DNA from: Pezizomycotina sp. ARF18 | Taxonomy: Eukaryota > Ascomycota | Direction of reading: 5' to 3' | NCBI GenBank assembly: GCA_002224055.1 | Contig: AZLU01000119.1 | Location: 60,823 to 124,822 of the forward strand | Length of the DNA stretch: 64,000 bases | Part shown: piece after piece, positions 1 to 64,000 of the stretch | How the letters are laid out: each line of letters starts with the position of its first letter | Numbering within the stretch: the first letter of the stretch is position 1 | The notes under the pieces: generated by a model | Database searches by the model: none | The model's input: only the letters and a program-made list of their open reading frames with translations | What the model was told of the DNA's origin: nothing | Made by a program: the position numbers and the translations under genes

Positions 1-231
1 AGGCGGTTCAAAATTGAGCGCCAACACATACTGAAACCGGCACACCAGGAGAATGTCATGAGCAGGCTTGTCGGCCTGCTCGATTCTCAAGCGGGTGTAG
101 ATTCAGACATGGACTTCTCACTGCGCTCGGTCGAATGGGATGACCTGCATCGCTATTTTGATGAGGCTTCGAGTAGGGACGCTCAGGCGCTCGAGCGGGG
201 GCTTCTCGTCAGGACTCTATTTCTGTCTTGA
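1..231 (+). CDS. 3' end of an unknown gene, cut by the window start
   Basis: Frame 1 is open from the first base to a TGA at 229-231, giving 76 residues with no start in view. The peptide has a normal coding composition (basic start, then an amphipathic stretch containing SVEWDDLHRYFDEA and a Leu/Arg-rich end), but I do not recognise a family. Its last 49 bases overlap the end of the minus-strand acidic frame of the next gene, so the two genes converge and one of the ends may be displaced by a frame slip. It is called on open frame and composition only and could be a chance ORF. Confidence 0.35.
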   Translation, partial: RRFKIERQHILKPAHQENVMSRLVGLLDSQAGVDSDMDFSLRSVEWDDLHRYFDEASSRDAQALERGLLVRTLFLS

Positions 232-1309
232 TCGGCTTTGCGATACCCTTCTTGGTCCGTTTTGTCCTCTTCTAGCATTTCTTTGCCGTCGTCGGCATCG
301 CCATCATCGTAATCACGATCTTCATTCCCTTGGCTATCCTCTTCGTCGTCGACTGACTCATCATCTTTATCTTCATCAGTGCTGAGCCCTTCATCCTCCA
401 TGCTAGATTCCAAGCTAGATCCCAGGCCAGATTCCGGGATAGCTTCCTCCACGTTCTCGCTCGAGCTGTCTTCTACTAGCATTGCGGAGTCATTAGACCT
501 AGGCTCGTTAAACTGTCGATTTTCGGCGAACACATACCTGGCATCGATGCATAACACCCATGCTGTTCCACCCTTTTGTGCTTTAATAAGTCAGTGAAAA
601 CGACGAAGGTTCTTTGCAACGCTAGCAACTTAGTGGAACATTATGAACGTCCTCTGTGAAGTAAAAGGTGCTTGCGCTCCCAAACACCATTCCGCATGGT
701 TCGCACTCCATTCCAGCTAAGTTGTGCGCGAGCATTAGCTTTCGATATCAAAAAATGATCCATACGAGATTTTCTGATATACCTTCCATCTGCTCTGCAG
801 AAAGCCTCCCTTCGACATGCATCCTTAGCTGGCTGCGGGATACAAAATAATTTCTGCACCTCAAGCACTGTTGCTCGCGCGATGCAGATCTTCCATATGC
901 TCGACAAACTTGGCCATCGTCGAGAAAACGTATCCACAGCGATGACATCCGGCACAGTCAACGTGTCCATCTTCACCACTACCTGATTGACCGTTAAAAT
1001 GCATATTGGAGTGTTTTCGCTGATTCAAGTGCATCACAAGCGCTTCCGAGCCTACGAAAGACGTCGAGCACTAGCGGCATTGAGACCCCTTTCTGTGGAG
1101 GGCCTTCTGTGCTTTCTCCTTAGTGCATTACTGTTGAAGGTAAGCCCGCAAATACAGGGATATCGTGCGTTGAAGTGTGTTCCCACGCTCTGACCTTCGC
1201 CCGACATTACCGCCTTCGAATCTTTGGGCAGTATACTTGAAGCTGAAGAAATGTTAGCTAACTTCCTTGGTTCCCCATTTCCTCTTTTATGAGCCTCAAC
1301 CTTCTTCAA
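183..1309 (-). CDS. Multi-finger C2H2 protein with acidic C-terminus, frames broken
   Basis: Read from 1309 downwards, several minus-strand frames together give a series of zinc-finger-like units. The first has an unusual C-x-C start (YPCICGLTF...LRRKHR, near 1170-1110). A second near 1085-1025 is SFVGSEALVMHLNQRKH. A classical one near 950-885 is CHRCGYVFSTMAKFVEHMEDLH. Another near 865-800 is CLRCRNYFVSRSQLRMH. A last one near 710-650 (CEPCGMVFGSASTF) lacks a clear second His. The final frame (557-183) is very rich in Asp and Glu. The finger residues are kept while the frame changes about four times, so either the sequence carries indels or the gene is young debris. The role would be DNA or RNA binding by family knowledge; the target is unknown. 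The first exon and start are uncertain. Confidence 0.5.
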
Positions 1310-3349
1310 GATCCTTCGCTGTGAATGAATGAGATCTAACTTCGTGAGGTATTCCTAGCGGCCAGCCGTATTCTAGAGCTAGACGAAACCGGCACTAATC
1401 GAACGCAAGTAAAGAAGGAAGAATACTTCATGAACTCGGTTTCAATGGAACAAGATCTGGTTGAGGACGTCGGGCTATTTCTAAGCACTATCGCAAATTT
1501 CCAAGAGGCTGATTTTGTTTGTTCGTGTTTGCTTGGTAGGAGGTTAAGAGTGTGCGAGCCCGGCTCGTTGGCAATTTAATTTGTTGTTTCTATAGAGCAA
1601 CAAAAATTGCATCATTATTTATTTATTTTTATTTTTTATTTTTTCATGCTTCAAGCTTTTCAAGCTTCAAGCAGGCTTAGTTGCAAAAAACTAAATCAAT
1701 ACAAGTTAAAAAAAAAAAGAAAAAAAATCCCTAGGGAGGAATATACAACTTTCAATATGAAAAAAAAGTCGAAAATCGTTCGGTGCGAGCAGATACAACC
1801 CAGCCCGACTGGCGGAGTAGTCTAGAGCACATGGCCAGGATAGCTTAATCCAAATTTGACACTGTAATACACACAGAGATCTAGTTGTTTAGAAGGACGC
1901 TCCTGGCATTGACTAAAGCTCTTCAGGATTGTTGTGGGCGGATAATTACCAGCACGTCCGCGTATCATGCTCACCAATGCTGCTGTCCCATTCATGCGGC
2001 CGTAGCAACATCGGGCGCCCACCAACATCGAGGTACAAATGCACCAAGTTGTGCGGCATTCGACGATGGAGTATCTATATCGATCAGGTATTTTGAACTC
2101 CAGTCAAAACGCCTTTACCTCGACTCCGCAAGTAACAAAGCCCGGGTAAATTGATCTCCTTTGTGAGCTAAAATGAAGCCCGCTTGAATTTGATAAACCA
2201 CCGTAGCACATCTAATGGTCTGGCTAGAGCGGTAGCCGTGAAGAGAACATTCTCTGATTTTATCGCTTAGTCTTTCGGAGACAATGAAATCCCGTTACAC
2301 GTTATCCTTGGGTAATGATCTGTGCGAAACGGAGCTCCGGGAGCCATATCAGCTTTCCTCTTCGGCAAAGATCATTATTTTTTCCCGTAAGCCTGCCATG
2401 CAATTAATAAGTTTAAAATTATAAGAAGTAAAAATAGATGTCCCCACGACACACGACCTGTGAGCACGTGAGTAATATCTGCTCAAATATTCTCTATATC
2501 TCTTTTTGTGATGTTTCTCCGAGCAAAGATAGAAACTTTATGTTATGCGAATACGACCGTTAAAGCACTATTTAAAGATTATCTTCCGTCCCCAAATGGT
2601 TATCTTATAATAAGGAATATACAGAGTTATTCAAAATTGCAGCCCTTTGTTTGCTTTTTCGTTTTACCTTTTAAGTCTTGTTTAATCCAAATCGAAGTAT
2701 TCCGCTGCTGACGAAAAGGCTACCAGAGTCAATCTAGCTTGTATCGTTACTAGCTAACTAGATAATTCTAGGCTGCTCACAACATGAGCATCGAATGGCC
2801 TCCCACAATGTGTCGTTAAATTATGCGGGAATATCCTTCTTAACCCCCCGCTAATTTATGATTTAGACATCGTTTGTCTAGCCTAACTAAAAAAAAAATG
2901 TGGGGTCCGCATCGCCTGTAAATCACCGAACTGCGCGTAATATAAATTTGTAAATTTTTACCCATGATAGCAATCGCATACTTAATGCAAGCTATCGAAG
3001 TTTCTCGATATTTTTAAAATCGGAAATTATACTAGGAGACCTTGACGAGTGGGCCGTGTGACACGTTGTATGAACGACTGGGCTGCATAGGATTGGTTCG
3101 CGGCAGTTATAATGATCTACGGTCGGACTACGATATCGGTCAACGCTGGGCCGAACCATCTGTGACTCGCTCCGATAAGTAGGTACTGCCAATAATTTTG
3201 CATTTTGCTTCTATTATTATTTTGTTATGCTAGTGTTGCTTTTCACTCAAGGTAGGTTTCGTTTCTGTCTAACCCGTTCCTGATCGCGGCGTTCTGGACT
3301 GTGGACGCCCGCATGGTGCTCCAGGCTGATTTAATGTCCTCTTGACTTC
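1310..3349. other. Intergenic region without a recognisable gene
   Basis: No frame shows a recognisable domain or coding-like composition. The stretch holds A/T runs (around 1605-1640 and 1708-1728), short chance ORFs and otherwise unique-looking sequence. It ends in the promoter of the DJ-1-like gene. Confidence 0.6.
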
Positions 3350-3357
3350 TATATAAG
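3350..3357 (+). promoter_or_regulatory. TATA-like box of the DJ-1-like gene
   Basis: A TATATAAG sequence lies about 150 bases before the ATG at 3506. The leader in between is rich in C, A and T (CACACCTT..., CAAGCTCCACACTTCAAG), as is usual for a fungal 5' leader. This supports transcription of the downstream gene on the plus strand. Confidence 0.5.
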
Positions 3358-3505
3358 TTCCACCTAGTGCCTGCTTAGAGACCTACATCCACCATCCGCA
3401 AAACGCAGGATTCACACCTTCCTTTGTATTTCTTCAAGCAAGCTCCACACTTCAAGCTAGCCAAACCATTTCTCAAAAGACAATACGACAAGAAATCCAG
3501 AAACT

Positions 3506-4222
3506 ATGGTTGCCCTCGGTAATATCTTCCCTCAGGCACTCCGCATCGGAGTCATGTTCGAAAGCTGCCAGCTTAGCGATGTCGTGGGCGTCGACTGCTT
3601 CGGCGCCATTAGCCAAGACTACATGCACTGGCTCGGGGATTACGCCCACCTCTCAAGCTCCTCGAGCCATTTCTCATACCCATGGAATTCATCTGGATCT
3701 CCAGCTCGCACCAGCCCGCGCTTACTACTGCGGACGCCAGGATCGTACCAGTCGTAACCTACGACGAAGCTCCCCGCGACTTAGACATCGTCATCATCGG
3801 CGGGCCGCTGCCCACCTTCCGCCCTGCGGCCGCGGACAGGTTCATGAAGGAAGCGTGGAACACTACCAGGACCTGGATGACCACTTGCGTCGGCGCGATG
3901 TGGCTCGCCAGCACGGGCCTCCTGGACGGCCACAAGGCTACCACCAACAGGCTGGCTCTGCCGCTCGCTGTGTTGCAGAGCCCCGAGTGCATTGGCAGGA
4001 TCAGCGTTGGGTCATAGACGAGAAGCCCTATACCGGCAAAAATGGTGGAAGGGAGAACTCTGGACCAGCGGTGCCGCCATGGCCGGTGTCGACATGATGG
4101 CCACTTATGTTTCTCAGAAGTTCGACCAGAAGCTTGTCTCCAGTCTTGTATTTGAGGGCTTGGATATCGATGTCAAGGCTAGGGGTCAGTATTACTCGGG
4201 CCCGCCGCTTCTGCATTTCTAA
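3506..4222 (+). CDS. DJ-1/PfpI family (class I glutamine amidotransferase-like) protein, frame-slipped
   Basis: The start at 3506 begins MVALGNIFPQALRIGVMFES, the usual first beta strand of fungal ThiJ/PfpI proteins, followed by QLSDVVGVDCFG. The next block, in another frame, has VVTYDEAPRDLDIVIIGGPL and then TTCVGAMWLASTGLLDGHK, where the Cys sits at the nucleophile elbow. A third frame carries WVIDEKPYTG and the last frame has GELWTSGAAMAGVDMMATYV before the stop at 4222. The block order and total length (about 235 residues) match the family, whose members act as chaperones, glyoxalase-like or amidohydrolase-like enzymes; the substrate cannot be read from sequence. Three frame changes (near 3660, 3955 and 4045) with conserved motifs on both sides suggest indels rather than introns. 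A single-exon gene with assembly errors is most likely; a recent pseudogene is the alternative. Confidence 0.75.
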
Positions 4223-4828
4223 GCTACTGTGGAATGCGTCCTCGAGCTCCCAACATTACCAGCCCTCCAGGCTTGTGTTTCGTTGGAATGTTTTCTGTGG
4301 CAGGGAGCAAAGAGCTAGAGAATCGAGCGTTTTGAGGTTCCTATATATATACAAAGCCTGTGTGGTGAAGGTACTTCTCTGTGTTGAATGATTTTTTTTA
4401 GCAACCCAGAGCTGCATATTCATACCAATTATTTACTTACTATTGTACCGTATCGTTATCGTATGTTTCATATGTCTATATTGGGCATTAACTTTAATAC
4501 TTCCAAAATTTTCACTTCAAGTTCACTACTTAGCTAGCCACCCTTTAATTACAATAAACCACTTTGTTGGACAAACAGTCATAAAAGGCGGGAGGTTTCG
4601 CTGCATACATAGATGGAACACCTTGAGATTCGTGATTATTAGTTTAATCTCATGAGCCTGGAAAAGAGTTAACCTGAGCAGATAGCTTTAAACTAAAATT
4701 GAAACTGAGATTATTGATTAATAAGTTCTGTGGTGATTTACAGATAATGAATTCAAAATTTACTAGTATGATACCTGAATTCGAAGGTATAGCTTGAAAT
4801 GTTACAAAAAGAACACAGTGTGCATAAC
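4223..4828. other. Intergenic, convergent 3' ends
   Basis: This A/T-rich stretch lies between the DJ-1-like gene (plus) and the DUF3176-like gene (minus). Nothing recognisable is seen in it; it presumably holds both 3' untranslated regions. Confidence 0.6.
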
Positions 4829-6826
4829 TCAGCGATACACGACACCATTATGTGGATCCATGGCCTCGCTCTTTGCAGCCATCGTGAGTCTTAAAGCTTC
4901 GTTCCCTATAAGGGTCTTTTCCAAGTCCGCCTTTTCTGAAGGAACCGGTTTTACGGTAAACGTGGCCTCCGGAGTCGTCTTAGCCCGTCTTTGCCCTCCG
5001 AAATGATTTCCGTCACAGTGCTTAAGCCAGCATCGGACTGGTACGTCGATCTAGAAAAGGCTCCGATAACACCATACTTGATCCTCTGTTTGCCCGTCGC
5101 GGCTACGATTTCGCTGCCGGTGAGGTTACTGCAAGGGATGTTCTGAAGTACCGGGGCGTCGAACGCTTTTGCGATCTCGAAAGGCGACAAGCTAACTGGC
5201 CGACCGACTTTGCTCCAGCTGCAGAGAGTAGCAAAGACGACAGGCACGGGCGCCAGCAGCAAAAACATCGACGCCATGAGGTAGCGCCAGTCCGCCTGGT
5301 AAGTTGCCTGATACGGTTGTCGTTGCATACGAACAGTCTGGTTAGGAGCAGTCAACGTCAGGTTCAGAGGTGCGTTCGGGTCTTCCACGCCGAGGAAGTC
5401 AACAAGGTTATACCACTGCTCACGCGATCAGTATCGTTCGGCATGTCCCTAAATGCGTAACGAAGAGATAGCTGGTTCAGGAATAGTATTGCGTCGACCA
5501 TTGGGTCAGAGAACTGCACGTCACGAGTACTTCCTTTGTTGCCTGCCAGTGAAAACTGATCGAGATATGCTACGGCATTTGCGGAAATATCGAGGTTTTC
5601 GAGGCTATCCGAGTCGCTGTTGGCATTGAACGAAGCGACTCCTTGAAAACTCCTTTGCACAGCCTGGTAAAAGCCGCCTAACACGACTTCCGAGAGCGTT
5701 TCGTTTGACATAAACTCCACAGGCTGAGTAGTACTTTGGTCATTAACGGTGATAGTCTGATTGAAAATTGTAACATCCAAACCGATGTAAGCTGGTCTAA
5801 GGTAACAGTATTGAGACCACATAATAGGGTCTGTGCTATTATCTCTCACATGTGACGTCAAAAGCAAACCCATAGGCTGTTTCGCGTCACCTGCGGAGCC
5901 GAAAAACTCGACATCGAACTGGTAGAGAAACCGCATGTCGTTTTTCGGATATCTTGTACTTCTTGCTTTGGGGGTAACTTTGCCTTATTTCGGGGCTCTG
6001 CGGTATTTGATTTTTGGTGAACTCGATCGCTGCGTTGGTAATCGGGACGTTGTCGGAGGTAAAGTTCCTCCCCATATACAGTCCTGATTGAAACCAGCGA
6101 CAGTTATTGTGGTGTTACACACGCCATTGCAGGCGTCCTCCGGTGCCAAGTTAATTGGGCGGTAATGTTCCGATCTTACAACAGCGGTATTGAACTCAGC
6201 TGGTACGGCGTGGTTTTATTGTAATAAAAACCGTCGTCCTCGTCGTGCATGACCGCCTGCACAGTCATATTCCACAAGGGGCGAATGTGTATAGGTAGAG
6301 TTCGCGTAATACTGTCGTATTTCAAAGTCGTCGGCTGGAACGCTTTCTGAAGTAGCGGTCCGCTCAATGAAAGCATACTAGTGGTGATACTCGCCCAGCG
6401 GATTATCGAAAAGGAGCTCGTGGTGGTAGAGAAAGGTGTCACGACACTAGTCGCGAAGAGGTACTCGTCGTTCAACGCTTGGACTGTGGACCCGCGCAAG
6501 CGTTGGACCACCACTGAAGGGTTGACGCATTTCCGAAGGCGAACCGGATGCACCAACCCCCAACCGTTGCTATCGCGGAGATAATAACCGTTGGGTTGAT
6601 CCTATGGCCGTTCCACGACTCGACGGTAGTCCCGTCAACCATTCCCAAGAGAAGTAACGCTGCCATAACAGCAACGAAAATGTTGGCGCCAAGTGCTAAC
6701 ATACTGAGCCAGGGGATATTATAGAAGAATCCTGCTTTCCATTTCCTCTCGACCAGCAGTGGATCTCTAGCTTCGGTGGGCTGTTTCCGTGATTTCCATC
6801 AAGGTTTGCGCCTGGTACGGGTCCAT
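4829..6826 (-). CDS. DUF3176-like fungal membrane protein, disrupted paralogue of the gene at 30.2 kb
   Basis: Read downwards, a start at 6826 (MDPYQAQTLMEITET) is followed in a new frame by PLLVERKWKAGFFYNIPWLS and a hydrophobic helix. A second helix contains VGGWCIRFAFGNASTLQWW. Then come LNDEYLFATSVVTPFSTTTS, a third helix (SIIRWASITTSMLSLSGPLL), a long hydrophilic region with several N-x-S/T sites, and a last helix before FATLCSWSKVGRPVSLSPFE. The tail probably ends at 4829. Helix, lumenal domain and tail match the gene at 30.2-32.2 kb block by block, so the two are paralogues. The architecture resembles DUF3176 proteins, fungal membrane proteins without a known reaction. At least five frame changes are needed (about 6780, 6500, 6130, 5940, 5390). 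Decay and assembly indels both remain possible. Confidence 0.7.
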
Positions 6827-9800
6827 GCGTATCCCTCTTTTTAGATCTGAAAACGGTCATCGTATACAAAGGAATAAAAGTATAAATTTGAAATAATTAC
6901 TGAAGCTAAGATATCGAATTAAGACGTAGCTAATTGAGAGATCGTTTATTAGTGTTGTGTCATTATAGACGATTTTCCAATAAACCTAATAATCGCTCGG
7001 GCATTGTGGGAATATATAAAGGCACAAACACGCAATCCGGCAGCCCTAGGCCTGTCGGTTTATATCCACAGCCTCGTGGACGGCAACAGTTGCTTTGCTT
7101 CCGAAGCCACATGCACATCCGCCCTCTATTCCCCCAATTTCGCAGCTTAGTTCGCTATTCGTTCCAGAACAATAGACGTATGCACGTTGTTCCGCTCCCG
7201 CCAACATTCTACATTTAAGGGTAATGCGTATACCAGCGCACTGTAAACTTTAGAGCCGCAATAGTCCAGGGTTATTGTCAGAAGACAAATTAGAGAGAAG
7301 GCTTTGCATCCACACCACATGTAATGAATTAATTCTAGTTTCGCCCTGCAACCCAGGCTTAGTTCTAGAACTATAATGACTAAGGGTAAGAGTAACAGCT
7401 CTCGCGTCTTCGCTGCCGTGCTCTCGACGGGTGTCCCGCCTCCGCAGGAACAGTTGAACACTATCCTTTTTTCGAACCGGTTGATCGTGATTCGTCCATT
7501 CAGATAGCTGGACCCCCGCGCCGTTTCCTGGATCAGGAAGGTAGAAGTTAGCGAAATTTCTTATATCCTATCTTTTCAGGGTAAGTTATGAGCCGTCACT
7601 GAAAATATATCATCAGCGTGAGATGAAATTACGGAACCTAGACCGGGAGGGTCAAAGACAAAATAGGCAACTATGAGTCTTCACTGACAGCGGTGGGGAC
7701 GCAATAGTCGCGCTCGATCAGAGCCTCATTCGAACCCAAGCATTTTAAAAAGCTTCCGGGGGGTTTTCTGGGAAATATCTTCAGGAGCTGGCAGAGCCGA
7801 TGCAAGAATCCTTGCAAGCGAGCGATTTCCACCGTATATGGTTTTTTTTTCTTGCTTCAATTGACGTACGAGCCCCGAGCCCCTAACGCTTATACGTGTT
7901 CCCTGTTTCACGCCAAGCACAGGAAACCCGGACGAAACATCGTGGTTTGTGGCTGTCGGGGCAGAAACTGCAGAGCAAGGTCTTATAATTGCTCGATTAA
8001 CACACCTCAGCTCACGCTTCTTATTGATTGAAAACGCCATATATAATGGAAACCGTCGAACGCTTTTCTTCATGGGCTTAAATAAGGTGTTACATCATCA
8101 TGTTCGTAGAGGGAATTACTATCATGAATCTTCTGCAGACTATTCATCAGACATCAGACATAAATTGATTGTATCTCCTATGTTTTTTTTTTTTTTTTTT
8201 TTGGAACTTGAACGCCTCGGACACCGGGGATACTAAATCAAAGGTAAAAGTCTTTCTTAGAGGTTCGTCCATTGAATCGTTGTGAAACTTATAATTAGCT
8301 GGCCTATGAGGCGTCGCCATTGCTCTAGGCTTATGAATGATGTGCAGTAGTTCCACTAACCCCAAAATCCGCGACGAAATAAACTTGAGAACCAGAAAGA
8401 CGGGAAACTAGTTCAGATATTATGTCCTTGCCTGGGTTCTTTTCTTTTTAATCCATTCCCCCCTTTTTTTTCTTTGACACGAACGTTGAGTGTACGTACC
8501 CTGACCCAGCCTAAAGCCTTCCTGTGCGACAAATTGATAATGTATTTGTCAGTTATAACTGTAAATAGGTCCTAGAATATAAATCACAAAGGCTGTATAG
8601 CATTCTTCTTGGATCGCAGATCTTCAGGTTCTCGCCTGTACCAAACCAAGCAGGCTCAACATACGACAACCATGATTTCATAAAAGAGAGTCTACCCACT
8701 AACTGTAGCGGATAAGAGATACCGGTATATATTGAAACTCTATTTAATCTTTGGTTTAATTTGAAAAAAACCCAGCCGTTACGAACTTGTTAAACGCCGA
8801 CGGAAAGTCCGTTTTGGGAGGGACAACGATGACACATATTGACACATCTTATTCGCTTTGTTTCGCCTTTTAGAAGATCAAACACACGGATACACGCTGA
8901 TACCACAAAGCTGATCCAGTTACCAGGACCTTGGTAACATGAAACACATTTGTCGGCTGACATCAGATGCGGCAGCGGCCACGGTATTTCCGCTTCATGA
9001 TTGGTGCGTATGGAGAGCCATTATAGCGCATCGCTTTCATTTTGTACTCGGATTAAGCTTTTTATACAAGACTTGCCTCTTGATAAGCGGAGCGTTGAAG
9101 TCTCTTCGCAATGTTGGCGCGATGACATGCTAACAAGGGGTAGACCTGCTTTCTGTTCAGCTCAGAAAGTTGTAGTGATTAAAAAGGTTTTCCATAAATA
9201 ACGCAGCCGGTTTTCACGGAGAAAACAAGCTTAACACTCGCACAGGCTAACATAAAATTCTCGCGTACCCTAATGTCAGGCATGGCGACGCGTTAGCGGG
9301 GCTCGTGTGCGACCGATGCGTATATTCTTCGTATATATATAATTTCACGCAGCCTTTTGCTTTTGATTACCTTTATAAGATAGCTATCAAAGGTACTTAG
9401 CTAAAGTATACATCTATTGCGGAAGACACTCTCCTCGTCATCACAGAGTCCTCTCTACTACCACCCGATCCGTGATTTCATCCGCAAGGATGGGACAATG
9501 TCGTACTTAATTTTTGGGTATCGGCAGCCGCGCCGATCTCATCTGCCATTATTTTGCGAAAGCGGGCTTTCCTTATAATCGCAGATGGCATACTCTTTCC
9601 CCTCCTTTTACCCTCAATAATTTGGCATTGAAGCAAGTAAATCGTCAAGTAAGCTAAGGCATTGAAGCTGCCAATGCTCATTTTTTTTTTTCTTTGTTAG
9701 GCAAAACACTGTAGCGAAATGAGTATCTTGAGGCTCAAGATGCAAAAAAACAATGTGGAAACAAGAGAATATTTTATTGGCGGAATCCGCCAGTATATTC

Positions 9801-10142
9801 AGCGTGATTCGAAATAGAGAAGAGAAGGCTTTCAGAAAGAAGATGTCGGGGACAAGATTGCTAAAGAACTTTTTTGGAAGTTACCCTCCTTTAAATGAGG
9901 GGTATGAGAGATAAAAAAGAAGGATAATGTTTATAAAGAGGGCAGAAAGTGTGGTATCTCCTTTTTCTCAAGCCTATACGCGGGGAACGGGAATCAAAAA
10001 GCACAAAACAAAAATTGAACTACATCAATCAATCACTGAGGGGGTTTCAAGGTTTCGTTGGATATTAATAGGGTAAATATCATGGAGAATTCAGCGAATC
10101 GAGATATATATACTTATTGAAGGGCTAGCTGAAGCTAGGTAG
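6827..10142. other. Long intergenic region without a supported gene
   Basis: About 3.3 kb hold only short ORFs of random composition. One minus-strand ORF of 115 codons (8073-7726) has no recognisable motif and is not called. A TATATAAA at 7014-7021 on the plus strand has no convincing ORF behind it. There are T runs near 8180-8200 and 9682-9692. Confidence 0.55.
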
Positions 10143-10150
10143 TATATAAA
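10143..10150 (+). promoter_or_regulatory. TATA-like box before the small coiled-coil ORF
   Basis: TATATAAA is found about 200 bases upstream of the ATG at 10350 and on the same strand. It is the main support outside the ORF itself that the small protein may be expressed. Confidence 0.35.
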
Positions 10151-10349
10151 GAGGATAGAGAAGTAGAGCTAGAGGCTATGGTTCTGCCGCTCATATTGGG
10201 CTTATTGCAACCTCAGGCATTACAGGTTAGTACGTACACGTCATGGAAAGATATCCAAATACACAGGAGGCGGGCAGCTAACTAAAGAAAGTTCCGTTGG
10301 TCATCAATACTTTCGACGCACTTGATACGGTTAACAGCGCCCCGACATC

Positions 10350-10655
10350 ATGGATCATCAAAGAAGGGAGCTAGAGGGAGCGATCAATCGCCAGAGACAA
10401 GAGCTGGAAGCCATGATAAACAATGTAAGAATGGAAGTGACAGTGTTAGTACAGCATACGATCAGAGAGGTGGTCGCTATTACGGACAATACGACTCGCA
10501 AAGCAGAATCCTTTCTGGACGAGAGAATAGATAAGATAACGGCTCGACTATATGCGATCGTCCTGCTTGCAGGGCTTGTTCATTATGCGATAGTGCGCGG
10601 GCCGGCGGTGTTTAGTGTGAAATGGAGCGTCCTTATGCAGCTTTTGTTGCGATAA
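10350..10655 (+). CDS. Small coiled-coil protein with C-terminal membrane segment
   Basis: The 101-codon ORF begins MDHQRRELEGAINRQRQELE and continues as a heptad-like Glu/Arg/Leu/Ile helix to about residue 65 (MINNVRMEVTVLVQHTIREV, then FLDERIDKITARL). It then has one hydrophobic segment (YAIVLLAGLVHYAIV, about residues 67-85) and a short tail. A long helix followed by a single membrane anchor recalls small tail-anchored or mitochondrial inner-membrane coiled-coil proteins, but I see no family-defining motif. A TATA-like box lies about 200 bases upstream. No introns are needed. It could also be the last part of a larger decayed gene. Confidence 0.45.
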   Translation: MDHQRRELEGAINRQRQELEAMINNVRMEVTVLVQHTIREVVAITDNTTRKAESFLDERIDKITARLYAIVLLAGLVHYAIVRGPAVFSVKWSVLMQLLLR

Positions 10656-10977
10656 ATAGCTATATTTTGATTGATCTGAACGGCGGGTACCTGTACGGGA
10701 GGCAAGTCTGAATTGAAAGTCACGGAGAGTAACGGAAGCTACTACGAGATATAGTAAGATTCCTACACTACTAAATTGAGGATAAATCACCATGAGGGAG
10801 AGCGATGTTGCGCAAATGCAAGATTATGGAAACAATTGGTATCGAAATTGGCTGCTCATTGCTTCCTTATTCAAAGATAAAGAGTTTTAATGAAGCGTAT
10901 ATCAATAACGATTAAATAATCAACCACATACATATTGCAAGAAATCGATTCAACTGCGTTATTAAGAACAATGATCG

Positions 10978-11349
10978 TTATCGGAATCTCCGGCTCCTCC
11001 TCGACACGCTTTCTCTTGCGTTTAGAACACGAAGTGCCTTGACTAGCATCCGGTGGCGCACTTGGAGTGCTTGGTAGAATCTCGTGGCCTCATTGCGGTG
11101 CGCGGAGCGCTCAGCTACGGTCGAAAATCGCTCGCCGCAAAAGCATAGATACCACGTCGGCTGGCTCGCGCGGTCATGCGCCTCTCGGAGGTTTTGGATC
11201 CTTCGAGAGCGTCTGAGCTGCGGTCTATTTCCCTCTTCTTGTTGAACGAGATGGAAATTAGTTAAAAAGCATATCAAAGAGAGAACCACAAGATTTTTGT
11301 GATGTCCGTAAACGAGCCGGTTGCTCACCTTGCGCCACGTGCCAGGCAT
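10978..11349 (-). CDS. Single degenerate zinc-finger protein (C-x-C type)
   Basis: The ORF reads from 11349 to 10978. A short start (MPGTWRK) is followed by a possible intron: GTGAGC occurs directly after the Lys codon and an AG precedes the EGNRPQLRRSRRIQ segment. The C-terminal half contains WYLCFCGERFSTVAERSAHR, a finger with only one residue between the two Cys, and a basic Leu/Arg-rich helix. The same C-x-C-G-x-x-F arrangement occurs in the first finger of the gene at 183-1309, so the two may share an origin. A second metal-binding His is not obvious. No function beyond possible nucleic-acid binding can be proposed. Confidence 0.4.
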   Translation of the reverse strand: MPGTWRKVSNRLVYGHHKNLVVLSLICFLTNFHLVQQEEGNRPQLRRSRRIQNLREAHDRASQPTWYLCFCGERFSTVAERSAHRNEATRFYQALQVRHRMLVKALRVLNARESVSRRSRRFR

Positions 11350-12490
11350 CTAGGAAACCCGAGGACTGATCTCGACTGTTTTCTAGTTTGCGCCGCTTTC
11401 GCCAGGAAGGCTCTTTGATCCACCCGTCGACATTTTTTATTGTAATTGTAATTGGCCGGTTCTACTATCCGGAAATTAGCTCGTGAAAACAAAATAGGTA
11501 AAAACCGAGACGTCGTCTTTGTCCCGTTTCATAATTCGCCTATTCTACGTCAAATCAAAGAACGTACCTAGCTATACCGTTTGTTTTCGTTTTCCACAGA
11601 TTTCCTAAACAATATTTTTAATAATGTCTATGCGACGTTATATGATGTTTGGATTTCGAATTATTAATATTGGTTTTCTAGAGTATTGCTACAATTGCCA
11701 GACTTTTATAACCTGTAGAATTGAAACATCAAACTCGAGGCAGGATTACTGCTACCAGTAATTGAACCTAGTTCTTTATCTAGGAATCATGGTAACCAGG
11801 ATTTTGCTGTTTCACAATCTAGATATCTAGTGAGTGATACAGCCCAATTTCTTTTGTAGCATCAGTATATCATTCGATATCTCGATCAATCCTGGAAAGA
11901 AGCTCGGGTTCAATGCGTTGAAACAAAAACTGCGAATTTGATATTCAATGTGGGCGTTTGCGGTCTATCAGGTATCCAGTTCAACTTCAGAATGGTGTTT
12001 TAATAGCACAACAAGGACAAGGGTCACTCGATACACTACCTTTTTTTTTCGGCCTCTTGCATGATCATAGGTTCATTGTTTTATGATTCGTTTAGAGCGT
12101 TAAAGAAAGTGATAACAATAGCTAAAACAATATATTTGTATAGATTTAGATTCAAGAGCAAACCAGTACATGGAGCAGACCAAACTACTGCCTAATCTTG
12201 ATTACCTCTTTGCTTTCCTTCCCTTTTTTTCGGGTTTAATTCCTTACGCAGACACGTATATCAATGGTAGCAAGTCAAGAAGTACATTGCAGTTCTAAAC
12301 AACTTGAAAGACTATGTATGAATAATTAGGCGTTTCTCAAGTTAATATTTTCCTTTTTCTTTTCTCCTAATAGTCATAAAATGCATTATGCCGTCTCGAT
12401 TTTGATTGTAGGCATAACTACTAAGTACTCTTAGAGTTTTCTGCCCATTATCTTGCTCGAATTTTCCCCCGCCTCGATCGCCCAACCTCT
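11350..12490. other. Intergenic, A/T-rich
   Basis: No coding-like frame is seen. The stretch is A/T-rich unique sequence with short pyrimidine runs (12215-12235, 12350-12370). Confidence 0.6.
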
Positions 12491-13277
12491 CTAATATACC
12501 TCAACCTCCCGCGCCTGCCCCGACGCCGAAACCCCAAAGTAGAGCAAAAGCTGGCAGTCAATGCACTGGTGCATCAAAACCGTCTGCCCCGGCGCGCTCA
12601 AATGCTGCACCTCCTGCACCTCCAGCTCGCCTCCGCACGAAAAGCACCTCGTGTCTTCCGGCAGATCCCTCATAGGAACGTGTAGAATCTGCCTACCATC
12701 TTCTACGTCTTCCTCGTCTACTCCTTCTTCTTCGCTCTCATTGTCTTCCCCTCCTTTTTCATTCTCTTCGCCGTCTTCTTCTTCATCTTCCGAGTCCGAG
12801 AAATCATCCCAGTAATCGATGTCCATACCCTCCTCATGCCCATAATCATCCTCCTCATCGTCAACCTTCTCCTCCTCTCTCTCCTTTCTTTCACCGCAGC
12901 AACCCTCGGTACCGGATCATCCGGATGCCGCCCCACAGAAACCTTCCTGCTAAACTCATAATTCACAAGCCACGGGTGCTCCGCCTGCTCATGCGCGTCG
13001 CACGCCGTCGCCGTCATAAACAGCTTCCTACACGCGCCCACGGGCATCTATAATTAACACCGTGGTAGTATTTCCGGTGCCACGTGAGGTGGGCAGCGCG
13101 GTAGCACCTCTCCCCGCAATAAATACACGTATCCAATCTGCGCGGCGGCTGGTACTTTTCAAGCGCGACGTCGAGGTGCTTGTTTTGTAAGAGGTCTCCA
13201 AATAAAGATGATAACGTTTCGGCGGGGCTGTCGTGGTAGCGGGCTAGTTCCTTCCGTAAAAAATTCCTTTTTCCCAT
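12491..13277 (-). CDS. C2H2 zinc-finger protein with acidic middle and C-terminal CxxC ribbon
   Basis: From the start at 13277 (MGKRNFLRKELARYHDSPAE) the protein has a first finger CIYCGERCYRAAHLTWHRKYYH. After a frame slip near 13055 there is a second, CPVGACRKLFMTATACDAHEQAEH. A strongly acidic stretch follows (about 60 residues, mostly Asp, Glu, Ser) that includes MDIDYWDDFSDSEDEEEDGE. The C-terminal part has CFSCGGELEVQEVQ...CIDC, two CxxC pairs typical of a zinc ribbon, and the stop at 12491. Two frame changes (about 13055 and 12880) are needed and no intron is evident. Total length is about 260 residues. The combination of C2H2 fingers, acidic linker and ribbon suggests a nuclear regulator. 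No known orthologue is recognised. Confidence 0.65.
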
Positions 13278-14132
13278 AGCGGCGGATATTAGAGGGGTAT
13301 TTTTTTCCTACGTGATTTGAACTTTTGTAAATTCTAGGAAAGAATTTTTTCCCCAAGATGTAAATTACAACAAGTATGATGAGACAAGCCACATGGGGTT
13401 TGCTTCGTTTTGCTAGCTGAAATACTTCCATTATTATTGTATAGATCATATCATACCTCAAGCTTGCAGTTTCAGATAACCCCGCTGAGTACAATGCTCA
13501 CGTCAAAAAACACTCTGAACAAGTGTTAATAATAGTTACTTAAGTATATTGGTAGATTCGCCGCTAGGTTTTTGCTATCTAGATAGAATTTTCACGATTA
13601 ATAATGCATATTTGAAAAAAAAAAAAAAAAAAGAAAAAGAAAGGAAAAATCATATCGGTGGTCGAAATATCCATACTTTCGCGAGGGCTGTATATCAGCG
13701 TTCTACATACTTAAGTATATTATAAGCATTTTGCATTTGATAAACATCAGCGCTTCAATTTCTTTATTTGTGTTTGTACAAGGCTTATTGGTGTAGAGAG
13801 CGGCGAGATTTTCAAAACTAATGAGTACTTAAGTAGGGGCACTGGTATACAAGAACATAACAAAGTACAGAATCATATAAAACAAAAGCTCTTTCTCTTT
13901 CTTTTTTTTTAGTAGTAGTGTTACCAGGAATAATATCAATATATCTAATCTCCTCCCTTCGTTCTTTCCGGCTTTGCAATCAGATAATAATATTAATTAT
14001 TATTCATAACAAGCCATTTTAGTAGCATCGCCTTTCTCTTTTCCTAATTGGAAATCGTCTTTTCTATTCCTTCCTGTTTACTACCTTAGAGATAGAATTT
14101 TTTTTGCATCCCCCTTATCAAAGTTTGTTCCT
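13278..14132. other. Intergenic, A/T-rich
   Basis: The stretch holds a poly-A tract (about 13615-13645) and T runs. No coding frame is supported. It probably contains the 5' region of the finger gene and the 3' untranslated region of the next minus-strand gene. Confidence 0.6.
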
Positions 14133-15623
14133 CTATTCCTCATCGCCGTCGTAGCCATTATCCGCCCCTGGCTCAATTTCAACCTTCGGAGTCCAAACGT
14201 TGTCGACCCCGATGCCATGGACTATCTCTTTCGTCCTCGAACGTTCAACTTTTGCGCCCAGCGAGCTGAATGTATTTGAATTTCCCATAGTTCCCCAACC
14301 GTACCTAGAGCTCTTCTTATTGTCGGAACTCTCTCCTCGGAGGCGGCGTAAACTGACGGTGCGGGCCCTCGAAAGTCGTTGCTCTGCCGTTTTGCAGCCT
14401 TCGCACGGCCCGGACGAGCTGGTGATCCGAGATTGAGGCTGTTGGAACGTGGACGCGGGCGCTGAGCGGTTTTCGGGAGAGAAAACTTGGCGGTGGACTT
14501 TTCCGCGGGGGATTGAAAGCTGTAACGCTGAGCGTGGCTGGGTGAGAGAACCGGCTCGAGTGGCTGCCTAGGTGGCGGCCCGCCGATGGTGTGCGATCGT
14601 CCACGCCCGGTTTTGGTTTTGGCAGGGGTGATTGTCGGCGGGTTCTCCAATTTATTTTCCGTCTTCTTGATCCAAATATCGTCGTAGGAAGGGGGTGAAA
14701 CCTTGCGGGGGAGCTTGTAGTTGTGTCCGTACGTCTTGGTCCACAATTCAGACAACCCTCCGGAAACTGTAGCAGATGACGATAGGACGCGCTTCTCGAA
14801 GGTTTGCGGCGGAACGTTGGCGGAGCGATTGGAGTAGCGAGTGGGGATTGACGGAACGTTGGGATTTTTCCAGATAGAGTCGCTGCCGACGACGAATTTG
14901 TTTGGCTTCGGCATCGTGTGGCTGCCCCGAGCCGGAAGCGAGAAATTGCCAACCGGCTCGATTGCGCTTCCGAATCCCTCGAGGCGGCGGTCCTTCGTGA
15001 TCATGCTTGGCTTGAGTTCGGGAGGTCGAACGGCAGACGGCCTTGAAGGAAGCTGTGGCGGGGGTGGAGGTGAAGTCGGAACTGTTTGCTGCAACGTCGG
15101 GTTCGGCGGGCGATCAACCGTATTCCTCCTGGACCTCGCGTGGTGAGGCTTGTATACCGTGTGTGAGCGCGGCTTGACAGCACCGGGAATATCCATAGCC
15201 TGCGTCGGTTTATCCTCCTTTCCGATCTTGAGAAAGCCCATCGCATCCTGCAACTCGCCCTCCAGCTCCGCCTCCGACCGGCTCGCGCTCTGCAATCCCG
15301 GATCGTCCATCTCCGTGGGTGATTCAGACAACGGTGGTGGCGGTACCTTCTTGCGGGCCGGCTGATCCGGACAGAGCTCCGGAACGAGCGTTTGCAATCC
15401 CTCCCAATCTTCGTTCTTGATCATCTCCTGGCTCTTCTCGTGATCTCCTGCATGCGATGCTCCCTTATGCGTTCCTCCTCCACGCGGGCCTCCATGCGCA
15501 TGCGTTCTATGAAAGTGACCGGTTCTTTGCCCATGGGATACTCGGAATGCTGAAGCGGCCGTCATAGACCTCGTCGCAGAAGTCGCAGTCCGGCAGGCCG
15601 CACTTGTAGTGTTCGTGAGCCAT
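14133..15623 (-). CDS. Unknown Pro/Ser-rich protein with N-terminal Cys motif
   Basis: The likely start at 15623 gives MAHEHYKCGLPDCDFCDEVY, with three closely spaced Cys that could bind a metal. After a slip near 15550 comes a charged helix (FIERMRMEARVEEERIREHR). After a second slip near 15425 a 400-residue frame runs to about 14290, rich in Pro, Ser, Arg and Lys and probably disordered. It contains EDWEGLQTLVPELCPDQPAR, a P-x-P-rich segment and several R-S-x-S/T-like sites (SHTVYKP, RSHTIGG). A last slip leads to TKEIVHGIGVDNVW and an acidic end with the stop at 14133. I recognise no domain. The poly-Pro and basic Ser sites suggest a scaffold or phosphoprotein, but this is inference only. 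Confidence 0.6.
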
Positions 15624-16157
15624 TCCTTCTCTTTGTCAATCGATCGATCCTTTTCAGTTGAAGTTGTGTAAGATTTTTTATAGATGTTCCTCTCTTTTCT
15701 GTAGATAATCTCGTCTGGTTGCTTGGAGTGAAAGAAGTTGTTTGTAAAAAGAAGATGAGGATGATGACGTTTCGTCTCTACATGGTGGTTTCTCTTGGTA
15801 GTGAACTTCCAATCCCCTTGAAGCGGATCCTGGGGTTTTTTTTTTTCAATCGGTCATGACCGCCATTTCTGGTCGTATAATATATATATAATTCGATGAT
15901 TTGATGAAACGGGGTGGTTGTCAGGAAAGTTGGTAGAGGAGAAGAGGAAGTTACACGAGATAAATAAATAAATTGCTTTAGGCGGGTGTGAGCGGTTGGA
16001 AGAAGGAATTAAAAATTGAAAAAAAAAAAAAAAAATTAAAAATTAAAAAATTAAAATCGATAATAATAATAAAAAAATATATAAACAAATAAATAAGTAA
16101 TAAAATACGCAAGGATAAGGTGTAACTGAGTATCGTGATATCAAAACCCTGGGAAGA
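15624..16157. other. Divergent intergenic region with low-complexity A/T tract
   Basis: This stretch lies between a minus-strand and a plus-strand gene and so holds two promoters. A TA-repeat at about 15878-15893 could serve the minus-strand gene. From about 16005 to 16100 the sequence is nearly pure A with scattered T (poly-A, AATAATAAT and AAATAAATAA units). Confidence 0.6.
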
Positions 16158-16167
16158 TATATAAAAG
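16158..16167 (+). promoter_or_regulatory. TATA-like box of the acidic repeat protein gene
   Basis: TATATAAAAG lies on the plus strand about 520 bases before the proposed ATG at 16682. The long leader contains a 22-base T run and C/T-rich stretches. A leader intron is possible, but I cannot place one with certainty. Confidence 0.4.
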
Positions 16168-16681
16168 CTTCAAAACCGTCAGCTGTTTTAGTAGTCTTTC
16201 AACAGATTCATACTCAATTAGCTTAACATCATACACAGTTTAGCTGATATACTGATTGGTAAAGATCTTATTTACGAGCCTTAATAATTAAAAGAACGAG
16301 CGCGCTTTTCCTCTTTCCTCTTTTCCTTTCTTTTTTTTTTTTTTTTTTTTTTACTTTTCCAGCTGATAATAATAATATTTTTTTTTAGTACAGGCGAACT
16401 TCAACATAGAGGCTTGCACTTAAACCTAACCTCTCTCAAGATTTTCTACATCTTCACGACCCAACCCATCTCATCTCAACACAAACAAACAAACTAATCC
16501 GCAACTACTATCAATTAAGGATATCTTGCAACTTCTTCTGTCTATCTCCCTTTTTCACTATTCTTCGACTGGTAATCACAGTTTCCACCATCTGCTCTTG
16601 CATTCCCTGTTGGATTGTTTCTGCTAGCTTCTGTACGCTTCCAAGCTAACTTCCACGCAGGTTTGTTTAAACATCTTCAAG

Positions 16682-19639
16682 ATGTCTTCATTTCCAAGTC
16701 TTCCAATAGAACCCCACACCCTGCCATTCCCCGAGAAAGCGTATAGGCAACTGCAACAGTGGTTCCCTGACCTTGGCGAGAAATATCCCGCAGTTTGAAT
16801 GGCACCACTTCAATCTCGGCCTACGCACGACGCTCAGCGGTAGCCTCAAGATTACGGAACGCAAAATACGCCTCGCAACCGGCAACAAGGCGGATTTGAG
16901 CAGCATAAAGGATTTAGAGTTCAAGCGCGACGTCCTCGCGCAGTCTATTAATTGGATCGAGTGCTGGGAGCAGCCGAAAAGGAACAGAGAGACAGGGCAG
17001 GAGAACTGGGCAGCCGACCCCGTCCGTTGGAAAACCTGCGAATATGCCGGTGGAGACGCCTGTTAACAGGAATGTCAAGCCGAAGAGCGATTCGTCCTCT
17101 CAAGTCGGCGAGAACGGTATCAAGCCAAAACCGGTGCCGAAGCTAGAGTATGGCAACATCCTCGGCCGCGCCAGGAATGAAGGCATCACCGTGGAGGTCA
17201 GCGTCGACGTCACGGACATCCCGTCAAATTGAGCCCCACAGACCGTCAAACGCTCCATGTTACGTTGAAGAGGTTGGGTGCTGGTTTGCCCGTCGCTGCG
17301 GTCATGCAGGCTCTCGGTGCGACGGATTTCGGTCAAGATTTTTGGACTTCACGATCCCTCCTGATCAGCTGAAGAGGAGCTCAACGGTAGCCCTATCAAC
17401 TTTACTCCGAGCATGCGCAAAATTGGCTGGGGCTTCAAGTACGCCGATGGCAGGAACGTCACCCTCGGTGACATGGTGAAGGCCATCAAGGATGGGTTGG
17501 AAGATCCAGTCCTCAATTGCACACTTACGAGGAAGTGGAAGGGTGTCCAGACGTACAAGCCGGCGGAGAGCGTAAGTTTCCTTTTTCCTATCTCGATACT
17601 ATTGTCGAAAGCAATTACTTTACTTGCTTTCGGGATTTTCTTTCAGGTATTAATGATTTGCTACACAGAAACATTTCCAATCTATTCCCGACGGCGCTAG
17701 CGATCTCCAGTTCGATCCATCCCGCCTGATCTGGCGCTGCAACCGCTTGATCGCGAACCAGCAGAACAACAAAGAGTCGCTCCAGGAGCGCAGGTCCTCC
17801 TCAAGGCGCTCCAACGTGAGCTTGCCGGTGACGAAGAACTCGGCAGGAAAGTTAGCGCGGAAATTCCAGGTTATCACGAAGAAGCCGCTGACCTTGCCCA
17901 ACGGGTTCACATTCAGGGACGACGCCACCCAGGGAGCCGGATTCCCCTCCGCACCAGTACAGGATCACAAGGAGTCCCTCGAGGAGGAGAGCGAACAGAG
18001 AGCGTGAGAGAAGAAGCGTAGTGTGGACTCTTACACGCTTGGAACGGCAAGCCCTGTCAGGGGACGTGATGATGGGAGGAATGCCATGTGCCGGAGATTA
18101 CGCAGTCCAGTATTTCCAGGGAATCTAGTGTATCCGGGAAGCCCGCTGCGCCTGAAGAGCCCCCTCGTGAAGGTCTAGGGAGCAGAAACCCGAGCCCGTG
18201 GTCAGTGGGTGGGACATTCCGGACATGAGGAGGCAGAGGGCGCCTAAGATTCCATACCCGACGAGGGATTCGGCCAGCGCCAGAAAGCCACAATTCAGAA
18301 GAGTATGCCTTTAACTGCTGATCTTAAGGCAACAATACTGCTCAGCAACCTCTCCAACAGAAGGATCCGCACACCGAGAGTAAGGATGCCAACATGCGCC
18401 AAAATGTTACGGAGGTTCCCTCACAAGCAGGAACAAGTTTCTACTGAAACGTCGAACGCCGTCACAAAGGCAAATATGCCGGAAAAATCGGCCGCAACCA
18501 CTACTGAACAAGTCCAACCCGAACCGGAGGAGAAGTCTATTTCCGAGCACGACGACAGCACTGGCGTCGAATCCGATCTTCGTTTGTTTCTGGAGGCACA
18601 CCATCTGCAGCCTGAGCAGCAAAACGGAGCCGCATCCAACGATTCTTTGACCGTTGAACCTAGCGCCTCCCCAAAGCAGTCGACTCTTGAAGATTCGTTG
18701 AGGACGATGACTCGGTCGATCTGGCTTTCGTCATGGAGCCTTTGACTGACAGTGCTGCCACTGCGATGCAGGAGAATTATCAACAGGAGCCGGCTCAGTC
18801 AGTTGCATTCGACGATACCGACAGTGAGCTTAAATTCGTCATGGAGCCTTCCGGCAACAGGGCTGCCACCCCGACGCAGGAATCTTATAGCGTGGCCAAG
18901 TCAATTGCATCTGACGATACTGATTCCACCGAGCTTAAATTCGTCATGGAACCCGCCGAAAAGAACGTCGAAAAGAGCGCCGAGGATGACAAACGTGACG
19001 ATTCTGCGGTCAAGAAGGAGGGAAGTGTTGTTGCGTCGGATACGGACGACGACCCTTCACTGCACTTCATCATGCCTCCTCTTGGGCTGACTACCGCTAC
19101 TGCTGTGGAGCCTAAGGCTACCACTAAAGAGCCGAAACAGGGTGGTGATGATGTCACCGATGATTCCGACGATGAAGATCCAGAACTCGTCTTCACGTTT
19201 ACGGGGACTACTGCGCCTAAGCCAAAGAATTCCAACGGGTCAGCCACGTCGCCGCCCGCAGGACAACGACTTGACTGCCCACTCCTCCACCCCTGTTAAT
19301 ATTGACAGTTCCGACAGCTCCTTCGTGCAGGTCAAAGATGTAGAACCGGAGGTTAAAGCCGCCGCCGCGGCGATTGAAGACGATTCCGATGACGAGGAGC
19401 TCGTTTTCAGAATGCCGGCCTTGACGAATAAAGGTAACGTCGGCAACGGTAATCAGAGCGCCAGCGACAATAACGAGCAGATCAAGCCGGCTCCGCAGTC
19501 CGAGGATGCGATGGACAATTCTTCTGCCTTCGGAGATCTAAGTTTCTTTAACAAGGAGGACGGGTTCCGCAGGTTGAGCGGTCAAAAACAGACTTCCGCG
19601 GCTCCCCTTAACGGAGGCGACTTGATTTCGTTCGACTAA
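16682..19639 (+). CDS. Unknown protein with acidic LxFVMxP-repeat C-terminus
   Basis: The proposed start gives MSSFPSLPIEPHTLPFPEKA. After a slip near 16780 a well-structured N-terminal part follows: PQFEWHHFNLGLRTTLSGSL, a helix-rich block with NWIECWEQPKRNR, then LEYGNILGRARNEGITVEVS, LHVTLKRLGAGLPVAAVMQA and IGWGFKYADGRNVTLGDMVK. An intron with GTAAGT at about 17573 probably ends at the CACAG near 17669. The next exon has FDPSRLIWRCNRLIANQQNN. The C-terminal half (about 18300-19639) is acidic and low in complexity and holds six copies of a short motif listed separately. It ends in DLISFD. About eight frame changes are needed. I do not recognise the family. The ordered N-terminus plus repetitive acidic tail suggests an adaptor with many identical binding sites. 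Confidence 0.6.
18700..19415 (+). repeat. Six degenerate copies of an acidic-LxFVMxP motif
   Basis: Copies lie near 18700, 18815, 18915, 19045, 19160 and 19378. They read DDSVDLAFVMEP, DDTDSELKFVMEP, DDTDSTELKFVMEP, DTDDDPSLHFIMPP, DSDDEDPELVFTFTG and DDSDDEELVFRMPA. The first three are also direct DNA repeats of roughly 100 bases, including the downstream AATP/SATAMQE segment. The later ones keep only the acidic run and the hydrophobic core. Confidence 0.8.
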
Positions 19640-20939
19640 GAACAAAAATCTTTTTTATTACTATCAGGAAAAATATTAGGGGTTCACCAGGGTATCAAGA
19701 GGAAAAAGGAGATCTATGGATTTTTTTACTGTATCAAAGGACTAATCTTAAGAACGTACTTATCCTACACGATACAGGAAAGATAGCCAAAAAAAAAAAA
19801 AAAAAAAAAAAAAGATGAAAACGGCTTTTGATAACAGAAAAGGGGGAAACTGACAAGAGAAAACAAGAGACGGCCCAGAGTTCATATATTTCTTTAATGT
19901 TTGGTATCACAACTTTTATTATCATCAACAAGGAGGAAAAACGGTTCTTTGATATTTGGCTTTTTTCGTTTACATGGCTTTTGTTAGCAAAAAAAAGAGA
20001 CTACTATTATTACTATTGTCAATAATAACATAGCAGGATTGGTTTTCATTTTTTGGTCTTCCTTTCTCGACCTCTTTTCCGTCGTTCGTTCGTTTTTATT
20101 TTTACTTCTATTTTATTTTTCTCTTTTTCTTTTTTGTAGTTTTTTGGTTGAAAGTTTTCTGCTTTATGATCCTTTTTCTTCCCCCAAGTTCAAGCTGCCG
20201 CTAATTGCATAGGAAATTGCTTATCTGCCACAACAGGTCTAGACTCTGCCGCTGTCACATCCTATCCTTCGCCTAAATTTATTCGGCTAAACCGGTCTGG
20301 TGGTAATCCCAACTTCATCCCATCTTTTTTTAATGAGCACTTTTCCCCGGGATATCAGCAGTCTTCCCCGGGGGCCTCTAGCGCGACATCACAGCCAATG
20401 AGACGACTTGTGAGTTCGTGATCAACGAACGAAAACATGTTTTCTCAGTCTCTGTTTTCTACGTACGCACTCCGTCGCTGCCCTGCACAACCGTTGTCCT
20501 TCAGCCTAGACCGAATTGGAAGTGTTCCTAGGACCGAACTGGAAGTGTTATTAGAATATTTTTCTGGGTTTGTTTATATTCTTGCTATCGTCCGTTTCTT
20601 CCGCTTCTGTATTGTTTATCGAACCATCCCGGTTTTTGTTCAAGGGTTCTCTTTTTTACTGGCTTATTTGTCGTTACACTCGATCGTGGTTCTGAGAATT
20701 TTTTCTAGTCGCTCGTTTCGAGTACTTGCATTTTTTTTTTTTTTTTTTTTTTGGTTTTATAGATTATTGCATTTTGTCATTGACTCTCTTTTTCTTTTTT
20801 TTTTTTTTGGGGGGGGGTGGAAATACTCTCCGTCTTCCTCGACTTGATACGACAAAGCACGCTCCAATATCGTCAGATTCCTAATCCTTTTCAATATTTC
20901 ACTTGAAAAATATCCAAAGGGGAGAGCACCGGCGAAATC
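19640..20939. other. Intergenic with long homopolymer and pyrimidine runs
   Basis: The stretch contains poly-A at about 19790-19813, T runs at about 20731-20752 and 20795-20808, and a run of nine G directly after the second. ORFs here are Phe/Ser/Leu-rich translations of pyrimidine tracts and are not called. It is probably the leader and promoter of the C2H2 gene that starts at 20940. Confidence 0.6.
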
Positions 20940-23900
20940 ATGTTGAAAGTCCTCCCTCCAATACCTCCGAAAGTCGCACCATCCTTCGCGACGCTTCCTC
21001 CTGTACCGCCGCCCAAGACACCAAGGCGTATCTTAAAAAAGATCAAAAAGGAGATAGCGCAAGAAGGCGGCCTCTCCCTTACCAGCGACGAAGAAGAATA
21101 CAGCGACGACGGCGGCGTACGCCTACCCCTAATCATCAGCAAAGACGGTACGGATCCAAAGGCTCCATCGTCATAGACGAGGATGCGTCGGACGGAAATA
21201 TAAAAGAGAAGAAGAAAAAGCGGATAAGGGGAAGGAGGAGCGAAGGAAAGAGAAAAGAGAGAGAAGGAGGAGAAGGAAAGAGGAGAAACAAAGGGAGAGG
21301 ACGACGGTGTATGATGAGGTCGGGGGAGTCAGGAGGTGCCTATCTGCGTTACTACGGAAGTAGGAGATAGGCAGGAGGAGCGGATATGCGTCGAGTCTGC
21401 TACGCAGGCTGCGTCTCGTAGCGACAATTTCTCGGAAACGAAGCCGGCAAGGAAGGCGAGAACTCCTCCGTCTACCGATAAGCCGTCTAAAACAAGGGAC
21501 AGAAGCACTACGCCGGCAAAAGCAGCAGAAAAACCCAGACGTAGCAAAACGCCTATTATCCCACCTGCCGTACCGAGGGTTACGGCGATCATAATCCCGC
21601 CATCACCGCCAAAGACGCAAGCGGCATCAGAAGACGAGTCGCAAGCTTCGGATTCCGATGAGAAAACAGATTCTCGGGAGAATCTTCAGTTACCTTCTAT
21701 ATTCGGCGGTGAGTGCTGGCTCTGCGGAAAGGCATTCGCAACAATTCAAGATCTTCACATCCACGAGCGGAAGCACAAGAAGCGTGAAGATTCTCAGGAG
21801 TCTTATACTGCGAAAGATGACGGGAAGGATCTCAATAAAAGGTCGAATGCTCAGAAAATGCAGATCGCCGGCGTCGTGGTACCAGCTACCCTAGTAGCGG
21901 TGGTAAATCTGCTTCGCCCGACGGTAGCGAAACGGACGAAAGCGATGCGGAAGAGAACGAGAACAAAGAAAAAAACAATGCTGAAGAAGAGGGAAGCGAC
22001 GAAGAAGAGACGGAAAGTCACAATAAGGCCGGGAAAGAAACCAGAGATAAAGGCGTGCAGACGCCGGAAAAAGAATGGCCTAAGGAGAATATTTTCGAGA
22101 GCGCTAACAGCCTTAAGATACGGCAGATAGAAAAGGTGCGCAGGGAGAAAAAGCAGAAAGAGTTAGAGTTAAGGAGGCAGATGGAGGAGAAAGAGCAAAA
22201 GGGAGATAATGAGGAGCAGGAGGGCGAGGTGAGAGTGAAGAAAACGTAGAAGATGAAGAGGAAGTTGAAGAGAAATCATCGGGGATGAGACTCTATTAAT
22301 GGAGGTAGATCAAGAGAAGTCTGGGGAGGCTCATGAAGGAAAAGAGCAAGAAAAATCGCGGGAAGAGACGGAAGTTGACAATCCCCCAGAGATTGATAAA
22401 GTCAATTCCTCAGATACTAACAATAACGAAAGCGATAACGGCGAAGACACTAATGGAGAGATATGCAGTGCCGAAGACAAAGACGGAAATTCCGCAGAAC
22501 GGGTCGACACCGCTATGAAGCTGACAGAAACCAGCAAGAGGGTAGCTCAGATGCCAATAACGATGGTGAGGCTAGCAAAAGCGATGACGGTAGCGATAAA
22601 GACACCGGTAGTTGGAAAGACAGCAGAGAGGGGCAAGACATGACCTTAGAAAATGAAAATGCTGACAGTGAAGAAGCGGACGGTTCAAATAACAATGGAG
22701 AAGAGAGTGAGGGCGGTAGCGGTGACGAAAACAATGACGGGAAGGACAATATGAAAGAAAGTGGGAAGAGAATGACGACGAGGACGAAGAAGAAGAGGAA
22801 GAGCATGAAGAAAAGCCGCAGGAAAATGCCAAGGAAGCAGTCGCAAGCAAAGACGCGCAGAAACCGCAACTCCAGAGAGAGCTAGAAACCGAGCGCGACC
22901 TGAAGAAAGCCCAAGAGCGAGCACAAGCTTTAGCTGAAGAAGTCAGAAGCGACCAGAAGCTCGCGGAAAGGAGAGAAAAGGAAGCAAAGGCCCGCCGGGA
23001 TGCCAGGAAAGCTAGAAAGATCGAACAACAGGAGGCTGCAAGAAAGAAACGGGAAGCGAGAAAAACGGAGAAAGAGAAATCCCAAAACGCGGAAGACAAA
23101 TCGGACGAGGACGAGAACGAGGAGAGGAAACGAAGACGACAGGCAGGTCGAGGCGCAGATACGGCGCGACCTAGCTACCGTGCAAAATAGCGATAGCGAC
23201 GAAGGCGAATTCCCGTGCGATATGTGCGAGCGGCGGTACCACCGCAAGCCAGCGCGCAGCGGCACATGAAGGAAGCGCACAACGCTATATACAGCCACGG
23301 GTATAATTCTCCGGGAAACGTATACAACTACCCAAAAACTCCGAAGCAGTCGTCGCGGTCGCCGTCTGTGCTTTCACCTACCGAACAAGCACTCTGGAGG
23401 AAGCTCGGGTATAGATTCGACGAGAAGACCGGTAGGAAGCTCGTCGCGTTCGATACGCCTTCTCCGGAAAAAGTTCCGGCGCCGGATGTCGCAAGCCAGA
23501 ACGATAGTCAAAAGTCGGCGGCGGAGGAGAGCTACCCCTCGCCCAAGAGCTCTGAATACGGCGGCGACTCTGCTAGGAGCAAGCGACAGCGCGACGATGC
23601 GTCGCCTTCTCTTGCTGACAGCGGCTCTAATTCGGATTGCGTATTGATCCAAGTCAGAAAAATAGGCGCACCAGCAAGCGGAAAGAGTACTCCGAAACCC
23701 CCTGTTTTCACGCGCACGAACTCCGGAATGTCTGCGGGTGCAATATCGAACGGCATCAGCGGCGAATACAGCGTGAAGCCATCCGACGGACCGCCGCGGT
23801 TTAGCTACTCGAACATCCTCCCGGCGGTTCACAAACCGTGATGGACAGCGTCCCCTGTATAGCGAGACGCACAAATGCGCTTCGCAGCCGGACCCGGACA

Positions 23901-24324
23901 TCACGCCGATGACCACACCTACCAAAAAGCGGAAGTACAGGATCGTCGCGCTGCCGCCGATCATGAACTCCGGTGACCTGTACGCGGACGTAGTCCGCGC
24001 GATGGACACGGGCTTCTACTGCACGGATACCATGAAGCGCGACCTCCTGAACCACATCAAGGAGAACGCAGAGTGGTACCACGATACCATGATCTACGAG
24101 GCGAGAGAGAGGAAAAAGCGGCGGGTGTGGAGCAGTATCACAAGCAAAACTAAAGGTAAGGGTAAGGGTAAGGGGGTGTTGGGTACTGTGCAGAGAGGGA
24201 GTTCGAGGAGAAGATTAAGAAGCTCGAGGAGGAGAAGGAGAATTTGCAGAAGGAGAATAAGAGGTGGAAGGGGTTAACCGCTGGATTACTCCAGAACATT
24301 AGTGAGTTCCAGAAGGAGGATTAA
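20940..24324 (+). CDS. Large two-finger C2H2 protein with charged coiled-coil middle
   Basis: The start gives MLKVLPPIPPKVAPSFATLP, a Pro-rich opening. A first finger, CWLCGKAFATIQDLHIHERKH, lies at about 21716-21780. It is followed by about 450 residues that are almost entirely charged: acidic (EENENKEK, SDANNDGE) and then a mixed Lys/Arg/Glu helix (ELETERDLKKAQERAQALAE) that should form a long coiled coil. A second finger, CDMCERRYHRK...QRHMKEAH, lies near 23217-23280. Next is a Ser/Pro-rich region with WRKLGYRFDEKTGRKLVAFD. The end has VALPPIMNSGDLYADVVRAM, a Lys/Gly repeat (KGKGKGKG) and a C-terminal coiled coil (EEKIKKLEEEKENLQKENKR), with the stop at 24324. Several frame slips occur in the charged part. 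Length is near 1,100 residues. It is probably a nuclear protein; the family is not recognised. Confidence 0.65.

Positions 24325-24325
<1 letters not shown>

Positions 24326-24357
<32 letters not shown>
24326..24357 (+). repeat. Poly-A run of 32
   Basis: An uninterrupted run of 32 A begins one base after the stop codon of the C2H2 gene. Coming directly after a TAA C it resembles a retroposed mRNA tail, but upstream frames look like an ordinary gene and similar runs occur throughout the window, so a simple homopolymer is more likely. Confidence 0.8.
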
Positions 24358-24360
<3 letters not shown>

Positions 24361-26118
24361 GGACAAAGGGACCGGAGTTTCCGCAGGAACTCCCGTCAAG
24401 CAGGAACAACTCCTTTTCCTTCTCGCTTCTGGGCCTGCATACACTGAAGATCAGCAGTAAGAAGGGTTGCAGTATAACCTTACCCCATTACCTACTTTTT
24501 CCTTCTTCTCTTTGTTCGATTTGATACCCCCTCATACATGAGATATACCAACCACCAGATTATTACTTCTTTATTACTAACATCCTTTCTATGTGTATCG
24601 ATATTTCTATTATTCGGTGGTCTTCGTCGATGCCTTTTCATTTTCGTTCTACTTTTCCTTTTTTTCATTCAGTTGTTGTTCCAATCCTTTCTTTCTTTTA
24701 GTAGTGGTTCTTCTATATAGCAATAGCCTTTCCTTTTCCATCGCTCATTTTCCATCGTTCTTTTGTTGTTGTTTTTCTTTGTAACTGTCTTTCTTTGCAT
24801 CTACCTAATCTTTCTTTGATCACTATAGGCAATAGCTCCTACTTCATTTCTCTTTTTCCGGTTCTTTCTTTCTTTCTTCTTTCTTTCTTTCTTTTCATTT
24901 CTTCTCTTAGTCTCTCATATTCTATTCTCTACACTACTATATCTATTAGTCTATATATCCTAGTTCGTTAATCCAGTACTTGTTATATAAATATCCAATC
25001 ATAACCGTCCATCACCTCCCATCCAAGATACATCGGTGCGCTATTATCATCTTTTGATATACACCTCCACGATTTATTATAATCGATCAAATCAAGCGAA
25101 AACACACGCACACTGCCCGTTTCATCTCCACATTTCGAACAGCTATTATATGATAAAAGACATTCTTTTTCGCTTTTTTGGAGTTGGATTTAGCCTGTAG
25201 CAAGTGGAATCCCATATTAGGTATCCCAGTTTTTTTTTAGGATTAAAAGAGAACAACAGTAAGTGCTCTCAAACGCTACAAAAACAAAGGGTATATAAAC
25301 AACCAATCCGTTTTCCCTCCACAACCATGCTCAGAAACGTGAGTCCTGAAAGCACCGTGAGACAAATACCAACCCAACAAGAAGAAACAAGAAACACGCC
25401 GCCTGAATTGGAAGGACAAAGAAGTTAGGTAAGATTCTTTATTAAACGAAAAGAGGGAAAAATGAGAAGAGAAGAATATGAATTGAAATTCAAAGAAACA
25501 AGAGCTGCTTACAACGTTTCTCCCTTATTGTCTACATTTATTCTCTTTGGTTTTTTCTATTTTTCTTACTAGTTATCTCTTATTTTCTTATCCTACCTTT
25601 ATCGCTGTCTTGGCAGTTTTTGTTTATCTTTTCTTTTTTTCTTTTTCTTTTCTCTTTTTTTCTCTTTTTTCTTTGCTTTTTCTCATTTTCTCATTTTTTT
25701 CCTCTTGTGTTGTTTTGCTGCCTTTTTCCTTTTTCCTTTTTCCTTTTTTCCTTTTCTTTTTTCCGCCTTTCCTTTCCTTTTTTCTTTTCTTTTTCCTTTT
25801 CTTTTTTTTCTTTTCCTTTCCATTTCTTCTTTTCAATTTCTCCTTTTAAGAAAATTCTCTCCTTCCTCTTTTTTCCTTTCCTTTCCCTTCCACTCTTTTC
25901 TCTTTATCCATTCTTTTTCTCCTTTCCCTCCTTCCACGCATTCTATTCTTTTCCTTTCCTTTCCTTTCCTTGAAGAGTTTTGGTTTCTGTTTTCTACAAC
26001 GATCACGTCTTTTGTCTATATCATCATCATCATCTCTCTTCTTTCGTCTCGTTTGAAGAGTCGTGATCTATCTCAGAGCCTCATCTATATCCATTGAAGC
26101 TCCTACTAACCATACTGA
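24358..26118 (+). promoter_or_regulatory. Long pyrimidine-rich leader/promoter region
   Basis: From about 24480 to 24960, and even more strongly from 25535 to 25980, the plus strand is almost free of purines: runs of T and C such as CTTTTTCCTTTTTCC repeated for over 400 bases. This region precedes the C2H2 gene at 26119. CT-rich promoters and leaders are common before well-expressed fungal genes, but this length is unusual. ORFs inside it encode only Phe, Ser, Leu and Pro and are not genes. No other feature is seen between. Confidence 0.6.
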
Positions 26119-27310
26119 ATGCGGTCGAGCAGCCACAGCAACAGCTTCACCGCCATGAACCACACTCCACAACGCCGGGCACGCCCCGCGACCTATCTCA
26201 CCCTCAACCTTACAACGCCACCTCTTCCTCTTCCTCCCTCCGCTACAACCTCGCCCTCCCGCTACTCCTCCGCCGACATCACCAACTCCGCCGCCTCGTC
26301 GTCCTACAACGTCGTCTCGCAGCAATACGCCTGCGAGGACTGCCGCTCCGAATTCGCAACCTACCCGGACCTCCGCCACCACATCCAGTCGCGCGAGTGC
26401 CTCCGCGCAAAAGCCGGCCGCTGGCTCTGCTCCATCTGCCGCAAAGATTACTCCTCGAAAGGGAATTTGCAGAGGCACCAGGACAACATTCACGGCGTCA
26501 CTGATCCGGATATCGATAACGCTGAGATCGACGGCGGTGGCGATGGCGGAGGGGACGGTGACAGGCAGAGTACGGCGAGCGCGGTTAGTGTCCGCGCTAA
26601 TAAGAGGAAGAGGAGGAACAGCGAAGACGACGGGACGAAGAAGAGGAGGAGAGGGTTATAGGGAGGATAGCGTGCTGCTTGGCACGCCGCCGCCGACGAG
26701 CGCTACCGCGAAAAAGAACGAACCTGAGGAAGACGAAATGGAAGACGACGAGGAGGAGGAAGCTGATACGATCCGCGTCAACGGCAACAGCGCCGCCGGG
26801 AGTGGGCTGCGATCCACCGCTACCGAAGCATTGCAAACGCAAAACGAAAATGAAGAAAGGGAAGCGAGCGTGCAACAACAGCAGCAACTAGCGGAGCAGT
26901 TGATAACGACGATAACGATAGCATCACGGACCTGATATTCGGCGGATCGCGAACAACAACGGCAATAGCCCTAGCAGGAATAATAACAATAACAACGACG
27001 ATGCTAGTAGCGGTATTATCCCAGCGGTCCAGCATCGACCATCGCCGCAGCAGCAGCAAGTTACGCAGCAGCAGCAGCAGCAGCAGCAGGCGGCGGTACC
27101 GGTGCTCACGCAGCAGCTGATGCATTTGGGCAGGAGAATAGGACGCTGAAGTTCAGGCTCGAAAATGCGCTTAGGGAGATCGTGGCGCTGAAGGAGGATA
27201 GAAGAGGGTCGCGCTGGACAACAAAGAGGCTTAAACTGAACAACCAGGTGTCTGCTGCAGATGTTAACGAGTATGCGAAGGTTCAGGACGGGTATAGAAA
27301 GTTCAGGTGA
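26119..27310 (+). CDS. C2H2 transcription-factor-like protein with polyQ and C-terminal coiled coil
   Basis: The first ATG at 26119 gives MRSSSHSNSFTAMNHTPQRR; the in-frame ATG at 26155 is an alternative start. Two adjacent fingers follow a Ser/Thr-rich opening: CEDCRSEFATYPDLRHHIQS and CSICRKDYSSKGNLQRHQDN followed by IH, the second being classical. A basic stretch (ANKRKRRNSEDDGTKKRRRG) looks like a nuclear localisation signal. In shifted frames come an acidic stretch (EPEEDEMEDDEEEEADTIRV), Asn- and Gln-rich segments with a polyQ run, and a helical end (ENRTLKFRLENALREIVALK) with the stop at 27310. Three or four frame slips are needed (about 26660, 26920, 27110). This architecture fits a sequence-specific transcription regulator that dimerises through its tail; targets are unknown. 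Confidence 0.7.
27028..27098 (+). repeat. CAG-type trinucleotide repeat (polyQ coding)
   Basis: CAGCAGCAGCAA, ACGCAG and then eight CAG units in a row encode a Gln-rich segment of the C2H2 protein. Such runs change length readily, so the exact copy number here may not be reliable. Confidence 0.85.
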
Positions 27311-30111
27311 ATGAGGAAAGGAGTTCTACATTATTTGAACGAACAAACAGTATCGGGAAAGCCTCGGAGAAGATTTGCTTTAAGGGAAGATATAGCATTG
27401 GCTTATACCTTATTTCATTTGGAGTCGAGAAGCGCTGCGAAAATGTTGTGTTTCTTTTTATCGTTGCATATTATCCTCACCATTGTTTGTTTTCATCATG
27501 AGCTCTTTTTGTAAAAAAAAATTTTTTTTTCAACATTCCTATTTTTCATTTCGATTCCACCGCAAAACAGGATTCGAAAACTTCCGGCGTCTTTCATGAG
27601 CTATGTTATCGGCTGCATTTCCTTTCCTTTTTGTTTTCCTTATCATTTAGTTAAAGCAAAACAGGTTCACGGCGTTTTATTCCTGGTATAATTGCATGCG
27701 TGTATTTCCGTCATTTCTATATTTCATTTCACTTCTTAAGTTTTCAGGTATTCTCACTTTTAAAGTCTTCAGGTTGAGGATAGCATCATATAAAGAAAAA
27801 AAAGAAAACGATAATGATAACAACAGCTATTTTCTGGGGCTACTTGCTCGCTTTCGTATCTAATCTAAAATAGAAAGAAAAGAGAGAGATAACGAGAAAA
27901 ATGCCCACAAGACGTTTCTTGGTATATTCTATACTAATCCGTGTTGTATTCGAGCAAAAAAAAGGCCCCTCTGAAATTCTGTCACACGGTTGATTGATGG
28001 TATTACCGCCACTGATGATTCGGCGTGTTATCGTACCGTAGCGATATCACAATACTTTAATAACTGTATCAACAGCCCGGCAACCGATTGATTTAAAGAC
28101 GGCTGTCTTCCGTTACTTAGTTGGAACAGCTATCTGTTTTTCAGTCTGAAAAACTATATAGGCATATTCAAGCTTGAAGAGCTGAATACGTATATATACC
28201 ACAATGGATACTCGTGCCTATTAAACAGCAAACTACCTAAATTTACTATTGGATCCATGGATCTCATTTACTATTGACTTTGAACGATGCTATCAACAGC
28301 ACAACGCAATCTCAGTAGTAACAATGGGAGAGAAGTTGTTTGGTTGTTCTCCGGAAGCTTTATTGATTTCTCAAATTGTAGCGTTCCTGGTATGGGTTAT
28401 ATTCAAGTAGGAAACCGATGGACGAAAGAAGAAAAAAAAAATGGCAAGTAACAGCTAAACGCAGGCGTTTAGACTGTAAGGCGTAATCGACTATCTTAAC
28501 TATCATCTTAGATATCTAAGAGCGAATTAAATATTAGCTACATGTACTGACCTGCGGCATGGCCAGTTATTATAAAGCCTAAGCGCAGAAACGGGCACCG
28601 GGGAAGGAGAATATATAGATAGTTTAGTATATACCCAAAAACACGCTGTGAGGGCGGATCGGATCGCTGTGTTTTCGTTTTCAGAGATTATTGTGGTGAT
28701 AACTCCTTTGCATTTTTGTATTTCTCGTAAAATATTGGAATTAGAGGCTTGCGATGTCATTTATAAATGCTCTAAGGTAGAAATAAGTCTCTAGTTACAT
28801 TTAGGGAAGAATAATTAGAAAGCCTCGCGTTTCGCGCGCGCTACTAGGAGAGAATTGGATGAAAGTCATTGTATCGCACCGTGGTTAACCGCCGATACAA
28901 GCCTCGGCCTCGTCCGATTGGCCCAGCTGGACAGTGCTTTTAATCTCCATTGCACTAATCCTTATATCTGCATGCTTAATTTTCTAGGAATCGATGATAT
29001 ATCTGGAACGAAGTTATGCCACAAGCCTTCAATTGTATCGACCCTTTAGGTTCGATTTACAAATTAATGCATTGATATTGGCTAGGAAATAATACTAGGT
29101 TGTAGGCTCGAAAACCAAAAGGCCTAAATTACCTTCGAACCCGTATAATAACACGCGCTCAGAATGATTCGAAGAATGAAAATAGCGATACTAAGCGTTC
29201 GAAAAATGATAGCCCTACCGACTAAATACAGATTGTGATATCCAACACTACCATTTGATTGAAGCAAAATCTTATTGTAAGTGGCGGTTTTATGAACAGA
29301 GATCTATATTCCCAAACCCCACGGAAATACTAACAAGCGCTCGTGATCTAAAAATATAATGGAGAAATTTTCACGAACATATATATATCGATACAACATT
29401 TTCCGTTTTGAAAAAAAAAAAAAAAAAAAAAAAAAGTAGTGACTCCGTCTAACGATACAAAGGACTTGTTAGAACGTTCTCGATTGCGCGCGGCAGTTGT
29501 TGAGCGAATCTTGTAACAATGTTGATTTATTTGATTCTTCTCTGCACCTACATCGAATACACGGAGTTCTTCAGGTAATTTCCAGATTGAAGGAATTAAG
29601 GTTATATGCGTGCGGAGTAAAGGCTCAGCCCCGTGTGGAGACTGTGAGGTGGTGTCTTTTTAAATTCTAGTCGCTTTGCCCAATCGGCGATCGCGAGTAA
29701 ACGCCGCCCAACCGAAATGCATCAGCCTTTTTGCGGAACGACGTGTTGGATCTATTTTCTTCGTTCTTTTCTTAGAAACGACCCAAAACACACATATGTA
29801 TGTTGAAATTTAGAAGTGGAAAAGGCTGCAATAAGCTGTAATAAACCGATAAGTAGGGGCGTCTTTGAGATGAGGATGCACATGTTGGCGCGCATCCGCG
29901 CCTGTGTATTATAGAATTATCCTAACTTACAGATAGAAATTGAGAGATTGACAGTGTATGGTAAATCATCGTTTTGTTTATGAAAAACAAGGCTGCCATG
30001 CTGTATCGATCTTTTAACTGCTGTTTATATATCTCAACTAATCGCCTGGTCATCGATATTTGCCCTATATGCCTGACGCTTATCAAGCCGAAATCACCGT
30101 TTTACGGAGCT
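27311..30111. other. Gene-poor intergenic region
   Basis: About 2.8 kb contain no coding-like frame. A symmetric A9/T9 run lies at 27513-27530 and a poly-A of about 26 at 29410-29436. Small ORFs (28527-28760 minus, 28855-29049 plus) have random composition and no motif. Confidence 0.6.
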
Positions 30112-30118
30112 TATATAA
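30112..30118 (+). promoter_or_regulatory. TATA-like box of the DUF3176-like gene
   Basis: TATATAA lies about 60 bases before the candidate ATG at 30173, with a pyrimidine-rich segment (TTCACTTTTCATTTCCGTTC) right after it. This spacing is normal for a short fungal leader. Confidence 0.5.
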
Positions 30119-30172
30119 CCTTCACTTTTCATTTCCGTTCCTGGCGCTCGCAACCACGACCTCACCGGAGCT

Positions 30173-32231
30173 ATGGCATTCCTAAGTCCCTTACAAAACA
30201 GCGGAGAAGGGTGCCCTGGAAAAATCCCAGAATGAGCAGCCAGCGACCTAGCGCTCGTCAGACCTTAGAAAGGAATGGCGCGCTGGATTCACCCATAATA
30301 TTCCATGGATTAGTCTATTAGCACTTGGCACTAATATATTAGTCGCAATCGCTACCGTATATCTTTTCTTGAATAAGGTTAAAGGTAGCACAGCAGAGCA
30401 TTGGGACAACCGTATATTTAGCTTTCCTCCATCGGTTTTCTTTACTGTGCTGATGAATGTGGGTGGCTGGTGCATTCGATTTGCTTTTGGCAATGCCGCG
30501 ACGGTTCAGTGGTGGGCAAACGCTCTGAGAGGATCCACAATACGAACTCTGGATGACGAATACTCCTTTTCGACGAAAGTGCTGGCCCCTTTCTCGACTA
30601 CTACTAGTTCATTTTCAATAATCCGCTGGGCAAGCATGGCAACTACTCTCTTTTCTGTAAGCCTTCCACTGTTACAAGGGGCCTTTCGACTTGAAACTAT
30701 CCTTTCGGTGGATTCCTACAATGCCACTCTGCCAATTTCCATCCGGCCCATGTGGAATCTTACCATCCACCATGACGACAAAACATTTCTCTACGATAAA
30801 ACCTCGCCATTTCAACCCGAATTCAACGAAGTTGTTACCTTATCAAATTATTGGCAACCAATCGACCTAGGCGCAATCGACTGTTGGGGATATTGTCTCA
30901 CGACAATAACTATTGCAGGATTTGATCTAGACTGCCACAACGAAACATATTATAGTTCTGGAAAAGACGATGTTCGAATTACCAATGCAGCGATAGATCT
31001 ACTCGAAGGCCGAACGCCCCAGAATAACAGGCAGAAGTTTATGCCGGGAGATGATCATTTTAATGCACAGTCTCCACTATACGCGGAATTACAGGGTGCT
31101 CTAAACAGTGGGACCAGCCTTTATACCAGTTTGACGTGGAATTTTTCAACTTGCGCAACCGAACAGCACAAGCACAAGCATTGCCCTGATATTACATTGG
31201 ATACAAAATGCCAAAGCAACACAATATTCTCTCAGTACTGTTATCTTCGCCCCGCTTTTATCAATATGGAGTTGCAGGTTTATAATACCACGGCTATCGT
31301 CTCAGAACCAAAACTTGATCCCGATTTAAGAAAAATAGATTGGTGGAACATATGCCTGAAGAACAATCTCCGATGTAGTGTTAGCGGTTTCTTCCAGGCC
31401 TTGCAAAGCGCCTTCAACGGCGCTGCCTCCTTGTCTCAAATTTCCGACTCAGCGCCGAGTAACGCCACAAGCAACCTTCAGATTTCCGCAAATGCGGTAC
31501 CATATGTCGAACCAACTTCAATATCTCCCGACGCCGAGGATCGCATCTTCTTCTCAGATCCAATGGTTCTCGCGTTGACATATCTGGATCAACTCTGTCT
31601 CCGCTATGCGATGCAACAGATACCTAACGACACAGCCCGCGTAGAACAATGGAGAGCCCTGGCTAAGGATCTCGGAGCACAAGACCCAGACGCCCCGCTA
31701 GCCTTTAAAACACGCCCCGGGCCTTTTCAAAAAGTCAAAATGCTTAGATCACAGTACTCTTTGGCATACATAGTAAAGTATAGATACTTTGCAGTTGCAA
31801 TGCTATTTATTCTTTTGCCTATTCCAATCGTCTTCGCCACACTCTGCAGCTGGAGTAAAGTCGGCCGACCCGTTAGTCTATCTCCGTTCGAAATCGCCAA
31901 AGCGTTCGATGCTCCGGCGCTGAAGCGCGTCCCTTACAGCAATATTATAAGAAAGGAGATCGTCGCCATGGTGGGCGAAAGGACAATTAAATATGGCGTT
32001 CCGCCACACAGACCGCTGCGCACACTTAACTCGGGTAGCGAGGACACATTAACAATCGCTGTATCAGACATCAGCAAAGCGACTTACGTGGAAGGTGTCG
32101 ATGTGGAGGCGAAAAATCATGAAAATGAGATGCAACAGCTTATGATGACGGAGGAAGAAAATGTTGAAGGGCCAAAAATCATGTCGTGTATCGCTGAAGG
32201 ATGCTCACGTTGCCTCTTTTGTATTAAATAG
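30173..32231 (+). CDS. DUF3176-like fungal membrane protein
   Basis: A single frame is open from about 30252 to the stop at 32231 and reads DLRKEWRAGFTHNIPWISLL from the start of its first membrane helix. The proposed start at 30173 (MAFLSPLQNS) lies in another frame and needs one slip or a tiny intron. Helix 1 is LALGTNILVAIATVYLFL. Helix 2 contains VGGWCIRFAFGNAATVQWW. Helix 3 is in IIRWASMATTLFSVSLPLL. A hydrophilic domain of about 340 residues follows, with many N-x-S/T sites and about ten Cys. The last helix is YFAVAMLFILLPIPIVFATL and the cytosolic tail is rich in charged residues with a Cys-rich end. Three helices, lumenal domain, one helix and the conserved SPFEIAKAFDAP after it fit the DUF3176 layout. 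The function of that family is not established. The disrupted copy at 4.8-6.8 kb is its paralogue. Confidence 0.75.
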
Positions 32232-33727
32232 TTCTATTATATGTACAATAGCAAATTATCCCCAGGAGTTCTTAATGAATATATCCATATGTAATTCCAA
32301 TTCCAGTGCTCTACTAATAAAGCTTCAGGTAACACAAAGGTACATATTCTCTGCTCCAGACAGTCTACGGTGAAACTGCAGCTCACAGAAGAACTTCAAT
32401 CTCCATTTCTGAATGACTATTTCTCTTAGCCTGGCTTAACTGAATAGGAAATAATTCTATGTAGTTGTATACTATCGCTATCTATAAAATTAAGGGTATA
32501 TGTAGTAGAAATCTATAAAGAGACTCGCTGCTGACTATTGCAGATTTGTAAAATTAACGGATAACGGATTATCTAAATGAGGTGTTGTTTTATCTGCACG
32601 GCGAAATTACGGTTTTTACGGCGTCAACTGATAGTAGGAATTTTTTCGGCGTGAGGCCGGCGTTTTGAAGAGGTTTAAAAAAGTTCTCACTCGTTAATCT
32701 TCTGTTTGGGCCTTCATAGGGTACGACACTACCGTTTGAGTTTCGTTTACACAGTCAAATTATCGACTGATGCTTTAAAATAATCACACCTCTCCGTACA
32801 GTAGTACAAGGGGCGCTTGTTCTGGTCCGGCAAATTCTGACGAATCACTATTCTGCTAGAAACGCCGCTCGCTGCGTCGGGTGTAATGCAGTGCTAATCT
32901 GAACAGTGGATTGTGAACCATGCCTGGACTGGATTTAATTGCTTTCTGGAAACCATGATAGCATTCAAAGATAGATGAGCTCACCAAAGTATGGTTAGAA
33001 TATAGATCTCTGGTTTCTCCAAGTTTGTCATCCCGGATAGCCCCGAGATGTTCTGTAACCAGGATTGATGAAGACTGAAAGTGACGTTTTTTAAATAGCT
33101 CGCAATCTTGGAGTTTGGCCGTAAGCCAATTTAGAGGTTCGACAATGCACCAACCTCTTCCACGTGTAGATCTGTGTCTTTTTGATACTTATATGCTATC
33201 TTTATATTGTCGAAAAAGCTCATGCTGCCAACCTCGCGATTACAAAGCCGTACCGTCTTGAGGTTTTATGTTTCTTCTAGTATCTTGGACCGCTGTCTTG
33301 CTTAAATCTGAGCCGTGGTAGATCTTGCTAGGTGGCGATATAGAAACGTGGTGAATGCCCCGACTATTCGCAGAAGTTAACGCTGAGTTATGAAAGAGGT
33401 GCGATTGATTGTTGGAAACGGTTCCAGAAGATATATAGACTCACAGTATTTGAACAGAAGTGTGCCTGAATCTCGGTCAGAATAAAGAAGGCAATAACCA
33501 TGGCAGGCAGCCCTAGCTATTCAGCATGGCGTAGAAAACTCGACTGGAAGCCTGTGGAACCTTTCCACCTAAGGTCAAAGGAAGAAACAATATTATTTTC
33601 CTCCCCCCTTTTTTTTTTTTTTTTTTTTTTTTCTTTTCTCCAACTTTTTAAATAGGTTGAAAAAATTTTCTCTTACAGATCTTACAGATAGAAACCAAGA
33701 TACACCACAGCATACAGGGGACCTGTC
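32232..33727. other. Intergenic region
   Basis: No coding-like frame is present. A T run of about 24 occurs near 33608-33631. The stretch leads into the promoter of the gene at 34005. Confidence 0.6.
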
Positions 33728-33736
33728 TATAAAATA
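33728..33736 (+). promoter_or_regulatory. TATA-like box before the CxxC protein gene
   Basis: TATAAAATA lies 270 bases before the chosen ATG. Between them is a strongly pyrimidine-rich leader (33835-33935), which argues for starting translation at 34005 and not at the upstream ATG at 33850, whose extra residues are Phe/Ser/Leu only. Confidence 0.45.
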
Positions 33737-34004
33737 ACAACTCGAGGGCTTGAAGCAAGCCTTCAGGTTGTCCTGGGCTCTTGGTGGTTCTCTGCCTTCC
33801 CTTGATCGAAGATTGAGAACTTTATAACCTCCTTGTCTCTTCCTTCGCCTTGTCTCTTTCTTCTCCTTTATTCTTCGTCTTTATCCTTTATTCTGCTTCT
33901 TTTTCCTTTATTCTTCTTTTTCTTTCAACTTTTTCAATCCATCTTAAGATACCTCAAAGTGTTGTAGCTCAATACCCCGCATTCTTCAATCCAATTCTAT
34001 ACAC

Positions 34005-35549
34005 GATGTCGCAGAATCGCGCCGAGGAATACTCCTCGAATGACGAGCAGGAGCACCCTAGGATAACTTCTAGGGACGGTCCGGCGAATCGTACACGTGG
34101 GAATTTCACGCCGAGCCCACGTTTAAATAGGAACATGTCTGAAGAGTCGCTTAACGACGAGTTTATTGACGCGGCAACTGTTGGCGAAGGTGATGACGAG
34201 ACACAAAGCCTCGCTACATTCACCTCCACCGTCGCCCGGCGCGAAGAAGCAGATGACGGGGGAGATGAGAGTTCCTCTGATCCTTCTGAGGCCTCGACTA
34301 CTGACAGCTACTTCGGGGACGACGGGACGTACGACGTGACGCTGCAGATGGCTTTCGCCACCGAGTCCGAAGTCCAAATCTGTTGCTTAGCCTGCGGCAA
34401 AGGAATAAAGAAGCTAAGGGAAATTCTTCCCGCGCTAACTGTATATCGACTTGTGAGTACATCTATCTTCCGCCCCCACAACCATGCTGGGTGATGAAAT
34501 GGGACCTGTTTCTTTTGTGTTTGGTTTTTCAGCCTCGATCGATTTAGTACTATCCCTTTCCAAGCACCATCTGGGCTGAATTACTGACCTTGATGAGCTG
34601 TAGATTCGTGACGATGAGCCAGGCGACAATGAGATCAACCTTTGTTGGGGATGTTGGAAAAAGTATAGGGAGCGCCCCCTGGTTGAGTGCATGGTCATCC
34701 TTCCCACGGACATCTCCGCGCTCATCAAGCATGAAAAGCGCGATTTTGCTTCCAGGAAATTCCACTGGAGACAAACCAAGAGAAAAATCCCAGAAGGTAT
34801 CTCGAGGCTTCGAAGGTAGGAGATTTTTGTCTCGCGAGCGACGCATGTCCGAATGATGATCACCCTACATTCAGAAAGTCAGCTTCTCTTCTCTTCTCAA
34901 TGAGTTCTAACGATAAAATATTTCCACCAGTAGTACCATGGCTCCTTCACTGTATATCAGATCCGGAGGCGCGACGGACAAGTCCTTGGAACGCAGCCGG
35001 ACGAGCGGATCTACGTCACTGCCGAAGGCGTCCCCGTAGCATTCCGTTCATTCCGATTCTTCCTCCAGCAGGCCGCTAGCTCCATCAGTGTCTACTTTAC
35101 GAACAACCCCATCCCCATTGCCGTACGTCAGGAGTTTCTCAATCTTATAGAGCTCCTTGAACGGGCAGATCCCTGGGATGAGCCTCAGAATTGCCCCAGG
35201 AGGACACGGCTGTTACGGGATGCCAAGGGAGTCTACCCCATCTGCTGGAAATGCAACGCCTAAAACTTCGGAAAAGGAAGCGCATGAACCTCTGGACTTG
35301 GTCCCGGGGGAGGACACAGCCGATAATAGCACCCCAGAGCAATCCCCTCCCGCATCTCGCAACGCAACTCCCAAGGCTTCGGAGAAGGGAGTGCAGAGCT
35401 CGGTCCCGACCAAGCGCCAATGGCCAGCTCTGAAGAGTAACGGAATCGAAGGCGAGGCAGCGCTGTCTGAGTCGATGCAGGCAATGAATATCAACGAGCC
35501 CGTGGCCGACCCTGACCGCGATCTGAAGAAGAAGAAGTTCTATTATTAG
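34005..35549 (+). CDS. Unknown protein with paired CxxC motifs and disordered tail
   Basis: The start MSQNRAEEYSSNDEQEHPRI opens an acidic, Ser-rich part of about 120 residues. Exon 1 ends after CCLACGKGIKKLREILPALT; intron 1 (34453-34603) has GTGAGT and TAG ends. Exon 2 contains INLCWGCWKKYRERPLVECM, so two CxxC pairs about 30 residues apart could hold a zinc ion. Intron 2 starts at 34797 (GTATCT). The third exon has YHGSFTVYQIRRRDGQVLGT and an ordered block ending LLERADPWDEPQNCPRRTRL, apparently one slip off the splice phase. Another slip at a G run near 35225 leads to a Ser/Pro/Glu tail with two copies of NATPK(T/A)SEK and a basic end, KKKKFYY. The family is not recognised. Confidence 0.6.
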
Positions 35550-36788
35550 TATCTATTTTTTTGTTGACTAAATTCCATATCTTTTGATTGTTTTAGGGGT
35601 GGGAGGTTGTTTGCTTGATGAGAACAAGGAGAAAGGAAGGAGAGGAGCAGGAAATTTATTCTTTAAAAAGCTTTTTAGTATTTTCTTCCTGGCTGTTCCG
35701 TCTCTTTCGTCCTGTCTCGTCTCTCTCGTCGTCTCTTTTACATATTTTCGTTATTTTTTACGTCTTTTACACGGTTTTCTTATTTCGTCTTGTATCTGAT
35801 CTTATCGACATTGAACTAATATTATCTCGAGAAAGAGGAGGAATCTGCTGTTAATATACCCCTTGAGCACATTCCTGCCTCTCTTCCTTTTTCCTTTACG
35901 CCTTTACATCATATCTCCTATTCAAAGCCAGTTGGTTTCTCTTTCTTTCTCATTGTTATTCTCATTATGTTTCCATTGTTTTCCGTTTCCTGTTGTACTT
36001 AGTTTGGCTTCTTAAAAACAAAACTTGTCTGAATGCAATACTTTCTCCCTTTTCCTATATCTTGTTAATAATCTAAAGAAGATTCCGGATCGATCGGTAA
36101 ACAAAATACAGCTGGCAGGCGTTATCGAAAACTGGGAAAGACGACAAGGAATGAGGTCGCATTATCAAACGACATTCTCCCTACAAATTTTTAGGGCAAT
36201 AGTGACAAAGTCTGTTTGTAAGCAATTCCATCTGGTATAATCTTGTAAATGCTTCCAACTTCATGGCATCTTCGTAAGTTTCATATATTGTGACTATAGA
36301 GTCGAAACAGCTGAATTCTAAATGTTGGAACACCGTGAAGAGGGATCGATCCTTTTAGTTGATTGATAGACATGATGGGAGGAAAGCTCCCCTATTTATG
36401 TACAATAAGGCATATACATGATGTATGGTAATGGTGTTCCTACACTAAATTACATGAACCCGCATGAGACCGAGAGTAGTGAAAGAAAACTAATAGATAG
36501 CGCTTATCGGTATCTTCTCTGTACGTGTATTACGCCCAAGCTATGAGAAGAGCATACGCCAGCAACCACCCAATTTCCCCAGAATCCATGCTCAGGTGGT
36601 ATTCATGGATTTGGAGGTATTTAACTTCCCAGACCTATACCATTAAGATAAAATAAATATCAGCGGCATATTCTCTATTTTGAAATGTTTAATTTCGAGA
36701 TATGAGATCCCATAAGAAAAAAATACGTACAATCTACCGACGCCGGCCCGCCTGCATACCGGCTGTATCAAGGGAGCTGTGTAAAATT
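35550..36788. other. Intergenic, pyrimidine-rich then A/T-rich
   Basis: The 3' side of the preceding gene is C/T-rich (35690-35760, 35875-35990). The remainder is A/T-rich with only chance ORFs. Confidence 0.6.
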
Positions 36789-36982
36789 TTACTTGGCTTT
36801 CTCATGGAAGTCTTCCTTCTCTTCCTCGCCGAGGTGGCCGTTTTCAGCGACGTGCTTTCGTACTCTTGGTCAGCGTGGTAGGCGGCGACATCCGACACTA
36901 GCTCTTGTGCCTTTTATTGTGGCAGGTCGTTGATTTCATCCGGCTGAGGCTGTGGAGGTGCTTGCGCGCTTTCGCTTCCTTG
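36789..36982 (-). CDS. C-terminal exon of a small unknown gene
   Basis: On the minus strand an AG at 36983-36984 precedes an open stretch with PPQPQPDEINDLPQ and AQELVSDVAAYHADQEY. After a one-base slip it continues RKHVAENGHLGEEEKEDFHE and ends with a TAA at 36789. The composition (helical, Lys/Glu-rich, no random Cys or Trp) is coding-like. Upstream exons may lie within 37040-37240, where an ORF begins MANCNIADSQPDSSTTYLER, but I cannot connect them. There is an in-frame stop (TAA) in the first part, so at least one more error or a different splice is needed. No family is recognised. Confidence 0.3.
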
Positions 36983-37573
36983 CTGTGTTCGTGGTGTGTT
37001 TAAAATGTATTATTTATTTGGTTTATGGAAGCTTGAGGATTGTTACGGTACTGATACAGGATAGCAATTTGCTGCTTTATTTCTTCCTTTCGAGCATGAG
37101 TAAAACACGAAGAGGGGTTTAATGCTCTTCTTATACTGCGATACAATGACAACCCACCCGTATTTGCACATTGCTCGTTCTAAATACGTGGTGGAACTAT
37201 CGGGTTGTGAATCGGCAATATTACAATTCGCCATTGAAGAGGGGTGGGTGAATTCGATGCAGAAATGTGGGCGAATGCATCCAGCTAAACGTCTAGGAGC
37301 TGAGAGACCCCACTAATTTGCGACACTACTGTTCTGGCCTTTCCCGGAAGATTTGATGTAATTCGTAGAAAAGCAATACATGTATAAACGGTAAATATCT
37401 GCAAAAGCCAATCTCTAAGCTCAGCTAGAGTTTTAAGAAAGCCAAAAACATTACTACTACTATTATTACTTGCTTCCTCTAGGTCGTTTTGCCGCCCACC
37501 AATTTTAATGCCCAGCGAAGAACTGACTGACTAAACGCCGACATCTGCCCGTGTGCTATTTTCAAGCCCGCAT

Positions 37574-38333
37574 CTAGATACAAATCGTTGATCTAATGCC
37601 ATGCAATCGCCTGTGATTGACCGGAAGCATGAGGATCTGCGGACGCCCATTTTCCTCGAAGTATTTGTTCAGGCCGTCGATTTGCCATGCATAGTCCTCA
37701 ACTTTAACGTAAGAATTAGCCGAAGGGTCGACTGCCTCGCGTAAGCGGTCGCAACAGCGAGGAACCCCCCGCGTGTGGATATTTGAACAGCGTAAAGTTA
37801 TCGTCGTGGATTACTTTGAGATATTCGCGGTGCTTGCCCATCGCGTCGTATTTCTCCATGGTCCACTTGAACTCCGCCAGGTCCTTTCGGAAATGCGAAA
37901 GCTCGAAGTTCAGATCTTTCATCTCTGGGTACACTTCTAAAAGCTTGGCGATGAGATTTACGGCGTAGAATCCGTAGTCCTTCGTGCGCTGGAAGGTCAG
38001 CATGAACGCCTGCTGCTGCGAAGAGAGCGTTGACGCATCGCGGTCGAACCAGCTTATCCATAGGCACGCGGCTTCGTGGCGGAGCCTCGGGGAGCGCTTG
38101 AGACCGCGGGCAACCTCTCCGAGACCATTTTGCGACGGGCGGAAGTCGCCTTTAAAGAAGAAGAACTGTTCATCAGTCAGGCAGAGCTTTTGCTGAAGTG
38201 CTTGAGGCTGTTTGACCGCGAATTCCTTCGTATTAGTCTCCGTCACTTTCCTTCCGATCGGAAACATTTCTACACGCCACCTCGCTCCAACGACGGCGGC
38301 CGTAGCGTGTTTGAACTCATGATGATATTCCAC
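37574..38333 (-). CDS. Unknown cytosolic protein
   Basis: The frame from 38333 reads MEYHHEFKHATAAVVGARWR and continues for about 190 residues with LTDEQFFFFKGDFRPSQNGL, CLWISWFDRDASTLSSQQQA and helical MKDLNFELSHFRKDLAEFKW. At a run of six G near 37765 it slips by one base to GVPRCCDRLREAVDPSANSY and VEDYAWQIDGLNKYFEENGR, ending at a TAG at 37574. The joined protein is about 250 residues. It looks globular, without signal peptide or membrane segment. I do not recognise a family. The slip sits exactly in a homopolymer, as in CDK1. The true start may lie further upstream. Confidence 0.55.
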
Positions 38334-38910
38334 GCCTTTGATAAATCCAGCGCCCTTACTATCTTAATTATCTCTATACCAGTTACAGAACAAAGCCTTG
38401 CAATATACGAGATGATTTTAGGTATTTCATTACCCCTCGAGTAGATTATTCATTATAAAACCTTAGGATCATTAGCATTAGGTGAACTACACGAGTTTGA
38501 GATAAAGACGATCCAAGCAGTACTAGAAATTTAACTATTTTCATATCAATATTGAAATCAAAATAAATGACCAATAATAACGATGCAGCGTTTGATGCCC
38601 GATCTCGCCCATGGACGTTATCTTCCAGCGGTAAGGAGCTCGCCATTCGTCCAGACAAATTCTCTGTAGCTCTTTATATAGATAGACTGCCTGTCTCCGA
38701 CCAACCGACATCGCTTAGCTTCCCTTTTGGTGAAAGCCAACTTCTATTTTTTCGCATTTATCGGGTTCTTGTTGTTAGAGCATACGCAATAGTGTGCTAT
38801 GCGTACTGCTTGCCCCGCTAAATCTGGCAAATACGGTGGATCCACATGGATAAATGTAATTATACGGGTATAATCACAAAATATGTAGCGTAGCTGGAGT
38901 TCTAGCCCTT
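38334..38910. other. Intergenic region
   Basis: This stretch between two minus-strand genes holds the 3' end of the membrane-protein gene and the promoter of the gene below it. No further gene is seen. Confidence 0.55.
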
Positions 38911-40781
38911 TTAAGAGGTCATCCAAGACCTGATCGCGTTTAGCACCACCGGATACACCGTAAGGATCGTAATCGTATCTTTCCAGCTAGCCGGGCACCA
39001 GAGCTGGCCCGCGTATCCGACGATAACGCCCCATACCATCCAGCATCCCAGGTATATACCAAGGCTTGCACCCAAGAGGATGTAGTAATACTTCTTTACA
39101 TCATCGAATGATTCCTCGAAGCCACCGAACTTGCAAAGGTTCATAATGCACTTCTTCAACATTCCCTTCTTGAATGCCAAGTATGACAGCACCACGAGCT
39201 CGATGAGAGCGCTGGTAACCATGAACATCAGGCCAAGAATGTAGAAACCGTATCCCGGATTCGGAACGTGCGAATCAACGATGAACCGTCGGTCGCCGTA
39301 ATCGCCGACGTTGTTTCTGAACCTGTCCATGATGGATATGGCGCAGTAATAGATCGAACATATGCCAAAGCCGCAGTCAACTACGATTTCAGACACACCG
39401 GCTGTTCTGATCTTTGGAACAAATAGACCAGTAAAGGCAACAAGGGCGGTAGCGCGAGGTCTTAAGAGGAATAGAGCCTCAGTGTTTCCCGCATCGAAGT
39501 TCGTGAAACCTTCCTGCTGCATCACATACATGACGAGAAAAGCCGTAGCAAATTCGGAACCAAAGGTCCACAACATGCTAAGCATGCTAATCTTGACCAT
39601 GTTCTCATCTGGCTCCTCTTTGCTCTTCAAGAAGGATGGCATAAGCTTGTCCTTAAGAGGCATCAATAGGTAGACACCTATCACGGCCATGATGATCGAC
39701 TCGATGTTAGAGAGGATGAGGAAGCCTTCGACCTTTTTCGCAGATTGGCATTTATCACCGCTCTGGCGACGATGAAATCGGCGGGCCATCGGAGTTGTTA
39801 ACGTTCCTGGTGACGCAGTCCGTTACTTGATCTGTGAATTGGCCTTATCTGACTTGTACCACTGGCTACAATGGACGTACTCTCGGATTCTATAAGAGCG
39901 CGAGGATTCTCAGTAGGTGCGACAACGAGTACATAAAGTACAGAATCAATCGTAAACTTACGCGAAAGCCTGACACGTCAAAAACGGATCCACGACTGAA
40001 TCACAGCTTGCGGTGCCCCACTGTTGCAGCATGAGCTTTTCTCGATTTGGTCGCTATAGCTTTTACAGGCTGGAATAACAGACTTGAATGAATAGCAGAT
40101 TGTCAGCGTAAAATGTAAGGGATGTTTTCTCGAGTGTTGATAAACCTGCTGCTTTAGAAAGGGGGATCACTCACCTTGTACACGTTTGCGTATTTACAGG
40201 TTTCATTCGACTGAAGGTTCAAAGGGGGTCTGACGGTCCAAGTAATACCGAGTCGCGGTGAGATACACGTCCCAAATGTTGAATGGAATCTATGGAGGTC
40301 GTCGAGTCAGTTACGTTTAGGAAGGGCAAGAAATATTTTTCTAGTCTACATGGGAAAAGGGTTCTTACACTGAAGCAGCGCACTCGTAGAAATGGGTCGC
40401 AGCATCCATACGTTTCGCGCGGCCTTTGTCCTCAATCTTTAAACACTGGTCTAGATCTGGAAGAAATCCGTCGCAGTTCGAATCCACAGCCTAAAGAGAC
40501 AGCAAAATATCTGTTAGTTTTAGCGTAACGGACGATAATATAAACATCATATATTAGCATACACTCCAGAAGTTATTTGCGTTGAATCCTGAGCCGGACG
40601 ACAAGCTCTGAGAGACTTCACTTCCACTCGTTTGAGAGGACTGATCTCCGCTTGTCGTTTGTGTAGGTTCGCTACCGCTAGTCTGCGAGGGACTACCGCT
40701 GCTCCCAGATCCATCATTGAATTGAGGTATAGCGATGGCACCATGGATGAGCGCAAGCTGTAAAAAGATAAGGGTGCGCAT
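38911..40781 (-). CDS. Secreted Cys-rich ectodomain joined to about seven membrane helices, receptor-like
   Basis: Exon 1 (40781-40563) begins with a clear signal peptide (MRTLIFLQLALIHGAIAIPQ) and a Ser/Thr/Gly/Gln-rich linker. Exon 2 (40490-40369) has SNCDGFLPDLDQCLKIEDKG and FYEC. Exon 3 (40289-40175) has FGTCISPRLGITWTVRPP and NETCKYANVYK. Exon 4 (40053-39962) has LQQWGTASCDSVVDPFLTCQ. Exon 5 (from 39889) has EYVHCSQWYK and, after two single-base slips near 39826 and 39757, DCVTRNVNNSDGPP and DKCQSAKKVEGF. All splice phases agree and all ends are GT..AG. The ectodomain holds about eleven Cys. The rest, to 38911, has about seven hydrophobic segments (for example SIIMAVIGVYLLMPL, FGSEFATAFLVMYV, YGFYILGLMFMVTSALIELV, ILLGASLGIYLGCWMVWGVI). 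The layout is that of a receptor or channel. No named family is recognised. Confidence 0.7.
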
Positions 40782-43107
40782 TCTGAGTTTTTAAAATAAT
40801 TAAAAGATAGTCTTAGTAATGTATCTATATCCGTGCTTATAGTCCTGAGCCGTCTATGCTCTTGCTCTTCTTATGTTGGGATAATGAAAACTAATTGTTG
40901 CTCCTCAGGGAATGAAACAATTAATTTCGAAGAGAAATCCGTATGTTTATATACACCGGATCCATCTCTCTTCCGCCGCTCCTAGTTATATACTGTAATT
41001 TTTCAATACATATTGTCCCCTCTTATATTGAGCAAGGCTTTAATGGATGTTATACTTTTAGGATATATTCTATTCCACTAAAAGTGATTTGTAGCGACGT
41101 ATCGGTATTACTAGGTATGCGCTCCACTGTGATTTCGCCATTTATTGGTCTCCTGCTTATAAAGGTGGTCGAGTTATACCAGAGCCTCATGCCCTCGCTC
41201 AGCTGGGAAACAAAAAATCTTCTCGGCCATAAACGGGTTGCATATTCTTTCCTGCATTCTAGCGGCGCGGTGCAGGTCTTGACTCTTCGCCAAGGCATCG
41301 AAGGTGCTGGAGATAACTAATCATTCTGTATTTCTGAACGCTCTCTCTCGATATTTGCCCCGAGATTGCATTTTAGAGCTTCAGGAATCTGTGCTGTGAA
41401 TGCTGGATCGTCCAACTTGATTCGGAAATAATGAAGTAAAAACGCCCGCATATGCAGCGAAAGCCTATGGTTAGCCGATTTCGTTATCCTTTAAACTCGC
41501 CTGATGAGTTGTTAACACTATAGTTACGCCCAAATATTAGACGCCGAGGGAGATAGAGTGCTCAAAGGATGCTAGAACACGTTTGTCCCATGGATCACCC
41601 CGCGAAGGTTCATTAGAATTTAGAGTGAGGCTCTTCTGCATGCAACAGGGAAATTACCAGTAAAATCCTGACCAAAGATGGACTAGATGAGGGGCCCGCG
41701 CATGTCGCCAGCATGGGAAAACGAAGACTCTTTCGTTCATTGGACGATTTATATCATAGTGGTGTGCGCAGGTGAGTCTCGACCCACATATGACCCGACC
41801 TTTGGAAGTTGGAACTGAGGGACCCGCAGTCCCAGTCCATTTCAGGGTGATACCCGGTCGCGGAGCCTCATGGTTACCAGCGTTTCCTAAGTGGGAGGAC
41901 TCGGAACAGGTTCCGTAATTCTTCATCACTCTTTTTAAATCCTCTTCGACCGCGAAGCTCCCAAGGTTCGCCTTTTCGCAATTTTTAAAATGATACTTCA
42001 CATCAGAATTTGTGTATAACGCTTAAAGCTTTTCTGGACGTCAGTGGATGAATGGCGTTTTTGCGTTTTTGTCCAGGTTGGATAGGAAGAAGTCTACTAA
42101 TGGTTACGCAAATCAAGAAGAAATTGCGAATGGGCGATATTTAAGTATATACTCAGCGTTTCATTTCTCCGTGAGAATCTTGCCAAGACGACGAAACATT
42201 CTCCCACTCAGAAATTGAGAAAAACAGATTATTGAGAGCATGGAAGTTTGGTATGGAATCACGGTGCGCGGATGCATTCTTAACGTAGGCGACAATATAA
42301 ATGAACCTCAAGCTCCAAATAAAGCGGTGATATATGCCAAGTATTATAGTCCCCGGCTCCTCGCAACAAAGCCTTTTCTCAGATGTAGAGTATTGGTCCA
42401 ACGGTTACCCCTTCCAGTGGAAATATCTAGCTTTCGCTCTGGCTGATCATTGATACGGATCTCAATCGTCTCAACTCGGCATTCAGTCACGAACAGGGCA
42501 ATTCGAGCGTATTATTGATTAAATAGTCGGGAAATATCTTGCGTAACAAAGCACCGGCGATTAAGGGTTTGTCTCCAACGTTGCAATATTAGTACACACA
42601 TACACGGCCAGGGTCGATTCGCGTTTTGCGGAGTTTTTGAGGGCAAAGTTGTGTTTACTCAGCATTAAGGCGTTGATTTCTGTATAATCGTATGGGTACG
42701 AATACACGCGATATATCAATCTTTCCTGTTTGTTTCCTTTATTTAAAGAAGGGCACATAAGCCCAATATTCTTATATGTACCATCTGGTAGGCATTTTGT
42801 CCCCTCTTATTTATCACGGCTTGATAGATTGTCTTTTCCTGTGTGTCTATCCCGCCGAGTGAACTTGCGGACGTAAATTTTTTTTTTTTTTTTGGACTTG
42901 GAAAAAATAAACAAGATCGTTATTTACCTATGGGAAGGAAGTTCCATATTGGTATTTGTAAGCTTTATTTGTCTCTCTGGCTTTGACGAAAAATCATTAT
43001 AGCTATATACAAGTATCTATTCCTCCTGACGAACCTAAATATGCTCCACGAGCCCATGCATCGTATCGCAGCGCCTACCAAGAATGATATTCAGCACCGG
43101 CGGCTAT
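40782..43107. other. Intergenic region with weak minus-strand ORFs
   Basis: Two minus-strand ORFs, 41298-41050 (contains MRLWYNSTTFISRRPINGEI) and 42001-41654, have a somewhat coding-like composition, but neither shows a known motif nor a plausible start and promoter. They may be remnants. A T run of 17 lies near 42879-42895. Otherwise nothing is recognised. Confidence 0.5.
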
Positions 43108-43563
43108 TCATTTCTTCACGTCCTGCCAAGTGTAAAGCCCCACAAAATTTCCCTCCGAATCGCGAAAACACGCGTGCCAGCTGTCGTGCTCTCCATCAGT
43201 GAGCCTGTCCTCTTCAATATCACCTTGCCCCCATACTTCTCGGCTTTCTCTAGCGTCTCTTCTATATTTCCGTCCCAAATATGACCATCGGATAACCTTC
43301 CTCCTGACCTCCGTGAGGTTAACCTTCTCAGAAGACCCCGGGATTTGGAAGATTCCCCCGTGGAGGTTGCCGTGGTGGTGCGTATCGGGGAAGTTAAAGT
43401 GGATGTACTCTTTCGGTTGCCAGCCGAGCGGTTGTGTATGTTCAGATCGAGGACGTTAGTGTAAAACTCTATGGCTCGGTCGGCGAGTGGCTGGAATTTG
43501 GATCCAGCATGGCGTGTGATGGACTATTTCGTAGTCATCACGCTTCATGTTCGACGAAGCCAT
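43108..43563 (-). CDS. VOC superfamily (glyoxalase/bleomycin-resistance fold) protein, frame-slipped
   Basis: No single long frame marks this gene; it appears only when minus-strand frames are joined. The start at 43563 reads MASSNMKRDDYEIVHHTPCW and IQIPAT, the usual first strand with a metal-ligand His. Then follow LADRAIEFYTNVLDL (the family's helix 1), GWQPKEYIHFNFPD, HGGIFQIPG, IEETLEKAEKYGGKVILKRT and finally DSWHACFRDSEGNFVGLYTW before the stop at 43108. Order and length (about 150 residues) are those of a single-domain fungal VOC protein, in which two beta-alpha-beta-beta-beta units form the active site. The reaction cannot be told. Four slips (about 43485, 43440, 43275, 43195) are needed, so it is either an indel-damaged copy of a working gene or a recent pseudogene. 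Confidence 0.7.
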
Positions 43564-46500
43564 TGCTTTGAGCGAAGTAAAGGATATTTGAGCTAATGTG
43601 ACCGGGATGGGGCTTCTTATATTAATTAGGGTTCTAGTACCGAAATAGAGGAGAGATACTTCCTGATGAGCTATCAGCTCTTAGTAGGAAATTTACTGGT
43701 ATTGACAAGTTATCGTTACAGGAGAGAATCAGATCCGTGTCTTCATTGTGATCTCCCCCTAGGGGACCATTCGCCATTTTTATAAAACCCATCAAGAAAC
43801 TACCATCCTTGCCATCTTTGAGAAATCTGATTTTCCAAAGCGATATAAAGTAATAATATTCATTCGCCCCGCGAGTGATAAAGGACATCTGAATTATATT
43901 TGTTAACCGCTCCAAGCACAGCACATATTGCCAGCTAAAGGCTTATTCTATTCTATTCCTATGATTTGATTCCCATTCGTTCGATCGGAATCCTTCTTCG
44001 CGGCCAAGACTATCTGCATACGAAGTCAACCAATAGAGATATGTTGCGGTTATTGGTCAATTGAAGGGGGAGTTGCATTTGGCCTAAAGTTTTAGTCGCT
44101 TGAATTGGTCGTATTGTAGCTGAACACGATTACCCAGGAGGAGGTTACATGAGAGCAATCGAGTTCCATCACGAACAAACAAGTTTTATGAGCTTTAGCA
44201 TTTCTCCAATAATGTGGCGCCAGAAATATCCAAGTATATCATTCAGATATAGAAGCGTTTCCTAAGTTCAATAAACAAATTCATGAATTCGCGATCCAAA
44301 AAAAAAGGTGTTAAATGTTTACAAGCATGCAAATGTACCGAATCTCTAGTTTCGAGTAACGCTTGGGTGCTATTGTAGATGTGACTGCTCTGTTATAATT
44401 CTAACGTATCCAAATGGATAAAAGATTAGGCGATTTACGGATGACCCGTCTGCAATCTATCAACAAGTCGGAGTTCGCTCAATGCGGACGATCGTAAAAT
44501 AATTATCTGAAGTCATCCGGTATTGGTATCATTCTTTGCAATATGGTAGAATATATGGGATCAGCGTCTTTAGAAGAGATGCTTCGAATCTCTTAAGAAA
44601 CTATTTCTTAATCATTTGCTGGTGTTGGCTCTAAGAACCGTAATCTTTTCAAAAGTACTAAATATAACCTAAGTTATAGATACATCACAGAAAATAATAA
44701 TCTTGTCCGATAACTGTTAACCATAGGCTTTGCATTTAATAAGTGCTTGTATTGTCTAATTGTATTCGCAAAGTAAATAGAACCATTGGTAGATTTTCAG
44801 AGTTTCAGGCGTCATGAGGGCATTGTACAGTTCCTATATTCGTATTTGTTAATTGCTACATATCATCTGGTTTTGTACTCAAACCTTTGATAGCTCAGCC
44901 CCATTGACAGCAGATAATCAGATTTCGTGTCACCCTCAAACTCACACTCGTCGTCGCCGACGCGACTGTTTTTTACGACCCCTCATTTCTCTATGCTCAC
45001 CTTCAGCACAGCTACTTACGATCTCGTTCAACGTAAGTATCATACGCGAGCGAAACCAGGAGCTCCTCCTTTTATTAGCAATCTTTTCCTTTCATGTCTT
45101 CTCTTCTCTTCGCAAGAGCAGCTTCAACGCCGGTAAGTTTATGACCGCCATCGCCATGCCGACTCGAACGCCGTGAAGAGCCACCCTGTGTTCCAGTCTA
45201 TCACAGTCGTAGGGACGTACACCATGGTTTGGTTAAGGCATCCAAAAGCGATACATGCGAAGCCGAGGCGAAAGTTAGAGCCACACCAATCTCTGAACCT
45301 TTGTGATTCGTAGGTGTTTTAAAAGGAACATCGGGAGTACGTAGACTTAAGATGAATGTATTTGGTTAGCCCATTCGACAGCAGAATCTCCGTGGATTGG
45401 AATGTCAACCCACCCATTAAGTCCGTTAATATATGTGGCGCCCAGCGTATACTACTCGCGTATTTACCAGCATCGTATTACAGTTATTCGGTCAGAGCGC
45501 CCAATTATTCCGGATCGGCTAGCAAGCCAACAGCTTCGCCAGCACATTTATAAGCCAACCAACAGCCCTGAGCCCAACGGTAATCCACTTCGCAATCCGC
45601 AATCGCCTCATGAATGGTGGGAAAGTCTGTTATAGAATGCAAGCATGGAGGCTTTAGCGAGGTACATGGGTAAATAGTAGATAAGAGGTAGCATGATACA
45701 TCTTTAACATGGTTCTTGTATCCATCGCCGTCGCAAGGCCATGCTTGGGACCAAAGTGGTCGCACTGCCGTTGATTTTTGCGTCAAAAACGCCGTAGTAT
45801 CGGAAACCCAATAGCAGCTACCGAGGGAAAGATAAACGATCCATGTTGCGATAGCGAAGTAGTCGGAAAAGGCAAAGCGGCCGTGAGCTCTGCGTAGAGG
45901 ATCAGTCGGATCAGGATAAATGCCCGTAATGAAAACCAGGAAGATAGCGGTGACCTATTCGCTCCGTCCATATTTTTTTTTTTTTTTCAAAGAAATTGGT
46001 ATCAGTTAAACCCTGTACAAAGTATCACTCCAGAATGAAACTCCAACCGACAATCAACTCTATCGGTAACTATAAAGCTAGTAGCATTGTCGATGAAAGT
46101 AACCTCGTACTTAGGAAAGCTATTTCCGCGTCAGTGTGATATGATGAAGCTTACAGAATGTAACGCGGGCGTCATCCCGATCTCTGAATTTACAGCCACC
46201 AGCATAGATTGAAGGAAATCTACATATTTCAGGAACAGAATTCAATTTGGAGCAGAAAGGGGCGTTTTACGCCTTTTTAGAAGAGGGAGCTTGCGAGAAA
46301 GAGGAGGCCAAGATCCCAGGACCCCACGGACTAATCGTTTTTCCGAGCACTTCAGTAAGCGAGCACGAACAAGGAAGGCTATCCCCCAAAATGGCTAAGC
46401 GTCTTAGTCGTCAGTGGGACCGGCATGCTTCGTGGGGGGTTCTGAGATTGGTCGTGTTCCACTTTGATCGTTGCGACTGAACCCACAAGTTTGCGTATAC

Positions 46501-47040
46501 GCTGATTTTTCCCGATGACATTTCTCACGGAAGATTAAAAGGCTAAGAGTTGTCTCCGCCCTTTACAGTAAAGATATTCCATTAGCTCTGTGTGAAATCG
46601 GTTCAGTGGTGAAGCTCTAGCGAACTCGGCGCTTGCAGATCTGGGAGGCCTTGAGGGGCAGGCAGGAGAATCAATTCATCAAATCACTATTATCATCCAC
46701 GCGGATACTTCTTTTTTTTTTTTTTTTTTTTTTTTCTTCTTTGCTGACAGCCATTCCTTAAGGAAACACCAAGAAATATAATGCCAAGCTGCAGTTGAAA
46801 ACGAAAAAAAAAAAAAAAAAAAAGAAATCGTGAATAAAATTCCTAGCAAACAAAGAGAAGCCACCAAGACCTTAATCAATGCTAAGATACCAACCTAATT
46901 TTAACGCATCAGCTAAGATCCCTCGGAGAAAATTGAATAAGTACACCGAGGCCATTAATGACATATGCTGGTCTGTTCATGCAGTATTCTCCTTTCTTCT
47001 GTCTACATTATACGTAGAATCTCCAAACGCCAAACGTTGT
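43564..47040. other. Gene-poor intergenic region
   Basis: About 3.5 kb show no recognisable gene. On the minus strand between 45971 and 45505 two adjoining ORFs give a hydrophobic segment followed by a Cys-containing peptide, which could be a decayed secreted protein, but no family motif is seen. T and A runs occur near 45971-45986, 46711-46735 and 46804-46823. Confidence 0.5.
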
Positions 47041-50000
47041 CGGATAGCAAAGCAGGTTCAAGTCTCATCACCCCGATAGAGATGCGTATGCCTCGCAGGA
47101 AACACTCGATCAGAAACATCAATACTTCAAGGATACATCAATCACCGCAGCAACATAATTATTGATTGACCTTTGTGCAATTATTCCATCCCTCCATCCT
47201 TCCGATATGAATGGGTAGCAAGTCTCAGCGGGATGGCAAGAACCTGAAAAGCCATAGATATAAAATGCAAATGGCTCTAAGTTGCGTAAGCGGCCGTGGT
47301 CTCACGCACTCCCAAATTCCTCCTAAATAACTCTGAAAGTTAAAAAAAAAAACGATGTTGGAAAAGAAGGGCGATAGAAAAGAGCGAAATGACATTCAAG
47401 GCTATAAATTGAGTGCGGTACGAAAAAGTAGGAGTCAGAAAATCGGAACCTTCCGGCGACGACAAGAGGAAGCGATATCCCTTAAGTCACCACGACGAGA
47501 ATGAAGATTCTGAGGTGTTTAAGTTTCTGCTAATTGAACCGCACTGCGCTAGGGGCCGTGAACCCCCCATACGTTAAAAAGGCGTCGATGGAAGTGTAGG
47601 AGACTCCAGAATCGTCCGTGCGGCGGGATGCAGAGGTAGAACCAGTGGCATGCCAGTCACCAAATTCCCGCACATCTATACCAAAAAGCTACACAGGATA
47701 TTAATCTTGCAGAGATTAAAAAACGAAAACAAAAGCCACACGTAACATAATACCTACAATCATTTTATCTGTCAGTCTCTTTTTCCTTTCTTATATATGG
47801 AGGGACAAAACAGTCAGGCTTATAAGAGAAACCAAATCGCTGCGCAAGATCGATAGAAAGAATTGTAGGCCGCGAAAACAGCTAAACTACCTCATAAAGG
47901 GGCAAAAAACTTTTGCGAGAACCAAACCTCCTCATGCTCATCCACAATAATACGTAAATCTCCCAGGAGGTTATCTTTTGGCCAAGAACCCGAAATTTAT
48001 ACATTTAGACGAGAAAGGTTACTAAAGACAAAGAGGCCCTAAAAAATAAAAATGGAAAGAAGAAAAAACGAAAGATAGAAGCGCCGCATGCTAAGTTTTG
48101 CACTCTTTTTATTAAATCGACAGCCGAGACAATTCTCACAATATGTTTCATGCCGGCGAGAAACAATAATAAGTAAAAGTCAGCCAAAAAAAGACCGGCG
48201 GGGAAGAATGCAATACAATCCATGTACTCCCTATAATAAATAATTGTATCGTTAAAAGTAATGCCAGAGTACCTTCCCAGCTTGGCGTATTCTTTCGCGG
48301 GCTGCGCTCAAAATCTCCATGGCGGCTGCAGCAGGCATGATAGCAAGGACACATCGCGCTCGACGAGACAAGCAAGATAACTTCAGTCAGGGAAAACCCT
48401 ACCCGATACTGGAACATGTAGCTAGAACCTTACTCTAAAGAACGCATCCGCTCTGCCGTATAGAGCTACACATGTAGCTTTTATGGCTGGTATCAGGGAG
48501 ACTTATAAAAGCACCTGTAGTCTTAGCAGCAACCGGCTAATGCCGGAAGTGCGTAGCAAAGAACTCTTCACGCTTCAGCCAACAATGTCAGTTAAATCGC
48601 AGTAGCTAGTAGGAGTCAATCCTCAAAGACTCGAACTGAATCAGAGGGAAGTAAAAAGGAATTCGCACGCGCTCTGGATTAAAAGTCGTCAACGCTGCCA
48701 AATCGCCAGATGGAGGTTACTTTTACCACTGAACCGTGAATGGCCGATAAGAGCGGCTTTAAATCCTAAATTACCATCTTGCCTGATTGACAGATTAGTA
48801 TTAAGTCTCACACTTCATGCATTGGTAGTAACGTGAGATAATTCCAGTGAACAGCAGAACAACCATCGCCGGTGAAGTAGGAGCGTAGTCATATACTTCT
48901 GCCCTACTCCCGAACACTGTATAAGTGTTTTTCCGCGAGCTTCACTACATCGAAGCTGCACACGTAAGTTATACCACAGGTTCCTGAAGACTTTCGATAA
49001 TAGCCTCTTGTAGAATGTAGACATCAGTCATGCGAGAAGTATAGCAAAGAAACCCTTCACGATTTCAGGCAGCGGCGGCGTACGGAACATAGCTCCAGTG
49101 ACCGAGCGGCAGGCAAAATCGCAAGATAAGTTGCCGAACGCATATTCTACAAGGCGTATTGAAGCAACTGAACGAATCTCGTATAAAAATCGCCAGTCTA
49201 TATTCGAAAACAAGTAATAGAAGTAAAGTTATCAGGTCGAACATCGCCGGACGATGACAGCACTAATCTTAGGCGTGGATACGAGCTGGTCGATAGCAAA
49301 GACCTCTTCACGATTCAGGCTGTGGGGCTAGATAGAACACAGTAAATAGCTGGAATAAACGCCGACAGTGGAATGTGAACAGGATCACATCCCAGAACCT
49401 CCCAGCTTTAGATAATTTTCTTTCGTAGGCTACTCACTCACATAAAGTCAAGCCAGTAATTTCACTCACGAGCACCAGCAGGAGTTAACAACGTCACCTA
49501 TAATCTACTCTATGAGGCAGCAGTGACGATGGCGAAGAACTATCCAAGCATCCAAATTCTCATAAAAGCATCATCCAGAACCCAAAAGCCGATTCTCGCA
49601 CATCTACGCTTCAGCCAGGAGCAGCAAGTGGATAGATGCACGGTAAACAGCAGGAAGGAGCCGAGAAGGTAATGCGTGATATTAGGTAGTGATTTTCCGT
49701 ACCTACCTCCACACAAATTATAGAGATCTTTTTGCAACCTCAACCGAATGCAGCAACACGGGTAACCTTACCTTTGGGGCGATAGTTGTTATCGGTAGTA
49801 GTAAATTAATATTAGGAAAGACGCGTAAATTACGCTTGGTAATACAGCAAAGAACTCTCCGTGATCCAAGTACGCATCTAAGATAATTCCAGTAAGCATA
49901 GGGAACACTACAATGGCAAAATGTTACTGTATAGAGAAAGTATTTCTTCCCGTAACTCTCTCGTAATTGCAAATCTTCATCATGTTGGATCGATAGATAG

Positions 50001-53000
50001 GCCGACACAGATAAGTCCCTTACGGCCGACAGAGGTACTGATACCAGCACGTCCAGAATCTAAGCGTGAATCTCACCACGTTTGAAAGCCCGAGTATTTC
50101 CTACTAGCACTCCAGGCGTTAAGCAGCAGGTAAGATAGATGCAAACCAAAAGAGTAGAACAATACCCCACCGAATCAACCTGAACCAGCACATCACGCAA
50201 CCATTCCAAATAGTGTGAACGTTCTCAATTGGATATAGAAATTACAAGAGTAATTTCACCCAAGGGGCACCGCCAATGATCGATTAACAGCATGGTCTCG
50301 TCCGCATCCCGTAGGTTCGATAGCAAAGAACTCTTTACGCGTCTAAGTAAGCACCCAAGATATATCACAGTAATCGGGCTGGAACAATACCCACAGAATA
50401 GGACCCTTACCATATTTCGGTCGCTCTCTGGGTGCAGCATAAAGCCTTCTGCCGTATCGTCGGAGGCACATAAGCATCTTTACGCACGATTGGCAGGAAA
50501 AGCTGAAGAGACCATCAGAACACAATTCATTCATCGCACAAATATGATAGTAACGAAACATTTTCACTTCTGCCAGGGCTTATAAGATAATTCCAGTAAG
50601 CTGTAAGCACAAAATGCCACCGAGTGATCAGACAAACCATATGTCACACCTCTCCACACTTTCGAAAAAAAAAGCTTTCTTTTTTAAACTAGCCTGTATT
50701 ACCACAGCTAGTGTGTGCGGATCCTTTTTACCCGAGGTATCAGTCAACGGCCCCATAACAACGGTCTCTGACTCCAAATCACAACCATGGGGCCGAGTGA
50801 TAGCAAGACAGTCTTCGCGTTTTAGAGGAGAAAGCGAGATAATTGAAGTAAACAGTAGGAACAAACGCCCACCGCATGAACCAGACGGACCTTCACTACA
50901 TCCTTTAACGATAATACAAAGATCTCCGGTGAGTTTACTGCGTATAGCTACACTGATAGTTCCACCCACCGCCGTCAACCAGAGATCGAAAATATGGCCT
51001 ATAATCTTAACTTAAGGTCCTCCCACGATAGCAAAGAACCCCCCCCCCCCCCACGCTTTAACGCGCAGCATAAGATAGTTCCATTAAAAAGAGCGGGAAC
51101 ACATTACCGCCGGGCGAAGAGTACCCCGATGATATTAAGTCATCCGAACTCAGTATAAGATAGCTTCGGCCGCATACCGGTATCCCAGGATAACTTTACC
51201 TACAGAGTCTGTAGGAGACCAACAACAGCATAATCCTTACTAGCAGCAGCGACGTGGCCCCATAGCAAGGAAACTCCTGCCACGCTTCAGCCAGCCATAG
51301 CCATGTCATAATTCTAGTGAACAAATGAACAGCATTCCACGGATATAAATATTTTCGGTGCCTCATTAAACATCCCATAAATGAGCTCGGCAAGCATTGG
51401 TAAATAAGGCTTACTGGAGTTGAAAATTTATGAAAAATACGGGTCCAACTCCATAGCAGCGCCCTTAGAGAACCCAAGATCGAAATGAAGCAATCGGTAG
51501 ATAGCAAGGAACGCATTCATCTAGACTCTGTCGGCGTTAAGATAGTAGACAGCACCAGGAAAGAACCAAACACACGAAGTCAATATTATACCGAACGATA
51601 TTTCGGTGCTTCTGCCAACTTCGAAACTACTTACCTTCCGGAGAAAGTGCACCGCACGCGAAACATCAGAACTTTTAGACTTACGGAAAGAAAGCGAAGA
51701 AAGCAATGATAACAAACGTCCTTCGAAAATTAAAACATTGCCCCCAGCACGTTTGATAGCAAAAAACCTCCACGCTTCAAGGAACGATATGCAAACGAAT
51801 CATAATTCCAGAAAAACAGCGAGAACTAATCCGGAGAACTAAACAATACTGAGCAAAAAACATTCCCGGCACCGACGATCTCGCATAAACCGTACTCGCC
51901 GAAGCACGACAAGCACTTTTCCACTACGACTAGTACAGAATATAGCAGCAACACCGCACCCTGTAATCTCCAGCAAACAAGTAGTTAAGTTAACAAAAAT
52001 ACAGCCGGATAGCAAGAAGCCCCTTTATGCTTTCGGTGCTAATATAAGAGAGATCACCTTTACAAACGGAAGATACCGAACGGTATTTACAGTAAGTCGC
52101 AGACCGGGCGAACCCTCTCCCGTATAAGACTTCGTGAGTAAACTTTCCATCCAAAGACTGAGTTCGGTCGATACTAGCGTCTCTGGGGAGAGCTAAGGCA
52201 CAATGACGCGAACGGATTAATGCAAGAAAAACCCGCCTCAATCAAAACAATAGCATAAGACAGTTACGCAGGACGAGCTTGAATAAGACAGAGATGGACG
52301 ATATTAAAAAAAAAAAAATTTTTTTTTTCAGTGTATCCGCGAACCCCGATAGAATATCTCCAAAGAGTGTCCATGCAGTGACATAAAACACCCTTTACCA
52401 CTCACTGGAGAAACGCCAATAGCGGTGCTGTGTAGTATTAAAACCCGCAACCAAAATAAAAGCATAGCAGAGAAAACTACCTGCACACCATGCAACTATT
52501 TTCGATGATCTTAGCATCTTTGCGGAAATTGCGCGGCGTAGCAATACACACTCTTTTACCACGGTCATCAAGGAAACGCCGATAGTGCATTTGTATAATC
52601 TAACTCACGACCGCGCCGATGGACCATAGCAAAGAACGCCATCGCACCACGCGACTTTGCAAGATAATTTCAGTCAAAACAGCTGGAAACCATCTGCATG
52701 ATATTGAACAATATATCCACCACCTCTACAAGCTCCCCATATAATCGCCAAATCGAAGACTCGTACCACACATACAAATACATAACCATCTCGACCCACA
52801 GGTTTGCTTCGGCAAATCGATAAACAGCACCTCCAACCTTAGGAACGACGACCTCGGCACGATAGCAAAGATCCTTCACGATCCTACCAGGCAAAGAATA
52901 AATTTTCTAGTAATCAACGGGAAAAAAAGCAGTGCTTGGGGCTGTCCTATACTGAACAACACTTCCCAGTCCTTCAACTGCTTCAGCATAAACCCCTTTC

Positions 53001-53380
53001 CGCTATGACGCGTTGCTGGCAGTACACGGAGCAACTTTTCACCACGAGGAGCACTTAAACCATCCATAAAAAAAAAAAAAAAAAAAAACTACTTTATGTC
53101 AAAGCGAACGGCCCTCTGAAGGAACTATAGCAAGAGCCTTTCACGAAACCTCGATAGTACACATCACCAGCGAAAATATCACACGGATCCATAAGATCTC
53201 GAACAATATTTTCTCAGTATGCCAACGATCTCAGTATAAAAAAATCCTCTAACGAGCCGCGGGAGATGTATAAGATTCTTTTACCAATCCCACCCAAACA
53301 ACATAACAGGCGTCCCTTGAAATCCTCATCGCATGTCGGCGGGTGTCATAGCAAGAACATTCCCCCCCCTAGTGAATTCT
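47041..53380 (+). repeat. Strongly diverged tandem array, period about 240 bases
   Basis: A core beginning GATAGCAAAGAACTCTTCAC and, about 20-25 bases later, a second block TAAGATAATTCCAGTAA recur in register. Recognisable heads lie at 48339, 48553, 49039, 49292, 49528, 49843, 50319, 50546, 50799, 51027, 51261, 51500, 51755, 52008, 52625, 52861, 53126 and 53347. Successive distances are mostly 214-265 bases; 476 and 486 fit two units with an unreadable copy between. The second block is clearest at about 48833, 49882, 50584, 50840, 51071, 51308, 51800 and 52660. The rest of each unit is poorly conserved. Weak heads at 47043 and 47371 suggest the array starts near 47 kb. No protein frame runs through it. 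The clear part is 48.3-53.4 kb. Confidence 0.75.
52306..52328. repeat. A13/T10 symmetric homopolymer pair
   Basis: A run of 13 A followed directly by 10 T can form a perfect hairpin. It sits inside the 240-base array at the place where the array's regular spacing is lost (52008 to 52625). Confidence 0.8.
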
Positions 53381-54219
53381 GTGCAGAACCGATAACAGCG
53401 TCTTCAACAATCGAGTCGACAAAAGGCTACAAGAAGAAGTCATAAAAAAGCGGCCTCAGACGACCTGCGATAGCAGCGCGCTCAGTAAAGCAAGTAAAAT
53501 ACCGAATTTCAGGAACACATCTGATAAGAAATGCTTGATATTTAGTAAACCTCGTACAAAGAATCCTTTGACGCACACTTATAAAAAAAAAGAGAGAAAA
53601 AATGTTACGGAAAGGAAAGGAAATAGAGGATATTTATCGAAAAAGATTAGAAGAGATGGAAATTTGTATTTATAAAAGAACCATCCAGTAAAAAGAAAAT
53701 ATAATGCTTTGATTACGAATTCCGCTCGCCTTGTGGTTTCTTGTTTCTTCGTTGTTTTTTTTTTTTTTTTTTTCCGCCTTTGCTAATGTAACTATCTTTT
53801 TGTCAAAGGGGAAAAAGAAATGCTGTAATATTAGAGGTGTAACATGAAAAAGTAGAAAAAGTAGAAAAAAAAATAAAAACCGTGATCCCAAATAGCTAAT
53901 AGTAGAAAAAAAAAAAAAAAAAAAACACGAATATAATATCCCTAAGAAACCCATTTTAGAAGAGAAAAAAAAAAAGAAAAAAGTAAAAACTCCATGATTT
54001 CAGGTGACCCTATTCGTAGATAAAAACCACCCAAGTAGCATCGAGTTTATAAAAAACCAAACCCTAGAGCATAGAGTCAGGATCACCGACATTGCCGCGC
54101 CTGGCGCCGAACCGTACCCGTGAACGACAGACTGGCGGAAGGGATCCTGGCGGCCCGCAGCTGCTCGCGACCCTATCTGTACTGCAAGCTGGGGCGGCCA
54201 CCGTGGTCGAACTCGGGGT
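53381..54219. other. A-rich intergenic region downstream of CDK1
   Basis: This stretch lies between the array and the CDK1 stop. It has many A runs on the plus strand (53581-53605, 53850-53880, 53906-53925, 53964-53985) and a T run at 53756-53774. It probably contains the CDK1 3' untranslated region. No gene is seen. Confidence 0.6.
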
Positions 54220-55419
54220 CTAGAAGTACTCGTGGTGGGCGGCCTGCTTGGCGGAGATGCGGGAGGCCGGGTCGTAGACCAACATAGCCTGCCAAAAAGG
54301 TCCATTAGTTTTCGATCTTGTTTTTTTTTAACACCTTTAGAAGAGAAGGATTGAAAGAGGGGTTTTTTTGTACCTCGAGCAGCTCAAGTCCAGCAGGATC
54401 GAGCCCGGGAACCTGCTCCTCCAGGTCGTGCCTGCCCCACTGCGGGAACGAGCTCTTGAAATCGGGGGGAGGAAACGCCCGGCCATGTGTTCTCGTCGGG
54501 GGTTCCGAGGATACTGTTTCAAAGAACAAAGACGTTAGCGCCAAGAAACTTGCAAATAAACAAGAAAACAAAGACAAAAAAGCGCGTAGTCACGTGAACA
54601 GAGGTTCGAAGGGAGCTCACCGGAAAATCTTGAAAATCTCGTCGATTTCAGAGTCGCCGGGGAACAAGGGCTTCCTGGTGACCATTTCGGCGAAGATGCA
54701 TCCGACGGACCACATGTCGACTCCAGTGGAGTACTGCCTGCTGCCAAGGAGGATTTCGGGGGAGCGGTACCACAACGTGACAACCTAGAAGAGAAAGCTT
54801 GTTAGCAAGTAGAACAAGATCGCGAAGGGTTTAAGGGCTTCACCTCGTGGGTATAAGTGCGCAACGGAACACCGAAAGCCCTAGCGAGCCCGAAATCCGC
54901 CAGCTTGAGGTTCCCTCCTTATCGATCAAAAGGTTCTGGGGTTTGAGGTCGCGGTGGAGGATCCTGTGCGAGTGGCAGTACCTGACGCCGTCGACCAGCT
55001 GGCTCATGAACCTCTTAACCATATCTTCACCGAGGGGCATGCCGGCTGGGACTGACTCCATGTACTTCTTCAGGTCCATGTCCAGGAACTCGAAGACGAG
55101 GTAGAGCTTGTGGCCGTCGGCGTGGACGATGTTGAACAGCTTGACGATGTTCGGGTCGGCCATCTCCTTGAGCAGGGAGATCTCGCGGATGGCGGTGCTG
55201 GGGACGCCTTCATCTTCGGCTTCCAGGCGGATCTTTTTGAGCGCAACTATGCGGTTCGAGTGGCGGAGGTCGAGGGCCTTGTAGACAACACCGTAAGTGC
55301 CTGCGAGGAGACGGAGGTTGGTGTGTTAGCTAGCTGTTGAGGGAGATTGATGTTTCTGACCAGGTACGTAACCTCCAACCTACCTTCACCGATCTTCTCG
55401 ATCTTCTTGTAGTTTCCAT
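54220..55419 (-). CDS. cdc2: Cyclin-dependent kinase 1 (Cdc2/Cdc28 type)
   Basis: Five exons: 55419-55384, 55300-54844, 54784-54621, 54513-54374 and 54288-54220, all with GT..AG introns of 59-107 bases. The product is about 288 residues. The Gly-rich loop is [11 protein letters not shown] with the inhibitory Thr/Tyr pair. The ATP Lys is in [10 protein letters not shown], and the cyclin-binding helix is an exact PSTAIRE ([16 protein letters not shown]). The catalytic loop is [12 protein letters not shown], then [10 protein letters not shown], the activation segment [16 protein letters not shown] and the distal [10 protein letters not shown]. The protein drives G1/S and G2/M entry with cyclins. 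Three one-base errors interrupt it: an A missing after the ATG (the Asn codon at 55413), an A missing in the Asn codon before LKLADFG (about 54914), and an extra C in a six-C run (about 54465). In an essential gene these should be sequence errors. Confidence 0.95.
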
Positions 55420-56466
55420 GCCTTCTCCAAAGCCTGAAGAAGACGACATTTTTAGTGATTTCCGTAGAGTCAAATAAGGGATAGGCTGGTGAAACAAAAG
55501 AAGGTTGAAACAAGGAAGAAATTTAGTGGATAAAAGGAACAAATAAAAAACAGAAGATATATGAAGAGGTAATTAATAAGCTTGTAAGATGTAATTCCCC
55601 CACACAAAGCTCCAATCCAGTTGACTTTTTAACCAAAGGATTGATTCGATTGAAGCTTGAAGGAAGGAGGGAGGAGGAGAAAAGATTTGAAGCTCAGTAA
55701 GAAATAGCTCAGGCACCAAGGCACGTAAAAGAAAAAAAAAAAAAAAAAGGACCAAGGAGAAATGCCGAGAGAAAATTGGAGAGAAAGAATATCACGAAAG
55801 ACGATTTTACTGTGCGACTCTCTGTCTGCTTTGTCTCGCGTGAAGGGGACGCAGGTGTATGGAAGTGCGCGGAATTACCTGAAGCCGTCGGTCCTCCCAC
55901 AGCGCGTTTTAACAGTCGAAAAAAAAGAAAAAAAAGAAAAAAAAAAAAAACGGAAAAGGAATGTCTTCCGCCGCTCAAAAATATGACGACAATACTGGTA
56001 GCAAAGGAATGACAAGGTATCTAGTTGCTCAGCGAAAGCAACGGTGGAATGATCGGGTCCGTTTTCGTCGCGTTCGGTCGTTGTCAAAGATCACGAATTT
56101 GAAAATGGCGATGCTTGTGCCCCAGGTGGTTGAAAAATGCCAGAAGAGAGAAAGAAGAAGAAAAAAAAAAGAGAAAAAGCAAGAGGGAAAATTTTGCCGT
56201 GTTGTCATGTCGGCGGCTGGAGCTTCCTTCTTTTTATTTATTTATTTATTCATTTATTTATTATTTTTTACGTGCTAGCTAACATTTTCGTTTCTTTTGT
56301 TTACGCGGTAGTTGAGGCTCTGCTCTCTGCTAGAGCAACCAGCTAAAAACCACCAAGAACAAAGCTACATCATGAAACATCTCTTCTCTTCGATCAAACC
56401 ATCCACAAACCAACCAACCAGTCGACCAAGAGCTCCACGGGAGCTTCTTTCAGCTGTGACCACACC
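55420..56466. other. Divergent intergenic region between CDK1 and the AlkB-like gene
   Basis: The stretch holds the promoters of both genes. A-rich stretches lie at about 55730-55748, 55919-55950 and 56155-56180, and ATTTATTT repeats at about 56235-56265. The plus-strand ORFs here are Lys/Arg-rich translations of A runs and are not called. Confidence 0.6.
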
Positions 56467-56789
56467 ATGGCATCAACTCACGAACCTCCGGACGCGCACG
56501 CGACAGCTCCACGGCGCGTCCGCCAGCTGCAGAAGTACTACCAGAAGCTACCGAAGGAGCTCGTCGGCGAAGACGAGTACGTCCTGGACCTGCGCGGTGG
56601 CTATCCTCCAGCTACGGGATGGCATGCCGACAAGCTAAAATTATCACCGTCATCGCCGCTACATGCGCAAACCCTCCAGGCAGCATGGAAGGAATTCATG
56701 ATCGCAGGCGAAGATTTAAAGTTACTGAAGAGCTCATGAGCTGCGGCGATAAGCTTGTCTACGAGCATGATTCCGTACCTGGTGTGCGT

Positions 56790-56824
<35 letters not shown>

Positions 56825-57716
56825 CGATATTCAACATATCTCAAGACCCGAGACCTTACAATTTTAGCTAACTTCAATATCTCCCACAGGTCTAAAAATA
56901 ATCCGCTCCCTCCTCCCACCGCTCTCCAACAAACCTCCTCTCCCGCCTCCTCCGCGACCTCTCTGCCCCTCCCACAAACAAATCTCCACCTACACTACTC
57001 CCTCCCACCCTAGCCCCTCAACATCCCTCTTCACCCTCCCCCCCACAACCCTCCTCCCCCCACACAATCCCACAATCCACAAACCCCTCCCACTGCACAC
57101 CGCCTCTCGAAAAAACTGCGCTGGCTAACACTCGGCGGTCAATACGACTGGACCCATAAAATCTACCCATCTACACCGCCAATACCCTTTCCACCCGATA
57201 TACAAAAGTTAATAGGAGCTGTTTTTGGGATTAAAGCCGAAGCAGCGATATTTAATGTTTTATAACGCTGGCGATACGTTGAGTTGTCATAGGGATGTCA
57301 GTGAGGAGAGTGATGCGGATCTGGTTAGTGTTAGCGTTGGGTGCGATGCGGTTTTTTGATTAGTGTTGCGGAGGAGGAAGAGGGGGAGAAGGGAGCAGAC
57401 GATGTTACTACTGCAGCTGAAACCGTTGAGAGGGATAGAGGGAAGGACGGCGGTAAAAAGCGAAAGAAGAAGAAATCCACCCCAGACCTACCACCCCACC
57501 CAGGACGCGATCCGCAAACGCTCGTAATACGGCTACGCTCGGGCGACGCGGTCGTAATGGGTGGAAATCGCGGTGGCGTGGCACGGCGTACCCAAAGTAC
57601 TCGACGAGGGTTGTCCGGAGGAAATACAAGCCTGGTCACCTAGCGGTAACGAGGAGTGGAAGGGCTGGATGGTCGGGAAGAGGGTGAATTTAAATGTGCG
57701 GCAGATGTACTCTTGA
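56467..57716 (+). CDS. AlkB-like 2-oxoglutarate/Fe(II) dioxygenase (ALKBH1 type)
   Basis: Exon 1 begins MASTHEPPDAHATAPRRVRQ and, after a slip near 56690, ends in YEHDSVPG. The intron is 56782-56889 and contains a run of 32 T. Exon 2 holds LLSRLLRDLSAPPTN, RWLTLGGQYDWTHKIYPSTP, then AAIFNV, AGDTLSCHRDVSEESDADLV with the Fe-binding H-x-D, and SVSVGCDAVF. Further on are VIRLRSGDAVVMGG, AWHGVPKVL with the distal His, and the 2-oxoglutarate-binding end EWKGWMVGKRVNLNVRQMYS, stop at 57716. This is the ALKBH1-like group, which removes methyl groups from DNA or tRNA. Between the two halves of the active site lies a Lys/Glu-rich insert of about 50 residues. Slips occur in T runs (about 57258 and 57356) and near 57565; the genes on both sides have similar errors, so the gene is probably functional. 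Confidence 0.88.
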
Positions 57717-57958
57717 AAAGAAATATAATATACGAATATATCATGAGTATTTTCGGAAAGAGAAAAAAAGGAATTTCGACTGGCAAAGGCAGTGTCGTCT
57801 AAGGTTATATCATCAATATCTTTTCCATTTTCTTTTTGTCTATCGTACAGGCTAAGGTTAATAAGGAAATAAATGGTTCAAGTAGAACTCCCTTTCCATA
57901 AAACAACATTCCAGAAAGAAAAACCTCCCGTCTGAAAAAAAAAAAAACACGTTTTACA

Positions 57959-58330
57959 TCAACACCAATCCCTCTCCGCTCCCCAACTCCACAACTCATA
58001 CCCCCCTTCGCCTCCTCCCTCCTTCTCCACCGCCTCCCTTAGCGTATATACCTTCCTCCTCAACAACCATGAAATCACCCCTCCACCCTTCTTAACCTCG
58101 TCGTGCGTCGCGATCCAGTATCTTGCTCCGCACGCTTTTACAGCCTGTAATCCGTTGTGCGCGCCGAGGTTTAATTGCGCCGTCAGCCGTATGCGGACGT
58201 CGTGTAATCCGTGCAGGAGCGCCAGCACTTTTACATTTCGTGGTAGGGAGGAGAGAGCGGTAGGGGAGACGCCGTGGGTGTATATATCACCGCCTCTAAC
58301 ATTCCTTCTCCTCCGTCTCCTGCTCCTACG

Positions 58331-58362
<32 letters not shown>

Positions 58363-59035
58363 ATTGTTACCGGGGAAGGTAATTATGACGGCGGAGTGGT
58401 AGTACAGCGAGTTCCCTCTGTTATTATACGGTTTATGCGTAGCCAGTCTGGTAACACGCCTTCACCGCCACTTTTGCGGTGGAGGAGGTGGTAAGCGGCG
58501 GTGTAGTAACAACTACCCCAAAGTGTTTCCACGACCGTACCGACTCCGCCGCTTTCTCCGTCGCTATAACCGGCGTCGACTTTGCCAGCTCTAATAGGGT
58601 GGATTTATGGCAGTGGTCTGTAAACTCGTGCGATATAACTACTACGTCTATAAACTCATTTCCTCCGTTTTCCCTTCTTCCTCCGGCTCCTCTTCTCCCC
58701 TCGTCCCTTCGAAAGAACAAAGGATGTGGTCTAACTCCCGTATGGTTTGCACGGGATTAGAAGGCGTGACGTGCCACTGCGTCGAGAACCAGGACGCGAC
58801 GTCGGACTGCGGACCGTTTAGCCACGGGTCGATGAGGATGTTGCAGTGTGTTCGTTTTTTGGCGGTGGATTGGTGGAGGGTAGGGCAGCTGGAGGAGCCA
58901 TGTTGTGTCTGCGTTTAAGTGGACTAGTAAAGGGCGGTTTGAAGAGGAGAGGGCGGAGCGCCAGGCGGCGTGGTCGGTTACGTTGAGCTTCTGCGGAGGC
59001 GGTAGATTTGGAGATGTGGTGGTTGCTTCTGACAT
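57959..59035 (-). CDS. MBL-fold (metallo-beta-lactamase superfamily) hydrolase-like protein
   Basis: The start at 59035 reads MSEATTTSPNLPPPQKLNVT and continues RPLLVHLNADTTWLLQLPYP. After a slip near 58880 comes the typical NILIDPWLNGPQSDVASWFS and TQWHVTP, then an acidic Glu/Gly insert. The metal-binding motif HEFTDHCH (H-x-x-x-D-H-x-H) lies near 58640. A CAA repeat (about 58331-58367 on the plus strand as GTT) lies in a variable loop. The C-terminal frame has VRIRLTAQLNLGAHNGLQAV and ARYWIATHDEVKKGGGVISW, with the last ligand His, ending at 57959. The family hydrolyses diverse esters, amides or phosphodiesters; the substrate is unknown. It converges on the AlkB-like gene with only about 240 bases between their ends. 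At least three slips are needed. Confidence 0.8.
58331..58367 (+). repeat. GTT/CAA trinucleotide microsatellite
   Basis: About eleven GTT units, interrupted once by ATT, lie within a variable loop of the MBL-fold gene (CAA on the coding strand). Confidence 0.85.
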
Positions 59036-60207
59036 GGCGAGAGAGTGAGCGTCCTCTTTTTTTTTAATTTATTTATTTTTATTTTATTTTCCGTTACGAG
59101 GGTTTATTCAGGAGGAATTTAATAGAGGGGGTGGGGGTTTCCAAAACTGCTTGCGAGGGTCTCTACGACTATCTAGAACCCAATCCCATATATTTATCTA
59201 TCGATCGTATGCCTGTCCCGCAATTCGAGCAGATTGATAGAGTAATAACAAAAAATAAATAAAAATAAATAAAATAAAATAAATCCCTAAGAAAGCAGGA
59301 AGAGGCTGATTCGATAATTCTAGCTGTAGAGAAAAGTATCATCGAAAAAGAAGGGAAAAAAAAAACGTTTGAATATTTTAGATATATCTCTCTTTATTCC
59401 GTGCAGCACAAAGAGGTCTCCATGGGGGAAAACAAAGAGGAAAGTCGTGAACGTCATGACGCCTAACAATTTTCGGCTACCGGGTAATCTATCTGAGACC
59501 TCGGTTAAATATCCTAGTAAGGAAGTAGCGTGCATCTGATCAGCACTTACCGCACGTACAGCCGTTCTAACAAACAAGTAGGTCACGGGAAATCCCGCTT
59601 TTCCAACTTTCTGCAGCGAAAGGCGAGCACGGAAGAAAAAGACATGGATTCTACTTCGCATGCAAGCGATCGAGGAATAAGCTGCAGCGATTCGCTTGTA
59701 AGAAATACTCAAGGAAAAGGAAGAGAAATGAAGCGTGTGAGCCTATGTAAGGGCTTTTTCCGTTCTTTCGACTAGCCTGCTTTTTTTTGCGTACTCTTTC
59801 TCGTTCTTCAGATGAAAAAAAGTTCAGGGGGGAATATGGCCCAGAGTAATAACAACAATTAAAGAAAAAAAAAAAAAAAAAAAAAAGGTACGGAAGGTAC
59901 GCACTACGGAGCATTTCAGCGTCTTTCTTTGTTCCCTTTCACCACCCCGCAGCCGACTTTTAGCCTAAGTACATATCTATCTTCCCCGCTCTTGGATATC
60001 CCTTTGTTATTTGTCTCTACTTTAACAGTTCCTTGATCATTATAAGGAAGTTTTTTTCGCAGTTGCGATTATTTACCGCGTTCGTTGACAGTGCTTGGTG
60101 GAAGCAGAGAAAGATTTGCGCGGAAAGAGAATATTCGCCGGAGATGCCGGGAATAAAGAATTAATTAATTAATAATTGCGACATTGATCTGACCCTCCCC
60201 CAAAACT

Positions 60208-60257
<50 letters not shown>

Positions 60258-60452
60258 CAACACTCACTACTGTATTGAAGCTTCACTCCAAAACCCCTCC
60301 CCTCATCGTCATCCACACCCTTACACGACCCTTCTTTTCTACCATCACAGACCCTGTCGCTCGTTTTACCAATATCACCAGATACTCATACTGCTAGAAG
60401 AAGCACTCGAACCCCGGTCTTCCCCCCCCCCCCCTCTCCCTCGTTTTCGGCA
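59036..60452. other. Divergent intergenic region with microsatellite
   Basis: The stretch lies between the MBL-fold gene (minus) and the HECT gene (plus). ATTT-type repeats occur at about 59064-59092 and AAAT repeats at 59251-59284. A poly-A of about 24 lies at 59863-59886. A pure CT dinucleotide run lies at 60212-60258, then a C run (about 60423-60434) just before the ATG. No gene is supported. Confidence 0.65.
60212..60258 (+). repeat. CT dinucleotide microsatellite in the HECT leader
   Basis: About 23 CT units with one CC interruption form a purine-free tract some 200 bases before the HECT start codon, probably within its promoter or leader. Confidence 0.9.
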
Positions 60453-63400
60453 ATGTCGTGGCACGCCTCCCTCCCTGCCCACGCGCCGACCGTGGTCTGC
60501 CAGAAACACGACCTTTGTTAGGGATCCTGAGAAGATACAATACGTCGCCGAATCTGAAAGGAGGAGGGAATTCACCGCTTTAATACGACAGTAAATACGC
60601 TCTCCCCCTGTCTTACTTTTATCCTCTCCCTTCTGTTTGTGGGTAGCTGATCCTCGATTTTCCACTGTTTCTTCGTCGCAGGTACATCCACCAGATCCTC
60701 CACGGATGCCAGCGGGACTACTGCGACACGCCGACGTGCTGGACGGCCAGGAGCGGCGGAAATCGTGCAGGGAGTTCACGCCATTATCGCCAGGGTTATC
60801 GCGACGCAACTCGCGACGGCAGACGATTCCTTACAGGGCTCTGTTGCCCCGGAGTTCCGGCCGCGATAGTGGGAAGTTGGTGGGGGATAAAGTCGACAGG
60901 GGATTAAAAGACCACAAGAGCTTCACGCAGCAGCTCTTCGACACCGTACCGCTGCGGAAGCTGGAGTGGTTGGGGTTACCGCTGCCGTCGGATATACTTA
61001 TTCCCGCCGGAGGGGAAAGCGGCGGATGGAGATAAAGAGGAGGACGAGGATGAAGAGGAGAAGGAGGAGAAAGGGTGGACGACGGAGTTGGGATCGCCGG
61101 GATTATCGATCGAGACGATAACGCCGCTTCCGCCGCCGCAGAGTAATGTTGTCACGTGTCCATGTCTTATACCGCCCGGTCCGCACACGCACACGCGCAG
61201 CACAGCCAGCAGTTTTCCGCGTACTTTACGACGCCGCACCAGTCGCCCCCTCCGCGGATACGGAAATTCAACAGGCAGAAATCCTATAACAACAGCAACG
61301 ACGGCAAAGAATCTACGACATCACAGAGTACCCGTTCACACATCATCGCACCCGAAATCCGCTCCGCCACTACCGTCGAGGGGAGCTATAACTACACCCA
61401 GTAACACCCACAATATGCCGCCTCCGCCGCCGCCTCCCCGTCACCACCACCATAACAACGCGCACCACATGCACAGGACGCAGAGCACGCCGTCGAAGGT
61501 ACACGCCCCCAATGGCGGCAGCGTAGCCTCGCCGGCGTCGACGGTTGGGGATACGTATACTATACCTCCGCAGTCCGTCACGCACTTCACGGCGGATATA
61601 GTAAGAGCCCTCGCGAAGATGTGTGATGACAATCGTCCGCGCGCGGGGAATCGAACGGGTTCGTGAGGCAGAGTATTTGGTACGTCTTTACTACGCGGAC
61701 GCGATCGATGCTTCATTCGTGCTGCAAGGAACGGCGAGGGATGAGATATTTAATGCGCACCCGTCGGATGTCGACGCTGCACTACGAGTGTTTATGGAGA
61801 AAGGGTGGAGCAGGGACGTTTTTCACGCGCTGTGGAAGGCCGTTGGGGAATTATTCCCAAGGTTGTAGCGAAGACCGTTAAACCCTCCCCGCTATCAGAA
61901 AAAGTCGCAGCGAAAGTCGTTATAATAGCTCTACACGCGCTCGCTGCTTCGCTACGGAAATCGTCGCCGGAGTTTGGGAGGAGACGAGGAGGGTTAGGTC
62001 GCTGGGTCAGGTTTCGAACAAGATACTCATCGAAGACGAGCTAGCCATGAGGCTAACATGCAGGCTCGTTAGGGCGCTGGCGTCGTACAGGCTTTTTAAC
62101 CCCGGGATAATGGCACATTTACGACATTACTTTTCTTTCTGCGGCGTGGTATCGGAGACGGAGAGAGTGGTAAACTGAGTAAAGAGCTAGGACGGGAGTT
62201 AGGAGCTGAAGTCGCCGCGTCAAGAATCGGAAGGGGTGGTTGGGGATTGGCGGTGTGCACGCTGGAGTGGGCGCGCGGCGCTTTGCTAGCGGAATGGGAC
62301 GGAGAAGAACGTCTGAAGAAGGGCAGCGTAGCGGAAGGCGCCAGTACTACTCATGAAATTCCTCTTCGACAACCACGAACCGTTCGGCCTCGACCCGCTA
62401 TACTTCCAAAACCCAGTACTCGCGGATAGACTCGACGCCAAAGACGTCCCCGTGGAGTGGTACCTCTCGAAATCGAATCCGTAGCGTCGTCGCATTTACT
62501 AGACCACCCGTACTTATTCCCACCGTCGGCACTCGTTACGTTCTTCCGGAGCATAAACTTCCACATAATGTCCTACGCGTACGATCTCGCCTTGTCGAAT
62601 AATAGGTTTTATTCACCAGATTTCTAACACGGTCGAGCTGCAGAAGTACCTTACGGATAGTCTGTATAAGCGCTCGAAGTATCCATGACGATGTATTTAC
62701 TGCTCGAAGTACCCGCGAGACGATCGTGCGGGACGCGCTGGACCAGATCGTCGGACGACAATTACGGAGTGCTCGAGACCGCTAAAAGTGCGCTTTTTAG
62801 ACGTCGGCGAGGAGGGAGTAGATCACGGCGGCGTGCAGCAGGAGTTCTTTCGTGCTTTGGGCGGAAGTATTAAAAGCCGAATACGGTATTTTTATTACGG
62901 ACCCCGGGACGCGGATGAGCTGGTTCGCGATAGCAGGTTAGACCGCTACATAAAATCGAATGTTGGGTATTTTAGCGTCGCTGGCGGTGTACAACGCCGT
63001 CACACTACCGATTTCCTTCCGGTGGCGTTTTACAGGAAGTTATTAGGATATCCGTAACCGACATCGAAACACATTGAAGACGGCTGGCCGGAGCTCGCGC
63101 GCGGTCTGAGGGCTATGCTTAAAGTGGGACGAAACCGACGGCGACGTAGCCGACGTATTCGTCCGCGGGTACGAATTCTCTTACGAAGTGGGGAAAAGGT
63201 GGAACGTCGACATGCTCAGGACGAAAGGGAGGATCCGTGGTCACCACCGACTATCGAGAGGACGCACGTTCACGTTGTCCATTCGGCATGAGAAAAAGAA
63301 GGGGATGATGGTGGTTCGTGTCCGCAGTTACCGGAGGATATAGTCTACTTTAGCGATGACGGCAGCGAGGTTGGGAGGGGACGGTTGGGGATTGATATTG

Positions 63401-64000
63401 CGCGGTTCGACGCCGGAACGGGAAGGGGAGGAGGAAGAGGAGATTGTGACGCGTTTAAAGTACACGAGGATCCCGATGCGGCGGAGGATAGGTCGTGGGA
63501 GGACGTTTCGAGGGAGGTTGTTGGTGGTGGGATATTAGCGGAGAAAGATGCGCTGGTGAGAGTCCTGAAGAAGCGCTAAGAGTAGAAGGAGGGAAGGTGA
63601 AGAGCAAGAGCGGAGATAGTCAGTAATGAAACCCGACGGCGGTTCGTTAGCGATTACATATTCTGGCTCACGGATAAGAGCGTGCGGAGGCAGTTCGAGG
63701 CGTTCGAGAGGGTTTAGATCTTGTTTGGATGCGAAGGCGCTTTCGGTATGCAAACAATATCCTCCTTTCTCCTACTATTCTTCTTTTCCTTTCTATATTC
63801 TGTGTGCTAACTAATCTTTCATAGCTCTTCACCCCCACCTCCCTCCAACGCCTCATCGAAGGCTCTCGCGACATCGACGTCTCAGCGCTCGAAGCAGCAG
63901 CCCGCTACGACGACGGTTACTCCCCTCTCACGCCTAATACGCGACTTCTGGTCCGTAGTACGCTCCTTCGGCCCCGAACGCAAGCGGCAGTTACTCGAAT
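60453..64000 (+). CDS. HECT-type E3 ubiquitin ligase, UBE3A-like with AZUL finger, C-terminus outside window
   Basis: The start reads MSWHASLPAHAPTVVCQKHD and leads, after a slip near 60520, into KIQYVAESERRREFTALIRQ. Intron 1 is 60591-60680. Exon 2 opens with YIHQILHGCQRDYCDTPTCW, the Cys pattern of the AZUL zinc finger at the N-terminus of UBE3A-like ligases. A Pro/His/Ser-rich insert covers about 61100-61590. Then follow helical blocks (AEYLVRLYYADAIDASFVLQ, LFNPGIMAHLRHYF, KFLFDNHEPFGLDPLYFQNP, INFHIMSYAYDLAL). The HECT N-lobe begins VRFLDVGEEGVDHGGVQQEF at about 62784. YIFWLTDKSVRRQF lies near 63656-63695 and an intron at 63746-63824. The window ends inside IRDFWSVVRSFGPERKRQLL, so the catalytic Cys lies beyond it. 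More than a dozen frame slips occur. The enzyme would transfer ubiquitin from an E2 to its substrates through that Cys. Confidence 0.85.

Follow-up and report, generated by a model that had tools for sequence, protein, structure and literature searches.

A strongly diverged tandem array of ~238 bp units with a conserved core in Pezizomycotina sp. ARF18, a candidate set of repeated protein-binding sites

Introduction

Two described systems come closest to the locus reported here. The human long noncoding RNA NORAD, a decoy for Pumilio, contains 12 units of ~300 nt that are at least 100 million years old; no stretch is identical across all human repeats, and each unit retains a small conserved core (PMC4947167). 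The DXZ4/Dxz4 macrosatellite is built of units of 3-6 kb, whose within-species divergence is <1% in primates and >5% in mouse, and conservation between human and mouse is reported to be restricted to the region of the CTCF site (PMC3491370).

Here we describe a head-to-tail array of ~238 bp units with a conserved core in the genome of Pezizomycotina sp. ARF18. It lies in a stretch of 64,000 nucleotides (the window; positions 60823-124822 of contig AZLU01000119.1, hereafter C119), to which all coordinates refer. The array resembles NORAD in that its tandem units are old and combine a conserved core with a diverged remainder. However, Pumilio sites are lacking: the motif TGTANATA occurs 0 times on the + strand and once on the - strand, so that the array is not NORAD itself and could at most work like it. 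Moreover, whereas the units of NORAD contain conserved stem-loops, none were found here, the organism is a different one, and we claim no sequence homology. With DXZ4/Dxz4 it shares the tandem arrangement and the confinement of conservation to a short element, which in that system is bound by CTCF and conserved between species, but its ~238 bp units are almost unalignable, whereas the 3-6 kb units of Dxz4 are fairly alike within a species (PMC3491370). Like satellites and minisatellites, it is made of head-to-tail units at one locus; unlike them, it shows no trace of homogenisation, as units 1-12 positions apart are no less similar the farther apart they lie, and Tandem Repeats Finder does not list it. 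A literature search at the level of records returned no report of such an array in a fungus.

Results

Extent of the array and evidence for the repeat

An initial sequence-only reading of the window had proposed an unrecognised, noncoding tandem array of ~240 bp units beginning at 47,041. The array is real but shorter than first described:

48327..53560, + strand: whole array, ~22 head-to-tail units (nhmmer 48327-53487; 19 places at E < 0.01 by cmsearch; right end 53560 from unit spacing)
47001..48326, no strand: A-rich stretch outside the array, without recognisable units by profile and lag counts (A 0.34-0.36, T 0.21-0.23)
48332..48551, + strand: first recognisable unit (E 3.9e-21, 48330-48532)
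48812..49012, + strand: untrained unit with an eroded core (profile E 7.2e-6)
49287..49522, + strand: best-scoring unit, the example of a full unit (E 6.4e-33)
49846..49932, + strand: untrained unit (profile E 2.2e-8)
50127..50270, + strand: strongly eroded unit, core almost gone (profile E 0.0051; below the inclusion threshold of iterated nhmmer)
50546..50689, + strand: untrained unit with an altered core (profile E 6.9e-8; below the inclusion threshold of iterated nhmmer)
52223..52577, + strand: two degenerate units, one apparently shortened (E 0.5 and 4.7), placed by spacing

A profile built from sequence only and trained on 15 units gave 22 places at E values up to 10 and 19 at E < 0.01, every one on the + strand and within 48,338-53,524. 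Since the training units had been anchored by eye on the core, the independent evidence consists of four untrained copies that the profile recovered, at 49,846, 50,546, 48,812 and 50,127, together with the leave-one-out tests given below. When the window was reversed, iterated nhmmer found a best match of only E 4.5. As cut, 21 units measure 220-278 bp and one measures 139 bp. The right end of the array falls at ~53.49 kb by profile (nhmmer limit 53,487) and at 53.56 kb by spacing. On the left, the copy at 47,041 scored at chance (E 8-18), so that the start proposed there was given up in favour of a limit at ~48.33 kb.

The periodicity is also apparent from word counts. Shared 7-mers exceeded first-order shuffles at lags of 220-260, 460-500 and 700-720 bp, that is, in peaks at about one, two and three times 240 bp (z = 9.2, 7.3 and 7.3 in the three best 20-bp bins); in the flank from 43 to 48.3 kb the same test gave no overall excess. 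The longest in-register chain of the core word ATAGCAA had 13 members; 200 shuffles never produced one of more than 5, and elsewhere in the window the longest have 4-5. Tandem Repeats Finder listed nothing in the array region, in agreement with its description as unrecognised.

Anatomy of the unit and conservation of its core

Three elements, illustrated by the following copies, recur at defined places of the unit:

49293..49312, + strand: Box A, the core, ATAGCAA followed by an RRA...TTCACG-like stretch; opens the unit
49879..49895, + strand: Box B, TAAGATAATTCCAGTAA, of the AAGATA...CAGTAA type; ~37 bp past the core start
48721..48726, + strand: Box E, a CTTT(T)ACC-like T-run; recurs at about +135 to +180 of the unit

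The best-conserved words sit in the first ~65 bp. ATAGCAA is exact in 14 of the 22 units, and with at most one mismatch it is found in 18/20, where 15 shuffles reached a maximum of 9 (word counts, folding phases and leave-one-out tests were run on 20 units, without the two most eroded ones, near 50,095 and 52,485). At the same tolerance the Box B words AAGATAG and CAGTAAA each occur in 11/20 units, as does GAACAAA at about +60, with shuffles giving at most 9 for each. Past +70 the boxes become faint. Beyond the first 62 bp, CTTTT was counted 10 times against 3.0 expected and TTACC 12 times against 3.5, and a run of three or more T at +135 to +180 is present in 17 of 22 units, the highest count among the 15 bands tried (four or more T: 8/22). 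Within the core of one unit lies a run of 14 C (51039-51052), possibly a product of slippage.

In leave-one-out tests, the core module (-6 to +70) led to recognition of 16 of the 20 units, the misses being those at 49,526, 50,548 (the unit 50546..50689, whose core module alone fails), 52,248 and 53,348. The part from +72 onwards sufficed for 7/20, as compared with 1/20 once it had been shuffled in all units. The earlier statement that the rest of each unit is nearly unrelated is therefore too strong in view of these matches and of the recurrent T-run, and the suggestion that only the core was copied is not the simplest reading, as weak homology continues past it.

The core is slower-evolving than the rest of the unit: in uniform-rate star-tree simulations set to match how far the non-core part has diverged (8 runs per setting), no 7-mer was shared by more than 7 of the 22 units, as against the 14/22 observed. 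This upholds the earlier argument that such a core is not what plain decay would leave behind. Its retention is most simply attributed to selection, with a mutational cold spot or local conversion as alternatives.

Similarity between units is independent of the distance separating them (mean z 1.84-2.83 at lags 1-12; 0.76-3.47 at lags above 12, with fewer than 10 pairs per lag). Since it is flat with distance, the history of the copies is star-like: a single old amplification, followed by independent drift, with no sign of recent homogenisation. At conserved columns, transitions account for 251 of 468 changes, as expected from true descent. Judging from divergence alone, the array is probably of great age.

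Search for further copies

As far as searched, the array occupies one locus. In the 46.36 Mb genome (408 contigs), a BLAST search with the array matched only the array itself, in a search that scores only the best candidates. Pattern searches of the genome returned matches at about the level of the controls: 7 against 4 in the reversed control for Box A with up to three mismatches (3 in the array), 9 against 14 for the gapped A-to-B pattern (4 in the array) and 16 against 13 for Box B with up to two mismatches (4 in the array). The matches outside the array are single, and nine of them (4 Box A, 5 gapped A-to-B), inspected with 1.5-3 kb of surrounding sequence, revealed no array (best E 0.029). 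Nor was a unit found in 140,730 bases of other sequence, made up of the remainder of contig C119 and of rDNA contig C189 (best E 4). The latter contig carries three full 5.8S matches, of which two successive ones lie 10.87 kb from each other, as well as a low-scoring fourth that does not reach the cut-off; by eye, the rDNA spacer resembles that of ascomycetes.

Coding and RNA tests

The earlier description of the array as noncoding was correct: the lengths of most units are not divisible by three, indels occur inside the core itself, and the longest stop-free stretch has 153 codons. In a Pfam search of 7 of the ~33 stop-free stretches of at least 60 codons in the array, nothing exceeded its cut-off, the best scores being 17.1 bits for Nnf1 (cut-off 23.7) and 13.8 for DUF4718 (cut-off 27).

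Rfam gave 0 matches at gathering score in the whole window, and the 11 matches obtained at E up to 5 between 46,000 and 54,300 all fell in homopolymer flanks (46,654-46,836 and 53,676-53,837), none of them in the array. No tRNA was found. RNAalifold predicted 0 pairs from two alignments, both of them poor; folding z scores for 20 units in 13 phases on both strands had means of -0.67 to +0.40 (standard error near 0.22), and six units taken singly folded much like their shuffles (z -1.45 to +1.52). On the - strand, there may be a slight tendency to fold around +100 to +120. Small structured RNA units, one of the functions first suggested, thus receive no support. Polymerase III boxes, searched with consensus sequences, were absent from the + strand (A box 0, B box 0), while the - strand of 48330-53560 had 8 A boxes against 2.8 expected (sd 1.9) and 1 B box against 1.0.

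Composition, strand skew and motifs

The GC content of the array (0.44) is like that of its flanks, and no AT enrichment was seen. A RIP-like signature is absent, with a TA/AT ratio of 1.00 and a CpA index of 1.04, as compared with 0.82-0.98 and 0.96-1.24 in five other stretches. A exceeds T throughout the array, and C exceeds G in its right two thirds; the five 5-kb segments with the highest AT skew on contig C119 are those over the array (0.22-0.23; sd of segments 0.08). As A also exceeds T in the non-repeat stretch from 47.0 to 48.3 kb, the skew is more than the composition of the unit, and it hints, if only modestly, that some directional process, for instance transcription of one strand or the other, acts here. 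Directional mutation bias is not supported as its cause, since changes at conserved columns show no matching bias: G>A (40/278) and C>T (66/417) are similar, and A>G (84/785) is below T>C (61/355).

Next to the array lies a protein-coding neighbour:

54840..55325, - strand: protein kinase exon with a PSTAIRE-like helix (Pfam Pkinase E 3.5e-33)

By eye, the kinase is Cdc2/CDK1-like and its gene appears to bear introns. The gene runs leftwards, towards the array, and transcription might therefore read through into it in the - direction. On either side of the array region are long homopolymer tracts of T and A (46708-46825 and 53750-53925).

The core word and nine protein-binding motifs were counted in the array. 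ATAGCAA occurs 14 times on the + strand and 0 times on the - strand; however, confinement of a motif to one strand is automatic in any tandem array and by itself lends no support to an RNA. Among the motifs the GATA-type consensus HGATAR stood out, being found 38 times on the + strand (11.2 expected) and twice on the - strand (7.9 expected), with 25 of the 56 GATA words on the + strand located within Boxes A and B. Once the first 62 bp are set aside, GATA leads all 4-mers (31 against 15.9, z = 4.1); among six control stretches, the leading 4-mer had z = 3.1-4.1 in five cases and 7.6 in the sixth. The GATA of Box A is variable at its G, and TAGCAA is nearly invariant. These counts are compatible with a platform for GATA factors, which we do not claim. 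None of the RNA-binding motifs tried stands out in the array, the best being the Nrd1-type GTAR on the + strand (56 against 39.5, sd 6.2).

Discussion

A small asymmetric core repeated ~20 times with loose spacing, in units whose remainder drifts and which share no fold, is the pattern expected of repeated protein-binding sites, and such sites are the best fit among the three functions suggested by the sequence-only reading. From this pattern we infer a function for the array, with the candidate site read either as RNA or as DNA; the ordinary explanations of the array are excluded in part.

Tentatively, and well short of confidence, we favour a long noncoding RNA with repeated protein-binding cores, NORAD-like in build and unrelated to NORAD. 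A long, weakly structured, A-rich noncoding RNA would be read through the array, and its repeated cores would load a protein in many copies, as NORAD does with Pumilio. The motif would then be held by purifying selection as a repeated putative binding site, and the array would act by displaying this site many times over on a single molecule. The strand skew, together with the close similarity in build to NORAD, inclines us towards RNA rather than DNA. Against an RNA stand the stem-loops that NORAD units conserve and that were not found here, the fact that no RNA-binding motif among those tried is conspicuous, as well as the possibility that the skew could have been inherited from the ancestral unit or could stem from transcription in the - direction. 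A more specific version, in which a lineage-specific lncRNA of NORAD architecture, with ~22 ancient units each carrying an unstructured putative site of the ATAGCAA type, lies directly downstream of the Cdc2-like kinase gene and would titrate or assemble a candidate bound protein, appears unlikely.

A DNA platform, in which the core would be a site for a DNA-binding protein repeated ~20 times and the array an insulator, an anchor or a regulatory cluster between the kinase gene and the gene-poor region, is a possible reading too, though we consider it rather unlikely. The short conserved core, the drifting spacers, their flexible spacing and the failure to find a shared RNA fold would all suit it, and Dxz4, whose human-mouse conservation is reported to be confined to the CTCF-site region, provides a precedent (PMC3491370). 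However, no recognised binding site was matched, and the strand skew is not predicted by it. DNA-bound factors usually accept either orientation, whereas HGATAR is in excess on the + strand and depleted on the - strand; moreover, away from Boxes A and B the excess of GATA is comparable to that of the leading words in control stretches, and the G is variable in Box A.

It is unlikely, but by no means negligible, that the array is a neutral relic, a decaying old satellite-like amplification in which a mutational cold spot or local gene conversion kept the core. Loss of the core in several units, as seen in the leave-one-out misses, would be natural for such a relic, as would the single locus and the lack of coding content or of any known RNA, and the flatness of similarity with lag fits a single old amplification. 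Nevertheless, uniform-rate simulations at matched divergence did not reproduce the core, neither a RIP-like signature nor AT enrichment is present, and most units, in spite of very high divergence, have stayed in register and retained the additional box at +135 to +180. If the array were a neutral relic, it would be a clear example of a satellite that has aged without homogenisation.

Tandem small RNA genes, one per unit, each ~150-180 nt long and terminating at the recurrent T-run, are improbable. The size of the units, their common strand and the position of the T-run, at the top of the 15 bands tried, are compatible with such genes; but a polymerase III stop needs a run of four or more T, which only 8 of 22 units possess, the + strand has neither A nor B box by consensus, Rfam returned nothing in the array even at E up to 5, and neither a tRNA nor a shared fold was found. 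Even less probable is a centromere or heterochromatin satellite, as had also been proposed: a diverged tandem array within a gene-poor stretch could be one, but this array spans 5.2 kb only, at a single locus by the searches made, with a GC content like that of its flanks, no RIP-like signature and a kinase gene adjoining it. A decayed gene for a tandem-repeat protein, to which the unit length (240 bp = 80 residues) might point, is hardly credible given unit lengths that are mostly not multiples of three, indels within the core, stop-free stretches of at most 153 codons and the lack of Pfam scores above cut-off in the 7 of ~33 stretches searched.

Functional arrays that have diverged beyond the reach of ordinary repeat finders are easily missed, and the present array escapes Tandem Repeats Finder, Rfam and Pfam alike. 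Should its core be under selection, the locus would offer ~20 natural variants of one binding site within a single genome. These would help to identify the bound protein and to ask whether multivalent RNA platforms of the NORAD type arose in fungi as well. To our knowledge, such platforms are known only from animals.

Other features of the window

Several further observations concern the remainder of the window. Two ORFs, at 5364-5936 (- strand) and 30369-32231 (+ strand), share stretches by eye (e.g. LRYA...PNDT), as if they belonged to one membrane or secreted protein family, and neither gave a Pfam family at E up to 0.001. The region 60600-63600 (+ strand) resembles a HECT-type ubiquitin ligase by eye, with no Pfam family in the two stretches scanned. 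Degenerate TTTTC/TTCC repeats make up a tract of 230 bp, rich in T and C, at 25617-25847, and an ORF with a C2H2 zinc finger is found at 26119-26661 (+ strand).
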